The translations under genes and the position numbers were made by a program. A stretch of 56,093 nt of DNA, taken from an uncultured SAR86 cluster bacterium. GTDB lineage: Bacteria; Pseudomonadota; Gammaproteobacteria; Magnimaribacterales; D2472. Below the pieces are notes generated by a model. That model saw only the letters and a program-made list of their open reading frames with translations, had not been told where the DNA came from and ran no database searches. Each line of letters opens with the position of its first letter. Positions within the stretch are counted from its first letter, which is position 1. Below, one piece after another: positions 1 to 56,093 of the stretch. The stretch is from the NCBI GenBank assembly GCA_902593675.1, contig CACJJI010000007.1, positions 1-56,093 of the forward strand, in the 5' to 3' direction.

Positions 1-391
1 AAATATTGGCTGCATGGTTAATGGTGCAGGTTTGGCCATGGGAACTATGGATACAATTAAATATTTTGGTGGGTCTCCAGCAAATTTTCTGGATGTTGGT
101 GGTACTGCAACACAAGAAAGAGTCTCGAAGGCCTTTAAATTAATATTAGCAGATCCAGAGGTGAAGGTAGTTCTAGTAAATATTTTCGGTGGGATTGTTA
201 GATGTGATCTTATTGCAGAGGGAATCCTAGCTGCAATTGAAGAGGTAGGCGTTTCCATTCCAGTAGTTGTAAGGTTGGAGGGAAATAATGCAGATATTGG
301 AAGTAACATTCTTACTGAATCTTCAGCAGAAATTGTTAGTTTAAACAGTCTTGAAGATGCAGCTAAAAAAGCTGTGGAGTTAAGCAAATGA
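1..391 (+). CDS. sucC: Succinyl-CoA synthetase beta subunit, 3' end (partial)
   Basis: C-terminal part of the beta subunit of succinyl-CoA ligase (ADP-forming), which converts succinyl-CoA, ADP and phosphate to succinate, CoA and ATP in the TCA cycle. The frame is open from base 2 and enters from outside the window, so the first in-frame ATG at 14 is internal. The visible ~129 residues carry family-typical strings: [10 protein letters not shown] at the left edge, [17 protein letters not shown] and VVRLEGNN. The stop TGA (389-391) overlaps the ATG of sucD in an ATGA junction, indicating translational coupling of the two subunits of one enzyme. Confidence 0.97.
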
Positions 392-1257
392 GCATATTAG
401 TAGATAAAAATACACGTCTTTTAGTTCAGGGTTTCACTGGCTCTCAAGCCACCTTACATTCAGAGCAATCCATTGAATATGGAACAAACATCGTTGGTGG
501 AGTTACTCCAGGCAAAGGAGGGCAAACCCATCTGGGTGTGCCTGTCTTTAATTCAGTGCACGAGGCTGTAGAAGCGGTTCAACCAAATGCTTCAATTATT
601 TTTGTTCCAGCGCAATTTTGCAAAGATTCTATTTTAGAGGCAGCTGATGCTGGAATTAAATTAATAATATGCATCACAGAGGGAGTGCCGACCTTAGACA
701 TGCTTATAGTTAAAAAGAGGGTTGATGAGCTGGGCATCACATTAATCGGTCCTAACTGTCCAGGAATCATAACTCCAGGTGAAGCAAAGTTAGGAATTAT
801 GCCAGGCAGCATTCATTTGCATGGCTCAGTTGGCATTATTTCCAGATCTGGTACTTTGACTTATGAGGCTGTGAAGCAAACAAGTGATCTTGGTCTCGGC
901 CAAAGCACATGTGTTGGTATTGGAGGAGATCCAATTCCTGGAACATCCTTTATTGATGTTTTGAAAATGATGGAGTCAGATGATCAAACTAAAGCAATAG
1001 TCATGGTTGGTGAAATTGGAGGAACAGCTGAAGAGGAAGCCGCTGAATATATCAAAGATAATATTTCAAAGCCTGTAATTTCATATATTGCAGGACAAAC
1101 AGCGCCTCCAGGAAAGAGAATGGGACATGCAGGAGCAATTATCGCTGGTGGAAAGGGAACAGCTGCTGACAAAATTAAGAAACTTGAAGAGTGTGGTGTC
1201 CATATAGCGGAGAATCTTCTTCAAATTGGTACAAAGACTAAGGAAGTTCTGGGTTAG
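388..1257 (+). CDS. sucD: Succinyl-CoA synthetase alpha subunit
   Basis: Alpha subunit of succinyl-CoA ligase, partner of the upstream beta subunit. It is 289 aa, the usual length. The N-terminal CoA-binding Rossmann region contains VQGFTGSQ and GGVTPGKGG (residues 13-45), GPNCPGII lies at 121-128, and the phospho-accepting histidine is in GHAGA at about His247. ATG overlaps the sucC stop by 4 bp. The 3' end overlaps by 20 bp, tail to tail, with the MATE gene on the other strand, and I see no terminator hairpin between them. Confidence 0.98.
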
Positions 1258-2605
1258 CTCTAGCTATAAATTTATTCGCAATATAATTCAGTCTTGGAAT
1301 TATTAGGCATGCAAATGCTGTTAGCCCAGCAATCATTCCAATCCAAATTCCGGCTGGACCAAGAGAATTGCTCGATATCCCATGGTAAGTAAGATAGTAT
1401 CCACCCGGTAGGGCAATAAACCAGTAAGTTAAAATTAGCATCAACATTGGAACAAATGTGTCTTTGTAACCTCTAAGACTGCCCAAGGCCCCCATTTGCA
1501 TCCCATCAGGAATCTGAAAGATTGCAGCAAAGATGAGAAGATTCATCGCGATAGCGATAACTGCAACATCAGCAGTATAAAGAGAAACAAGAGCCTCCCT
1601 AAAGGCAAGAATTATTATTGTATTTACTATTGCTCCAACTAAACATATTAAAACAGCAATATGAGAAGCATACTTTGCTTTTAGAAGATTTTTTTCCCCT
1701 ACAAGGTGGCCTATTCTCGTTGCTGCGGCCAGACCAAAAGATAAAGGCAAAATAAAGAAAACACTAGCAATATTTATTGCTACAGTATGAGCACTTATTA
1801 CTATTGCACCAAGCGATCCCAGTATTAATGCCGCACCTGAAAACATGCTTAATTCTACAAATACTCCAAACCCAATTGGTACCCCAAGTTTTAAAGCTTC
1901 TTTGGTGGTTTTAGAGTTGGGGCCAGAAAATTTTGAGAATAATTTAGTGGGTCCGTATTCCTTCTTTTTTAGAAGTACTAGCATCAAAACAAATAAACCA
2001 ATAACAATATTAATTGATGTTGCAATTCCACACCCAACTCCTCCCATAGGAGGTATTCCAAAATATCCATATACAAAAATGATATCAAGCGGAATATTTA
2101 GCAGCATGCCAATAAAAGCAACCCAAAAAACTGGAAGAGTCAGGCCCATGCCCTCGCTGTAGCAACGCAGACAGGTAAAAAGCATGTTGGCAACAAAACC
2201 AAATGACATGGCTTTTAAGTATCCGTCTGAAATCTGCGCAATATTATCTTCAATATCAAAGAAAGGAATAAAAATACTTAAATTTCTATAAAGAATGAAA
2301 CCAATAAAACCCAGGACTAATGCAACCCAAAGAATCTCTCTTACCTTTTGACCAATTTCCTCATATTTCTTTGCCCCAAATAATTGTGCAACTATTGGAG
2401 TGACTGCGAACAAACAACCTCCCAGAAGAAAATAAAAGGGCATCGAAAGAGCATTTCCAATGGCTAACCCAGATAAATCAAGAGCACTTGCCCGACCTGC
2501 AACAATAGTATCTGTTACTCCCATACCCATATATGAGATTTGAGATCCATAAATTGGAATTCCAATTTTGAGTAATTGCTTTAATTCTTTTATTAAGTTT
2601 TTCAA
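1238..2605 (-). CDS. MATE family efflux transporter (NorM-like)
   Basis: A 455-aa polytopic inner-membrane protein with about 12 hydrophobic segments in two homologous halves, the length and layout of the MATE (multi antimicrobial extrusion) family. Visible family features are a start of the form IGIPI.GSQ, the loop [11 protein letters not shown] near residues 30-40, and the second-half repeat [16 protein letters not shown] proteins export cationic drugs or metabolites using Na+ or H+ gradients; the substrate cannot be read here. Its last codons lie inside the 3' end of sucD. It is divergent from the acyltransferase, with a gap of about 70-115 bp holding both promoters. Confidence 0.9.
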
Positions 2606-2673
2606 AAAAAATAAGCCCAGAAATTTCTCGGTACTTTATCATACAAGGACTGAAATAAAATTGGAGAGAGAAA

Positions 2674-3393
2674 ATTAGAAAAGATAGTCGCCCATATTGG
2701 CTTAAAAAAATATCTTCAAAGTTGACCATTAGATATGTCAACAGATTTATTCGTCCCCAATTTAAATCTTTAGGTAAAGGACCCGTATTTTTTAAACCAA
2801 GGTATGTCAAATTATTTGGTTCTAATATTTCAGTTGGAAATTTTCCAACATTTATATCTGCACCAGATGATTATATTCAAATCACTAGTTGGGATACTGG
2901 TGACTGGAATGGGAAGGTAGATATTGGAAATTATGTCCTAATTTCACCAGGGGTCAGGATTATGGCCGCTGAGAGTGTTTCTATTGGAGATTCATGCATG
3001 TTCGGTCATGGTGCATGTATCACAGATGCTGATTGGCATGGTATTTATGATAGAACAAAGGTAGTTGGAGATCCTAGACCAGTAGTATTAGAAGAAAATG
3101 TTTGGATAGGTGAGGACGCGATGATTTGTAAAGGTGTAAAAATTGGGGCAAATAGCATTATTGGAGCGAGGTCAGTCGTCACAAAGGATATTCCTAAAAA
3201 TACTATTTACGCTGGAAACCCTGCTGTCTTTATCAGAGATTTAGATGAAAATGAATTTATAACGCGTGAAGATTTTTTTCAGGACCCAGCTAAGCTTGCT
3301 AAAGACTTTGACTTGCTTGATCGCTATACCCTTGGTCAGAATTCTTTCTTAGGCTGGATAAAAAGCATGATCTTTAGAGATAAATCCCATTGA
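2674..3393 (+). CDS. Hexapeptide-repeat (left-handed beta-helix) acyltransferase
   Basis: Acyl/acetyltransferase of the LbH/WbbJ-Maa type. Imperfect hexapeptide repeats run from about VDIGNYVLISPGVRI to IGANSIIGARSVVTKDIP, with the catalytic-type His in TDADWHGIYDRT and the usual AGNPA after the helix. The substrate is unknown; sugar, lipid-A or cell-surface targets are common in the family. The first standard start is TTG at 2722, but the frame is open back to 2659. The translation just upstream (RKDSRPYWLKK) looks like the N-terminus I remember for gammaproteobacterial homologues. I therefore place the start at ATT 2674, which has GGAG at 2663-2666 seven bases upstream. If ATT is rejected, use 2722. 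The stop TGA overlaps the TTG start of pdxB. Confidence 0.8.
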   Translation: MRKDSRPYWLKKISSKLTIRYVNRFIRPQFKSLGKGPVFFKPRYVKLFGSNISVGNFPTFISAPDDYIQITSWDTGDWNGKVDIGNYVLISPGVRIMAAESVSIGDSCMFGHGACITDADWHGIYDRTKVVGDPRPVVLEENVWIGEDAMICKGVKIGANSIIGARSVVTKDIPKNTIYAGNPAVFIRDLDENEFITREDFFQDPAKLAKDFDLLDRYTLGQNSFLGWIKSMIFRDKSH

Positions 3394-4520
3394 TCAACAT
3401 AGCTGCAGACCTACACATCCCTGAAATTGAAAACAGATTAGCTGAGTTTTTCGATGCTGATTACTCATTTCAGTCATTTGACTCAAACACTGTATCTTCT
3501 GCTGATTTAAAAAATATTGATGCTCTGTTAGTCCGCTCAACTCTTTTTGTTAATCAGGGAATATGTGAGGGTACAAGGATTAGCTATGTTGGTTCTGCAA
3601 CTGCAGGAATTAATCACTTAGACATAAATTATTTAGATACTCAAAATATTGCTTGGTCTCATGCGCCTGGATGCAATGCTTTTAGCGTTATTCATTATGT
3701 CATGGCCGCAATTGGAGAGTTGATAAAAGATGGTCTTTTCAATCCCAGTCACAGTATTGGAATAATTGGTTATGGCAATATTGGGAGACGGTTATATAAA
3801 ACTCTTCAGTCTTTAAACTTTAAAGTTTATGCATGTGATCCATATTTATCTCATTCTGAATTAGTAGATTTAGATAGCGTTCTTGAATGTGATTTGATAA
3901 CTATTCATGCCCCTCTGTCAGAGACAGGGGAACATCCAACATATAATTTAATCAATGAGTCTCATATCAAGAAAGTTTCAAATAAAATCCTCATCAATAC
4001 ATCAAGGGGAGAGATTGTATGCGAAGCTTTTGTATGTAAAGCGAATAACTTAATTTATATTTCTGATGTTTGGATAAATGAACCTAACCCAAACCTAGAA
4101 ATAATTAAAAAATCCTATATTGCAACACCCCATATCGCAGGCTATAGCTTAGATGGAAAGTTAAATGGAGCTAAAATTGTTGCTGAGGAATGCGCAAAAG
4201 TATTTAATTGTTTAAAAATTAAATCAGTGAAACCAACGATGCCTGTAGATTGGCCGCATGGGTTTAATAAAATAATTAAAGATATTCGAGGGCTTTCATT
4301 CCCAGCCTTCGTTTTTCATAAAGAGCTTGACTTAAAATTAATTTCAGATGAATTAAAGGCTGTACCGAGAAAAGATTTAGGAAAAGTTTTCACATCCCAA
4401 AGGACAAATCATCCTCCAAGACATGATTTTAATTTCTATTCATTCAAAGACATGAAGAGACTAGACGAAGATATAAGCCTTAAATTTTTTAATGAATTAA
4501 GAAGAACAGGAAATTTCTAA
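3390..4520 (+). CDS. pdxB: Erythronate-4-phosphate dehydrogenase
   Basis: NAD-dependent D-2-hydroxyacid dehydrogenase of the DXP-dependent pyridoxal phosphate pathway; it oxidises 4-phospho-D-erythronate. At 376 aa it has the length of PdxB rather than SerA. Diagnostic strings are SATAGINHLD and APGCNAFSV in the substrate domain, the nucleotide fold IIGYGNIGRRL, NTSRGEIV, and the PdxB signature HIAGYSLDGK with the catalytic His. A C-terminal dimerisation region of about 90 residues follows. It starts at TTG, overlapping the acyltransferase stop (TTGA). The last 24 bp overlap selO tail to tail. Some conserved loop residues differ from E. coli, but the active-site pattern is intact. Confidence 0.93.
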   Translation: MINIAADLHIPEIENRLAEFFDADYSFQSFDSNTVSSADLKNIDALLVRSTLFVNQGICEGTRISYVGSATAGINHLDINYLDTQNIAWSHAPGCNAFSVIHYVMAAIGELIKDGLFNPSHSIGIIGYGNIGRRLYKTLQSLNFKVYACDPYLSHSELVDLDSVLECDLITIHAPLSETGEHPTYNLINESHIKKVSNKILINTSRGEIVCEAFVCKANNLIYISDVWINEPNPNLEIIKKSYIATPHIAGYSLDGKLNGAKIVAEECAKVFNCLKIKSVKPTMPVDWPHGFNKIIKDIRGLSFPAFVFHKELDLKLISDELKAVPRKDLGKVFTSQRTNHPPRHDFNFYSFKDMKRLDEDISLKFFNELRRTGNF

Positions 4521-5921
4521 GTTTTTCGCCCAATCTGGTGATCTGCAAGCAAAATGTTCATGTTTCTCTAGCTCATCATAAGGAAAAGTAATTACTTCAA
4601 TCAATGTTTCAAGCGATGAGTAATCTGAATTTTCAGCTGCCTCTATTACTTCCTGCGCCATATAATTTCTTAGAATATATTTCGGATTATTTGCATTCAT
4701 GGCCAATATTTTTTCAACAATAGGTTCAGATTCTTTCTGATGGCGCTCTTGATAGGATTTGATCCAAGACATAGCAATATCTGAATTTAGTTCATTTGTT
4801 TTGACTTCAGTTACAGCCTGAGCAAGATTTCTAAATGTGTTTGTATAATCTAGTTTTTCAGATTCCATGATATCTAACAGACCCTGAATTAATTGAGCAT
4901 CCTCATTATGTGAATTTATAAATCCAAGTTTTTTTCGATATAGCTCAGCTAACTTATTTTGAAAAATTGATTCATATGTCTTCAAGATTTCATCTTGGCT
5001 TTCCTCAGAAATTAGTGAGGATAATGCATGGCCAAGAGCAGAGCAGTTCCACAATCCTATATATGGCTGGTTCTTAAATGCATATCTTCCTTGATGATCA
5101 GAGTGATTGCAGACATAACTTGGAAGATAGTCTTCCATAAAACCATATGGACCATAATCAAATGTCTCTCCTAAGATACTCATATTGTCAGTATTCATCA
5201 CTCCATGGCTAAAGCCACAGGCTTGCCACTGAGCTATCATGCATGCTGTTTGCTTAACAACTGACCTAAAGAACTCTTCGTATTTATTTTTAGTTCTTGA
5301 AAAGTAAGCAGGATAGTTATCAATGCAAAAGTCAGCTAAAACTTTCACATGCTCTGGTTTATTGTTGTAATGAAAGTATTCAAAATTGCCAAATCTGATG
5401 TGTGTTTTGGCTGTTCTTGCAAGCATTGCCGCCGTTTCACTTTTTTCTCTGATAACCATTTCATCACTGCCAATAATCATTAAAGCTCTTGATGTTGGGA
5501 TTGATAAAGCATGCATTGCTTCTCCACATAAATATTCTCTAATCACAGACCTTAAAACAGCTCGCCCATCCCCAAATCTAGAGTAGGGAGTTTTACCAGC
5601 TCCCTTAAGATGAATATCAATTAAGCCTTCTGATGAATCTATCTCCCCTAGCAATAATCCTCTGCCATCTCCTAATTGTTCTACATATTGCCCAAACTGA
5701 TGGCCAGAATATGCCATGGATAGAGGTTTGAGATTTTCAATTGATGACGAGCCGTTAAAAATATCTAAAAGTTCTTGCTTCTTAATATTTTCAAGACCTA
5801 ACTCTTTTTTCAGTTGAGAATTTTCAATAACGAGCAAGGGATTATCAAAGCCCTGCCAATTTTGGAGAGTATAGAATTCTTGAGGAAGCTCAGCATACGC
5901 ATGAGGTTTTAAAGAAATCAT
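4497..5921 (-). CDS. selO: Protein adenylyltransferase SelO (YdiU/UPF0061)
   Basis: Pseudokinase-fold enzyme that transfers AMP from ATP to Ser/Thr/Tyr of proteins; in E. coli it is linked to redox stress. The length of 474 aa is near E. coli YdiU (478). LKGAGKTPYSR (residues 105-115) holds the nucleotide-binding lysines, followed by GDGRAVLRS. HGVMNTDNMS and TFDYGPYGFMD-like TFDYGPYGFMED contain the metal-binding Asn and Asp. The C-terminus ends in Cys-Ser-Ser, the position where eukaryotic SelO has selenocysteine. It is the last gene of a four-gene minus-strand operon; its ATG directly abuts the stop of the LLM oxidoreductase gene. Confidence 0.95.
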   Translation of the reverse strand: MISLKPHAYAELPQEFYTLQNWQGFDNPLLVIENSQLKKELGLENIKKQELLDIFNGSSSIENLKPLSMAYSGHQFGQYVEQLGDGRGLLLGEIDSSEGLIDIHLKGAGKTPYSRFGDGRAVLRSVIREYLCGEAMHALSIPTSRALMIIGSDEMVIREKSETAAMLARTAKTHIRFGNFEYFHYNNKPEHVKVLADFCIDNYPAYFSRTKNKYEEFFRSVVKQTACMIAQWQACGFSHGVMNTDNMSILGETFDYGPYGFMEDYLPSYVCNHSDHQGRYAFKNQPYIGLWNCSALGHALSSLISEESQDEILKTYESIFQNKLAELYRKKLGFINSHNEDAQLIQGLLDIMESEKLDYTNTFRNLAQAVTEVKTNELNSDIAMSWIKSYQERHQKESEPIVEKILAMNANNPKYILRNYMAQEVIEAAENSDYSSLETLIEVITFPYDELEKHEHFACRSPDWAKNLEISCSS

Positions 5922-6944
5922 TTATCCTTTTGCAATTTGAATTAAATGACTCACATGCTCATCTTTAGAATGATCAGTGCCAAGATGTTCAACTTCATTC
6001 CACATTGCAGCACTGCAGATAGGGCCCAGATTATCTTTCAAGCTGTGAGCCACTTCTTCACCAGTGCCACAAAATCCTAAAGTTTCAACCATTTCATCCG
6101 TGACCAAAGCAAACATTTCTTCCCATTTTCCTTCCACAGATAATTTATGCAAAGCTTCATTAACATCTCCCCAGCCATGAAAATCTAGAGCCGGTCTATA
6201 GGTTCTAGTTGAAGCATAAAAACTTATCCTCGCAGCAACGTTTCTCTTAGCTGTTTTAAGATCTTCTTCTGTTTCTCCGGTTGCTATGAATCCGCCCCAA
6301 AGTAATTCACATTCTTTAGGATCTCTGTTTGACTTTTTTGCGCCCTCAGTTACTGCTGGCAAAATAATATCATTTATGTATTTTGGAGAGCACATGGGAT
6401 GAAGCAATAATCCGTCGGCAACTTCACCAGCGATTTTTGCCATTCCAGGCCCAAGACCAGAAACATAAATTGGAGGGACATCGCAATCCATAGGTGGCGG
6501 AGTAAACATTGGGGTCATAAGGGTATGGGTATAGTGCTCGCCTTGAAAATCTAATTTTTCCCCTGTTTTCCATGTGTTCCAAATAGCTTTGACGGCAAGA
6601 ATATATTCTCGCATTCTTGGTGCTGGTGGAGACCAAGGTACGCTGAACCTTCTTTCATTATGACCTTTAACTTGAGTTCCTAAGCCAAGTTGAAAACGAC
6701 CATCGCTAAATGACTGTAAGTCCCAACCCATGTTAGCAACGGTCATAGGGCTTCTTGGAAAAGCTATAGCTAATCCAGTTCTTACAATCATTTTTTTTGA
6801 ATGTTCCAATCCAAGCAGAACAGGTAGGAAAGGCTCATTGTTTAGCTCCCCAGAAACAAGCGCATCATATCCAAGAGATTCAGCATGCTTAACTATTTCG
6901 ATGGTATTTTTAGATAAACCGGGAATATAAGTCTCAATTCTCAT
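5922..6944 (-). CDS. LLM-class flavin-dependent oxidoreductase (F420-dependent-like)
   Basis: A 340-aa luciferase-like monooxygenase fold (TIM barrel) protein. Markers are AESLGYDALVSGE near the N-terminus, ATRSP-like AIAFPRSPMTVA, DLQSFSDGRFQLGLGTQV, and PPIYVSGLGPGMAKIAGEVADG. This resembles the subfamily named after mycobacterial F420-dependent enzymes. Whether this organism uses F420 or FMN cannot be decided here, and no F420 biosynthesis gene is in the window. It sits 2 bp after an acyl-CoA synthetase and directly before selO, so it is co-transcribed with acyl activation genes. The substrate is unknown. Confidence 0.87.
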   Translation of the reverse strand: MRIETYIPGLSKNTIEIVKHAESLGYDALVSGELNNEPFLPVLLGLEHSKKMIVRTGLAIAFPRSPMTVANMGWDLQSFSDGRFQLGLGTQVKGHNERRFSVPWSPPAPRMREYILAVKAIWNTWKTGEKLDFQGEHYTHTLMTPMFTPPPMDCDVPPIYVSGLGPGMAKIAGEVADGLLLHPMCSPKYINDIILPAVTEGAKKSNRDPKECELLWGGFIATGETEEDLKTAKRNVAARISFYASTRTYRPALDFHGWGDVNEALHKLSVEGKWEEMFALVTDEMVETLGFCGTGEEVAHSLKDNLGPICSAAMWNEVEHLGTDHSKDEHVSHLIQIAKG

Positions 6945-6946
6945 AA

Positions 6947-8581
6947 TTATTTTATGTTTAATTGTGAATTAGCAAATTTTTGCGCCCATTGATAATTAGG
7001 CTTACCTGATGGAGCTCTTTCTATCAATTCAGAAAAAACTATTTCTTTTGGCATTTTGTAACTGGCTATATATTTTGAGGCAGTATCTTTTATTTCATTG
7101 AGGGAGAGCTCAGAGTTTTCTCTTCTTTGAATTACAGCAACAACTTTTTGTCCCCATCTTTCATCTTTAACACCAACTACCAGGCAATCAAATATGTTTG
7201 GATGAGCTTTCAGGGCCATTTCAACTTCTTCTGGGAATATTTTTTCTCCACCTGAATTAATTGAAACACTTCCTCTTCCAAGAAGAGTCATCTGACCATC
7301 TTCCTCATATTTAGCCATATCTCCTGGTATTGAATATCTTTCTCCATTAATCTCAATAAAGGTTTTTTTAGATTTTTCCTCGTCTTTATAGTATGCAACC
7401 GGTACATGCCCCTTTCTTGCCAAATAACCAATAGTTGCCGTGTCACTAGGTTGGATTATTTCTAATGTTTCAAGATTTACAATTTCACTAAAGTTAGGTT
7501 TTGTAAATTTTGGACCCCCGCCAGAATCTTTTAATTTTCCATCTTTCGTATGAATGTTTACACCTGTTGCTCCAGTTTCAGATGATCCCACTGCATCTAT
7601 AAGAAAAAGATTTGGTAGATATTCCAGGATGGTATCTTTGATGGATGCACTGAAAACAGATGCAGTGCTTGCCAGAACAAATAATGATGATAGGTCTAAA
7701 CCTTTTTCTAATGCGGAGGGGAGTGCGTCACAAAGCGGTCTTCCCATTGCATCGCCTGTGATAGTTAGATTCATCACTTTTTCTTTTGCAATAATTTCCC
7801 AAATATAATCCGCGTCAAATGAAATTTGATCATTAAGAATGAATTTCCAACCTGAAAAAAAAGCATTAAACGATTGCCATTGAGCAGCGCCATGCATGAG
7901 TGGGGCTAATGCAAGAGCAGTTGTTTGGTCTTGCAAGCATTTATCTGCAAATGCCTCAGGAGTGGGATATTTTTCTCCAGTTACTGCATCAATGCCACCT
8001 CCTAGAGTCATCAGCACATCTTCCATACGCCAGACAACGCCTTTTGGCATGCCAGTCGTGCCACCCGTGTAGAGTATGTATCTATCGTCACCCGATCTTT
8101 CAACACTTAGTCTTGAATCATCTTCGTTTGAGATAAGAGCCTCAAAATCAAAACTCCCTTCAATTACATCATCAGCCCCTGAGCCATCATTTATACAAAT
8201 GAAATCTTTTAATAGAGGCAGATCATTTCTAATATTATTGAGTTTTTCACCAAACTGCTTGTGATAAAAGACAGCTTCCATGTCCGCGTTATCAATTAGA
8301 TATTTGAGTTCCTCTTCTACATATCTATAGTTAATATTTATAGGAATTGCACATAATTTATATGCCCCAAGCATCACCTCAAGCCACTCTATGCAATTGA
8401 AAGCATAAATTCCGATATGACTACCTTTTTTAATGCCAAGTTTTTTTAAGGCATTTGCTGCTTTGTTAGTTCGTGCATCTAACTCTTGGTAAGTTAGGCG
8501 AGTAGATCCAAGAACCACTGCTTCTCTATTAGGGATCCTATCTACAACTCCCTCAAAAATATCAGCAGCATTAAACTCCAT
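6947..8581 (-). CDS. Acyl-CoA synthetase (AMP-forming), FadD19-like
   Basis: ANL-superfamily ligase of 544 aa that activates a carboxylic acid to its CoA thioester via an acyl-adenylate. The P-loop-like motif is YTGGTTGMPKGVVWR, a form typical of actinobacterial FadD19-type ligases that act on branched or steroid side chains. Further markers are the SSETG adenine-binding motif, the GD of YSIPGDMAKYEEDG, GRGSVSINSGGEKIFPEEVE in the hinge, and the C-terminal lysine in APSGKPNYQ. Its ATG shares one base with the stop of the upstream second ligase gene (TAATG-type junction). The substrate can only be guessed as a hydrophobic acid. Confidence 0.9.
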   Translation of the reverse strand: MEFNAADIFEGVVDRIPNREAVVLGSTRLTYQELDARTNKAANALKKLGIKKGSHIGIYAFNCIEWLEVMLGAYKLCAIPININYRYVEEELKYLIDNADMEAVFYHKQFGEKLNNIRNDLPLLKDFICINDGSGADDVIEGSFDFEALISNEDDSRLSVERSGDDRYILYTGGTTGMPKGVVWRMEDVLMTLGGGIDAVTGEKYPTPEAFADKCLQDQTTALALAPLMHGAAQWQSFNAFFSGWKFILNDQISFDADYIWEIIAKEKVMNLTITGDAMGRPLCDALPSALEKGLDLSSLFVLASTASVFSASIKDTILEYLPNLFLIDAVGSSETGATGVNIHTKDGKLKDSGGGPKFTKPNFSEIVNLETLEIIQPSDTATIGYLARKGHVPVAYYKDEEKSKKTFIEINGERYSIPGDMAKYEEDGQMTLLGRGSVSINSGGEKIFPEEVEMALKAHPNIFDCLVVGVKDERWGQKVVAVIQRRENSELSLNEIKDTASKYIASYKMPKEIVFSELIERAPSGKPNYQWAQKFANSQLNIK

Positions 8582-10155
8582 TAGACGTTTGAAGAATGAT
8601 TTTCCCAGTAGGGATCTCTGAGTCTTCTTTTGTATAATTTACCATTTTCATCTCTAGGAAGTTTTTCAATAAAATCTATGCTTCTTGGTAGTTTCATTTT
8701 TGCAAGATTTTCCTGTGCAAAGTTCATTAGTTCTGCAAGAAGCTCATCAGAAGACTGGTAATCCTTGTTGAGCTCTACAACAGCTTTTACCTCTTCTCCC
8801 CACTCATCATTCGGAATCCCAAATACTGCAACATCAGCAACAGCGGGATGCATGAGAAAAGCGCTCTCAATCTCAGCTGGGTATATATTGGCTCCACCAG
8901 ATATAATCATATCTATCTTCCTATCACACAGAAATAAATATCCCTCATTATTTAAATATCCTATGTCACCCACAGTAAAGTAAACCTGATCATCAATAAC
9001 TAACCGTTCTTTTTTTGTCTTTGCTTGATCACCCTTGTACTCAAATTTTGTTGCTTCACCAAGCTTCATAAAAACCGTACCTTGATTATCTGTTTCAGCT
9101 TCGGTTCCATCATCATTGATAATTTTTATTTCGGCTCCCGGCCATGCTTTACCAACTGTTCCAGGAAACTTTGACCATGACTGAGCATCAACAACCGTTC
9201 CACCTCCTTCTGTGGCAGCATAATATTCCCAGATAGAATTTCCCCACCATTCAATCATTGCTTGCTTAGTATGAATTGGGCAGGGCGCAGCAGCATGAAT
9301 CATTGCACGAGTTGATGAGCAATCATATTTTTTTCTGGTTTCATCTGGCAACTGCAACAACCTATGAAATTGAGTTGGAACCATATGACTTGTTGTAACT
9401 TTGTATTTATCAATAAGATAAAGCATTTGCTGCGCGTCAAATTTTTCCATCAGAACAACAGAATGTCCATAATGTAAAGCTGCCGAAGAGTGAACCAAAA
9501 CCGCAGTGTGATAAAGAGGAGATCCAACGATGTGAACATTTTTTTCCTGCGGTTGAATTTCAAAAAAACTCAGTATCATTGCAAACATGCTCAACACATC
9601 ATCAGGGTCGCCAGGAACTAATGCGCGTTTAACGCCCTTTGGTTTTCCGGTTGTGCCAGATGTGTAATTCATGACTTGACCAGCAGTTCTTTCTTCTGGA
9701 TTTGTCGTTGGTTGAGAGCTTATAAAATCATTTAAATGCGTAAATCCACTCATTGGAGTTGTGCTAATGCATCCTTGCTCTGGAAAATTAATCGCTGAAA
9801 CAGCTTTTTGGCATGCTTCTTCCATGGCGGCGACTTCGCCAGAGGCAATAAATGCTTTCGCTCCTGAATCTTCAAGAATGTATGCTATTTCTGGTCCAGC
9901 TAGATGCCAGTTAATGGGGACCATATAAAAGCCAGATTGCGCACATGCAAGGTAAGCTATGTAGTATTCAACGGAGTTAGGCAGCACAGTTGCTACTACA
10001 TCACCGCTCTTGACTCCAAACTCTCTCAAGGCATGGGTTAGCTGATTAGTTTTTGCAAGCAATTCACCTCTTGTCCATATCTTTTCAGATGGTTCAACGA
10101 TGGCAATTTCATCAGGGTGTGAATTTGCAAATCTATAAAAACCTAATTCACTCAT
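8581..10155 (-). CDS. Acyl-CoA synthetase (AMP-forming)
   Basis: Second ANL ligase, 524 aa and first gene of the minus operon 4497-10155. Motifs seen are NYTSGTTGKPKGVKRAL (P-loop type), YYAATEGGG (adenine binding), YFTVGDIGYLNNEGYLFLCDRK with the conserved Asp and Arg, GGANIYPAEIES, and the C-terminal catalytic Lys in DENGKLYKR. It activates fatty or related acids for degradation or lipid modification. It differs clearly from the downstream ligase, so the two may act on different acids. The promoter must lie in the 98-bp AT-rich gap shared with the divergent transporter gene at 10254. Confidence 0.9.
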   Translation of the reverse strand: MSELGFYRFANSHPDEIAIVEPSEKIWTRGELLAKTNQLTHALREFGVKSGDVVATVLPNSVEYYIAYLACAQSGFYMVPINWHLAGPEIAYILEDSGAKAFIASGEVAAMEEACQKAVSAINFPEQGCISTTPMSGFTHLNDFISSQPTTNPEERTAGQVMNYTSGTTGKPKGVKRALVPGDPDDVLSMFAMILSFFEIQPQEKNVHIVGSPLYHTAVLVHSSAALHYGHSVVLMEKFDAQQMLYLIDKYKVTTSHMVPTQFHRLLQLPDETRKKYDCSSTRAMIHAAAPCPIHTKQAMIEWWGNSIWEYYAATEGGGTVVDAQSWSKFPGTVGKAWPGAEIKIINDDGTEAETDNQGTVFMKLGEATKFEYKGDQAKTKKERLVIDDQVYFTVGDIGYLNNEGYLFLCDRKIDMIISGGANIYPAEIESAFLMHPAVADVAVFGIPNDEWGEEVKAVVELNKDYQSSDELLAELMNFAQENLAKMKLPRSIDFIEKLPRDENGKLYKRRLRDPYWENHSSNV

Positions 10156-10253
10156 TTGGTTATCTTTGTATATTTATTCAATTAATAATTCTAACTTTGT
10201 AATCCATGAATGTAACCTAATTATGTAAATTTCTATGTAATAATGATTGCCAA

Positions 10254-10976
10254 ATGGACAGCCTCTTTAGCAATTTAAATCAAGAAACTTTATGGTTATT
10301 GGTTGTTTTTTACGACTTATCGCTAGCAATTTTTTTATATAGATTTTTTGGTAAGTATGGTTTGTATTGTGCCGTAATCTTGGGAATAGTCCTTGGCAAC
10401 CTTCAAGGTGGAAAAGTTAGTGAATTAACCCTATTTGGAATGCAGTTCAATGTTAGCATGGGCGCAATTCTGTACTCTGGCATTTACTTTGCTACCGATC
10501 TTTTAAATGAGAAATTTGGTAAAGATGAGGCCAATCGAGCCGTCATGCTTGGATTTGTTGCAAACATAGCAGTAATGCTGACCTTGGTGCTTAGTACAAA
10601 GTTTCTACCCTCTGACCTAACTGGATCAGCTGCAGAGGTCCATGAGGCTATTTCAGTTTTAGCATTTTATTCACCTATTTTTATTATTGGCTCTTTGACG
10701 GCATACCTTGTTAGTCAAAGATTTGATGTATGGTTTTTTCATTACTTAAAAAACTTAACAAATGGAAAAAAGCTATGGCTTAGAAATAACCTTTCTACCA
10801 TGGCATCCCAACTAATAGATACCCTGATATATCAATTTACCTGGGTTCTTGCCACAGATTTAACATTCACCCAAGCTTTTGCTATCTCCATGGCAAAATA
10901 TGTTATTAAGGTTTTGATAGCGCTAATAGATACCTTGTTTATTTACTGGGTAAGAAATTGGGAAGTTAAATCATAG
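10254..10976 (+). CDS. Queuosine precursor transporter (YhhQ/VUT family, DUF165)
   Basis: A 240-aa inner-membrane protein with about six to seven hydrophobic segments. It carries the family pattern of acidic and polar residues in membrane loops: YFATDLLNEKFGKDEANRAV (residues ~78-97) and NNLSTMASQLIDTLIYQ. YhhQ imports queuine or preQ bases for tRNA modification. Length and motif spacing fit; a weaker alternative is another vitamin-uptake protein of the same fold. I saw no preQ1 riboswitch in the 98 bp upstream. It is a single gene, 56 bp before msrB. Confidence 0.85.
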   Translation: MDSLFSNLNQETLWLLVVFYDLSLAIFLYRFFGKYGLYCAVILGIVLGNLQGGKVSELTLFGMQFNVSMGAILYSGIYFATDLLNEKFGKDEANRAVMLGFVANIAVMLTLVLSTKFLPSDLTGSAAEVHEAISVLAFYSPIFIIGSLTAYLVSQRFDVWFFHYLKNLTNGKKLWLRNNLSTMASQLIDTLIYQFTWVLATDLTFTQAFAISMAKYVIKVLIALIDTLFIYWVRNWEVKS

Positions 10977-11032
10977 TTTAGAAAACGCTTGTATGGATTA
11001 TACTTATAGCAAAAGAAATTCTATTTACACAT

Positions 11033-11425
11033 ATGTCTAGCAAATCAAAAGAACAGCTGCTAAAAGAACTTTCACCCGAGTCTTATTATGTAACTCAAGA
11101 AAGTGGGACAGAGCGACCTTTCACTGGTCAGTATTGGGATCATGTCGAGGACGGGATTTACACTTGTATTTGCTGTGGTGAGACGCTTTTTAAATCTGAA
11201 ACAAAATTTGATGCAGGCTGTGGATGGCCCAGTTTTTATGAAGCTGCAGATAACAATAATATCAATGAATTAGAGGATTATTCTCTTTCAAGAGTCAGGA
11301 CAGAGATTAGATGTTCAAAGTGTGATGCGCACCTTGGGCATGTTTTTACAGATGGTCCGCACCCCACAGGTTTGAGGTATTGTGTCAATTCAGCCGCATT
11401 AGATTTTGAAAAAGAAACACCTTAA
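11033..11425 (+). CDS. msrB: Peptide-methionine (R)-S-oxide reductase
   Basis: Repairs the R-sulfoxide of oxidised methionine in proteins. It is a single-domain MsrB of 130 aa with a structural zinc site built from two CxxC pairs (Cys45/Cys48 and Cys94/Cys97), the CGWPSF motif at 63-68, HLGHVF at 100-105, and the catalytic Cys117 in RYCVNSAAL. No signal peptide is present, so it is cytoplasmic. It precedes murJ by 6 bp and is probably the first gene of a transcription unit running through the murJ-ispH cluster. Confidence 0.97.
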   Translation: MSSKSKEQLLKELSPESYYVTQESGTERPFTGQYWDHVEDGIYTCICCGETLFKSETKFDAGCGWPSFYEAADNNNINELEDYSLSRVRTEIRCSKCDAHLGHVFTDGPHPTGLRYCVNSAALDFEKETP

Positions 11426-11431
11426 AATTAA

Positions 11432-12979
11432 GTGACCGACAAAACTGCTTCCCATTTAAACTTTTTCTCAACCATTAAAGTGGGTGGTTGGACCTTAATC
11501 TCAAGAGTGGCCGGTTTAATTAGAGACATCTTTACAACCAATCTGCTTGGGGCAAGCATTTTTCATGATATTTTTGTGGTTGTACTTAAAATTCCAAATG
11601 TTTTCAGAAAGTTCTTTGCTGAAGGGGCATTTAGCCAAGCTTTTATCCCAATATACTCTGAGTATTTAGGCAGCAAAGATGACAAGGGCAGTCAAGATTT
11701 TCTAAATGCTTTATTTGGTATTTTGCTCTCAGCACTCTTTATATTTACAGCCTTAGCTTTACTGTTTGCACCAATATTTATTTTGATATTTGCTCCAGGC
11801 TTTTATTTTGATATACAAAAACAAGATTTAGCTGTCAGCCTTTTAAGAATTATGTTTCCTTATCTTGCATTAATTTCTCTTGTTGCTTTTGCAGCCGGCA
11901 TTCAAAATTCTCATAATAAATTTTCTATTCCGGCAATAACTCCCTTAATTTTCAATTTGAGTTTAATTGGTTCAGCATGGCTGGTTGCTCCAAAAATAGA
12001 CATACCAGTTATGGCTCTTGCCTGGGGAGTGCTTCTGGCAGGATTTCTTCAATTGCTGTTCCAGATTGCACCCTTAGCAACGATAAAAAAAATTCCTGTA
12101 CCAAAAATTGATTTTCAGAATCCCGGAGTTAAAAAATTTTTTATTCTTATTCTTCCAGCCATTGTTGCAGGAGGCATAGCTCAAATAAATTTATTAATTG
12201 ATACTATTTTTGCATCTTTATTAATTACAGGTAGTCCAACTTGGCTATATGTTTCAGATAGATTAATACAATTCCCAATGGGAATATTTGCCATTGCTAT
12301 TGGAACCGTTCTTTTGCCCAGTCTTTCAAAGGCTTATGCTCAAAAAGAAATTCAAGCTTATACTGAGCAGCTTGAGCATGCGTTTAAGTTAGTGTTTTTT
12401 TTAGCTATCCCTTCGTTAATTGGATTGGCTTTATTTGCATCCCCATTGCTGGCAACTATTTTTCAAAGAGGAGCTTTTTTGTGGAGTGACGTGCAGCAAG
12501 CCAGCTTGAGTCTAATAGGTTTCTCAATTGGACTACCCTTTTTTATGGCCATGAAGGTATTGGTTCCAGCATTTTTTTCTAGACAAAATACCAAAACTCC
12601 TATGGTGATAGCATTTCTAAGTTTATTGATAAATATATGTTTGAACTACCTACTAGCATTTTATTTTGGTTTAGGGCATCTTGGCTTAGCAATTGCCAGT
12701 TCTATTTCTGCGATAGTAAGTGTAATAATTTTAAGTTTTATTCTTAAAAGAGATGGGTTAATTTCTTTTTCTGGAATTTTAAGCGCCTTCTCTTTAAAAG
12801 TGTTAATAGCTAGTGTTGCTTTGATATCATTTTTATCAATTTTTAATCAATATTTTGATTTTGAATTATTTAGTCAAACTCAAAGGCTTTTGCATCTAGT
12901 TGCTGCCGTCATTGGTTCATTAATAATTTATTTTGGATCGAGTTTTATATTAGGCGTTAGGCCGGCTGATTTTAAATAA
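11432..12979 (+). CDS. murJ: Lipid II flippase MurJ (MviN)
   Basis: A 515-aa polytopic protein with about 14 transmembrane segments, the length of MurJ, which moves lipid II across the inner membrane for peptidoglycan synthesis. Markers are the amphipathic N-terminus followed by GWTLISRVAGLIRDI, KIPNVFRKFFAEGAFSQAF (residues ~46-64) and QFPMGIFAIAIGTVLLP. It begins with GTG 6 bp after msrB. The stop shares a base with the ATG of ribF, as in the murJ-ribF order of pseudomonads. Confidence 0.96.
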   Translation: MTDKTASHLNFFSTIKVGGWTLISRVAGLIRDIFTTNLLGASIFHDIFVVVLKIPNVFRKFFAEGAFSQAFIPIYSEYLGSKDDKGSQDFLNALFGILLSALFIFTALALLFAPIFILIFAPGFYFDIQKQDLAVSLLRIMFPYLALISLVAFAAGIQNSHNKFSIPAITPLIFNLSLIGSAWLVAPKIDIPVMALAWGVLLAGFLQLLFQIAPLATIKKIPVPKIDFQNPGVKKFFILILPAIVAGGIAQINLLIDTIFASLLITGSPTWLYVSDRLIQFPMGIFAIAIGTVLLPSLSKAYAQKEIQAYTEQLEHAFKLVFFLAIPSLIGLALFASPLLATIFQRGAFLWSDVQQASLSLIGFSIGLPFFMAMKVLVPAFFSRQNTKTPMVIAFLSLLINICLNYLLAFYFGLGHLGLAIASSISAIVSVIILSFILKRDGLISFSGILSAFSLKVLIASVALISFLSIFNQYFDFELFSQTQRLLHLVAAVIGSLIIYFGSSFILGVRPADFK

Positions 12980-13923
12980 TGTACTTAATTAGAGGAATAG
13001 GAAACATAGAAACTTTTAATAGAAAGTTTCCAAATCGGTCAATGAGTGGAACCATCGGGAATTTTGATGGTTTGCATCTTGGGCATCAAGCAATTCTTAA
13101 TCAAGTAAAAGATAAGGCAAGAGAGAGCTCAAGTGCGTCTTTAGTATTTTTTACAGAGCCGCATGCATCTGAGTATTTTGCAGCTAAAGATGAAAATTCT
13201 TCAGCACCTCCGAGAATTTGCCCTTGGAGAGAAAAAGTAAAGTTGCTAAAAAATTTTGGAATAGATTTTGCATTTTTTCTTCAATTTAATAAATCTTTAA
13301 AAACAATGACTCCACAGAGTTTTCTTGATGATGTTCTAGCCCAACTTAACTTAAAACATTTAATCATTGGTGATGATTTTAGATTTGGAGCTGAGCGGGC
13401 TGGTGACTTTCAGCTATTAAAAGATTGGGGCAAGAGCAACGGAACAGAAGTAATTGCCAATAAAACAGTCACAAGAGATGGTTTAAGAATAAGCTCTACA
13501 AGAATAAGAGAGGCTCTGTTACAGAGCAAGTTTGAGTTGGCAGCACAATTACTAGGGCGACCCTATACGTTTTCAGGAAAAGTGGTTTATGGAAAACAAT
13601 TAGGTAGAACTATCGGCGTCCCTACAGCAAATCTCTGGATACCAAGACAAAGGCTTCCTATAGCTGGGGTTTATGCAGTCAAGTGTTCGTTGGCGGGAGA
13701 GTTTTTTAATGGAATTGCAAATATGGGCATCAGACCTACAGTAGACGGATCTAAGCCTGTTCTAGAAATCCATATATTTAATTTCAGTGAGTCTATATAT
13801 GGTCAAAGATTGACTGTAGAATTCAAAAATAAACTTCGTGATGAGAAGAAATTTGATAACATTAACCTATTAAAAGAACAAATTCTTCAAGACATATCTC
13901 AAGCTAAAGAAATACTGGAATAA
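12979..13923 (+). CDS. ribF: Bifunctional riboflavin kinase / FAD synthetase
   Basis: Makes FMN from riboflavin and then FAD. It is 314 aa with two domains. The N-terminal FMN adenylyltransferase domain has TIGNFDGLHLGHQAIL (nucleotidyltransferase HxGH) and the second motif ISSTRIREAL. The C-terminal riboflavin kinase domain has GKQLGRTIGVPTANLW and GVYAVK. The start overlaps the last base of murJ (TAATG). The ribF-ileS-lspA-ispH order is standard in gammaproteobacteria. Confidence 0.97.
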   Translation: MYLIRGIGNIETFNRKFPNRSMSGTIGNFDGLHLGHQAILNQVKDKARESSSASLVFFTEPHASEYFAAKDENSSAPPRICPWREKVKLLKNFGIDFAFFLQFNKSLKTMTPQSFLDDVLAQLNLKHLIIGDDFRFGAERAGDFQLLKDWGKSNGTEVIANKTVTRDGLRISSTRIREALLQSKFELAAQLLGRPYTFSGKVVYGKQLGRTIGVPTANLWIPRQRLPIAGVYAVKCSLAGEFFNGIANMGIRPTVDGSKPVLEIHIFNFSESIYGQRLTVEFKNKLRDEKKFDNINLLKEQILQDISQAKEILE

Positions 13924-13929
13924 TTCTCT

Positions 13930-16701
13930 ATGAGCAAAGAATATCGGGATACTTTAAATCTCCCTGAAACTGATTTATCGATGAAAGCTGGTTTGCCCAG
14001 AAAAGAGCCAGAAATATTAGAATTTTGGAACTCTATTAGCCTCTATCAAAAAATTAGAGAGCAAAATGCTCACAAGGAAAAGTTTATTCTTCATGATGGG
14101 CCTCCTTATGCCAATGGAGATATTCATTTAGGTCATGCCGTTAATAAAACTCTTAAAGACATCACAATAAAATTCCAAAGCATGCTTGGAAAAGATGCGC
14201 CATATGTTCCTGGTTGGGATTGTCATGGTTTGCCGATCGAATTAAATGTTGAAAAAAAACATGGGAAGGGAAGCGATCTTGTTAGAGATAAAAAATCATT
14301 TATCAAAGCTTGCAGAGAATATGCACAATCTCAGGTTGATAAGCAAAGAAAAGATTTTATTCGATTGGGAGTATTAGGTGATTGGGAGAATCCATATCTA
14401 TCATTAAATAAAAGTTTTGAAGCAGACACTGTTCGTGCATTAGGAAGAATCATTGCTAATGGACATCTTGAGCAAGGAGAAAAACCTGTCCATTTTTGCA
14501 TGGATTGCAGATCAGCTTTAGCCGAGGCTGAAGTAGAGTATCTGGATAAGCAATCTCATTCTATCGATGTTAAGTTTAAAGTGTTGCCCCACTCCATTGA
14601 GTCGCTTTGCTCAACATTTCAAGTTGATCAAGTTGAAGAAGCATACTTCGTAATTTGGACAACAACTCCATGGACCATCCCATCAAATGTTGCTGTGTGT
14701 ATCCATGAAGAAATTGAGTATATTTTTGTTAGAGGCGATAAGGGCCATTTTATTATTGCAAAAGAACTATTGGAAGCATGCTCTGATAGATGGGGCATGA
14801 AATTAGAGATTCTTGGATCAGTTTTAGGAAAAGAAATTACTGAGATCGTCATGGCTCATCCTTTATATGAAAGGGAATCAAAGCTATTGCACGCAGACCA
14901 TGTCACCACTGAAAGTGGAACGGGTTGTGTGCATACTGCTCCAGCGCACGGGTTGGATGATTACTTTATTTGCATAAAAAATGGTCTTGAATCTGTAAAA
15001 GCCTTGGATAATCGCGGCATTTTTAAAGAAGAATACGGACCATTGAGCGGCTTAAGCACTAAAAAAGGAGATCCAATTGTTATTGAGTTATTGCAGGACA
15101 ACAACGCATTGCTTGCTCATCAACAATACAATCATTCTTATCCACATTGTTGGAGGCACAAGTCACCAGTCATTTTTATGTCAACCCCACAATGGTTTAT
15201 CTCAATGAATAAATCTGGTCTTAGTGATGGAGCAGTTAATGCAGTTAAAGATGTTAATTGGGAGCCAGGCTGGGGAGAGGAACGCATTCTTTCAATGCTC
15301 GAAGATCGCCCTGATTGGTGTATTTCGAGACAACGAAATTGGGGCGTTCCAATTACCCTAATTATTCATAATGAAACAGGTGAGATTCATCCCAAGCAGA
15401 ATCTGCTTTTTAACCAAATTGCAGATGTTATTGAGAAAGAGGGTATTGAGGGCTGGGATAATTTAAGCCTTGATTCCTTGATTGATGATGCAGAGTCCTA
15501 TTCTAAGGTTTATGACACCTTGGATGTTTGGTTTGATTCAGGCGTAACTCACATGTGCGTTTTAGATAAGTTGTATGGTGCAGATGTGGTTGCAGATCTT
15601 TATCTAGAGGGATCAGATCAGCATAGGGGATGGTTTCAATCATCCTTGTTGACTGGCATTGCAACAAATGGCATGGCTCCTTATCACTCAGTTCTCACTC
15701 ATGGATTCGTTGTTGACGATGAAGGTAGAAAACAATCTAAGTCTTTAGGCAATACTATTTCACCTCAAAAAATTTGGGATACATTGGGCGCTGACATTTT
15801 AAGACTTTGGATTGCCTCAACTGATTTTAGAAGTGAAATGGTTGCTTCTGATGAAATATTTAAGAGGGTTTCAGATCAATATAGAAGAATCCGAAATACC
15901 TTTAGATTTTTATTGGGGAATATCAATGATTTTGATGCAAACAAGGATTCAATTGAACTAAATAATTTGCTTGAACTTGATAGATGGGTTTTGCATGAAC
16001 TTGCTCTTTTGCAAGAGGATGTAAAGGAATTTTATAAAGTATATTCATATCACCAAGTTATTCAGAGAATACATAATTTCTGTGTCAATCAATTAGGTGG
16101 CATTTATCTAGATATTATCAAAGATAGGCAATATACCACTCAGCAAGATTCTCAAATCAGAAGATCGGCTCAAACTGCAATGCAAATAATTGTTAATCAG
16201 CTTGTCGTATTAATCTCACCTGTTTTATCTTTTACAGCTGAGGAGATTTGGCAAGGTAATGATTTTCTTTTGGCAGAGGCAGACTCAGTATTTTTAGCAA
16301 CCTTAAAAGATTTAGAAACTTTTAATACCAATCTTTCAAATGAAGATTGGAAGAGAATGTTGGAGATCAAAGAAGAGGTCAATCAAAACATTGAAGAGTC
16401 TAGAGCTGCTGGAGTGATAAAGGGCTCATTGGATGCATCAATTGAGTTAATTCTTGATTCTGATGATTTTAACTTAGTGAATAAGTTTGCTGCGGAAATG
16501 CATTTCTTTTTTATAGTTTCAGAGTGCAATATTCTTCAAGGAGATTCTTTCAAAATATCTGTATTTAAATCATCTGCAGAAAAATGCGTGCGATGTTGGC
16601 ATAGAAATGAATCGGTTGGCTCCAGTAGTAAGCATCCAGAATTATGTAATAGGTGTGTAGAAAACTTAGATGGCCCAGGAGAGGATAGAGGATTTGCTTA
16701 G
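13930..16701 (+). CDS. ileS: Isoleucyl-tRNA synthetase
   Basis: Class I aminoacyl-tRNA synthetase of 923 aa that charges tRNA-Ile. The HIGH motif appears as DIHLGHAVNK after PPYANG (residue ~57) and the KMSKS motif as KQSKSLGN near 602. The CP1 editing domain includes TTTPWTIPSN and GTGCVHTAPAHG. The C-terminal zinc-binding Cys pairs are CVRCWH and CNRC. All these domains are intact. The 3' end overlaps lspA by 32 bp in another frame. Confidence 0.98.
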   Translation: MSKEYRDTLNLPETDLSMKAGLPRKEPEILEFWNSISLYQKIREQNAHKEKFILHDGPPYANGDIHLGHAVNKTLKDITIKFQSMLGKDAPYVPGWDCHGLPIELNVEKKHGKGSDLVRDKKSFIKACREYAQSQVDKQRKDFIRLGVLGDWENPYLSLNKSFEADTVRALGRIIANGHLEQGEKPVHFCMDCRSALAEAEVEYLDKQSHSIDVKFKVLPHSIESLCSTFQVDQVEEAYFVIWTTTPWTIPSNVAVCIHEEIEYIFVRGDKGHFIIAKELLEACSDRWGMKLEILGSVLGKEITEIVMAHPLYERESKLLHADHVTTESGTGCVHTAPAHGLDDYFICIKNGLESVKALDNRGIFKEEYGPLSGLSTKKGDPIVIELLQDNNALLAHQQYNHSYPHCWRHKSPVIFMSTPQWFISMNKSGLSDGAVNAVKDVNWEPGWGEERILSMLEDRPDWCISRQRNWGVPITLIIHNETGEIHPKQNLLFNQIADVIEKEGIEGWDNLSLDSLIDDAESYSKVYDTLDVWFDSGVTHMCVLDKLYGADVVADLYLEGSDQHRGWFQSSLLTGIATNGMAPYHSVLTHGFVVDDEGRKQSKSLGNTISPQKIWDTLGADILRLWIASTDFRSEMVASDEIFKRVSDQYRRIRNTFRFLLGNINDFDANKDSIELNNLLELDRWVLHELALLQEDVKEFYKVYSYHQVIQRIHNFCVNQLGGIYLDIIKDRQYTTQQDSQIRRSAQTAMQIIVNQLVVLISPVLSFTAEEIWQGNDFLLAEADSVFLATLKDLETFNTNLSNEDWKRMLEIKEEVNQNIEESRAAGVIKGSLDASIELILDSDDFNLVNKFAAEMHFFFIVSECNILQGDSFKISVFKSSAEKCVRCWHRNESVGSSSKHPELCNRCVENLDGPGEDRGFA

Positions 16702-17167
16702 CATAAAACAAGGCTATCTTGTTATATTGTTCTTAATTGCAATTGACTTAATGTCAAAATTTGTTGCTGAAGAAAACTTAGTCTTTGGGGAGGCAATCCC
16801 ACTGATACCAATACTAGATCTATTGCTGGTATTCAATTCAGGCATAGCTTTTAGTATTTTTGATTTTAATAATGATGTATTTAGTTTTGGTTTATCTCTC
16901 TTTGGATTAGTTATTGTTGCTTATCTTCACTCACTATACAAAAGTGAAGAGTCTTCTATTAACCGTCTTTCTTTGATTTTGATTATTGCTGGAGCGCTTG
17001 GAAATATTCTTGATAGATTGCCAGATGGGGTGGTAACTGATTTTTTATTTTTTCATGTTGGCAATAATTCATTTTTTATTTTTAATTTCGCTGATGCTTT
17101 TATTTCAATTGGCGCTGCTTTATTTTTCTTGACGGAGTTTAAAAAATTTCTTCAAAATAGATCATGA
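16670..17167 (+). CDS. lspA: Lipoprotein signal peptidase (signal peptidase II)
   Basis: Aspartyl membrane protease of 165 aa that cleaves the signal peptide of prolipoproteins after lipidation. It has four transmembrane segments. The conserved regions are NILDRLPDGVVTDF with catalytic Asp124 and FNFADAFISIG with catalytic Asp142. The start ATG at 16670 lies inside ileS; the next in-frame ATG (16751) would remove much of the first membrane helix, so the early start is preferred. The stop overlaps the ispH start. Confidence 0.95.
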   Translation: MAQERIEDLLSIKQGYLVILFLIAIDLMSKFVAEENLVFGEAIPLIPILDLLLVFNSGIAFSIFDFNNDVFSFGLSLFGLVIVAYLHSLYKSEESSINRLSLILIIAGALGNILDRLPDGVVTDFLFFHVGNNSFFIFNFADAFISIGAALFFLTEFKKFLQNRS

Positions 17168-18108
17168 TGAAGACTAAAGTTTTATTGGCAAATCCAAGAG
17201 GATTTTGTGCTGGAGTAGATCGAGCGATTGATATTGTTAACCAAGCTTTAAAAAAATTTGGACCACCAATATATGTTCGCCATGAAGTCGTTCATAATAA
17301 GACTGTAGTAGATGAATTAAAGTCTAAAGGCGTAATATTTGTTGATGAGCTCAGTGAAGTACCTCAATCATCTCATGTTATTTTTAGTGCTCATGGAGTT
17401 TCAGAGAAGGTTGAGAAAGAAGCTGAAGAATTTAATTTGCTTTCTTTCGATGCTACATGTCCTCTAGTAACAAAGGTTCATAGCGAGGTTCAGCGTCATG
17501 TCAGGGCCGGCAGAGATATTATTTTAATTGGTCATGAGGGGCACCCTGAAGTAGAAGGAACGCTAGGAAGACATAATCCCATCCAGTCCAATAGCAAAAT
17601 TTATTTGGTACAAGATGAGGCAGAAGCTAGATCATTAATTGTTTCACAGCCTGAAAATCTTGCATACGTAACACAAACGACTCTTAGCCTTGATGACACT
17701 ATTGCCATAGTTCAAATCTTATATGAACAGTTTCCTAAAATTCTAAAACCAAAAAGCGATGATATTTGTTATGCAACTCAAAATAGACAAGATGCTGTTA
17801 AGCAACTTGCTTTAGAGTGTGATTTTATTGTTGTTATAGGCTCAAGAAATAGCTCTAACTCAAACCGTTTAAAAGAGTTGGCTGAGAAGTGCGGTGCTAC
17901 TTCTGTCTTGATAGATGGTCCTGAGGAGCTTAATTTAAAATCTTTAGCTAAATATAACAATATTGGCATAACAGCTGGAGCATCGGCACCAGAATCAATT
18001 GTTCAGAGTGTGGTTCAAGCAATTAGCCTTGAGTTAAATACTATTGCCGAAGAGTTAGGTGAGAATAAAGAAAATATATATTTTAGACTACCTCCCGAGT
18101 TACGCTGA
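17164..18108 (+). CDS. ispH: 4-hydroxy-3-methylbut-2-enyl diphosphate reductase
   Basis: Last enzyme of the MEP isoprenoid pathway; reduces HMBPP to IPP and DMAPP with an Fe-S cluster. It is 314 aa. The three cluster cysteines are visible: Cys15 in GFCAGVDRA, Cys99 in DATCPLV and Cys202 in CYATQNRQ. Substrate histidines are in RHEVVHN and GHEGHPE, and TQTTLS is present. Two ATGs are adjacent (17164 and 17167). In most relatives fkpB lies between lspA and ispH; here the two genes overlap and fkpB is absent. Confidence 0.97.
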   Translation: MMKTKVLLANPRGFCAGVDRAIDIVNQALKKFGPPIYVRHEVVHNKTVVDELKSKGVIFVDELSEVPQSSHVIFSAHGVSEKVEKEAEEFNLLSFDATCPLVTKVHSEVQRHVRAGRDIILIGHEGHPEVEGTLGRHNPIQSNSKIYLVQDEAEARSLIVSQPENLAYVTQTTLSLDDTIAIVQILYEQFPKILKPKSDDICYATQNRQDAVKQLALECDFIVVIGSRNSSNSNRLKELAEKCGATSVLIDGPEELNLKSLAKYNNIGITAGASAPESIVQSVVQAISLELNTIAEELGENKENIYFRLPPELR

Positions 18109-18177
18109 CCAAAAGGTAAAAAAATTTTATGTCTCAAATATCATCGATTACACTGTCTCTATGTCTAGAGAAAAAAT

Positions 18178-18714
18178 ATGATCTCTCAAGGTGGCATTAT
18201 TGATGTTGCAGAATTTTGTGCATCTCCGAATTTTGATGAAAGACCAAATAATGTTGCAGTTGATTTAATTGTCATACATGCTATTAGTCTCCCACCAGGT
18301 TTTTATAATACTCAGTTAATTAAAGATTTATTTTTAAACTGCTTAGATCCAGGAGAAGATGAGTTTTTAGAATCGATTAAGGATCTCAAAGTTTCTTCCC
18401 ATTTTTTAATAACACGTAAAGGAGAATTAATTCAGTTTGTGCCCACTCATAAGAGGGCTTGGCATGCTGGTATTTCTGCATACAAAGGCAGAGACAACTG
18501 CAATGACTTCTCAATTGGTATTGAGTTAGAGGGTTGTGATGAAGAGGGGTTTGAAAAGCCACAATATCATTCTTTATCAAGATTGATTAATTTTTTATCC
18601 ATAGATTTTAAAATTAAAAAACAAAATATCGTGGGTCATGCAGACATATCTCCAGGTAGAAAAACAGATCCAGGACCTTTATTTGACTGGACTTTATTAA
18701 AATCAATGTTATGA
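18178..18714 (+). CDS. ampD: 1,6-anhydro-N-acetylmuramyl-L-alanine amidase AmpD
   Basis: Cytoplasmic zinc amidase that removes the peptide from anhydro-muropeptides during peptidoglycan recycling. It is 178 aa, matching the family. Zinc ligands align in number with well-studied AmpD: His34 (VIHAISLPPG), His154 (GHADISPGRK) and Asp164 (KTDPGP), with catalytic Glu116 in SIGIELEG. It overlaps the AmpG-like permease by 4 bp, so importer of the substrate and processing enzyme are coupled. A six-codon out-of-frame mini-ORF (18161-18181) overlaps its start codon. Confidence 0.96.
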   Translation: MISQGGIIDVAEFCASPNFDERPNNVAVDLIVIHAISLPPGFYNTQLIKDLFLNCLDPGEDEFLESIKDLKVSSHFLITRKGELIQFVPTHKRAWHAGISAYKGRDNCNDFSIGIELEGCDEEGFEKPQYHSLSRLINFLSIDFKIKKQNIVGHADISPGRKTDPGPLFDWTLLKSML

Positions 18715-19955
18715 AAAGAAAGTTAATAGGTATTTTGTTGCTTGGTTTTGCCTCTGGTCTTCCTTATATGCTTGTTTTCTCAACTCTTACAGCTTGGCTA
18801 AGAGATGTAGGAATTTCTTTAACCGAAATTGGTTTTTTTGCTTGGTTAGTTCTTACATATTCCTTAAAATTTTTATGGGCACCATTTGTAGATAGATATT
18901 CAATACCAGGATTCAAATTTTTTGGAAAAAGAAGGGGATGGATTCTCTTTTCCCAATCAGTAATATTTTTATCATTAATTGGAATGAGTCTCATAGACCC
19001 ATTGCAAAATATTCAATTATTAGCACTGTTTGCTTTTCTTGCAGCTTTTTTTGGCTCAATACAAGATGTTGCAGTAGATGCCTTAAGAATCGAGATTGGT
19101 GAATTAAAAGAGCAAGGCGATCTAGCCGCTAGTTATCAGTTAGGGTATCGAGTTGCAATTCTTGTCGCTACATCGATGGCATTAATTTTTGCTGATTTAT
19201 ATAGCTGGTCTTATGTATATCAATTAATGGGTATTCTTATGTTGATAGGATCGGCAGGAGCATTGATATGTTACGAACCAAATAATCAAGAAATTGCTAT
19301 TTTAAGATTTGATGAAGCTCTTTTTGAAGCTTTTAAAGATTTTTTCAATCGTTTCGGCTTATGGTCTGCGGCTCTCCTTTTATTAATAATCTCTACATAT
19401 AGGCTTACTGATATTGTTATGGGACCTATGGCTATGCCTTTTTATTTAGACCTGGGATTTTCAAAAACTGAAATAGGAGCCCTTGTAAAAACGATTGCTC
19501 TTTTTGGATCAGTTGTTGGTTTTTTCATTGGTGGCTTATTAATAAAAAGAATTTCTTTGTTTAATGCGCTGCTATTTGGGGGTATATGCGTTTTATCCAC
19601 GAATTTATTTTTTGCTTATGTTGCAACTGCTCAAGCAAATATTTCTCTTCTATCTTTAATTGTTGGCTTGGATAGCTTTGCAGCAGGCTTGGTGGGGACA
19701 ATAAATATTGCTTTTTTAACCAGCTTGGTTTCGAAGAAATTTACTGCTGTACAGTACGCTATGTTGACATCATTTATGATGCTTCCAGGAAAATTTTTTA
19801 GTGGTTTTTCAGGCGTTCTAGCTGACTATTATGTATCTACCTCATCTCTAGAAAGTGGTTGGGCATACTTTTTTTATACTACCTCTGCTATGTCCATCCC
19901 TGCACTATTATTAATTATGATATACAAAAAAAACTATGCAACTAATTCAGTATAG
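18711..19955 (+). CDS. ampG: AmpG-like muropeptide MFS permease
   Basis: A 414-aa major facilitator protein with about 12 membrane segments. Features shared with AmpG are GFASGLPYMLVFSTLTAWLRD at the N-terminus, WAPFVDRY, GRRxGW-like KRRGWI, and SIQDVAVDALRIE. AmpG imports GlcNAc-anhydro-muropeptides. Coupling to ampD by a 4-bp overlap supports the role. It is shorter than the E. coli protein (491 aa), which has extra C-terminal helices. The 3' end overlaps the VanZ-like gene by 20 bp. Confidence 0.9.
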   Translation: MKRKLIGILLLGFASGLPYMLVFSTLTAWLRDVGISLTEIGFFAWLVLTYSLKFLWAPFVDRYSIPGFKFFGKRRGWILFSQSVIFLSLIGMSLIDPLQNIQLLALFAFLAAFFGSIQDVAVDALRIEIGELKEQGDLAASYQLGYRVAILVATSMALIFADLYSWSYVYQLMGILMLIGSAGALICYEPNNQEIAILRFDEALFEAFKDFFNRFGLWSAALLLLIISTYRLTDIVMGPMAMPFYLDLGFSKTEIGALVKTIALFGSVVGFFIGGLLIKRISLFNALLFGGICVLSTNLFFAYVATAQANISLLSLIVGLDSFAAGLVGTINIAFLTSLVSKKFTAVQYAMLTSFMMLPGKFFSGFSGVLADYYVSTSSLESGWAYFFYTTSAMSIPALLLIMIYKKNYATNSV

Positions 19956-20286
19956 TTTTAGGCTTATTCTTATAATCTCTATAATATTTATATCAATTCT
20001 TTCCGTTCAGGAGATTGAGGTCCAATCCTCAGTTAACTTTATTGATAAATTACTTCATTTTTTTTGTTTTTTATATTTAATTATTATCACCTGGTTGAGC
20101 AGAATTATTTCCAAGGAATTATGGCTTTATGTTATAGTCCTCGCCTACGGAATTTTGATTGAGATAATTCAGATATATATACCATATCGATCTTTTGAAA
20201 TTTTAGATATTTTTGCTGATTTCTTAGGAATTTTAGTTGGAATTTTCTTCATAAATTTCTTAAAAGATTTATATCCGAACTATTGA
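19936..20286 (+). CDS. VanZ-like family membrane protein
   Basis: A 116-aa membrane protein with about four hydrophobic helices. The VanZ pattern is visible: FIDKLLHFFCF (Asp-Lys...His) near residue 36, then GILIEIIQIYIP.R, and DIFADFLGILVG. Distant relatives affect teicoplanin resistance, but the biochemical function of the family is not established. The start lies inside the end of the AmpG-like gene, so it may belong to the same cell-wall unit. It is short even for the family. Confidence 0.75.
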   Translation: MQLIQYSFRLILIISIIFISILSVQEIEVQSSVNFIDKLLHFFCFLYLIIITWLSRIISKELWLYVIVLAYGILIEIIQIYIPYRSFEILDIFADFLGILVGIFFINFLKDLYPNY

Positions 20287-20367
20287 ATTAATTTTTTTAA
20301 GCCATAAATAACATCTAGCCTTTAGTTATAGGGGAAAATTGTTATTTTTTAAAGCAGGAGATTTGCA

Positions 20368-20655
20368 ATGAAATTGAAACCTTTACACGATAAAGTTTTA
20401 GTTAAAAGAACAGATGAAGAACAAACCACACCTGGTGGAATTGTTTTACCTGGTTCAGCCACCGAAAAGCCTTCTCAAGGTGAGGTTGTTGCTGTTGGGC
20501 CTGGTAAGAGACAGGATAATGGAGAGGTTGCTCCAATGGGCGTTAAAGTTGGCGACTTGGTGATATTTGGTCAGTATGGCGGCAATGAAGTAAAAATTGA
20601 TGGCGATGAATATCTTATGCTCAGCGAAAGCGATATTTACGGCATTTTCAGTTAA
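20368..20655 (+). CDS. groES: Co-chaperonin GroES
   Basis: Heptameric lid of the GroEL chamber, 95 aa. It starts [14 protein letters not shown] and has the mobile loop [12 protein letters not shown] (residues ~21-32) that binds GroEL, then [18 protein letters not shown] is at 20356-20361. It is followed 33 bp later by groEL in one operon. I see no CIRCE element and no convincing sigma-32 promoter in the 81 bp upstream. Confidence 0.98.
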
Positions 20656-20676
20656 AAAAATTTAATTAATAATTAG

Positions 20677-22341
<1,665 letters not shown>

Positions 22342-22360
22342 GCCATTTTCAAAAATATAA

Positions 22361-22391
22361 AAAAAACGGGGTTTCTTCCCCGTTTTTTTTT
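22361..22391 (+). terminator. Rho-independent terminator of groESL
   Basis: An 11-bp perfect stem, A6CGGGG paired with CCCCGT6 (22361-22371 with 22378-22388), closes the 6-base loop TTTCTT. A run of nine T (22383-22391) ends the structure. It lies 20 bp after the groEL stop and ends the chaperonin operon. The A-run makes it potentially active on both strands, but no minus-strand gene arrives from the right here. Confidence 0.93.
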
Positions 22392-22442
22392 GCAAGATAT
22401 ATAATTATTTAATCACAACTTTATTTATATAGGAGTTTGAAT

Positions 22443-23072
22443 ATGGAAGCGTATCTAGGAACAGTTCTAATCAGATTTGCTCACATTCTTTTTGGGGTGC
22501 TTTGGATAGGACTGCTTTATTATTTTAATTTTGTCCAAACAGAATACTTCAAAGAGTCAGAAGCCTCTGCAAAGTCAGATGTAGTTCAGAAACTAGTCCC
22601 AAATGCGCTTTGGTATTTTAGATGGGCTGCAGCGTTTACATTTTTAACTGGCTTATATTTACTGTATTGGTTAAGTATTACAGTTAATGTTGGTATTGTA
22701 TTAGGTGCAGTAATGGGAACTGTAATGGCTGCGAACGTTTGGTTTGTAATATGGCCTAATCAAAAGAAAGTTATTGCGGGTGCTCCTGACGCAGCTGAAG
22801 CCGGAGCAAAAGCAGGATTAGCCTCACGCACTAATACTTTGTTTTCATTACCAATGCTTTACTTGATGGTTTATTCAGCTCATGGTGGCGGTTTGCCAAT
22901 GATTGCTGAAACTAGCATGAATAACCTTTGGATAGGTTTAGCAATTATTTTGCTAATTGAGGCAAATGCATTATTTGGAAAAATGAATGCAATGATTACT
23001 TCTGTAAAGGCAGTTATCCACTCAAGTTTAGCTCTTACAGTAATATTTGGATTATTGGTTCATTATTTGTAA
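22443..23072 (+). CDS. PuuD-like (Urate_ox_N) integral membrane protein
   Basis: A 209-aa membrane protein with about six hydrophobic helices. It resembles the membrane domain of urate hydroxylase PuuD: IRFAHILFGVLWIGLLYYFNFVQ-type start with His and Trp, WPNQKKVIAG, and SRTNTLFSLPMLYLM. The cytochrome c domain of full PuuD is missing, so urate oxidation is not shown; stand-alone copies are common in marine Proteobacteria and their role is unknown. I chose ATG at 22443 because AGGAG at 22431-22435 is correctly spaced; an in-frame TTG at 22437 would add two residues and is too close to that site. It lies between two terminators as a single-gene unit. Confidence 0.75.
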   Translation: MEAYLGTVLIRFAHILFGVLWIGLLYYFNFVQTEYFKESEASAKSDVVQKLVPNALWYFRWAAAFTFLTGLYLLYWLSITVNVGIVLGAVMGTVMAANVWFVIWPNQKKVIAGAPDAAEAGAKAGLASRTNTLFSLPMLYLMVYSAHGGGLPMIAETSMNNLWIGLAIILLIEANALFGKMNAMITSVKAVIHSSLALTVIFGLLVHYL

Positions 23073-23088
23073 TTCTTAGAAATTTTAT

Positions 23089-23118
23089 AAAAAGGAGAGC
23101 TTAGCTCTCCTTTTTTTT
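23089..23118. terminator. Bidirectional terminator between the PuuD-like gene and the CBS gene
   Basis: Stem A5GGAGAGC / GCTCTCCT5 with loop TTA, followed by eight T on the plus strand (23111-23118) and an A-run on the left that supplies U residues for minus-strand transcripts. The two genes converge here. The right arm is also coding: it specifies the last residues of the CBS-domain protein, and its stop codon TAA (minus strand) is the loop. Confidence 0.88.
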
Positions 23119-24354
23119 AATTTTTACTTTTTCAATAGAATTATCCACAATGCTCAAAATTTCTATTCTGTAGGAATTAATTTCTAGGCAAACATTTTCT
23201 TGAGGAATTTGGTCAAGGTAATCAGTGATTGTGCCATTGATGGTTTTAGAACCATCCTCATCAATATCCCAATCCATAAAATTATTTAATTCCCTAACCT
23301 TTGAGTTGCCATCAGCAATAACCGAACCATCTTTTTTTACAAGAAACTCTTTTTCTAAATCTGCTTTAGCAGCACCAAATTTTCCAACTATCTCGGTAAA
23401 AATATCTTCCATTGTCAAAAGGCCTTGTATTTCACCATACTCATCAACCACCAATGAAAGATTATTATCTTGTTTTTGGAACTGGCTGAGCTGAGTTGAG
23501 ATAGTTGTAGTTAGAGATATAAATGTTGTATCAAAAAGAATATTTTTAACATCATTTCCAGCTTCAAGAGCTTCTATAAATTGATGCGAATCTTTCAGAT
23601 GTAGCATACCAATTATGTGATCAATGGATTTTTTAAAAACTGGCAATCTGCTGTAATAAGATGAACGAATTATTTTTTGAGCAACTTCAATGTTTTGTGT
23701 GATATCTATTCCAATAATTTCAGCATGAGGCGTCATGATATCTTCAACTGTTAGCTCTTCCATGCCTAAGATTGACGAAAGCATTTCTCTGGATTGATTT
23801 GGGATTAAGTCACCATGCTCTTTAAGTAATGTCCTTAATTCATCTGAGTTTAAATTATCGTTCGTAGCTGATTGCATTGGATCAACATTAAATATCCGAA
23901 GTATTCTTGAGCTAAGAATATTAGTTAACCAAACCAAGGGCTTAAATATAATTACTAATACTTTTAGAAGCCATGAGGATTTAGTTGCAAAATTTTCTGG
24001 ATACACACTGGCAATGGTTTTTGGGGTTATTTCAGAAAAAATTAAGATAACAAGAGTTAAAATAATTGATCCAAGTAATACATTTCCATCAAAATAATCA
24101 ATCATTATTATTGTAACTATTGCTGAGGCCAAAATATTGGCAAAATTATTACCAATCAATATTGATGCAAGTAATATATCTGGCCTTTGTAGCAATCTCA
24201 GAGCCCTCATAGCTCCCTTAGAGCCCTTGGACAAGTTCCTTAATTTAACTTTATTAGATGCCATCATCCCAGTTTCAGAGCCAGATGAGAAAGCCGAGAA
24301 TATCAATAGCACAAATAGCGCTAAGAATAGGAAAGAAATAGAATTAGTGCTCAA
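23101..24354 (-). CDS. DUF21/CBS/CorC_HlyC membrane protein (CorB/YfjD-like)
   Basis: A 417-aa CNNM/CorB-type protein. The N-terminal DUF21 membrane domain (residues ~5-180, start FSSGSETGMMASNK) is followed by two CBS domains (about 195-320; motif VEDIMTPHAEI and later LSLVVDEYGEIQGLLTMEDI) and a C-terminal CorC/HlyC domain with GTITDYLD. Relatives take part in Mg2+ or Co2+ transport or resistance. The start is TTG at 24354, which gives the complete first helix; the first ATG would cut it away. It lies 7 bp behind the YpjD-like gene, the same pair as yfjD-ypjD in E. coli. Confidence 0.9.
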   Translation of the reverse strand: MSTNSISFLFLALFVLLIFSAFSSGSETGMMASNKVKLRNLSKGSKGAMRALRLLQRPDILLASILIGNNFANILASAIVTIIMIDYFDGNVLLGSIILTLVILIFSEITPKTIASVYPENFATKSSWLLKVLVIIFKPLVWLTNILSSRILRIFNVDPMQSATNDNLNSDELRTLLKEHGDLIPNQSREMLSSILGMEELTVEDIMTPHAEIIGIDITQNIEVAQKIIRSSYYSRLPVFKKSIDHIIGMLHLKDSHQFIEALEAGNDVKNILFDTTFISLTTTISTQLSQFQKQDNNLSLVVDEYGEIQGLLTMEDIFTEIVGKFGAAKADLEKEFLVKKDGSVIADGNSKVRELNNFMDWDIDEDGSKTINGTITDYLDQIPQENVCLEINSYRIEILSIVDNSIEKVKIKKKES

Positions 24355-24361
24355 GAAGAAT

Positions 24362-24925
24362 TTATAAGTAGTTTATTAAAATAATTGAATTACCAAAATA
24401 TGCCAAAAGGACCATAGCAAAAGAAAGAATGGTTCCTCTAACTGCGTATCGTACCTTCAGGTTGGCATATTTTACCCCTAAAAACGTAAGCATATAAATA
24501 ATTAAAGCAAATGCTGTAAAGACAATTTTAAATATTAATTCTAAATCAAGCTCACCAAGAACCATTAGCCCAGTAATAAGCGATAACACTATACCACCAA
24601 GGCCCAATCCAATTAAAATAAATATTTCGTTATATTCTCTTTCTACAGACTTAGCATTAGAACCAATCTCGCCTTTTTTGATCTTTGTAATGTGTCTTTC
24701 AAGTAATGTTGTTTCCAAAAAAGTAACAATCAGTATCACTATGCTAAAGCTTGTAGCGGAAATATGTAGTCCCAAAATAGAAATACCCTTTGAAGATGTT
24801 GAGAAGCTAATTATCACCAGCAAAGCCAAGGATAGCCCTACATAAACCTGTTTTGATGACTTCAGCAAAGTTCTTGATATGAAATAGCTTACTAAAGCAA
24901 TTAGCGTAGTTATTGGAAATGACAC
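24362..24925 (-). CDS. YpjD/CcsA-like membrane protein, shortened
   Basis: A 187-aa protein with about six membrane helices. The N-terminus (FPITTLIALVSYF) and the second half (SVEREYNEIF... and LAYFGNSIIL at the end) match the layout of the E. coli inner-membrane protein YpjD (cytochrome c assembly CcsA-like, 263 aa). About 75 residues between them are missing. Of the histidines usual in the family only one (LGLHISATSF) is evident; the position near the last helices is Lys-Tyr rather than His. The start is GTG at 24925 by alignment. Position next to the CorB-like gene and the rpsP operon supports the assignment. Confidence 0.65.
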   Translation of the reverse strand: MSFPITTLIALVSYFISRTLLKSSKQVYVGLSLALLVIISFSTSSKGISILGLHISATSFSIVILIVTFLETTLLERHITKIKKGEIGSNAKSVEREYNEIFILIGLGLGGIVLSLITGLMVLGELDLELIFKIVFTAFALIIYMLTFLGVKYANLKVRYAVRGTILSFAMVLLAYFGNSIILINYL

Positions 24926-25025
24926 AATCTTATTTTTTTGTAATCTTTATATATTAACACTATCAAATTCGTCAAGGTTAACCTAAAATACACACCTTTT
25001 TATTAATACATAAATTATTTTTATT

Positions 25026-25637
25026 ATGGTAGTAGTTAGACTTGCAAAAAGTGGAGCCAAAAAGAACCCTTATTACTTTATAACGGTAGCCGACTCCAGA
25101 AAACCTAGAGATGGTGCTTTCATTGAGCGCTTAGGCTTTTTTAATCCCTCAGCAAAGGGATCTGAAGAAAGAATGAGGTTTAATGTAGATAGATTAGATC
25201 ATTGGATTTCTCAAGGAGCACAACTCTCGGATAAGGTAAAAGAATTAGCAAAAGATGCAAGGCTATCTCCAGACGAGCTTCAGGCAAAACTAGATGCTAA
25301 AAAAGACCGAAGAGCACAAAAGAAAGAGGCAATCAAAGCACAGAAGATTGCTGAATTAGAAGCCAAAGCCAAAGAAGCAGCTGAAGAAGAGGCAGCAGCT
25401 GAAGAAGCCCCAGCAGAAGAACCAGTAGCTGAAGAAGCAGCCCCTGCAGAAGAGGAAGCTCCAGCTGAAGAAGAAGCAGCCCCAGCAGAAGAGGAAGCTC
25501 AAGCTGAAGAAGAAGCAGCCCCAGCAGAAGAACCAGTAGCTGAAGAAGCAGCCCCAGCAGAAGAGGAAGCTCCAGCAGAAGAGGAAGCTCCAGCTGAAGA
25601 ATCTGAAGAAGAACCTTCAGATGATGAGAAAAAATAA
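25026..25637 (+). CDS. rpsP: 30S ribosomal protein S16 with long acidic C-terminal extension
   Basis: Residues 1-82 are a normal S16: [39 protein letters not shown], and a helix region ending near [13 protein letters not shown] Lys/Ala-rich linker (83-115) follows, then about 88 residues made almost only of Glu, Ala, Pro and Val. S16 is usually about 80-90 aa, so this 203-aa protein is more than doubled. The tail is encoded by tandem repeats (see the repeat entry) but stays in frame and ends with a stop inside rimM, so it is not a frameshift. It begins the rpsP-rimM-trmD-rplS operon. Confidence 0.95.
25371..25634 (+). repeat. Internal tandem repeats encoding the Glu/Ala/Pro tail of S16
   Basis: Low-complexity coding repeats built from GAAGAAGCAGCCCCAGCAG-type units. 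The clearest pair is 25408-25465 and 25519-25576: 58 bp, offset 111 bp (37 codons), with a single mismatch (25445 T against 25556 A). All units are multiples of three, so length changes keep the frame. This pattern is expected from slipped-strand or unequal recombination. Confidence 0.9.
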
Positions 25638-26160
25638 TACAATAGATCTTTCGCTATTTATCCTCATTGCCAAAGTAGGCAAGACAAGGGGTCTAAAGGG
25701 AGAATTTTTTCTAAGATCATTTGCTCAAAATCAAGAAACACTTTTTTCATTTAAAAAATTCTATGCTCTTTCATCATCCACTATGGAGGAAGTGAATTTT
25801 GAATATATGAAAGAAAGCAATTCAAATATTATAGCGAAACTTAAATCTTTTAATGATATTGATGAAATTAAAGCATTTGGCCAAAAGGATATTTATATTC
25901 TCAAATCAGAGCTCCCATCACTAGAGAGTGATGAGGTCTATTGGTTTGAACTAGAAGGAATGGAGATCATAAATCTTGAAGGTCAACATCTCGGTCTTGT
26001 TCATGAGGTCAGTAATTTTGGAGCTAATGATGTTCTTGTTGTAAAGCCTGCTAAAAAACAATTGAAAAATATTTTGATACCGTTCATAAAGAACAGAGTG
26101 ATAATTTCAATTGAAAAATCAAAAAATTCTATATTAGTTGACTGGCAGGAGGATTATTAA
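25621..26160 (+). CDS. rimM: Ribosome maturation factor RimM
   Basis: Assembly factor for the 30S head that binds S19, 179 aa. The N-terminal domain shows [19 protein letters not shown]; the PRC-barrel half shows [29 protein letters not shown] and [11 protein letters not shown]. The start at 25621 (ATGATG) overlaps the end of rpsP by 17 bp. The next gene, trmD, follows after 5 bp, the standard order. Confidence 0.95.
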
Positions 26161-26165
26161 GCCTG

Positions 26166-26897
26166 ATGAATATAAATATCATCACTTTATTCCCTGAAAT
26201 ATTTGAAGCATTAAACTATGGTTTGCTCGGTCAAGCCATAGAAAGGGAAGATATAAAAATTAATATATTTAATTTACGAGAACATCAAATTAATAAACAT
26301 GGCCAAGTTGATGATAAGCCATATGGAGGAGGGCAAGGCATGGTACTGATGGCCGAGCCTCTAGAGAAGTCACTTAATGATATTCCCACTAATTTATTAG
26401 GCAGAGTAATCAATCTTTCTCCACAAGGAAGCCTTTTAAATCATCAAAAAGCTAAAGAATTATCTTCTTTATCAACTATCACTATTATCTCAGGAAGGTA
26501 TGAAGGAATTGATGAAAGATTCATTTCACAATATGTTGATGAGGAAATTTCAATTGGTGATTTTGTTTTAAGTGGAGGAGAATTTGCTGCCTTGAGTCTC
26601 ATAGACTCTTTATCAAGATTTATTCCTGGAGTAATCGGAAATAAACAATCTGTTGATCAGGACTCATTGAGCCAAGGTTTTTTAAAGGGACCTGTGTTTA
26701 CTAGGCCAGAAAATTTTAACTCAAAGTCAGTTCCAGAGGTGTTGTTGTCAGGAGATCATAAAAAAATACAAGAATGGAAAGATGACCAAGCTTTAATAAG
26801 AACTTTTAAAAGAAGACCTGAATTATTAAAAAGTGTAAAATTAACAAAAAAACAAAAAAAACTCTTGGAAGATTTAGCTTCTAAGCGTATCCTATAG
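26166..26897 (+). CDS. trmD: tRNA (guanine-N1-)-methyltransferase
   Basis: SPOUT methyltransferase that makes m1G37 in tRNAs and prevents frameshifting. It is 243 aa. Motifs seen are [26 protein letters not shown], the trefoil knot [12 protein letters not shown], and [12 protein letters not shown]. It lies between rimM and rplS in the conserved operon. Confidence 0.97.
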
Positions 26898-26917
26898 CTC
26901 ATTTTTTAGGCAAAATC

Positions 26918-27541
26918 ATGGCAGACAAAGATAACGAAAATTTAGATGCAACAACAGCTGAAAATGTTGATGCAAAAGAAACTGTTTCAGAGGAACCTTC
27001 AACTGAAGATACATCAGTAGAAGCATCAGAATCCTCTGAGGCTTCGTCTGAAGAGTCAGTAGCTGAAGAGGTCCCTGCGGAGGAAGACCAAGCAACAGAA
27101 GTTCTTTCAGAGGAGGCATCTGCCTCTGATGAAGCATCGGCAGATGATCAGTCAGAAGATGAAGCTGCTCCTGTAACTACTGACGAAAAAACGCCTGCAC
27201 AAATCATCGAATCCTTTGAAGCAAGCCAATTAAAAGATGATATTCCTTCATTTAGACCTGGTGATACGGTTGTAGTATCTGTCAAGGTTAGAGAAGGAGA
27301 CAGAACCAGACTTCAAGCTTTTGAAGGGGTGGTCATGAATATTAAAAATGCTGGCTTAAATTCTGCTTTTATAGTTAGAAAAATATCTAGTGGCATTGGC
27401 GTTGAAAGAACCTTTCAACTCCACAGTCCTATGATTGACTCTATTACCGTCAAAAGAAAAGGGGATGTTAGACAGGCGAAGCTCTATTACCTCAGAGAAA
27501 GATCTGGAAGATCAGCAAGAATCAAAGAAAGATTAGACTAA
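26918..27541 (+). CDS. rplS: 50S ribosomal protein L19 with acidic N-terminal extension
   Basis: Residues ~94-207 are a complete L19: [44 protein letters not shown], and a C-terminal RRGKVRRAKLYYLR-like stretch. Ahead of it lie 93 residues dominated by Glu, Asp, Ser, Ala and Thr, with almost no Lys after the first 20. Normal L19 is about 115 aa. ATG at 26918 has AGG at a good distance, and no ATG, GTG or TTG with a good SD lies near residue 90, so the extension appears to be translated. It is the second acidic extension in the same operon. Confidence 0.93.
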
Positions 27542-27545
27542 ACAT

Positions 27546-28448
27546 ATGTCTTCTGACTTAAAAAAGAATCCACTAGTAGATTCTTTTTTATCAACCTTGC
27601 GCCTTGAAAAGGGTTTATCTGAAAACACCATAAAAGCTTACTCAAATGACTGCAAAGCTTTTAATCAATGGTTATTTTTAAAAAAAGGATATAAAGCTGT
27701 AAGTGCAATTGAAGAGGATATAGAGAATTACCTAAAGCATCTAAATAGCATCAATCTATCTAATGCATCTATTAATAGAAAACTTTCATCTATAAAACAT
27801 TTTTTTAATTATTTAAGCAAAGCAAAACTCTTAAAATCAAACCCTGTAATAAATATCTCAGGCTTGAAGAGTAGCAAAGCTCTCCCAAAATCTCTATCAA
27901 TCATTGATGTGAATAGCTTAATTAAGGCTCCAGACTGTTCTAATTTTATCGGATTAAGAGATAGAACAATGATAGAGCTAATGTATGCCACTGGAGTAAG
28001 AATAAGTGAGCTTATAAATTTAGAATATGGGAATATAGATTTAAATAGATCTTTGATAAAGGTAATGGGCAAGGGCGGAAAGGAACGAATGATTCCTTTC
28101 GGGGATGATGCTCTATCATGGCTAATTACTTACATTGAGTTTAGGCGAAAGAATAACCTGTCCCTCAATTCACGCGAATTCTTTATTAGCCAACAAGGCA
28201 AAAAAATCACAAGACAGGCCTTTTGGTATAGGATTAAGGCCTATTTAAAAGTAACGGGACTTTCCTTGGATATCTCCCCTCACACTCTAAGACATGCATT
28301 TGCAACTCATTTGTTAAACAATGGTGCAGATCTAAGATCTGTTCAAATGTTATTGGGCCATAGTGATCTATCCACGACTCAGATATATACTCATATTGCA
28401 AAACAAAGGCTAAGCAATATGGTTAAACAACATCATCCAAGAGGTTAA
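27546..28448 (+). CDS. xerD: Site-specific tyrosine recombinase XerD
   Basis: A 300-aa tyrosine recombinase. It has an N-terminal SAM-like core-binding domain and a C-terminal catalytic domain with all active residues: Arg152 (ATGVRISEL), Lys176 (VMGKGGKER), His246 and Arg249 (HTLRHAFATH), His272 (LLGHSDLSTTQIY) and Tyr281. With XerC it resolves chromosome dimers at dif. I call XerD rather than XerC because it is followed by dsbC, as in E. coli and Pseudomonas. It is 5 bp after rplS. It is chromosomal housekeeping, not a mobile-element integrase. Confidence 0.93.
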   Translation: MSSDLKKNPLVDSFLSTLRLEKGLSENTIKAYSNDCKAFNQWLFLKKGYKAVSAIEEDIENYLKHLNSINLSNASINRKLSSIKHFFNYLSKAKLLKSNPVINISGLKSSKALPKSLSIIDVNSLIKAPDCSNFIGLRDRTMIELMYATGVRISELINLEYGNIDLNRSLIKVMGKGGKERMIPFGDDALSWLITYIEFRRKNNLSLNSREFFISQQGKKITRQAFWYRIKAYLKVTGLSLDISPHTLRHAFATHLLNNGADLRSVQMLLGHSDLSTTQIYTHIAKQRLSNMVKQHHPRG

Positions 28449-28453
28449 TTTTT

Positions 28454-29164
28454 ATGAAGTTATTTTTGTTCATATTCATTTTAGTTTTTTCATCTGGCAC
28501 AAAATCTGATGAGCTATTAATTTCATCTAAAATAAATGCAGTTCTTCCTGATGGCATGTCTGTTCAAAGCATAAAGGAGTCCCAAATAGAAAATTTATTT
28601 ATAGTTGATATTGGAGATTTGCAGCCCATTTATGCTTCTAAAAATGGAGAATTCTTTTTTTATGGTGAGCTATATGCAGTAAACGGAAATACGCTACAAA
28701 ATACCACTAAAGATGAGATCAATTTAAAACGTAAAAGTATTCTAGATGAAGCTTTGTCAAAGGATGACTTTATTAGTTTTAAATCTAAGAATGAAAAATA
28801 TAGAGTCACTATTTTCACAGATGTGGATTGCGGGTATTGCAGAAAGTTCCATAACGAAATCAAAGATTTCAATGATCTTGGTATAACCGTAAATTATGTT
28901 GCCTTTCCAAGATCAGGATTAGATTCTATTTCATATAATAAAATTGTTACAGCCTGGTGTTCAGAAGATCCAAAAAACACTTTAACCAAGATGAAACAAG
29001 GCATAGATGTTCAGCTGTCATTGTGCCAGGACAACCCTGTTGAAACTCATTTTCTATTAGGTCAAAAGATTGGCATTACAGGTACTCCAGCTATAATTAA
29101 GTCAAATGGAGAGCTGCTTCCGGGATATCTTCCTCCAGAAGAGCTGTTAAATAGATTAAATTAA
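28454..29164 (+). CDS. dsbC: Periplasmic thiol:disulfide interchange protein DsbC
   Basis: Disulfide isomerase, 236 aa. A hydrophobic signal peptide (residues 1-18) precedes a dimerisation domain (to ~85) and a thioredoxin fold with the redox site CGYC (Cys126-Cys129) in FTDVDCGYCRKFH. A second cysteine pair (WCSED and LCQDN) matches the structural disulfide of DsbC, and GTPAI carries the cis-proline. It is located between xerD and hom, as in pseudomonads. Confidence 0.94.
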   Translation: MKLFLFIFILVFSSGTKSDELLISSKINAVLPDGMSVQSIKESQIENLFIVDIGDLQPIYASKNGEFFFYGELYAVNGNTLQNTTKDEINLKRKSILDEALSKDDFISFKSKNEKYRVTIFTDVDCGYCRKFHNEIKDFNDLGITVNYVAFPRSGLDSISYNKIVTAWCSEDPKNTLTKMKQGIDVQLSLCQDNPVETHFLLGQKIGITGTPAIIKSNGELLPGYLPPEELLNRLN

Positions 29165-29166
29165 AT

Positions 29167-30420
29167 ATGGCTAAATTAAAAATTGGTATTTGCGGATGGG
29201 GAAATGTTGCTACTGGATTATATGAACAATTAGTCAATGGAAATGAGATCTATTCTGACTGGGAAATATGTTGTATCGGTGCACGACGTGATAATCCAAA
29301 ATGCAATCCTGGCTCAACAAAAATTTTAAGGGATATTTTTGATGTAGTACAAGAGGATATAGATGTTGTAGTTGAATTAATTGGGGGAGTTGAAACAGCC
29401 AAAGATTTGATTGCACAAGCACTTAAATCAGGTAAACACGTTGTAACTGCAAATAAAGCAGTAATCTTTGAACATGGCGAAGAGTTAATTAATTTAGCAA
29501 AAAAAAATAATGTTGAGCTGTTGTTTGAGTCTGCTGTCTGTGCAGGTACTCCAACGATTAAGATGCTTTCAAATGACTTGACTGCAAATAGGATCTCTAA
29601 GGTTGCAGGCATGCTTAATGGGACAACAAATTTCATATTAAGCAACATGGAAGAGGGCGCTTCTTATGAGTCTGTTTTACAGGAAGCACAAGAAAAGGGA
29701 TATGCTGAACCTGATCCAAGTCTAGATGTTAACGGAACAGATGCTGCTCATAAAATAGGGATTCTTGCAGCTTTAGCTTTTAATAGCGGTCTTCCAGTGT
29801 CTGGTTTTTATGTTGAAGGCATTGAAAATATTCAATTACAAGATTTTACATATGCAAATGAATTTCATTTGACCGTCAAGCATTTAGCTGTTGCAAAGTT
29901 AAATGATAAAGGAATTGAGCTAAGGAGCCACCCTGTAATGCTTAGCAAGAACTCAAGCTTGGCAGGATTAAAGGGAGTCAGAAATGGTATTCAATTCGAT
30001 ACAAATCTCCTAGGAGAATTTCATGTAGCTGGGTCTGGTGCTGGAAGAGAATCGACAGCATCTGGATTAATTTCTGATTTATTTGCGCTTTCAAAATTCA
30101 ATGGATCCTCTCCAATGCACTATCCAGATTTCTCTAAAAAGCCGAATTTACTTAACTTTGGTGATTTGATTTTTAAATATTATGTATATTTGGAGGTTAA
30201 AGACGAGCCAGGTGTTTTAGCATTAATTAGCAAAATATTTGCAGATCAAGGCATTAGTTTTGATAAGGTTATTCAAAAAGATCAATTAGATGATGGGAAT
30301 GTTCCAGTTGTAATTTTTACTGATCCAATTATCGAAAATGAGATGCAAACTGCTTTGAAAAGCTTGGAAAATCATCCAGTTATTTCACATTCTAAAATTA
30401 TTAGAATTGAGGATCTGTAA
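29167..30420 (+). CDS. hom: Homoserine dehydrogenase
   Basis: Monofunctional NAD(P)-dependent enzyme (417 aa) reducing aspartate semialdehyde to homoserine, the branch step to threonine and methionine. The Rossmann start is GICGWGNVATGLYEQL. The catalytic region has GMLNGTTNFIL and EAQEKGYAEPDPSLDVNG. A C-terminal ACT domain begins at VYLEVKDEPGVL (~341) and probably gives feedback control. It shares a base with the start of thrC (TAATG). Confidence 0.97.
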   Translation: MAKLKIGICGWGNVATGLYEQLVNGNEIYSDWEICCIGARRDNPKCNPGSTKILRDIFDVVQEDIDVVVELIGGVETAKDLIAQALKSGKHVVTANKAVIFEHGEELINLAKKNNVELLFESAVCAGTPTIKMLSNDLTANRISKVAGMLNGTTNFILSNMEEGASYESVLQEAQEKGYAEPDPSLDVNGTDAAHKIGILAALAFNSGLPVSGFYVEGIENIQLQDFTYANEFHLTVKHLAVAKLNDKGIELRSHPVMLSKNSSLAGLKGVRNGIQFDTNLLGEFHVAGSGAGRESTASGLISDLFALSKFNGSSPMHYPDFSKKPNLLNFGDLIFKYYVYLEVKDEPGVLALISKIFADQGISFDKVIQKDQLDDGNVPVVIFTDPIIENEMQTALKSLENHPVISHSKIIRIEDL

Positions 30421-31796
30421 TGCTTTTTCACTCAACCAGAGGTAAAGATTCTGATAAAGACTTTGCATCAATTTTGATGCAAGGCCTAGCTGATGATGGC
30501 GGTCTTTTTATGCCAGATCATTGGCCAGAAGTTGACTTAGATGAAATTAAATCCAAGACATCATTCGTAGATATAGCTAAATGTATTGTTCCATTATTTA
30601 CCACGTCATCTTTCACCCATGACGAAACATTAAGTATCGTTGAATCAGCTTGGCATGATTTTGAACACAAAGATCTTATTGGTATAAGAGAACTTGATTC
30701 AGTGTCAATTCTTGAGCTTTTTCATGGCCCTACTGCGGCATTTAAAGATTTTGGGCTTCAGCTAGCTGCAGCTTTTTTTAATAAGGTCTTAGAGTCTGAA
30801 AATAAAACAGCAATTGTGTTGGGTGCAACATCCGGTGATACAGGCTCAGCTGCAATTGATGCATGCAAAAGCTATGATCGAATTAAAAGCTTTATTATGC
30901 TTCCGAATGGAAATATGTCCGAAGTACAAAGAAGGCAAATGAGCACTATTAAGGCTGCAAATGTATTTACCTTAAGGATTAATGGAACATTTGATGATTG
31001 CCAGGACTTAGTAAAACTTGCTTTCAAAAAGCGTGATTTTTTGAAAACTAATCAATATTTATTAGCAGTTAATTCAATAAACTGGACTCGTATAGTCGGT
31101 CAAATTTGTTATTACTTTTATGCTTATAATCGACTGCATATAAAAGGAAATCTAAATTTCTCTATCCCAACAGGAAATTTTGGTAACGTATTTGCTTGTT
31201 ACTCTGCTCACAAAATGGGATTGCCTATTAACAAAATTTCAGTTGCTGTAAATAATAATGATATTTTGCATAGATTCTTCAGCAGTAATGACTATTCCAA
31301 ACAGTTGGTTCATGAAACTATATCTCCTAGTATGGATATTAGCGTAGCAAGTAACTTTGAAAGGCTGGTATATGATTTCTTCTTGAGCAGGGATTCATCT
31401 AAATGTGCAAAAATGTTTGATAACTTTCCAATTACACCTATAGAGCTAGGCCTTGAAACTTGGCAAAGGAAAGACAGTCTTTTCTCATCAAGTAAAGTTG
31501 ATGATTTGGAAACCGCAAACACTATTCAGGAAACATATCAGGCAAGTGGTTATATCTTAGATCCACATACCGCTGTTGCAGCTGTTGAGGCTATTAAGAA
31601 AAGTGATTCATGTAACCATTTTGTTGTTTTATCTACAGCTCATCCAGCAAAGTTCCCAAAAGTGTATGAAGAATTAAACATAGAGATTAATTCACTGCCT
31701 GCTGCATTAAGCGGTCTCTTTAAAAAAGAAGAGCATTTGCACTCTTTTGATGCGGACTATAATCAAGTTACTGATTTTATTAAGCTTAATAATTAA
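30420..31796 (+). CDS. thrC: Threonine synthase
   Basis: PLP enzyme converting O-phosphohomoserine to threonine, 458 aa. The N-terminus STRG is typical, the PLP lysine lies in GPTAAFKDFGLQ, the phosphate loop is GATSGDTGSAA, and SIPTGNFGN lies in the second half. It is coupled to hom. No threonine attenuator leader was seen upstream of hom. Confidence 0.96.
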   Translation: MLFHSTRGKDSDKDFASILMQGLADDGGLFMPDHWPEVDLDEIKSKTSFVDIAKCIVPLFTTSSFTHDETLSIVESAWHDFEHKDLIGIRELDSVSILELFHGPTAAFKDFGLQLAAAFFNKVLESENKTAIVLGATSGDTGSAAIDACKSYDRIKSFIMLPNGNMSEVQRRQMSTIKAANVFTLRINGTFDDCQDLVKLAFKKRDFLKTNQYLLAVNSINWTRIVGQICYYFYAYNRLHIKGNLNFSIPTGNFGNVFACYSAHKMGLPINKISVAVNNNDILHRFFSSNDYSKQLVHETISPSMDISVASNFERLVYDFFLSRDSSKCAKMFDNFPITPIELGLETWQRKDSLFSSSKVDDLETANTIQETYQASGYILDPHTAVAAVEAIKKSDSCNHFVVLSTAHPAKFPKVYEELNIEINSLPAALSGLFKKEEHLHSFDADYNQVTDFIKLNN

Positions 31797-31805
31797 ATAT
31801 TTTTT

Positions 31806-32384
31806 ATGAACACTCCAAAGATAGTCCAAGCATCAATCATTGATTTGCATAAAGTGAAGGGAGTTTTAACGCTTGGCTTTGCCTCTGATGCGCTATTAAG
31901 ATGGGTTTTTCCTGATGCATCTTCATATCTGAAGAGTTTTGCTATATGGATGGAAGAATTTTCAAAAATTTCTTTTGAAAACAATATTGTTTACTCAGAA
32001 GAGAATTTTTATGGATCAGCTCTATGGCATCCTCCTGGGATTGAGTTCGATAATTCAGCGTTAGAGCCAACTTTTGACTCTATTCCATTAGATCGGATCG
32101 AGGTAGTTATAAAGTTTTTTGAAGAATTTGAAAAATATCATCCAGAAGATGCATGGTACTTGCCATTCATTGCTGTTGACCCAGCTCAACAAAGAAAAGG
32201 TATAGGATCCTTTTTACTAAAAGAGGCTTTGAGGATGATTGATGAGAGAGGGGATAGAGCTTACCTGGAAGCATCTAATGAGCAGAATAAAGCTTTGTAT
32301 GAAAGGCATGGATTTGTAGAAATTGGTAGAGTGCAGTTTGAAGACTCACCTCCAGCTTTTCCTATGATTAGAGAAGCGCGATAA
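31806..32384 (+). CDS. GNAT family N-acetyltransferase
   Basis: A 192-aa protein with acetyl-CoA binding motif A as AVDPAQQRKGIGSFLL (residues ~125-140) followed by LEASNEQNKALYERHGF, the typical GNAT C-terminal half. The substrate is unknown. It follows thrC by 9 bp and precedes the prfB leader, the slot where recJ is found in relatives. The sequence is otherwise ordinary. Confidence 0.85.
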   Translation: MNTPKIVQASIIDLHKVKGVLTLGFASDALLRWVFPDASSYLKSFAIWMEEFSKISFENNIVYSEENFYGSALWHPPGIEFDNSALEPTFDSIPLDRIEVVIKFFEEFEKYHPEDAWYLPFIAVDPAQQRKGIGSFLLKEALRMIDERGDRAYLEASNEQNKALYERHGFVEIGRVQFEDSPPAFPMIREAR

Positions 32385-32421
32385 ATTTATTTTTAATTCT
32401 CTAAAATAATTTTTTAGGTAA

Positions 32422-32469
32422 TAATATCTTTATCTCATTAGCTGTTTCATAGACTCGATAAAGATATTA
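32422..32469. promoter_or_regulatory. 13-bp perfect inverted repeat ahead of prfB
   Basis: TAATATCTTTATC (32422-32434) and its exact complement GATAAAGATATTA (32457-32469) are separated by 22 bases and end 12 bp before the prfB ATG. No T-run follows on the plus strand, so it is not a normal terminator. It could be an operator or an RNA hairpin controlling prfB. The function is unknown. Confidence 0.6.
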
Positions 32470-32481
32470 AAATGCAATTCT

Positions 32482-33577
32482 ATGGAAACAGGTGAAATTA
32501 AATCAATCCTTAATGATCTCCGAGATCGCATGAATGATCTCCGGGGGCATCTTTGACGTTGCTCAAAAACAAAGTTCTTTAGAAGACATTAATTTAAAAC
32601 TGTCTGATGAGTCGACTTGGTCTAACTTAGAGCTTTCGCAGTCTCTAAATAAAGAAAAAGCAGATCTAGAAAAATTTTTAGATCTTTTTTTGTCTGTTGA
32701 TGAAGCAATCAATGATAATCTCGATTTTCTAGATATTGCAATTGAAGAATCAGATGATAAATCTATAAATGAAATTAATGAGGAGTCCCAAGCTCTTATT
32801 TCAAGCGTAGAAGATTTAGAATTTAATAGAATGTTTTCTAATAAAATGGATCCTAATTCAGCTTTTATAGACATCCAATCAGGTTCAGGCGGTACCGAAG
32901 CTCAAGATTGGGCTGATATGCTTCTAAGAATGTATACAAGATGGGCTGAAAAGCATGAATTTTCTGTTTCTGTAATTGAGCATTCTCCTGGAGAGGTTGC
33001 TGGGATAAAGTCAGCATCTTTACTGATCAAAGGAAGTTATGCATACGGATGGCTAAGAACGGAAACAGGCGTTCATAGGTTGGTCAGAAAATCACCTTTT
33101 GATTCTGGCAGCAGAAGACATACATCCTTTGCATCAGTATTTATTTCTCCAGAAATTGATGAATCAATTGAGGTTGAATTAAATCCAGCTGATGTGAGAA
33201 TAGATACCTATAGAGCATCTGGAGCTGGTGGCCAACATGTCAACAAAACAGATTCAGCAGTGCGCTTAACTCATGTTCCAACAGGTACGGTTGTGCAGTG
33301 TCAGAATGATCGCTCGCAACACAAAAATAAAGATAATGCCTTCAAACAACTCAAATCAAAGCTCTATGAGCTTGAATTACAAAAGCAGAAAGATGAACAG
33401 CAGTTATTGGAAGATAGTAAGTCTGATATTGGTTGGGGCAGCCAAATTCGGTCATATGTTTTAGACCAATCTCGCATTAAAGACTTAAGAACAAACGTTG
33501 AAAGTGGTAATATCTCTTCAATCCTAGATGGAGATATAGATATTTTTATTAAAGCTAGTCTAACCCAAGGAGTATAA
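32482..33577 (+). CDS. prfB: Peptide chain release factor 2, with programmed +1 frameshift
   Basis: RF2 recognises UGA and UAA and releases the peptide. The reading frame is split: codons 1-24 run from ATG 32482 to CTT (32551-32553), followed by in-frame TGA (32554-32556). Skipping the T at 32554 joins the long frame starting GAC at 32555. The total is 364 aa, matching E. coli RF2 (365). The GGQ hydrolysis motif is in ASGAGGQHVNKTDSAVR. The internal ATG at 32534 in the second frame lies in the shift region and is unlikely to be the start, because it would lose the conserved N-terminus. Stop TAA abuts lysS. Confidence 0.96.
32543..32557 (+). other. prfB programmed +1 ribosomal frameshift site
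   Basis: GGGGG (32543-32547) acts as an internal Shine-Dalgarno, followed at the classical 3-base distance by the slippery CTT, then TGA and C (CTTTGAC, 32551-32557). This matches the E. coli element AGGGGGTATCTTTGAC nearly base for base. When RF2 is scarce the ribosome pauses at UGA and shifts, giving autoregulation. Confidence 0.95.
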
Positions 33578-35068
33578 ATGAGTGATTCAAATATTGGTGG
33601 TGAGGCCTCTATATTAGAAGAGAGACGAAGGAAGCTTGAGGAGCTTAGAGAGCAAAATATAGCATATGTAAATAATTACACTCCTACTAACAAAGCTCAG
33701 GAATTGCATGATTCTCATGGACAGCTGAGCAAAGAAGAGCTCGAAAAGAAAAAGATTACTAATTTATCTGTTGCTGGAAGAATAGTCCTTAAAAGGGTTA
33801 TGGGTAATGCCAGTTTCGTAACAATTAGAGATGGTTCTGGTGATATTCAGGCATATATTAGTAAGAATAATATAGATCCTGATTTATATAAAAATTTTAA
33901 ATCTTGGGACCTTGGAGATATTATTGGCATCAGCGGTAATTTATTTAAAACCAAAACCGAAGAACTTACAGTTGAAGCTCATTCAATTACTCTAATTACA
34001 AAATCACTTAGACCTATGCCAGAAAAACATAAGGGCTTAGCTGATATTGAAATTAAATATCGTCAAAGGTACTTGGATTTAATGAGTAGTCCAGAATCAA
34101 AAGAGGTGTTTATTAAACGCTCTCAAATTGTTTCATCTGTCAGATCTTCAATGCTTCAGGATGGTTTTCTTGAAGTGGAGACCCCTATGATGCACTCAAT
34201 CCCTGGTGGAGCTGTTGCAAAACCTTTCATAACACAACATAACGCGCTCGATAGAGAGCTTTTCTTGAGAATTGCACCTGAGCTACATTTAAAAAGGCTT
34301 TTAGTTGGAGGTTTTGAAAAGGTTTTTGAGATCAATAGAAGTTTTCGAAATGAAGGCTTGTCCACTAGACATAACCCAGAGTTCACAATGCTCGAGTTTT
34401 ATGCAGCTTTTGCAACATTTTCTGGCACCATGGAATTTACGAAAACTATTATTCAGTCAGCATCTAAGGCTATTGGAAATGATAATCAAATCGAGTGGGA
34501 TGGCGAAAAAATTAATTTATCTAATTTTTCTATAAAAACTATTAATGATTTAGTTCTTGAGCATAACTCAGAATTAAAGTCTGCTGATTTGGATAATTTA
34601 GACATGCTTATAAGTTATGCAGAATCAATCAAAGTACCATTTAAGGATTCCTGGGGGCCAGGAAAAATTTTATTAGAGATTTTTGAAAAAACTGTAGAAA
34701 ATAAGCTTATTCAGCCAACTTTTGTAACTGAATATCCTGTAGAAGTGTCACCGCTATCACGAAGAAATAATGATAACCAATCAATCGCTGATAGGTTTGA
34801 ACTTTTTATAGGCGGAAAAGAGATCGCCAATGGATTCTGTGAGCTTAATGATCCTGATGACCAAGCGGAAAGATTTAAGGAGCAGGTTAAGGCTAAGGCA
34901 GATGGCGATGATGAAGCCATGGGCTATGATGAAGATTATATTATCGCCTTAGAGCATGGTATGCCCCCTGCAGTAGGCGTTGGTGTTGGAATAGATAGAT
35001 TGGTAATGATGTTAACTAATCAAAGCTCAATCAGGGATGTCATTTTGTTTCCTCAATTAAAGTCATAA
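33578..35068 (+). CDS. lysS: Lysyl-tRNA synthetase (class II)
   Basis: Charges tRNA-Lys, 496 aa. An N-terminal OB-fold anticodon domain (SVAGRIVLKRVMG... ) precedes the class II core with motif 2 FEINRSFRNEG and RHNPEFTMLEFY, and motif 3 GVGVGIDRLVMML near the end. It starts directly after the prfB stop with AAGGAG (33566-33571) at a good distance. The prfB-lysS pair is conserved in gammaproteobacteria. Confidence 0.98.
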   Translation: MSDSNIGGEASILEERRRKLEELREQNIAYVNNYTPTNKAQELHDSHGQLSKEELEKKKITNLSVAGRIVLKRVMGNASFVTIRDGSGDIQAYISKNNIDPDLYKNFKSWDLGDIIGISGNLFKTKTEELTVEAHSITLITKSLRPMPEKHKGLADIEIKYRQRYLDLMSSPESKEVFIKRSQIVSSVRSSMLQDGFLEVETPMMHSIPGGAVAKPFITQHNALDRELFLRIAPELHLKRLLVGGFEKVFEINRSFRNEGLSTRHNPEFTMLEFYAAFATFSGTMEFTKTIIQSASKAIGNDNQIEWDGEKINLSNFSIKTINDLVLEHNSELKSADLDNLDMLISYAESIKVPFKDSWGPGKILLEIFEKTVENKLIQPTFVTEYPVEVSPLSRRNNDNQSIADRFELFIGGKEIANGFCELNDPDDQAERFKEQVKAKADGDDEAMGYDEDYIIALEHGMPPAVGVGVGIDRLVMMLTNQSSIRDVILFPQLKS

Positions 35069-35078
35069 GATTTAAATT

Positions 35079-35729
35079 ATGAATCTTACTTTGCTTATTA
35101 CAATTGGGGTGCCATTATTTTTTGTTTTTGCAGTAATTTATTCTGATAGATTTAGAGAGCCTACTGATTTAGTAATCAAGACTTTTATTGCTGGAATTAT
35201 CATATGTTTTCCTGCAGCAGAGCTTAACAATCTAATAATCCCCTCATATGAATATGCCTATCGAGCTGGACTGACAGAGGAAATATTAAAGTTTTTAGTG
35301 CTATATTTCTATATCAGGCCAAAGAGTGCGTTTAATGAGCCCATGGATGCAATTGTCTATGGAGTTACAGTTTCACTTGGTTTCGCAACATTTGAAAATA
35401 TTACATATGTTTATATGGGAGGTTTTGAAGCTGATTCATTTTCTTTGGCAATTATGAGAGCAGTCAGCGCAATCCCATTGCATGCAACATGTGGAATTAT
35501 TATGGGTTATTTTTTTGGCTTGTATGCCTTTACAAATTCTAAAAACTATTTGATTAAAAGTTTAGTCTTCCCAGTTGCAATTCATGCTACATATAATTTT
35601 TTAACTCTCTATGATTTTTTCTTTCTATATTTCTTAGTGGCCGCAATGGTTTATGCAAGAGGACTGCATACAGAGTTTAGCGAGCTTCAATTAAAGAAAT
35701 CTAGAGAAGATCAAGCCAAAGCAATTTAA
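35079..35729 (+). CDS. PrsW-like (M82) intramembrane metalloprotease
   Basis: A 216-aa membrane protein with about seven to eight helices. The conserved acidic/His residues of PrsW-type proteases are present: Glu67-Glu68 in TEEILKF, FEN at 105-107, His135 in LHATCG, and His169 in HATYNF. Family members cleave anti-sigma factors or antimicrobial-peptide sensors in Bacillus; the substrate here is unknown. It is 10 bp after lysS, so likely co-transcribed. It could conceivably act on the anti-sigma encoded at 54676, but nothing in the sequence links them. Confidence 0.82.
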   Translation: MNLTLLITIGVPLFFVFAVIYSDRFREPTDLVIKTFIAGIIICFPAAELNNLIIPSYEYAYRAGLTEEILKFLVLYFYIRPKSAFNEPMDAIVYGVTVSLGFATFENITYVYMGGFEADSFSLAIMRAVSAIPLHATCGIIMGYFFGLYAFTNSKNYLIKSLVFPVAIHATYNFLTLYDFFFLYFLVAAMVYARGLHTEFSELQLKKSREDQAKAI

Positions 35730-35734
35730 AGAAA

Positions 35735-36184
35735 TTACCATCTAAATTTTTCAAAATTTTCAGGATTGGCCCAGCCCTCAGGATTATTCCAGCCTCGTTT
35801 GTTATTATAAGTTTTTAGATTGTATGAATAGATTCTTGTGTGAGTTATATCAACATCATGTGTGAAGCCTAGTTCCAAAAAATTTTGATGATCACTATCG
35901 TCTTTTTTTGCTTTAAAAATTATTATTTTTTGAGATAGAACATTTTTAATTATACCGATTTGAGTTTTAGATATCGGCATGTCATCAAAAATTATGCACA
36001 AGTCGCTGGACTCAGCAATATTAGAGTCTAGATGAGCTAGATTCATGATGGAAAGAATTTGTAGAGACTTTTCACAGAGCTTTGAAAGGGAGCTTAGATC
36101 TTTTTTTGTAATAGCTAAAACTGATGAGACCTCTTCATTCTGGATGACTTCAAGAAGAAAATCATTGAGTCCATCTCTGCCCAT
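35735..36184 (-). CDS. Uncharacterised protein, DUF6231-like
   Basis: A 149-aa soluble protein with no signal or membrane helix. The first two thirds look like an alpha/beta fold (LCIIFDDMP, IIIFKAK). The C-terminus is rich in Asn, Trp and Pro, with YNNKRGWNNPEGWANP and the final FRW. From memory this tail fits the proteobacterial DUF6231 family, of unknown function; treat the name as tentative. Its ATG directly follows the mdh stop, so it is the second gene of an mdh operon. Confidence 0.6.
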   Translation of the reverse strand: MGRDGLNDFLLEVIQNEEVSSVLAITKKDLSSLSKLCEKSLQILSIMNLAHLDSNIAESSDLCIIFDDMPISKTQIGIIKNVLSQKIIIFKAKKDDSDHQNFLELGFTHDVDITHTRIYSYNLKTYNNKRGWNNPEGWANPENFEKFRW

Positions 36185-37183
36185 CTATTTTAACAGGTCC
36201 TCAACAGCAGTTCTCTCATCAATAAGTTCATTGGTTGAAATTTTTATCTTTTCTTTTGCAAAGTTAGACAATGTTATGTCTCTTACAGTCTCAACTTTTC
36301 CATCTGGGGTAGTCATTAAAGGCATACCACAAATAATCCCCTCAGGTAGATCATAACTTCCATCTGAAATTATAGCTGCACTAAAACAGTCTCCGGACTG
36401 AGTAGGCGTCTCACATGCCATGACAGTGTCTAAAGCAGCCTTTGCAGCTGAAGTCGCTGAGGAGGCACCTCGAGAATCAATCACAGCTTTACCTCGCTGT
36501 TGCACAACCGGTAAAAACTCACCTTCAACCCAACTCATGTCATCGATGAGATCTTTTCCTGACAATCCATTGACCACAATATTTTCAAAATCAGGATACA
36601 TGGTTGGACTATGATTGCCCCATATAATCATCTTCCGTATTTCTCCTATTCCAGCATCAAGTTTTTTAGATAAGACTGATCTAGCTCTGCTTGAATCCAG
36701 CATTGTCATTGCCATCCATAATTGAGATTCATTATTAGCTGCATGTCTTCCAATCAAAGCATTGGTATTCGCAGGATTTCCCACGACTAAGATTTTTGCA
36801 TCTGATTTGCCGAATCTGCCAATTGCTTGGCCTTGTTCTACAAAAATACCACCATTGATTTGCAGTAAGTCTGCACGCTCTTCAATTTTCTTGCCATTAA
36901 ACACAATTCCTCTAGGAATACTACCTACCAAGAGAAACCAGTCTGCATCCTTTGCAGCCTCTTCAAAGTTTGATGTGTAATTTACATTACCCATATTAGG
37001 AAAATTGGAATCTTCTAGTTCCATGACTAGACCCTCTAATTTATCCACCACTTGAGGGATTTCTACTAATTCAAGATCGATAATCTTATCTCTAAAGGTA
37101 TGTCCATCTACTAATCTAGGTATTAATGAATAACCGATCTGGCCCGCAGCACCGGTTACAACAACTTTGACTCTATCTTTCAT
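36185..37183 (-). CDS. mdh: Malate dehydrogenase
   Basis: NAD-dependent oxidation of malate to oxaloacetate in the TCA cycle. At 332 aa it is the cytosolic-type MDH found in many marine bacteria. It has VVVTGAAGQIGYSL (nucleotide binding), GSIPRGI with the substrate Arg loop, VVGNPANTNAL, and catalytic His in IWGNHSPTMYPDF. First gene of a minus unit with the DUF6231-like gene; alkB lies 8 bp upstream and may belong to the same transcript. Confidence 0.96.
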   Translation of the reverse strand: MKDRVKVVVTGAAGQIGYSLIPRLVDGHTFRDKIIDLELVEIPQVVDKLEGLVMELEDSNFPNMGNVNYTSNFEEAAKDADWFLLVGSIPRGIVFNGKKIEERADLLQINGGIFVEQGQAIGRFGKSDAKILVVGNPANTNALIGRHAANNESQLWMAMTMLDSSRARSVLSKKLDAGIGEIRKMIIWGNHSPTMYPDFENIVVNGLSGKDLIDDMSWVEGEFLPVVQQRGKAVIDSRGASSATSAAKAALDTVMACETPTQSGDCFSAAIISDGSYDLPEGIICGMPLMTTPDGKVETVRDITLSNFAKEKIKISTNELIDERTAVEDLLK

Positions 37184-37191
37184 AAAAATCC

Positions 37192-37788
37192 TTAAAAATA
37201 ATTTTTGTCTATTATATTCCTAAACGTCAAATTAATTCGCGGACCAATGATTTTTCGAGTCTTTTTTATTGCATGTTGCCAATTTTTTTGAGTTTTACCA
37301 TCAATCAATATTAAACAGCCATGAGTCTGGGGAATTGGAAGTATCTCTTTATTAATTTTATTCCTAAATAGTAGGTCTCTCTCACTGCCGAAGGAAATTG
37401 AGGCTATGGTTGGATTAGGACCTAGCTCCTTCTCATCATCTGAATGCCATCCCATTGAATCCTTGCCATCTCTATAATAATTTACAAGAACAGAGTTAAA
37501 ATCAATATTCAGTTCTTTATATATTTTTTCTCGAATCATTATCAAATCTGCGGTCCAATCTTGTCGATTTAATTTTTTACCTGAATATTTATAGTCACAC
37601 CCTTTATCACCTACCCAACACTGCAATCTAGGGATCGTTATGTCTTTCCCAAACATTTTGATTGCCATTGATTCCCATGGAAGATCGGATATTAGTTTTT
37701 TGAGTAATTCATTTGAATCAACCTGATTAAAAAAATCCTTTTCGATTCGAACTTTTAGATCGTTGTGAGCTACAATTTCATTCTTCAT
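37192..37788 (-). CDS. AlkB-like Fe(II)/2-oxoglutarate-dependent dioxygenase
   Basis: A 198-aa protein resembling ALKBH2/3-type DNA or RNA dealkylases. Iron ligands are His115 and Asp117 (GWHSDDEKELG) and His172 (NWQHAIKK). The 2-oxoglutarate Arg lies in PRINLTFR (184-190), and the nucleotide recognition segment contains PRLQCWVGD. It probably repairs N1-methyladenine or N3-methylcytosine. It is first in the minus-strand run alkB-mdh-DUF6231, divergent from the ferredoxin reductase. Confidence 0.93.
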   Translation of the reverse strand: MKNEIVAHNDLKVRIEKDFFNQVDSNELLKKLISDLPWESMAIKMFGKDITIPRLQCWVGDKGCDYKYSGKKLNRQDWTADLIMIREKIYKELNIDFNSVLVNYYRDGKDSMGWHSDDEKELGPNPTIASISFGSERDLLFRNKINKEILPIPQTHGCLILIDGKTQKNWQHAIKKTRKIIGPRINLTFRNIIDKNYF

Positions 37789-37837
37789 TAGAGAGTTAGT
37801 ATAGATATGTTTTTATTAAATCCAATCAGTCAATTCA

Positions 37838-39061
37838 ATGAGTAAAGTGTTAATTATTGGAGGAGGGCATGCTGGTGCTAATACAGCCTATGCATTGAGA
37901 AAAGACGGTTTTGATGGAGAGATAACTATCATAAGTGATGAGGGCTACCTTCCTTATCACAGACCCCCACTTTCTAAAGATTTTTTGAAACAGAACATGG
38001 CCACTGAAAAGCTCAGCTTTAAATCATCCAATTTCTATGAGGAGCAAAATATTTCTATCCATCTTAATACTCGAATCAATGCCATTGATCTAGAATTAAG
38101 CAATGCCAAAGCAAAAGATAACCTATTTGATTTTGATTATTTAGTCTTTGCAACTGGAGCATCTCCAAGATTGCTGCCTATAGAAAATGCTGATGCGAAA
38201 AATTTATTTTACTTAAGGCAGATAACAGATGTTTTATCCATACATGAATCAATTAGATCAGCTAAAAATATAGTGTTGATTGGTGGAGGTTACATAGGGC
38301 TCGAGGTAGCCTCAGCAATGATTGAACTAGGGCTTAATGTAACTATTTTGGAGGCAGAAGAACGTATTCTTCAAAGAGTCACCAGCCCAGAAGTATCAAA
38401 GTTTTATAATGATTTTCATAGCAAAAAAGGTGTTGAAATCATATGCAATGCCAAAATTGCTAGCTTGAATGCTGAAAATAAAATGATCAATGCAGTCTTA
38501 TTAGAGTCTGGAGAGAGCATTGCAGCGGATATAGTATTAGCTGGCATAGGGGCAATACCTAATACGCAGCTTGCAGATTCAATTGGCTTAGACTGCAGCA
38601 ATGGGATCAAAACTGATCAGTATTGCAGAACCTCTATTCCTAACATCCTTGCAGTGGGTGACTGCACATCTTCATTTAATGCTCTTTTTAATCAGGAATT
38701 AAGGCTTGAAAGTGTGCCAAATGCCTTAGCGCAATCAAAAGTTGCGTCTTCCTCGATTGTGGGCAATGAGCTCTTTAATAATGAAATGCCATGGTTCTGG
38801 TCTGATCAATATGATTTGAAATTACAAATGGCCGGTTTATCAAGCGGCTATGATGAATGTCATATTATTGGTGATATCGATTCAGCAGAGTTTATAGCTT
38901 GCTATGGCAAAAATGGTCATTTAATTGCGGTTGATAGCGTTAATCAGTCTAAGCAATTCATGCTATTTAAAAAAGCTCTAGGTAATGGCTTTCAGTTAGA
39001 AATGAGCCTTATAAAAGATAAAAATTTTCAACCTGAGTCCATTTTTTCTGGCTCAAATTAG
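37838..39061 (+). CDS. Ferredoxin reductase (FAD/NAD, rhodocoxin-reductase type)
   Basis: A 407-aa flavoprotein of the pyridine nucleotide-disulfide family used with P450s and Rieske oxygenases. The FAD-binding site is IIGGGHAGANTAYAL, NAD binding is VLIGGGYIGLEVASAM, ATGASPR is present, and a second FAD site is LAVGDCTSSFN. A C-terminal reductase domain contains WFWSDQYDLKLQMAG. No ferredoxin, P450 or oxygenase gene lies near, so its partner must be elsewhere. It leads a plus-strand pair with the SDR gene. Confidence 0.92.
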   Translation: MSKVLIIGGGHAGANTAYALRKDGFDGEITIISDEGYLPYHRPPLSKDFLKQNMATEKLSFKSSNFYEEQNISIHLNTRINAIDLELSNAKAKDNLFDFDYLVFATGASPRLLPIENADAKNLFYLRQITDVLSIHESIRSAKNIVLIGGGYIGLEVASAMIELGLNVTILEAEERILQRVTSPEVSKFYNDFHSKKGVEIICNAKIASLNAENKMINAVLLESGESIAADIVLAGIGAIPNTQLADSIGLDCSNGIKTDQYCRTSIPNILAVGDCTSSFNALFNQELRLESVPNALAQSKVASSSIVGNELFNNEMPWFWSDQYDLKLQMAGLSSGYDECHIIGDIDSAEFIACYGKNGHLIAVDSVNQSKQFMLFKKALGNGFQLEMSLIKDKNFQPESIFSGSN

Positions 39062-39092
39062 TTAAAATAAATACATCAATACGGAGATAACC

Positions 39093-39998
39093 ATGACTAT
39101 AAGATTTGATGACAAGGTAGTAATAGTAACAGGTGCTGGTGGAGGTTTAGGGAAACAACATGCTCTTGAATTCGCAAGAAGAGGTGCAAAAGTGGTAGTC
39201 AATGATCTTGGTGGAGCTGTCGATGGTTCCGGTGGTGCTAGCGATGCAGCCAATGCTGTTGTTGAGGAGATAAAAGCCGAGGGCGGCGAGGCAATTGCAA
39301 ATGGTTCTAGTGTTGCAGATAAAGAGGGTGTATCTAAGATGGTTGCAGAAACCATGGATACATGGGGGCGCATAGATATCCTGGTTAACAATGCCGGTAT
39401 CTTACGAGACAAAAGCTTTCATAAGATTTCAATCGAGGAGTTCGACCAAGTGATGGATGTTCACTTCCAAGGAAGCTTCTATGCTTCTCATGCAGTCTAT
39501 CCAATTATGAGAGAGCAAAACTTTGGCAGAATAATTTTTACAACTTCCTCGGGAGGTTTATGTGGAAATTTTGGTCAAGCAAACTATGGTGCAGCAAAAA
39601 TGGGCATGATTGGCTTGATGAACTGCTTAAAGATTGAGGGGCAAAAATACAATGTATTCTCTAGCGCTGTTGCACCCGTAGCTTTGTCACGGATGACTGA
39701 TTCATTGTTTCCAGAGGGCATTGGAGAGAGATTTATGCCTGAATATGTAACCCCAGCAGTTATATATTTAGCTAGTGAAGAAAGTCAAAATGGTGCGATC
39801 ATTGGTGCTGGAGCAGGCGTATTTACGAGATTTAGGATTTTAGAAACAATGGGTCTAGCACTTGGAACAGGAGATGAAATGACTCCTGAAAATATAGCTG
39901 CCGGGTGGGATTCGGTCTCTAACATGGACGATGCCAGAGAGCTATTCAGTGGGCCTGAGCAGACTATTAAAATTCTTGAACAAGCTGATAAATCTTAA
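39093..39998 (+). CDS. SDR family dehydrogenase, (3R)-hydroxyacyl-CoA dehydrogenase-like
   Basis: A 301-aa short-chain dehydrogenase. It has TGAGGGLGKQHALEFARRGA (TGxxxGxG), VVNDLGG, NNAGILRDKSF, and the catalytic Tyr-Lys in ANYGAAKMG. The wording NDLGG..DGSG and ILRDKSF is typical of the dehydrogenase domain of peroxisomal-type multifunctional enzyme 2, so it probably acts on 3-hydroxyacyl-CoA. SD GGAGA precedes ATG. Its TAA and that of the opposite gst share the bases TTAA (39995-39998). Confidence 0.9.
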   Translation: MTIRFDDKVVIVTGAGGGLGKQHALEFARRGAKVVVNDLGGAVDGSGGASDAANAVVEEIKAEGGEAIANGSSVADKEGVSKMVAETMDTWGRIDILVNNAGILRDKSFHKISIEEFDQVMDVHFQGSFYASHAVYPIMREQNFGRIIFTTSSGGLCGNFGQANYGAAKMGMIGLMNCLKIEGQKYNVFSSAVAPVALSRMTDSLFPEGIGERFMPEYVTPAVIYLASEESQNGAIIGAGAGVFTRFRILETMGLALGTGDEMTPENIAAGWDSVSNMDDARELFSGPEQTIKILEQADKS

Positions 39999-40606
39999 GC
40001 AGAAAAGCTTTCTCGTTGAGACATTAGATTGGTATGTCTTTGAATTTCAGGATAATCTTCAAGACTTAATTGGTTTAGGCCAATAAAAAAATCTGTGGTT
40101 GTTATCATTTGAATATCTGCAAAGGTATATCTGTCTCCAGCAACAAACTCAGACTCTGAAAGAACACCATTAAAGTATTTTAACGATTTAATGCCTATGT
40201 TTTTTTGAGTTTCACCATATTCTTTATTTTGAGTTTCTAAGCCCGACATTGCTGGATGTAAATGACGAAACCCCATTGCTAAAGGGATCATTAGCTCGCT
40301 GTAAATTCTTGCTTGCCACATCTCAATTGAAGCAATTTCTATTGGGCTTTCACCAAATAAGTTTGGCTCTGGATAGAGAGATTCTAGATATCTGCATATT
40401 GCAGTTGATTCCATGATCACCGTGCCATCATCTAACTGAAGGGCAGGAATTCTAGCGTTGGGCGCAATCGTACGATATTCAGCGGTCTTATGCTCTCCTT
40501 TCATAAGGTCGATCTCAACCATCTCAATATCTTTTATCTTCTTTTCAGATATAAACATCCTTACTTTTCTTGGGCTATTAGCCATTTTATTATCATAAAG
40601 TTTCAT
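39995..40606 (-). CDS. Glutathione S-transferase family protein
   Basis: A 203-aa two-domain GST. The thioredoxin-fold half (1-75) has NSPRKVRMF at the glutathione site, NARIPALQLDDG with the cis-Pro, and ESTAICRYLE. The helical half ends with FADIQMITTTDF, the usual N-capping motif of GSTs. It probably detoxifies electrophiles or oxidised lipids. Its ATG overlaps the stop of the small membrane gene (ATGA), and the set continues upstream into an MFS gene. Confidence 0.9.
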   Translation of the reverse strand: MKLYDNKMANSPRKVRMFISEKKIKDIEMVEIDLMKGEHKTAEYRTIAPNARIPALQLDDGTVIMESTAICRYLESLYPEPNLFGESPIEIASIEMWQARIYSELMIPLAMGFRHLHPAMSGLETQNKEYGETQKNIGIKSLKYFNGVLSESEFVAGDRYTFADIQMITTTDFFIGLNQLSLEDYPEIQRHTNLMSQRESFSA

Positions 40607-40860
40607 TTTTTATTATCTCCAGATTTTTTATTATTGTAATAACCCTTAAAAGCAATGTAAGTTTGAATAAGATTAGCGATTACAAACGCAGGCAAATCAA
40701 CAAAAATAAATACTAGGGCACCAGCAAATCTGCTTATGCCTGTCAATATATAACCATTTAACCTTGTTTCATGTTTTACTGAACTCACTAAGGCCAAACT
40801 TAGAATGCTTAAGAGCAAAATTACCCATTGGCCATACTGCAAAAACCCTTCAATCATCAT
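40603..40860 (-). CDS. Small membrane protein of unknown function
   Basis: An 85-aa protein with two to three hydrophobic stretches: WVILLLSILSLALVS near the start and two more around ILTGISRFAGALVFIFV and AFVIANLIQTYIAF. It has a Lys/Asn-rich tail. I do not recognise a family. I choose ATG at 40860 (minus), which gives a TGATG overlap with the upstream MFS stop and has AAAGGTGG upstream; a GTG one codon earlier is also possible. It is coupled at both ends (MFS before, GST after), so it is probably translated. Confidence 0.6.
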   Translation of the reverse strand: MMIEGFLQYGQWVILLLSILSLALVSSVKHETRLNGYILTGISRFAGALVFIFVDLPAFVIANLIQTYIAFKGYYNNKKSGDNKK

Positions 40861-42182
40861 CACCCACCTTTAGCTAACTCAAGATTATTCTTCTCAGCAG
40901 TCACCCAATCTTTTGGAAGTTTGCGTGCAACAACTAAAAAACTGATAATTGATGGAATAAATACAAGCGATGTCATTGTCATGGCATATCTAATTGATTC
41001 AACTTCACCATTGCTTTCTTTGAATATATCAATCATCCAGCCTGAGATGCTTGGTCCAAGACCTAAACCGATCATGTTTAAAATAAAGAAAAATAATGCA
41101 GTAGACATAGCACGCATGTGAATTGGAGCTAGGGTTTGTGCAATTGCAAAACTTGGTCCTAAATAAATGCCCATAAATATCAAAAAGAAAGATGTAAATA
41201 TAAGATTCATTTCAACTGAAGTGGACCACCAAGCCATGATTCCTAGGGGCAGACAAAGTGAGATCGATATTGCAGGCAGCCAACCGTAGGCTCTGATATC
41301 TTTTTTGCCCCAGCTATCAGCAAGTCTTGCTCCAAAAAAAGCACCTCCGGCGTAGGTCGCTCCATTTACAAACCCCAAAATAATAACCAAGGTTTGAAAA
41401 TCAAAGCTTGGATCAAGAGTCACAAGATATTTAGTATGAAAAGCTGATTTTGAATAAGAAACAAAGGAGCCGAATGCAATACCAAAACACATTGCCCACC
41501 ATGCTGGAATTCTCAGAAGAGTTTTTAATGATTCCATAAAGGGAGGTTTTACTATTTCACTATGACCATCAAATTCCATTGCGCCACGAATTGGTTCACG
41601 TATTGTTAATTTCACCACCACGGCTAAGAGAATGCCGGTAATGCCAAGGAAGACGAAAATCTCTCTCCAGTTCACATCATCGCTGGAAGCTCCTATAAGA
41701 GCAGCTGTGACAAAATAAGCAGCCATAATACCTATAGGTATACCCATGGCATATACTCCCAGAGCGCTTGCTCGCTCTTCTTTAGGATACATATCAGAAA
41801 TGATGGAATGCGAAGGAGGGCTGCCACCTGCTTCACCAACGCCCACTCCCATTCTTGCAAGACCAATTTGCACAAAATTAGTTGCTAGGCCAGTAAGGGC
41901 TGTAAACCCACTCCATGTTGCTAGGGCTATCGAGAGTATATTTACTCTGTTATATCTGTCGGCTAACCATGCTATTGGAATCGCAACAGTTGTATAAAAT
42001 ATTGCAAATGCTAAGCCTATTAATAGTCCCAATTCTGTATTGGTAAGGTTTAAATCTGCTTGAATAAAAGGGGCTAGTATTCCTACGATCTGTCGATCAA
42101 TAAAATTAAAACCATAGACAATTGTTAGTAGTATTAAAACAAAAGTACGATAGCCCTTTGTTGGCTGATGCTTATCAGTCAT
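40860..42182 (-). CDS. Spinster-type MFS transporter, copy A
   Basis: A 440-aa major facilitator with 12 helices of the Spinster/Spns-like subfamily: VYGFNFIDRQIVGILAP in helix 1, AWLADRYNRVNILS between helices 2 and 3, and GVGVGEAGGSPPSHS. Eukaryotic Spinsters move sphingolipids or lysolipids; bacterial substrates are mostly unknown. It heads a run with the small membrane gene and gst. The first ~143 codons are identical in DNA with copy B next door, and the rest is clearly diverged. Confidence 0.92.
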   Translation of the reverse strand: MTDKHQPTKGYRTFVLILLTIVYGFNFIDRQIVGILAPFIQADLNLTNTELGLLIGLAFAIFYTTVAIPIAWLADRYNRVNILSIALATWSGFTALTGLATNFVQIGLARMGVGVGEAGGSPPSHSIISDMYPKEERASALGVYAMGIPIGIMAAYFVTAALIGASSDDVNWREIFVFLGITGILLAVVVKLTIREPIRGAMEFDGHSEIVKPPFMESLKTLLRIPAWWAMCFGIAFGSFVSYSKSAFHTKYLVTLDPSFDFQTLVIILGFVNGATYAGGAFFGARLADSWGKKDIRAYGWLPAISISLCLPLGIMAWWSTSVEMNLIFTSFFLIFMGIYLGPSFAIAQTLAPIHMRAMSTALFFFILNMIGLGLGPSISGWMIDIFKESNGEVESIRYAMTMTSLVFIPSIISFLVVARKLPKDWVTAEKNNLELAKGG

Positions 42183-42184
42183 TT
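41751..42184. repeat. 434-bp identical segment shared by tandem MFS genes (copy A)
   Basis: Identical by eye to 43172-43605, offset exactly 1421 bp. It begins two bases upstream of the start codon and ends inside codon ~144; flanking bases differ on both sides (41750 C against 43171 A). The remainder of the two genes differs throughout. Confidence 0.93.
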
Positions 42185-42292
42185 GAATTTTCCCCTAGTA
42201 TTTGATGATCTAATTATATCCTAGAGAACTCATAATCATGAGACTAAATATACTTAAAATTCAAATAAGCCATTTATCCTGTTTAGAAAATT

Positions 42293-43603
42293 TTAATCAT
42301 TTTGATTTTTAAGTTCAGCAGCATGCCAATCTTTTGGGAGTAATTTAGAAGCAATCATAAAACTAATCATTGATGGAATAAGCAAGAATGCGGTTACACT
42401 CATTGCATATCGTACTGACTCAATTTCTTCATTTGATTCCTTGAAAATATCAATCATCCAGCCAGTGAAACTAGGGCCCCCACCAAGTGCGATCATATTT
42501 AGAATAAAGAAAAATAAAGCGGTGGACATCGCACGCATGTTTATAGGGGCTAATGTTTGTGCAATTGCAAAGCTTGGACCTGCCCAAGTACCAAAAAAAA
42601 GTAGAAAAAATGTAGTTAACGCAAGATGCATATGAACAGTAGGCACCCACCAAGAATAAAGGGATATTGGCAAACAAATTGTTATGGCTATAGCAGGTAG
42701 CCACCCATAAGCTCTGATATCTTTTTTACCCCAACTATCAGCAAGCCTTGCTCCAAAAAAAGCACCTCCAGCATATGTTGTTCCATTAATGATTCCCAAT
42801 ATAATTACTAGGGTTTTAAAATCATAGTTTGGATCCAGTGCTATTAGATATTTAGTTTGGAAGGCTGAAGTAGAATATGAAACAAATGCCCCAAATGCAC
42901 TACCAAAACACATTGCACGCCATGCGGGTATTTGTAGCAATGTTTTTATCGACTGAATGAATGGAGGCTTGGTAATTTCTTTGTCTTGATTAAAATCCAT
43001 TGCTCCTCTTTTCGGCTCCTTTATAACTAGCTTCACAACGAATGCAAGAGCTATACCAGTGAGACCAAGAAAGATAAAAATTTGCCTCCAATTCACATCC
43101 TCATTTGATGACCCCATCAAAGAAGCGGTAGCGAAGTATGCTGCCATTATTCCTAAAGGAATTCCCATGGAATATACTCCCAGAGCGCTTGCTCGCTCTT
43201 CTTTAGGATACATATCAGAAATGATGGAATGCGAAGGAGGGCTGCCACCTGCTTCACCAACGCCCACTCCCATTCTTGCAAGACCAATTTGCACAAAATT
43301 AGTTGCTAGGCCAGTAAGGGCTGTAAACCCACTCCATGTTGCTAGGGCTATCGAGAGTATATTTACTCTGTTATATCTGTCGGCTAACCATGCTATTGGA
43401 ATCGCAACAGTTGTATAAAATATTGCAAATGCTAAGCCTATTAATAGTCCCAATTCTGTATTGGTAAGGTTTAAATCTGCTTGAATAAAAGGGGCTAGTA
43501 TTCCTACGATCTGTCGATCAATAAAATTAAAACCATAGACAATTGTTAGTAGTATTAAAACAAAAGTACGATAGCCCTTTGTTGGCTGATGCTTATCAGT
43601 CAT
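42293..43603 (-). CDS. Spinster-type MFS transporter, copy B
   Basis: A 436-aa paralogue of the downstream transporter, same subfamily motifs (FIDRQIVGILAP, GVGEAGGSPPSHS, GWLPAIAI). The C-terminal two thirds differ from copy A at roughly a third of residues by eye, so the copies probably differ in substrate. A perfect hairpin-forming repeat precedes its start codon. It follows the nrdB stop by 81 bp and is 110 bp from copy A; each copy may have its own promoter. Confidence 0.92.
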   Translation of the reverse strand: MTDKHQPTKGYRTFVLILLTIVYGFNFIDRQIVGILAPFIQADLNLTNTELGLLIGLAFAIFYTTVAIPIAWLADRYNRVNILSIALATWSGFTALTGLATNFVQIGLARMGVGVGEAGGSPPSHSIISDMYPKEERASALGVYSMGIPLGIMAAYFATASLMGSSNEDVNWRQIFIFLGLTGIALAFVVKLVIKEPKRGAMDFNQDKEITKPPFIQSIKTLLQIPAWRAMCFGSAFGAFVSYSTSAFQTKYLIALDPNYDFKTLVIILGIINGTTYAGGAFFGARLADSWGKKDIRAYGWLPAIAITICLPISLYSWWVPTVHMHLALTTFFLLFFGTWAGPSFAIAQTLAPINMRAMSTALFFFILNMIALGGGPSFTGWMIDIFKESNEEIESVRYAMSVTAFLLIPSMISFMIASKLLPKDWHAAELKNQND

Positions 43604-43605
43604 TT
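43172..43605. repeat. 434-bp identical segment shared by tandem MFS genes (copy B)
   Basis: Second copy of the identical segment 41751-42184, in direct orientation. It covers the first ~143 codons plus two bases before the ATG. The 5' region beyond this is only distantly similar between the copies. Confidence 0.93.
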
Positions 43606-43613
43606 ATGGTTTC

Positions 43614-43645
43614 TCTGGAATATAATCTTTTAATTATATTCCAGA
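43614..43645. promoter_or_regulatory. Perfect 13-bp hairpin upstream of MFS copy B
   Basis: TCTGGAATATAAT (43614-43626) pairs exactly with ATTATATTCCAGA (43633-43645) around the 6-base loop CTTTTA. On the minus strand it ends 10 bases before the ATG and where a Shine-Dalgarno would be expected. No U-run follows, so it is a poor terminator for nrdAB. The region before copy A is similar but its symmetry is decayed. Confidence 0.6.
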
Positions 43646-43684
43646 AAACTAATTCCTTGCTTATCAAAAGCAATGAGTTTTAAT

Positions 43685-44929
43685 TTATTCCCAGTTTAGC
43701 GCGCCACCAGTTTGATATTCGATAACTCTGGTCTCAAAGAAGTTTTTTTCCTTTCTAAGATCCATTATTTCTGACATCCAAGGAAAAGGATTTGTTGCGC
43801 CTTTAAATTCTTCGTCTAATCCAATCTGAGTTAATCTTCTATTGGCTATGAACTGTAAGTATTCTTCCATCATGGAAGCATTCATTCCCAGAACACCTCT
43901 CGGCATGGTATCTCTTGCATACTGAATTTCAAGCTCAGTTCCTTCAAGAATCATCTGCGCTGCCTCATTTTTCATCTCTTCATCCCATAGATGTGGGTTT
44001 TCAATCTTAATTTGATTAATAACGTCAATCCCAAAATTTACATGCATGGATTCATCCCTCAAAATGTACTGAAATTGCTCAGCTGTTCCTGTCATCTTAT
44101 TTCTTCTGCCCATTGAGAGGATTTGAGTAAAACCACAATAGAAGAATATGCCTTCAAGCACACAATAAAAAGCTATAAGGTTTCTTAAGAGCTGTTTATC
44201 AGTCTCTGTTGTTCCTGTTTGGAAGGTTGGATCGGATATTTGTTGCGTATATTTCAAACCCCAAGCTGCTTTCTTTGCAACACTCGGAATTTCTCTATAC
44301 ATATTAAATATTTCTCCTTCATCCATGCCGAGTGATTCAATGCAGTACTGGTATGCGTGAGTATGTATGGCTTCCTCTAGGCTTTGCCTTAAAATATATT
44401 GTCGGCATTCAGGGTTTGTCACCAATCTATAGAGAGCAAGAACAAGATTATTAGCAACCAAGGAATCGGCTGTTGAGAAGAATCCAAGATTTCTTTTTAC
44501 GATTGTTCTTTCATCGTCAGTTAAACCATCTTCTGACTTCCATAGGGCTATATCTGCAGTCATATTAACTTCTTGTGGCATCCAGTGATTAGCACTTCCA
44601 TCTAGATATTTTTGCCAAGCCCAGTCATATTTGAATGGAACCAGTTGATTGAGGTCAGCTTTACAGTTGATCATAGCTTTATCATCAACTTGAACTCTGC
44701 CATTATGCATTTCATCTAGCTCTTTCACGCCTTCCGATGCATCAAAGGTCTCCATGGCTTTTCTGGCTGCCTCTGCTCTTGATCCTGCCTCAATAGTTGC
44801 AGGAGATGCATCAGCGACAGGTTCGGGTTGAGCAACTGGCTCAGCTTGTTTAGATGCCTCTGGTATTGTATTTTTTATTGCAGGTGCTACCTGAGTTTCT
44901 TCTGTATTATATTCATCCCAATTTAACAT
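43685..44929 (-). CDS. nrdB: Ribonucleotide reductase class Ia, beta subunit
   Basis: Radical-generating diiron subunit, 414 aa, near the 415-aa pseudomonad form. Metal ligands lie in [22 protein letters not shown] (ExxH) and [10 protein letters not shown] (ExxH). The first ~70 residues are a variable Ala/Pro/Glu-rich leader before the conserved [22 protein letters not shown]. The C-terminal peptide that docks on NrdA follows [10 protein letters not shown]. It lies 14 bp after nrdA with a good SD (GGAGAGAG). Confidence 0.97.
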
Positions 44930-44943
44930 TTCTCTCTCCGTAT

Positions 44944-47838
44944 TTACTGACAGGCTTCGCAGTCAGGATCATCCAAGGAGCATGCTTCCGGCACTGGTGC
45001 TGGTGCCCCAAGTTCATGAGGAACTTCTGGTGCTGATTCAGCCTGAGCGCTTACCGCGTTTAAGCTGCCTTGGTTAATAGTTGATTTTTCAGTTGTTGTT
45101 GCTGCTATGGATCTAAGGTAGTAGGTGGTTTTTAAGCCTGAGTACCACGCCATTCTGTATGTAAGATCTAGTTTTTTACCATTGGCATTACCAATATATA
45201 GATTTAATGATTGAGCCTGATCTATCCATTTTTGTCTTCTACTTGCAGATTCAACAATGTATCGAGGTTCAACTTCAAATGCTGTGGAGAAAAGCTTTTT
45301 AATATCATCAGGAATTCTGGATATTTCACTTAAGCTGCCTTCGAAGTATTTGAGATCATTAATCATAACGTCATCCCATAAATCTAAAGCTTTAAGCTTT
45401 CTAACCAGGTGAGGGTTCACGATGGTGAACTCACCAGACAGGTTAGATTTAACGTATAGGTTTTGATAAGTAGGCTCGATTGATTGCGTTACACCGGTAA
45501 TATTAGAAATTGTTGCTGTTGGGGCAATTGCCATCACATTAGAATTTCTCATACCATCTTTTTTCACTTTTGCACGTAATTGTTCCCAATCCAGCGTTTC
45601 AGATCTGTCGACTTTGATGAATTCACTGCCACGGTTCTTTTCTAGAATATCTATTGAATCTTTTGGAAAGATTCCCTGGCTCCACAGAGAGCCATCATAT
45701 GATGGGTAAGTTCCTCTTTCTTTTGCAAGCTCACTTGATGCATGAATTGCATAGTAGCTGATGACTTCCATGCTTCGATCTGCAAACTCAATGGCTGCAT
45801 CAGAGCAATAGGGAGCATCTTGCATATAGAGCGCATCCTGAAACCCCATAAGCCCCATACCCACTGGACGATGTTTAAGGTTTGAGTTCTTTGCCGTATC
45901 TACTGAGTAATAATTGATGTCAATAACATTATCGAGCATACGTAAAGCAGTGGTTACTGTTCGCTTTACCTTTTCTTGATCTAAGACGCCATCTTTCATG
46001 TGTTGAGGCAGGTTCACTGACCCAAGATTGCAAACGGCTATCTCATCATTGCTTGTATTGAGGGTAATCTCGGTGCATAGGTTTGATGAATGAATTACTC
46101 CAATATGCTGTTGCGGTGAACGTAAATTACATGAGTCTTTAAAAGTTATCCATGGATGACCTGTTTCAAATAACATAGTCAGCATTTTTCTCCATAGATC
46201 TTTAGCTGGAATAGTTTTATGTTGATCCATTTTTCCTTCAGCAGCTAAAGCTTCATATTCCTCATATCTTTTTTCAAATGCAAGGCCTGTCAGATCATGT
46301 AAATCCGGTGTTTCGCCTGGAGAGAAAAGAGTCCAATTTTTATCTAATTCCACTCTTTTCATAAATAAATCAGGCACCCAGTTAGCAGTGTTCATGTCAT
46401 GGGTTCTTCTTCTGTCATCTCCAGTGTTTTTTCTTAGGTCTAAAAATTCTTCAATGTCTAGATGCCACGTTTCTAGGTAAGCACACATTGCTCCCTTTCT
46501 TTTGCCCCCTTGGTTAACTGCAACTGCTGTATCATTAGCAACCTTTAGGAATGGGACGACACCCTGACTTTTGCCATTTGTTCCTTTTATGTAGGAACCT
46601 AATGCTCTTACTGGCGACCAGTCATTTCCAAGTCCTCCCGCCCACTTTGAAAGCAATGCATTGTCTTTCATTGCACCAAATATTCCATCCAGATCGTCAG
46701 GAATAGTTGTCAGGTAGCATGAAGAGAGTTGAGGACGCAAAGTGCCAGAATTAAAGAGAGTGGGCGTTGAGCTCATATAATCAAAGCTTGAAAGCAATCT
46801 GTAAAACTCAATGGCTCTTTCTTCTTTTTGATCCTCTTCTACAGCTAGACCCATAGCAACTCTCATAAAAAAGATTTGAGGAAGCTCATATCTTGTGTCT
46901 TGATAATGAATAAAGTATCTGTCATAAAGTGTTTGTAGTCCTAGATATGTGAATTGATAGTCTCTGTCGTGATCGATAGCTTTTCCTAATTTGTTTAGGT
47001 CAAAATCTTTTAAGACTGGATCTAGCATCTCCAGTTCAACCCCTTTATCTATATATGCTTTAAAAGCTATAGGGTAATAATTTTCCATCTCAGGGTGAGA
47101 GCTTTCTTCGGTTATATCTAAAAAGGATAAGGCTTCACTTCTTAGTTCGTCTAACAAAATTCTAGCTGTTACATAGCTATAGTTTGGTTCCTGCTCTACT
47201 TTGGTTCGCGCTGACATGACAAGTGCTGACTTCATATCACTGATTGAAACGCCGTCGTAAAGGTTTTTGATCGATTCTTCTAGAATTGCATCAGCGCTGA
47301 CATCTTCCAAGCCATCACAAGCATGGCTAATCACAGAGGCGAGTCTATCAATATCGAGAGGCACCTGAGTACCATCTTTTTTTGTAACAGATATTTTTGG
47401 CGCATCAATATTGGTTTGTTGAGGTGTATCTTTTGTTCTCTCTGCAGCTCTTTCTTCTCTGTATAGAATATATTTTCTAGCTACAACATACTCTTCATTG
47501 CGCATTAGCTGGAGTTCTACTTGATCTTGTATCTCTTCGATGTGCAGAGTTCCGCCTGAAGGCATTCTTCGTTTAAAAATTTCTTGCACTTCGGCTGTAA
47601 TTTCTTCAACCTTTCTGTGAATCCTTTCACTTGCAGCTGCATTTCCAGATTCATTGGCAAGAAATGCTTTGGTAACAGCAACTTTAATTTTATCTTCTTC
47701 AAAAGGGACAACTTTACCGTTCCTCTTTATTATTCGGAGTTTTCCTGGGGCTGTTATATTCAAATCGTCTGATGGCATTGTTCCCATTGATTGTTGCCCA
47801 GCACCTTCTTGAGCCTTTCCTAACTCTTGTATTGTCAT
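44944..47838 (-). CDS. nrdA: Ribonucleotide reductase class Ia, alpha subunit
   Basis: Catalytic subunit, 964 aa, reducing NDPs to dNDPs. It has two N-terminal ATP-cone domains: residues ~33-125 ([17 protein letters not shown]) and ~148-235 ([14 protein letters not shown]). This layout is like Pseudomonas NrdA (about 963 aa) rather than E. coli, and it governs dATP inhibition. Active-site strings are [17 protein letters not shown] and [10 protein letters not shown]. The redox pair at the C-terminus is CEAC. SD AGAGGA precedes ATG. The upstream region carries NrdR and DnaA boxes. Confidence 0.98.
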
Positions 47839-47952
47839 TTTTATCCTCTATTTATGTTTCTTTCGTTGGCAAGTTTTCTGAAAAATTTACCAATGGGTGG
47901 GGTCAAAATGTCTTTTTTTAAATTCCTTTAACCAACGTCAATATTCTTACAT

Positions 47953-47961
47953 TGTGGATAA
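47953..47961 (-). promoter_or_regulatory. DnaA box upstream of nrdA
   Basis: Exact consensus TTATCCACA on the minus strand (TGTGGATAA on plus), 115 bp ahead of the nrdA ATG. DnaA control of nrdAB is established in E. coli, where DnaA boxes lie in the nrd promoter. A second copy in the same orientation is at 48063-48071. Confidence 0.75.
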
Positions 47962-47976
47962 ATAATCAAGTAAAAA

Positions 47977-47992
47977 ACACAATATATTGTGA
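47977..47992. promoter_or_regulatory. NrdR box 1
   Basis: ACACAATATATTGTGA matches the NrdR consensus (acaCwAtATaTwGtgt) and is nearly a perfect palindrome. NrdR represses ribonucleotide reductase genes when dATP is high. Box 2 begins 31 bp away, close to three helical turns, the arrangement usual for this regulator. Confidence 0.85.
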
Positions 47993-48007
47993 ATTCTTTT
48001 AAATTTT

Positions 48008-48023
48008 TCACAATATGCTGTAT
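48008..48023. promoter_or_regulatory. NrdR box 2
   Basis: TCACAATATGCTGTAT, a somewhat weaker NrdR box, 31 bp from box 1. The pair lies between nrdA and glpK, about 140-185 bp ahead of nrdA, so it most likely controls nrdAB. Confidence 0.75.
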
Positions 48024-48062
48024 AAATGGTGTTTATTGATTGTGAAGATAAAGTGAGTAAAT

Positions 48063-48071
48063 TGTGGATAA
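48063..48071 (-). promoter_or_regulatory. Second DnaA box between glpK and nrdA
   Basis: Second exact TTATCCACA on the minus strand, 110 bp from the first and on the far side of the NrdR boxes. It lies only 22 bp before the glpK ATG, so it could also influence glpK. Confidence 0.7.
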
Positions 48072-48092
48072 AATAAAAATTTTGGTACTTTT

Positions 48093-49556
48093 ATGTCTGT
48101 TTTAATAGCTATAGATCAGGGCACAACTAGTACAAGAGCGGTAGCGTTTGATAAAGATCTAAATATCATCCATTCTGAGCAAAAAGAATATCCTTTGATA
48201 TATCCAAAGGATGGTTGGGTGGAAATTGAGCCTGAACATTTAATGGATTCTGTTTATACAACGATTGATCCCATCATCAGTGCTTGCAAAGATATTTCTG
48301 CTATTGGAATAACCAATCAGCGTGAAACAACTTTAGTATGGGATGCAGATTCTGGACAACCAATTTATAACGCAATTGTTTGGCAGGATAGAAGAACAGC
48401 AGAGCAATGTGCGCAATTAAAAAAAGATGGGCATGAAGAAGTTATAAATAGCGCAAGTGGATTGTTGCTTGATCCATACTTTTCATCGACAAAAATAGCT
48501 TGGATTTTAGACAATATTGATGGTGCAAGAAAAAGAGCTGAAGCAGGCAAGTTGAGGTTTGGAACAGTGGATACATATTTGCTGTGGCAATTGACTAATG
48601 GAGATGTCCATAAAACAGACGTTACAAATGCGTCTAGAACAAACCTATACAACATACATAACAAAAAATGGGATTCTCAGCTTCTTGAAATTTTTAATAT
48701 TCCAAGCTCAATGCTCCCAGAGGTCCATTCCTCCGATGGCAACTTTGGGGAGCTTGTAAGAGGCGATCAAACCATTCAAATTACTGGGATGATAGGTGAT
48801 CAACAAAGCGCTTTAGTTGGGCAAAGGTGTTTTCAACCCGGCCAGATGAAAGCAACTTTTGGGACAGGGTGTTTTCTGATGGTGAATACAGGTAACGAAT
48901 CATCGCAGTCCGCCTCTGGGCTACTAAATACTCTTGGATACGGACTCAACGGTGAGGTATCTTATGCACTAGAGGGAAGTATTTTTTCAGCTGGGACAAT
49001 TATTCAATGGCTTCGAGATAATATGCAATTCTTCTCAGATTCCTCACAAAGCATAAATTTTCTCAATGAAAGCGGTGAGTCCAACGGTGTTTTATTTGTT
49101 CCTGGCTTTACAGGAATTGGGGCGCCCCATTGGAATGCAGAAATCAGGGCAGCTTTCTACGGCATTACAAGAGACACAACTAAAACAGATATGGTTACAG
49201 CTGCATTTAAGTCACTGATTTATCAAGTCATGGATATTAAAGAAGCTTTAAGTGTTGATGGTATAGAGATTAAAAATTTATCTATTGATGGGGGCATGGC
49301 TGCTAATTCAGGGTTTTGTCAGCTACTGGCAGATTTTTTGGATCAGGAGGTGCAGGTTCCTGCAAGCTTAGAGTCCACAGCTGTTGGCGCGGCAATTACT
49401 GCAGGTATAGGAGCCGGTTACTTTTCTTTTGAAGACTTGCTCAACAAACAACCAAGCAACGCAACTATTTATAAACCAAATCCAAAAGTTTTCGATCCAA
49501 AAGATTTAATTGAATGGAGAAAATTTCTTAGAGTCCTTCTAGATGCTTATAATTGA
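48093..49556 (+). CDS. glpK: Glycerol kinase
   Basis: ATP-dependent phosphorylation of glycerol to sn-glycerol-3-phosphate, 487 aa. FGGY-family motifs are IAIDQGTTSTRAVAFD at the start, ITNQRETTLVWD, WQDRRTA, PGFTGIGAPHW and SIDGGMAANSGFCQ with the ATPase Gly-rich loop. No glpF or glpD is next to it. The Shine-Dalgarno is weak (TTTTGGTAC before ATG). It is divergent from nrdA and shares the 254-bp regulatory gap. Confidence 0.96.
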   Translation: MSVLIAIDQGTTSTRAVAFDKDLNIIHSEQKEYPLIYPKDGWVEIEPEHLMDSVYTTIDPIISACKDISAIGITNQRETTLVWDADSGQPIYNAIVWQDRRTAEQCAQLKKDGHEEVINSASGLLLDPYFSSTKIAWILDNIDGARKRAEAGKLRFGTVDTYLLWQLTNGDVHKTDVTNASRTNLYNIHNKKWDSQLLEIFNIPSSMLPEVHSSDGNFGELVRGDQTIQITGMIGDQQSALVGQRCFQPGQMKATFGTGCFLMVNTGNESSQSASGLLNTLGYGLNGEVSYALEGSIFSAGTIIQWLRDNMQFFSDSSQSINFLNESGESNGVLFVPGFTGIGAPHWNAEIRAAFYGITRDTTKTDMVTAAFKSLIYQVMDIKEALSVDGIEIKNLSIDGGMAANSGFCQLLADFLDQEVQVPASLESTAVGAAITAGIGAGYFSFEDLLNKQPSNATIYKPNPKVFDPKDLIEWRKFLRVLLDAYN

Positions 49557-49564
49557 AAACAGAC

Positions 49565-49582
49565 TGGATTACATGTAATCCA
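49565..49582. promoter_or_regulatory. 18-bp perfect palindrome after glpK
   Basis: TGGATTACATGTAATCCA is completely self-complementary, starts 8 bp after the glpK stop, and is followed by eight A. It could fold as a 7-bp stem with a CATG loop, but lacks a downstream T-run on either strand, so it is at best a weak terminator and may be a protein-binding site. An imperfect hairpin around TTATTGTAATAA (49677-49688) lies further on, before serA. Confidence 0.5.
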
Positions 49583-49728
49583 AAAAAAACTTTCTCTGGA
49601 ATGATTTCTGAGCTTCCTGCATCAGATATTTTTAAATTTCTTGAATTAAATAGTTATTACTGTTTTGGTTTGGTTCTTATTGTAATAAACTAAAACCACT
49701 TTTAACTAAGTCCCCCTAACTGGTAAAC

Positions 49729-50913
49729 ATGTTCAATTTTAAAATATTCAATAATATTGCTGAAGATGGCTTAAAGGTTCTTCGTCAAAATAAATTTAAA
49801 GAAGTTTACGAGAATCCTGATGGAATTTTGCTTAGAAGTCACAATCTTGCAGAAGAAGATTTCAATGAAAATCTTTTATGCATAGCTAGGGCAGGAGCAG
49901 GAACAAACAACATACCAATTGACAATGCTACAAAGAGAGGGATAGTTGTTTTTAATACTCCTGGTGCAAATGCTAATGCAGTAAAAGAGCTTGTCATATG
50001 CGGGATGTTGCTTTCATCTCGAGGGATTGTCGAGGGGATTGAATTTGCAAAGGATCTTGATTTTAAAGATTCTGCGGATTTAAACAAGGCAATGGAAGCT
50101 CAAAAGAACACTTTTGCAGGCAACGAGCTGGCTGGCAAGACGCTAGGAATAGTTGGGCTTGGATCAATTGGGTCAATGCTTGCTCAAGCTGCTCACACTC
50201 TTGGGATGAGATTAGTAGGATATGATCCCTACATTTCTATTGAGGGGGCATGGAGGTTGCCGCGAGAGGTTGAGAAAGCTGAAACCATGGAGGCCCTTTT
50301 AAAGCAATCAGACTATGTCTCACTTCATGTTCCGCTAGTTGAGGCTACAAAAAATCTGATCAATGCATCCAATCTTAAAAAATTTAAAAATGGAGCTAGG
50401 CTTATAAATCTGTCAAGGGGAGGGATAGTTAATACTAATGATGTGGTAACAGAGCTTGAGAATGGTAATTTGGGCAAGTTTGTGACAGATTTTCCAACTC
50501 CAGAACTTATCAAGCGTTCTGCAAAAAAAAATGATGTAATTCTCTTGCCGCACCTAGGTGCTAGCACAAAAGAAGCAGAGGTAAACTGTGCTGTGATGGC
50601 TGCAAACCAAATGGCCAGTTATCTTCAAGATGGCACCATCATAAATTCTGTAAATTTTCCGAGAATTTCCCTTTCAAGAGGCACCAATCATCGTTTAGTA
50701 ATTATTAATCATAATGAGCCAGGAATGATAAGCAAAATTACTGATTCTATTGCTGCCTGTAATATCAATATTGCTGAAATGACCAATAAAAGTAGGGATG
50801 AAATTGCTATAAATTTGATTGATTTGGAGTGTCAAGCAAGTGATGAACTGATTGACCAACTGCGATCAGTTGAACATGTTATGAGTGTTCGATCTTTAAA
50901 TATAAGCAGTTAG
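49729..50913 (+). CDS. serA: D-3-phosphoglycerate dehydrogenase
   Basis: First enzyme of serine synthesis, 394 aa, the shorter type with a C-terminal ACT domain. The substrate domain has RAGAGTNNIPI and NTPGANANAVKEL. The nucleotide domain has LGIVGLGSIGSMLAQ and NLSRGGIVNT; the catalytic His is in LLPHLGASTKEAE. The ACT domain starts near HRLVIINHNEPGMI. A minor oddity is DFPTPE where many homologues have more acidic loops. It stands alone in a 172-bp intergenic setting. Confidence 0.92.
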   Translation: MFNFKIFNNIAEDGLKVLRQNKFKEVYENPDGILLRSHNLAEEDFNENLLCIARAGAGTNNIPIDNATKRGIVVFNTPGANANAVKELVICGMLLSSRGIVEGIEFAKDLDFKDSADLNKAMEAQKNTFAGNELAGKTLGIVGLGSIGSMLAQAAHTLGMRLVGYDPYISIEGAWRLPREVEKAETMEALLKQSDYVSLHVPLVEATKNLINASNLKKFKNGARLINLSRGGIVNTNDVVTELENGNLGKFVTDFPTPELIKRSAKKNDVILLPHLGASTKEAEVNCAVMAANQMASYLQDGTIINSVNFPRISLSRGTNHRLVIINHNEPGMISKITDSIAACNINIAEMTNKSRDEIAINLIDLECQASDELIDQLRSVEHVMSVRSLNISS

Positions 50914-50917
50914 AGCC

Positions 50918-52027
50918 TTAGATATAATTCTCGGCAAAGCTCTTATTGTATGGCACTATGCTACTTTCTTTCCCATCTTTAACTTTGTTGGCCCAATTAG
51001 GGTCTGATAGAAGAATTCTGCCTAAGGCAATCAAATCAAATTCATTATTATTTAATTTTTCATATAAAGTGCTGATATCTGCTGTCTGAGTCTCATGATC
51101 TCCCCCAAAAGTTTTTGTAAAATCTTTATTCAAACCAACACTACCTACGCTTATCGTGGGAAGACCAGTTATTTTTTTTGCAAAACCCGCAAGGTTAATT
51201 GATTCATCAGAAAATTCATTTTCCCAATATCTTCTGTTACTACAATGCAAAAAATCAGCGCCAGCATCTTTTAGGATATTAAAAAAATTTGCTAGGCTTT
51301 TTTTTGAAGAAGCAATTTTTGCATCGTAATTTTGTTGTTTCCATTGAGAAACTCTAATTCCAACTTTAAATGAATCAGAGGTGATTTGTTTTGAGTTGGA
51401 AATTATTTCAGATGCAAATCTAGCTCTATTTTCAAGAGACCCCCCATAATTATCTTTCCTTAGATTTATTTGCTCCCAGAAAAATTGATCAATTAAGTAT
51501 CCATGCGCGCCATGAATTTCCACTCCATCAAATCCAAGCTCCTGACAAATTTTTGCATCATTAGCATATATGTGGATTAATTTTTGAATATCTTCTAGCG
51601 TCATCTCATAGGCAACTTTTTTTCCACCTTCTTTTACTAATCCTGATGGAGTAAAGCCAGGAATTTTGGGATCAGGCGGCATACCTAATTTTCTTACTCC
51701 ACCGCAATGCCAAAGTTGACAAAAAATTGATGAATGATTTTTATGAACCTCATTTATAATTTTTTCCCACATTTTTTTTGATTCATCTGATTGTAAGTTT
51801 GGACAATTCGGATATGCGCTTGATGCTTCATGACTTATTTCTACTCCCTCTGTGATAATAAGCCCAACTCCTCCAGCAGCTCGCTTAGAATAGTATGTAG
51901 GAGCATAATCATTTGGTACGCCATTAGGGGAGAATTCTCTGGTCATTGGAGCCATTACAACTCTATTTCTTAGGTTTAAACCATTCATGTTGTACTCAGA
52001 AAAAAGAATGTTTTTTTGATCATTCAT
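50918..52027 (-). CDS. NADH:flavin oxidoreductase (old yellow enzyme family)
   Basis: A 369-aa FMN TIM-barrel enoate reductase type protein. Markers are LRNRVVMAPMTREFS near the N-terminus, YYSKRAAGGVGLIITEG, QLWHCGGV with the flavin-contacting residues, GFDGVEIHGAHGYLIDQF and NLRKDNYGGSLENR, and ALGRILLSDPNW at the end. The substrate is unknown; such enzymes reduce activated C=C bonds of electrophiles or 2,4-dienoyl compounds. It converges with serA with a 4-bp gap, and no terminator is visible. Confidence 0.92.
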   Translation of the reverse strand: MNDQKNILFSEYNMNGLNLRNRVVMAPMTREFSPNGVPNDYAPTYYSKRAAGGVGLIITEGVEISHEASSAYPNCPNLQSDESKKMWEKIINEVHKNHSSIFCQLWHCGGVRKLGMPPDPKIPGFTPSGLVKEGGKKVAYEMTLEDIQKLIHIYANDAKICQELGFDGVEIHGAHGYLIDQFFWEQINLRKDNYGGSLENRARFASEIISNSKQITSDSFKVGIRVSQWKQQNYDAKIASSKKSLANFFNILKDAGADFLHCSNRRYWENEFSDESINLAGFAKKITGLPTISVGSVGLNKDFTKTFGGDHETQTADISTLYEKLNNNEFDLIALGRILLSDPNWANKVKDGKESSIVPYNKSFAENYI

Positions 52028-52333
52028 ACGGAATTTTTATGATTAATATAAGGAGGATTTATTCTAATTTATTTTTTTTAAAAAAAATACTTGCCCACAG
52101 AAGAAAATAGTGTTATTGATGCCTCTTTAATTATTGTTAGGCATCATATCAATTTAAGCTTAAAATAGTATAAATAACTGATTTGCGGTGTTTTTATTAT
52201 TAATTGATTAGTTTTTGATCAATTTACATGAAACCTTATTAAATCGGTCTAAAATATAAGAATATTAAGTTATCCCAAGCTTTATCCACAGTTTCTGTGG
52301 ATAAAATTTAAGCAGTTTTTTAAGGGCAATTTT
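52028..52333. other. 306-bp AT-rich intergenic region between OYE and ung
   Basis: The longest gene-free stretch in the window, between divergent genes. It contains an 8-bp inverted repeat TGATGCCT / AGGCATCA (52117-52124 and 52139-52146), TGATCA near 52218, very AT-rich sequence from about 52230 to 52270, a DnaA-like TTATCCCAA (52270-52278), and a perfect inverted pair of DnaA boxes (52281-52305). No ORF of credible size and no RNA gene was recognised. Confidence 0.8.
52281..52305. promoter_or_regulatory. Inverted pair of perfect DnaA boxes upstream of ung
   Basis: TTTATCCACAG (52281-52291) and CTGTGGATAAA (52295-52305) form an 11-bp perfect inverted repeat around TTT, so each arm holds one consensus DnaA box (TTATCCACA at 52282-52290 and its complement at 52296-52304). 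It ends 28 bp before the ung start codon. It may bind DnaA to regulate ung, or be part of a larger DnaA-binding locus; as RNA it would form a tight hairpin in the ung leader. Confidence 0.7.
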
Positions 52334-53008
52334 TTGAATATTTTAAACTTTCCCGAAACATGGCTAGAGCCACTCGGCAAAGGATTTTGTTTAGATTTTT
52401 TAGATAATATTGAGTCAAAATTTTTAAAAATCAGTACTCCTGATAAAATTATATTTCCTCCAACTTCTAAGATATTTCGTGCGCTAGAAATGGTCAACTT
52501 TAATGACGCTAAAGTATTAATTTTAGGTCAAGATCCTTATCATGGTTTAGAGCAAGCAAACGGTCTGTCTTTTTCAGTTAACAAAGAAAAAATAATTCCA
52601 CCTTCTTTAAAAAATATTTTTCTTGAATTAAAAAATGATTTAAATGTTCCGATTTCTCCACACGGCGATTTGACTTCCTGGGCCCAACAAAAAATCTTGT
52701 TATTGAATTCTGTTCTAACAGTTGAACAAGGAAAACCAAATTCACACAAAGAACTAGGCTGGGATAAATTAACGGATAGAATTATTTCTAAGCTAAGCCA
52801 AAGAGGGAATATGATTTTTGTTTTATGGGGCAATGTGGCACAAAGCAAATATCATTTAGTGGATATAGAAAAAAATACCATTTTATCTGCTCCTCATCCA
52901 TCTCCTCTTTCTGCGTACAGGGGATTTTTTGGATGTAAGCATTTTTCAGAAATTAATAAAACCTTGAAAGAGAATGGTTCTAGTGAAATAAATTGGAAGC
53001 TTGATTAA
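52334..53008 (+). CDS. ung: Uracil-DNA glycosylase
   Basis: Removes uracil from DNA in base-excision repair, 224 aa, family 1. The catalytic motif is LILGQDPYHG with Asp67, and the DNA-binding motif is APHPSPLSAYRGFFGC with the catalytic His. It starts with TTG at 52334 preceded by AAGGGC (52322-52327); no ATG lies in a better place. The C-terminus is a few residues from the converging ygfZ gene. Confidence 0.97.
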   Translation: MNILNFPETWLEPLGKGFCLDFLDNIESKFLKISTPDKIIFPPTSKIFRALEMVNFNDAKVLILGQDPYHGLEQANGLSFSVNKEKIIPPSLKNIFLELKNDLNVPISPHGDLTSWAQQKILLLNSVLTVEQGKPNSHKELGWDKLTDRIISKLSQRGNMIFVLWGNVAQSKYHLVDIEKNTILSAPHPSPLSAYRGFFGCKHFSEINKTLKENGSSEINWKLD

Positions 53009-53013
53009 TTTTT

Positions 53014-53757
53014 TTAAGAAAAGCTGTCTTTTTTTCCTAAGCAAGATGAAAAAATTTTGTCTTTATCTTTAAAGCTTTGACCAATAATTATAAATTTAGA
53101 AACTTCTTTTTCATGAGAGTGAACAATCAATCTCGTTTCTTTTTTCAATTTACCTAGATATTCCATTCTTGCAATTATTTCTTGCCCTTTAAAACAACCC
53201 TTGCTAAAACTAACCCTGGTGTCGTGTTGCCCCAGCTCATGAGGTCTATATTTGCCAGTTTCTTTAAGTTGAATTTGATGATCGCCCATAATTTTTCGGT
53301 TTATACACCAATGATCAATGCTGAGATCACCACCACCATTCAGATAATCATTATCTACATCAATTAATAAGGATAGGGTCGCGATATCCGAGCTTAAAAT
53401 TAGATGTTCATTTGGAAGCATTGCTTGATCTTTCTTTTTTACAAAACCTATAACTTTATAGCTAAGGAGCTCAGCAGAGACTCTATAAAATGGTAAATAT
53501 TTAGTTATTTCATCTAAAAAGACATCTTTTTGATCTTCTTCAATGATAATAAGCCACTTGTTTTGGTTAAAGACAATTTCAAAATTGCATAAAATAAACC
53601 CTTTTTCATTGCACAAAGATGAGGTTTGCCCTAATTGCTGAGTGATAAGAGTGCAATCTGAGGTTACCTGTCCTTGTAAAAGATTCAAGACAGAGTCAAA
53701 ATCACCCTTTAAATGAATTACTGTAATATCCTTGAGATTTACAGTTCCATACTTCAT
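53014..53757 (-). CDS. ygfZ: YgfZ-like folate-binding Fe-S cluster protein
   Basis: Tetrahydrofolate-dependent factor for maturation of some Fe-S proteins (GcvT-like fold). The diagnostic motif KGCFKGQEIIARMEYLGKLKK (K-x-C-x-G-Q-E) is present near residue 190, and LLQGQVTSDC near the start matches the family N-terminus. At ~247 aa it is shorter than E. coli YgfZ (326). I prefer ATG at 53757, which gives MKYGTVNL; a TTG at 53775 would add six residues, and neither has a clear SD. It is divergent from sdhE, as in E. coli. Confidence 0.88.
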   Translation of the reverse strand: MKYGTVNLKDITVIHLKGDFDSVLNLLQGQVTSDCTLITQQLGQTSSLCNEKGFILCNFEIVFNQNKWLIIIEEDQKDVFLDEITKYLPFYRVSAELLSYKVIGFVKKKDQAMLPNEHLILSSDIATLSLLIDVDNDYLNGGGDLSIDHWCINRKIMGDHQIQLKETGKYRPHELGQHDTRVSFSKGCFKGQEIIARMEYLGKLKKETRLIVHSHEKEVSKFIIIGQSFKDKDKIFSSCLGKKDSFS

Positions 53758-53822
53758 AAATTCAGAATTTAACAATTTATTTAAATAAAAATTTCAATGA
53801 AGTTATTATATCAGCCTAGAAA

Positions 53823-54071
53823 ATGAATACAGACATCAATAAAACTAAATGGAAGTGCAGAAGAGGTCTGAGAGAGCTGGACCTATTGTTTAGAAGATAC
53901 AGCGAGGATAAACTAGATTCTCTTTCTCAAGAGGACTTTGATATGTTTAACAGCATCTTAGATCTTGAAGATCAACCTTTATATGATTTTATATTTAAAA
54001 ATGAATCTTTAAATAGCCCTGAAAAAGAGCGCTTTATTTTAAATAATTTAAAAAACTTCATAGTTAAGTGA
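53823..54071 (+). CDS. sdhE: Succinate dehydrogenase assembly factor SdhE
   Basis: An 82-aa protein needed for covalent FAD attachment to SdhA. It carries the signature RRGLRELDLLF (residues 13-23, RGxxE) and a conserved acidic helix region LSQEDFDMFNSILDLEDQPLYDF. The neighbour ygfZ supports the call. Its ATG is 65 bp from the ygfZ start, and the stop is 42 bp before rpoE. Confidence 0.95.
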   Translation: MNTDINKTKWKCRRGLRELDLLFRRYSEDKLDSLSQEDFDMFNSILDLEDQPLYDFIFKNESLNSPEKERFILNNLKNFIVK

Positions 54072-54113
54072 AACTATTTCATTCCACCGTTGTCCAAGTG
54101 AGCGAGGAAACTT

Positions 54114-54683
54114 ATGGGGATTAGTAAAGGGGATGAAGTGTTTGTAAATGAAATGAAAGCCGGAAACAAAATGGCTTTTGAAGCCATGGTTTTAAAATAC
54201 CAACCAAAGCTTATGTCTTCCTTGGTCGGATATACAAAGTCTCGAGATCAAGCTGAGGAGTTATGCCAAAAAACATTTTTAAGAGTTTGGCAAAAAATTG
54301 ATTCCTTTAGAGGAGATAGCGCGCTTTTTACATGGATTTATAGAATAGGAATAAATCTGGCAAAAAATGACTTTGCTAGTAGTTTTGCTAAAACCTCAAA
54401 AATGACTGATTCTTTAGATCAGGGGGAGCACGACGTTCCACAGCACCTCTCACCCGAAACCGAGCTTATAGCAATGGAGTCAGAAAATAGGATCATGGAC
54501 TTCATTCAAACCCTTGATACAGATACCAAGACAGCTTTTACGTTAAGGGAGATTGAAGGAAGAACCTACGATGAGATAGCTCAAATACTTAAATGTCCAA
54601 TTGGAACAGTGAGATCAAGAATATTTAGAGCTAGACAATTAATAGTAGAATTTATGAATAAGGAGAATATGTTAAATGGATAA
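54114..54683 (+). CDS. rpoE: ECF RNA polymerase sigma-E factor (RpoE/AlgU)
   Basis: Envelope-stress sigma factor, 189 aa. Region 2 includes FEAMVLKYQPKLMSSL and AEELCQKTFLRVWQKI with TWIYRIGINLAKN; region 4 includes REIEGRTYDEIAQILKCPIGTVRSRIFRARQ. SD AGGAA is 5 bp from ATG. It overlaps the anti-sigma gene by 8 bp. The classical order rpoE-rseA-rseB-mucD is kept except that rseB is missing. Confidence 0.97.
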   Translation: MGISKGDEVFVNEMKAGNKMAFEAMVLKYQPKLMSSLVGYTKSRDQAEELCQKTFLRVWQKIDSFRGDSALFTWIYRIGINLAKNDFASSFAKTSKMTDSLDQGEHDVPQHLSPETELIAMESENRIMDFIQTLDTDTKTAFTLREIEGRTYDEIAQILKCPIGTVRSRIFRARQLIVEFMNKENMLNG

Positions 54684-55368
54684 AGACTTAGAAAATCTAT
54701 CTGCTTTATATGATGGCGAGCTTTCGTCCAAAGAAACACAAGAGGTTCTTGCGAAGATCAATGCAGATGGGGGCTTGAGAAATACCTTTCAAAAATTTGG
54801 AATTATCTCAGATATAGTTCAAAGGCATTCAGCACAAAAAACTTCAAAAGTTTTACTTCTAAAAGATTATCTGAGCAAAATTAATCCCGTGATGAGCAAT
54901 TTGGTTACAGCTGCAGCAACTGTCCTGATCACATTAATAATTTTGTATCAGTTTGATGATGATCGTTTCCAGGTTGACAGAGATAGTTCTTTGCAGCTTT
55001 CATCAGCACTTTCAAGCGATCAAGCAAAAAATCAATTATTAAATACAGATCAAAATATCATGGAGCACATGATTCATATTATGCAATCTAATCAGTCTCA
55101 TAATTCTCAACAGGTTTCTAAAAACTGGATCCCAGTAGGCTTTTCTGTCAATCCAAATAACCCTAACCAATATTCAAATGGAAGAAATAATTTATTTTTT
55201 CATCTTGAAAATAAACAACTTGGTATTAAAAAGGTAAAATACTTTAAAGCAAATAATAATTGGATTTATTTAATTCCGTTGCAAGATGGAAGACTGTTAA
55301 CTGCATATGGAGATGTGCCTCCATCTATGGCTGACCCCATGATCCAATCAATATATCAAAGGAATTAA
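54676..55368 (+). CDS. rseA: RseA-like anti-sigma-E factor with RseB-like C-terminal segment
   Basis: A 230-aa single-pass membrane protein. Residues 1-60 match the RseA/MucA sigma-binding domain (LENLSALYDGELSSKE, then FGIISDIVQRH). One membrane helix spans ~73-93. The periplasmic part has a Gln/Ser-rich linker (~100-148), then 149-228 with WIPVGF, SNGRNNLFF and a final YGDVPP..AD..IQSI. That ending resembles the end of RseB/MucB (WxPxGF ... SDGL ... GExPPxTAxxIAxSI). Known RseA/MucA proteins lack this, so I infer a fusion or a captured remnant of rseB. The start overlaps rpoE. Confidence 0.82.
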   Translation: MDKDLENLSALYDGELSSKETQEVLAKINADGGLRNTFQKFGIISDIVQRHSAQKTSKVLLLKDYLSKINPVMSNLVTAAATVLITLIILYQFDDDRFQVDRDSSLQLSSALSSDQAKNQLLNTDQNIMEHMIHIMQSNQSHNSQQVSKNWIPVGFSVNPNNPNQYSNGRNNLFFHLENKQLGIKKVKYFKANNNWIYLIPLQDGRLLTAYGDVPPSMADPMIQSIYQRN

Positions 55369-55369
55369 A

Positions 55370-56093
55370 ATGAATCTTTTCAAAAACAAGATTGCTCTTT
55401 TGCTCGCTCTAGGATTTGCGTCTTCTATCAATGCGGCATTGCCTTCTAATATTTCAGAACTAGTTGAAACTTCTGCGCCTGCTGTTGTAAATATAACTTC
55501 TCGTAAAGAAGTAAAAATGCAGAACTCGCTGAGGGGGTTCGATGAATTTGAGAGATTTTTCGGCATTCCTCGTGGTAGAGGCTTTCCTCAACCTCAACAG
55601 CCTGAAACAAGAGAAGCTGTAGCATATGGCTCTGGTTTCATTTTTAAAGATGGTTATTTATTAACAAATTTCCATGTTGTTGATGAGGCTGAAGAAATCA
55701 CAGTTTCTTTAAATGATAGAAGAGAGTTTTCTGCCGAGGTGGTTGGAATTGATCCTCTTTCAGATCTAGCTGTTTTAAAGATTAAGGGTAAAAATTTGCC
55801 AAAAGTCTCTATTGGCGACAGCGAAAACCTAAAGGTTGGAGATTGGGTTGTTGCAATAGGCTCTCCCTTTTCCTTTGATTTTTCTGTCACCGCAGGAATT
55901 GTAAGTGCAAAAGGAAGAAGCATTCAAAATCAAAATATTGGAAATTATGTCCCATTTATTCAGACCGATGTTGCAATTAATCCAGGTAACTCTGGGGGGC
56001 CATTATTTGATTTGGATGGAAAGGTTGTAGGAATTAATTCTCAAATCTATTCTCGAAGCGGAGGCTATCAAGGCCTTGCTTTTGCAATACCTA
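55370..56093 (+). CDS. degQ: DegQ/MucD-type periplasmic serine protease, 5' part
   Basis: HtrA-family protease/chaperone, cut by the right window edge after ~241 codons. It has a signal peptide MNLFKNKIALLLALG...INA (cleavage near residue 22). The catalytic triad is visible: His in LLTNFHVVDE, Asp in PLSDLAVLKI, and Ser in INPGNSGGPLFD. The PDZ domains lie outside. ATG at 55370 follows the anti-sigma stop by 1 bp with AAGGA upstream. In the sigma-E pathway it degrades misfolded outer-membrane proteins. Confidence 0.95.
   Translation, partial: MNLFKNKIALLLALGFASSINAALPSNISELVETSAPAVVNITSRKEVKMQNSLRGFDEFERFFGIPRGRGFPQPQQPETREAVAYGSGFIFKDGYLLTNFHVVDEAEEITVSLNDRREFSAEVVGIDPLSDLAVLKIKGKNLPKVSIGDSENLKVGDWVVAIGSPFSFDFSVTAGIVSAKGRSIQNQNIGNYVPFIQTDVAINPGNSGGPLFDLDGKVVGINSQIYSRSGGYQGLAFAIP

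Follow-up and report, generated by a model that had tools for sequence, protein, structure and literature searches.

Members of the SAR86 order are abundant in the sea. In a SAR86 cluster bacterium (Gammaproteobacteria according to NCBI), we examined a gene in which RseA is most likely genuinely fused to the C-terminal domain of RseB; this architecture occurs across the SAR86 order and has parallels elsewhere in the class. The window, namely the whole stretch of DNA analysed, comprises 56,093 nt of contig CACJJI010000007.1 (assembly GCA_902593675.1), and the genome from which it comes is 81% complete. The fused anti-sigma factor is encoded by an ORF of 230 aa at 54676..55368 on the + strand, and relatives with 57-92% identity to the protein belonged to SAR86 in 19/19 loci.

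The ORF overlaps by 8 bases with the gene for an rpoE-type ECF sigma factor of 189 aa (54114..54683, +). Sigma70_r2 and r4_2 were observed above the cut-off in this sigma factor, and its top NCBIfam match was TIGR02939 (RpoE) with 156.6 bits, which is below the cut-off of 236. On the other side, a gene for a mucD/DegP-type serine protease (55370..56093, +; Trypsin_2, 1.3e-35) is cut at the window end; the top NCBIfam match of the partial protein was TIGR02037 with 301.6 bits, below its cut-off. Upstream of the sigma factor gene lies a conserved neighbour, sdhE, for an FAD assembly factor (53823..54071, +; Sdh5, 2.3e-16), and a SdhE homologue was present upstream in 22/26 loci read from the order. 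Judged by resemblance, the ORFs at 50918-52027 (-), 52334-53008 (+), and 53014-53775 (-) presumably encode a flavin-oxidoreductase-like, a uracil-DNA-glycosylase-like, and a YgfZ-like protein, respectively.

The 230-aa protein contains an RseA_N sigma-binding domain (residues 6-54; 54691..54837, +), which matched PF03872 with 26.2 bits against a cut-off of 24. This is followed by a single transmembrane helix (residues 72-90; 54889..54945, +) with a Kyte-Doolittle maximum of 2.22 in a 19-residue window, and the same helix was present in the full-length structural model, at low confidence. About 140 residues of the protein are periplasmic. They consist of a linker (residues 94-148; 54955..55119, +), delimited by alignment of the linkers of families f1 and f4, and of a domain resembling the C-terminal domain of RseB/MucB (residues 149-230; 55120..55365, +), which has six strands and a final helix and was assigned from profile, fold, and constraint. 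Here f1 is the window's own family, and f1 to f4 are labels from the genome search. The first-pass annotation had described one 230-aa gene between rpoE and mucD, a sigma-binding domain with one membrane helix, and three RseB-like motifs. All of these were confirmed, the motifs being WIPVGF (residues 151-156), YSNG (166-169), and GDVPPSMADPMIQSI (212-226). The protein shares with RseA/MucA the RseA_N domain, the single membrane helix, and the position of its gene right after rpoE.

The likeness of the periplasmic end to the end of RseB, which had been read from the window protein itself, was borne out for the family but not for the window domain alone. Residues 145-230 alone gave no match in Pfam or NCBIfam, and when the window's own genome was searched with PF17188, no candidate to score was returned. 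Against a single RseB HMM, the best stretch of the window protein reached 3.4 bits, which lies within what shuffled sequences gave (6,600 shuffles, maximum 4.6); L051, the highest-scoring SAR86 protein with this HMM, reached 12.1 bits. The resemblance is therefore below detection by single-sequence searches. When the window domain was compared singly with one RseB or with two other fusions (described below), its score was reached by 28-108/500 shuffles.

For the comparison of families, the sets consisted of 50 f1, 12 f4, and 4 f3 proteins and of 50 true RseB proteins from 50 loci, for 27 of which the canonical RseA was recovered. The hhalign alignment of f1 C-terminal domains with RseB C-terminal domains had a probability of 88.6% (E 2.7e-6, score 36.6), that of f1 and f4 together 89.4% (score 37.1), and that of f4 alone 33.5% (score 25.4). 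With 200 column shuffles for each comparison, the highest scores were 18.7, 19.7, and 18.3, respectively. A second alignment set gave a probability of 89.0%, and no match of the SAR86 C-terminal domains to the RseB N-terminal domain was obtained by hhalign. Four of the 12 f4 proteins (L053-L056) had been chosen by a pattern (G[FY], later F.I, late GD) made of letters of the tested resemblance; the f1 set, which was chosen by phmmer alone, gave the same hhalign result. The f2, f3, and canonical RseA proteins had been chosen by patterns in the N-terminal part. As judged from these profiles, the family-level likeness to RseB C-terminal domains is more than chance.

When the SAR86 domain profile was searched against all PDB sequences, E. 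coli RseB ranked first and second (E 0.09). In the reverse search with this profile in 274 class genomes, 12/66 weak matches outside the order fell on the RseB C-terminal domain. PF17188 matched 27 of the 203 order genomes at E<=1, none above the cut-off. Ten of the 27 matches, assigned by position or ORF, were located at the C-terminus of an orthologue (G195, G105, G200, G198, G182, G185, G189, G057, G192, and G188), and the other 17 sit in other frames. Furthermore, the NCBIfam RseB model touched the domain in 3/4 SAR86 proteins scanned (L121, L126, and L138; not L027), with E values of 5.8e-4, 9.2e-4, and 0.08, all far below the cut-off.

The C-terminal domain of RseB/MucB was matched by predicted fold as well as by profile. 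The full-length AlphaFold model was poor (pLDDT 55.9). The C-terminal domain modelled alone by AF2 had a pLDDT of 87.4 and a pTM of 0.76 and showed six strands and the last helix. In Foldseek searches of 350,542 PDB chains, RseB/MucB occupied ranks 1-13 when the full-length model was used as the query and ranks 1-14 when the domain was used, which upheld the proposed likeness. The 14 matches of the domain had E values of 5e-4 to 3e-2 and TM scores of 0.49-0.64 by query length, and the next, unrelated chain had an E value of 8e-2. According to the available part of one report, the MucB C-terminal domain consists of two sheets, one six-stranded and one two-stranded, and a helix (PMC7400510).

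Among 19 relatives, the median dN was 0.036 in the C-terminal domain, 0.108 in the linker, and 0.25 in the cytoplasmic (sigma-binding) part, and the median dS was 0.59, 1.14, and 0.98, respectively. The C-terminal domain had the lowest dN among the four segments of the protein. Since it is the most constrained part, it is no remnant, the term under which the first-pass annotation had introduced it.

An orthologue of the window protein was detected in 111/203 order genomes at E<=0.01, and no match in 92/203; RseA_N was detected in 123/203 at E<=0.1, in 100 of them above the cut-off. In all 26 order loci read (26 genomes; 3 f1, 6 f2, 10 f3, and 7 f4), a single ORF of 226-247 aa stands between rpoE and mucD. 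A recent or local event was rejected, because the architecture was found across the order. The f3 periplasmic region aligned with that of f1/f4, linker included, with a probability of 94.5% (0/100 shuffles), and that of f2 with that of f3 with 69% (0/100 shuffles). When f2 and f3 were compared directly with RseB, 90/100 and 77/100 shuffles, respectively, did as well. Because of this lack of a direct match, we infer an RseB-type domain in f2 and f3 only through their kinship to f1 and f4.

The first-pass annotation had also stated that there was no separate rseB and that the N-terminal domain of RseB was absent, and both statements were supported. No rseB was found in the locus, and neither RseB domain exceeded its Pfam cut-off in the order: PF03888, the N-terminal domain, was above it in 0/203 order genomes, the same search giving 4/14 control genomes, and PF17188 in 0/203 order genomes versus 176/274 class genomes. 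Weak PF03888 matches were observed in 12/203 order genomes, 10 of them of family f3. One such match, L077 (1078-1866), was rejected as RseB; it is a LolA_like outer-membrane lipoprotein-sorting protein (1.1e-60). The ORF 1351-2139 of L079, likewise a weak PF03888 match, resembles the L077 protein. As a separate observation, an ORF of 306-312 aa stood just upstream of rpoE in 9/10 f3 loci read (L205, L206, L207, L208, L209, L213, L142, L144, and L145; not L143), after sdhE wherever sdhE was found, and was absent from the f1, f2, and f4 loci read. By its initial motif, this ORF presumably begins like a glucokinase.

Among the 177 class genomes in which PF17188 matched at E<=0.01, similar fusions were found in 2, one of them clear. 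The matches listed among these genomes had frames of at least 318 aa; the 27 of the 177 that were not listed were searched again, two of them having frames of <300 aa, and the count of 2/177 applies to such short frames among frames of up to 575 aa. In G433 (L270/L273), a single 248-aa ORF between rpoE and rseC matched RseA_N with 64.8 bits and MucB_RseB_C with 2.3e-6 (28.1 bits for the protein sequence, short of the cut-off of 30.1, and 31.2 bits in the genome search). The gene after rseC in G433 reads like DegP. In G318, which belongs to the same family but another genus and is the only other genome of this order among those searched, rpoE, rseA, rseB, and genes named by reading as rseC-like and DegP-like are separate ORFs. 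The G433 residues to about 113 aligned with G318 RseA (0/500 shuffles) and residues 164-239 with the end of G318 RseB (BLAST E 3e-5; 0/500 shuffles), and the G433 linker showed no resemblance to the RseA tail (497/500 shuffles). In G298 (L271/L274), a 241-aa ORF lies between rpoE and rseC; both domains are weaker (2.2e-3 and 0.01, both below the cut-off), and the score of this fusion against G318 RseB was reached by 28/500 shuffles. The NCBIfam RseB model touched the G298 protein (L271), far below the cut-off, and did not touch the G433 protein (L270).

In both fusions, as in SAR86, a single ORF following rpoE carries the two domains in the same order. They are followed by rseC, whereas rseC is absent from that place in the 26 SAR86-order loci read. 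As a canonical control, Catenovulum adriaticum has rpoE, an RseA family protein, a protein with the MucB/RseB C-terminal domain, and RseC. The G433 and G298 fusions belong to other orders and are probably independent events; their occurrence suggests that rseA and rseB can merge into a single gene on more than one occasion.

In the accessible text on the MucA-MucB complex, helix alpha-I of MucA docks on the MucB C-terminal domain, called a universal determinant, and the lipid-A pocket of MucB lies in its N-terminal domain (PMC7400510). RseB is described as a possible site at which the sigma-E pathway senses lipopolysaccharide as a signal additional to unfolded outer-membrane proteins, the mechanism being treated as an open question in the parts available (PMC8103513; PMC7400510). 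RseB/MucB is a separate soluble protein with the N-terminal lipid-A-binding domain, whereas the SAR86 protein has neither feature. A one-protein lipopolysaccharide sensor, as suggested at first, is therefore not indicated, because the pocket described for MucB lies in the domain that is absent here; the RseA docking helix was likewise undetectable.

Indeed, canonical RseA/MucA proteins carry a docking tail, RLNxYLVNHxEY...GMLPYxRIVGY in varying forms (27 canonical sequences), whereas this tail was undetected in SAR86, where a folded RseB-type domain stands instead. When the SAR86 linker was compared with the canonical tails for the RseB-docking helix alpha-I, the probability was <1%, and 11/200 and 9/200 shuffles reached the score. 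The possibility that the linker is the RseA alpha-I helix joined in cis to the RseB domain was rejected on these grounds, and a low-stringency full-length alignment that put the linker on alpha-I was not counted as evidence. The f1/f4 linker alignment showed a segment L..AL.S.QA...L in the window protein (~54997-55038, +). The corresponding juxtamembrane segment of relatives, I..AI.S.EA...L, is common to the three SAR86 families f1, f3, and f4, and nothing comparable was detected in the tails of canonical RseA.

RseP was above the cut-off in the window's own genome and in 22/25 genus genomes, the own one included. The own genome also encodes a DegS-like protein of 334 aa, which has a hydrophobic stretch at the N-terminus, a trypsin domain, and a PDZ match of 24.6 bits (below the cut-off of 27); the DegS equivalog cut-off was passed in none of the genus genomes searched, this protein included. 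In the available part of one paper, the PDZ domains of RseP are described as size-exclusion filters (PMC10024687). Because the docking half of RseB is kept covalently, the lipid half is absent, RseP and DegS-like genes are present, and RseP has such filters, we propose that the product of this gene, which is probably an in-place rseA-rseB deletion fusion, serves as a built-in protease gate on site-1 cleavage or as a bulk excluding RseP.

In the mechanism that we infer, the cytoplasmic RseA_N domain would hold RpoE, the helix would span the membrane, and the periplasmic end would be the C-terminal domain of RseB/MucB, with which RseB normally docks on RseA. The deletion would have removed the N-terminal half of RseB, which has the lipid-A pocket, and the tail of RseA on which RseB docks; with the C-terminal domain attached covalently, neither would be needed any longer. 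The linker (residues 94-148) is a candidate site-1 cleavage region. Most likely, the domain would be folded on or next to this linker and limit site-1 cleavage by a DegS/AlgW-like protease, and/or its bulk may prevent RseP from acting before site 1 has been cleaved. The fusion would be expected to be cleaved by DegS/AlgW and then by RseP, and homologues of both are encoded in the genome. The main trigger may be unfolded outer-membrane proteins, through their action on the DegS-like protease, without a separate lipopolysaccharide signal.

Other explanations were also considered. If the protein were an ordinary RseA with a variable C-terminal tail that looks like RseB by chance, the lack of a single-sequence match for the window protein's domain and the length of 230 aa, which is like that of an ordinary RseA, would be expected. 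However, the hhalign score was 36.6 against 18.7 for the best of 200 shuffles, RseB/MucB occupied the first ranks of the PDB fold search, and canonical RseA tails showed no detectable similarity to the SAR86 linker; such a coincidence is very improbable. It is possible, although we would not expect it, that the domain is derived from RseB but is a mere steric plug, a bulk against RseP until the DegS-like cut with no shielding of site 1. The size-exclusion filters reported for RseP (available part of PMC10024687), the occurrence of RseP in 22/25 genus genomes, and the undetectable docking helix in the SAR86 linker would all fit a plug, whereas the domain is conserved far beyond the needs of a plug. 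Its high conservation points to a specific surface.

A further explanation concerns DUF4367, a domain that occurs in anti-sigma factors of Gram-positive bacteria. The periplasmic domain may be of the DUF4367 type, kept or gained, its RseB likeness then reflecting a common old superfamily and not descent. Profile A2 comprised 37 of the 62 f1 and f4 proteins, hand-picked for diversity. DUF4367 matched 23/37 SAR86 domains at E<=1 (best 2.9e-5) and MucB_RseB_C 13/37 (best 3.3e-5), and 2/10 relatives scanned singly passed the DUF4367 cut-off of 22.1 bits (L121, 23.3; L126, 22.2). The window domain had no DUF4367 match in the Pfam search. Both f4 members scanned singly, however, preferred MucB_RseB_C (6.3e-4 and 1.9e-3) over DUF4367 (0.059 and 0.089), the NCBIfam RseB model touched L121 and L126 too, and the operon position is that of rseA-rseB. 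The G433 protein, which has the same architecture, matched the RseB domain at 2.3e-6 but did not match DUF4367 at E<=1. The profile and fold matches to RseB also argue against a DUF4367-type domain, although the fold part does not discriminate between the two. We consider this origin unlikely. A tblastn search with a SAR86 member in plasmids for DUF4367 sequences gave one irrelevant match; two Firmicutes sigma-factor neighbourhoods contained a DUF4030 protein and a 'sigma factor regulator N-terminal' protein and no DUF4367; and the literature search found no paper naming DUF4367.

Several SAR86 members score at or near the DUF4367 cut-off, whereas true RseB C-terminal domains do not match DUF4367 (0/20 at E<=10). 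Since some family members score at least as high against DUF4367, the exact placement of the family within a wider superfamily is tentative, and a shared superfamily or a DUF4367 origin of the SAR86 domain is possible. L121 and L126 pass the DUF4367 cut-off and orthologues of theirs prefer MucB_RseB_C, which suggests that the two Pfam families are related. Speculatively, the SAR86 domain might be a bridge between the RseB C-terminal domain and DUF4367, so that the docking half of RseB and the outer domains of further anti-sigma factors would form one old family of periplasmic gate domains, in which lineages would switch between a built-in gate, fused and without a lipid sensor, and a detachable gate, RseB with its lipid-sensing domain; SAR86 and two other lineages would now have the built-in form.

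In our literature search, which mostly did not extend to subscription journals, no title or abstract opening among the matches listed concerned an RseA-RseB fusion, and no paper mentioned both SAR86 and rpoE. In the part available of a classification of class I anti-sigma factors, RseB and MucB each appear a single time, in the reference list (PMC7406223). The G433 and G318 pair offers the fused and separate states inside one family. SAR86, which carries only the half of RseB that grips RseA, joined to RseA itself, would represent a natural experiment on the separate roles of the two RseB halves. The fusion predicts a one-signal pathway, in which the gate may be tested without the lipid sensor.
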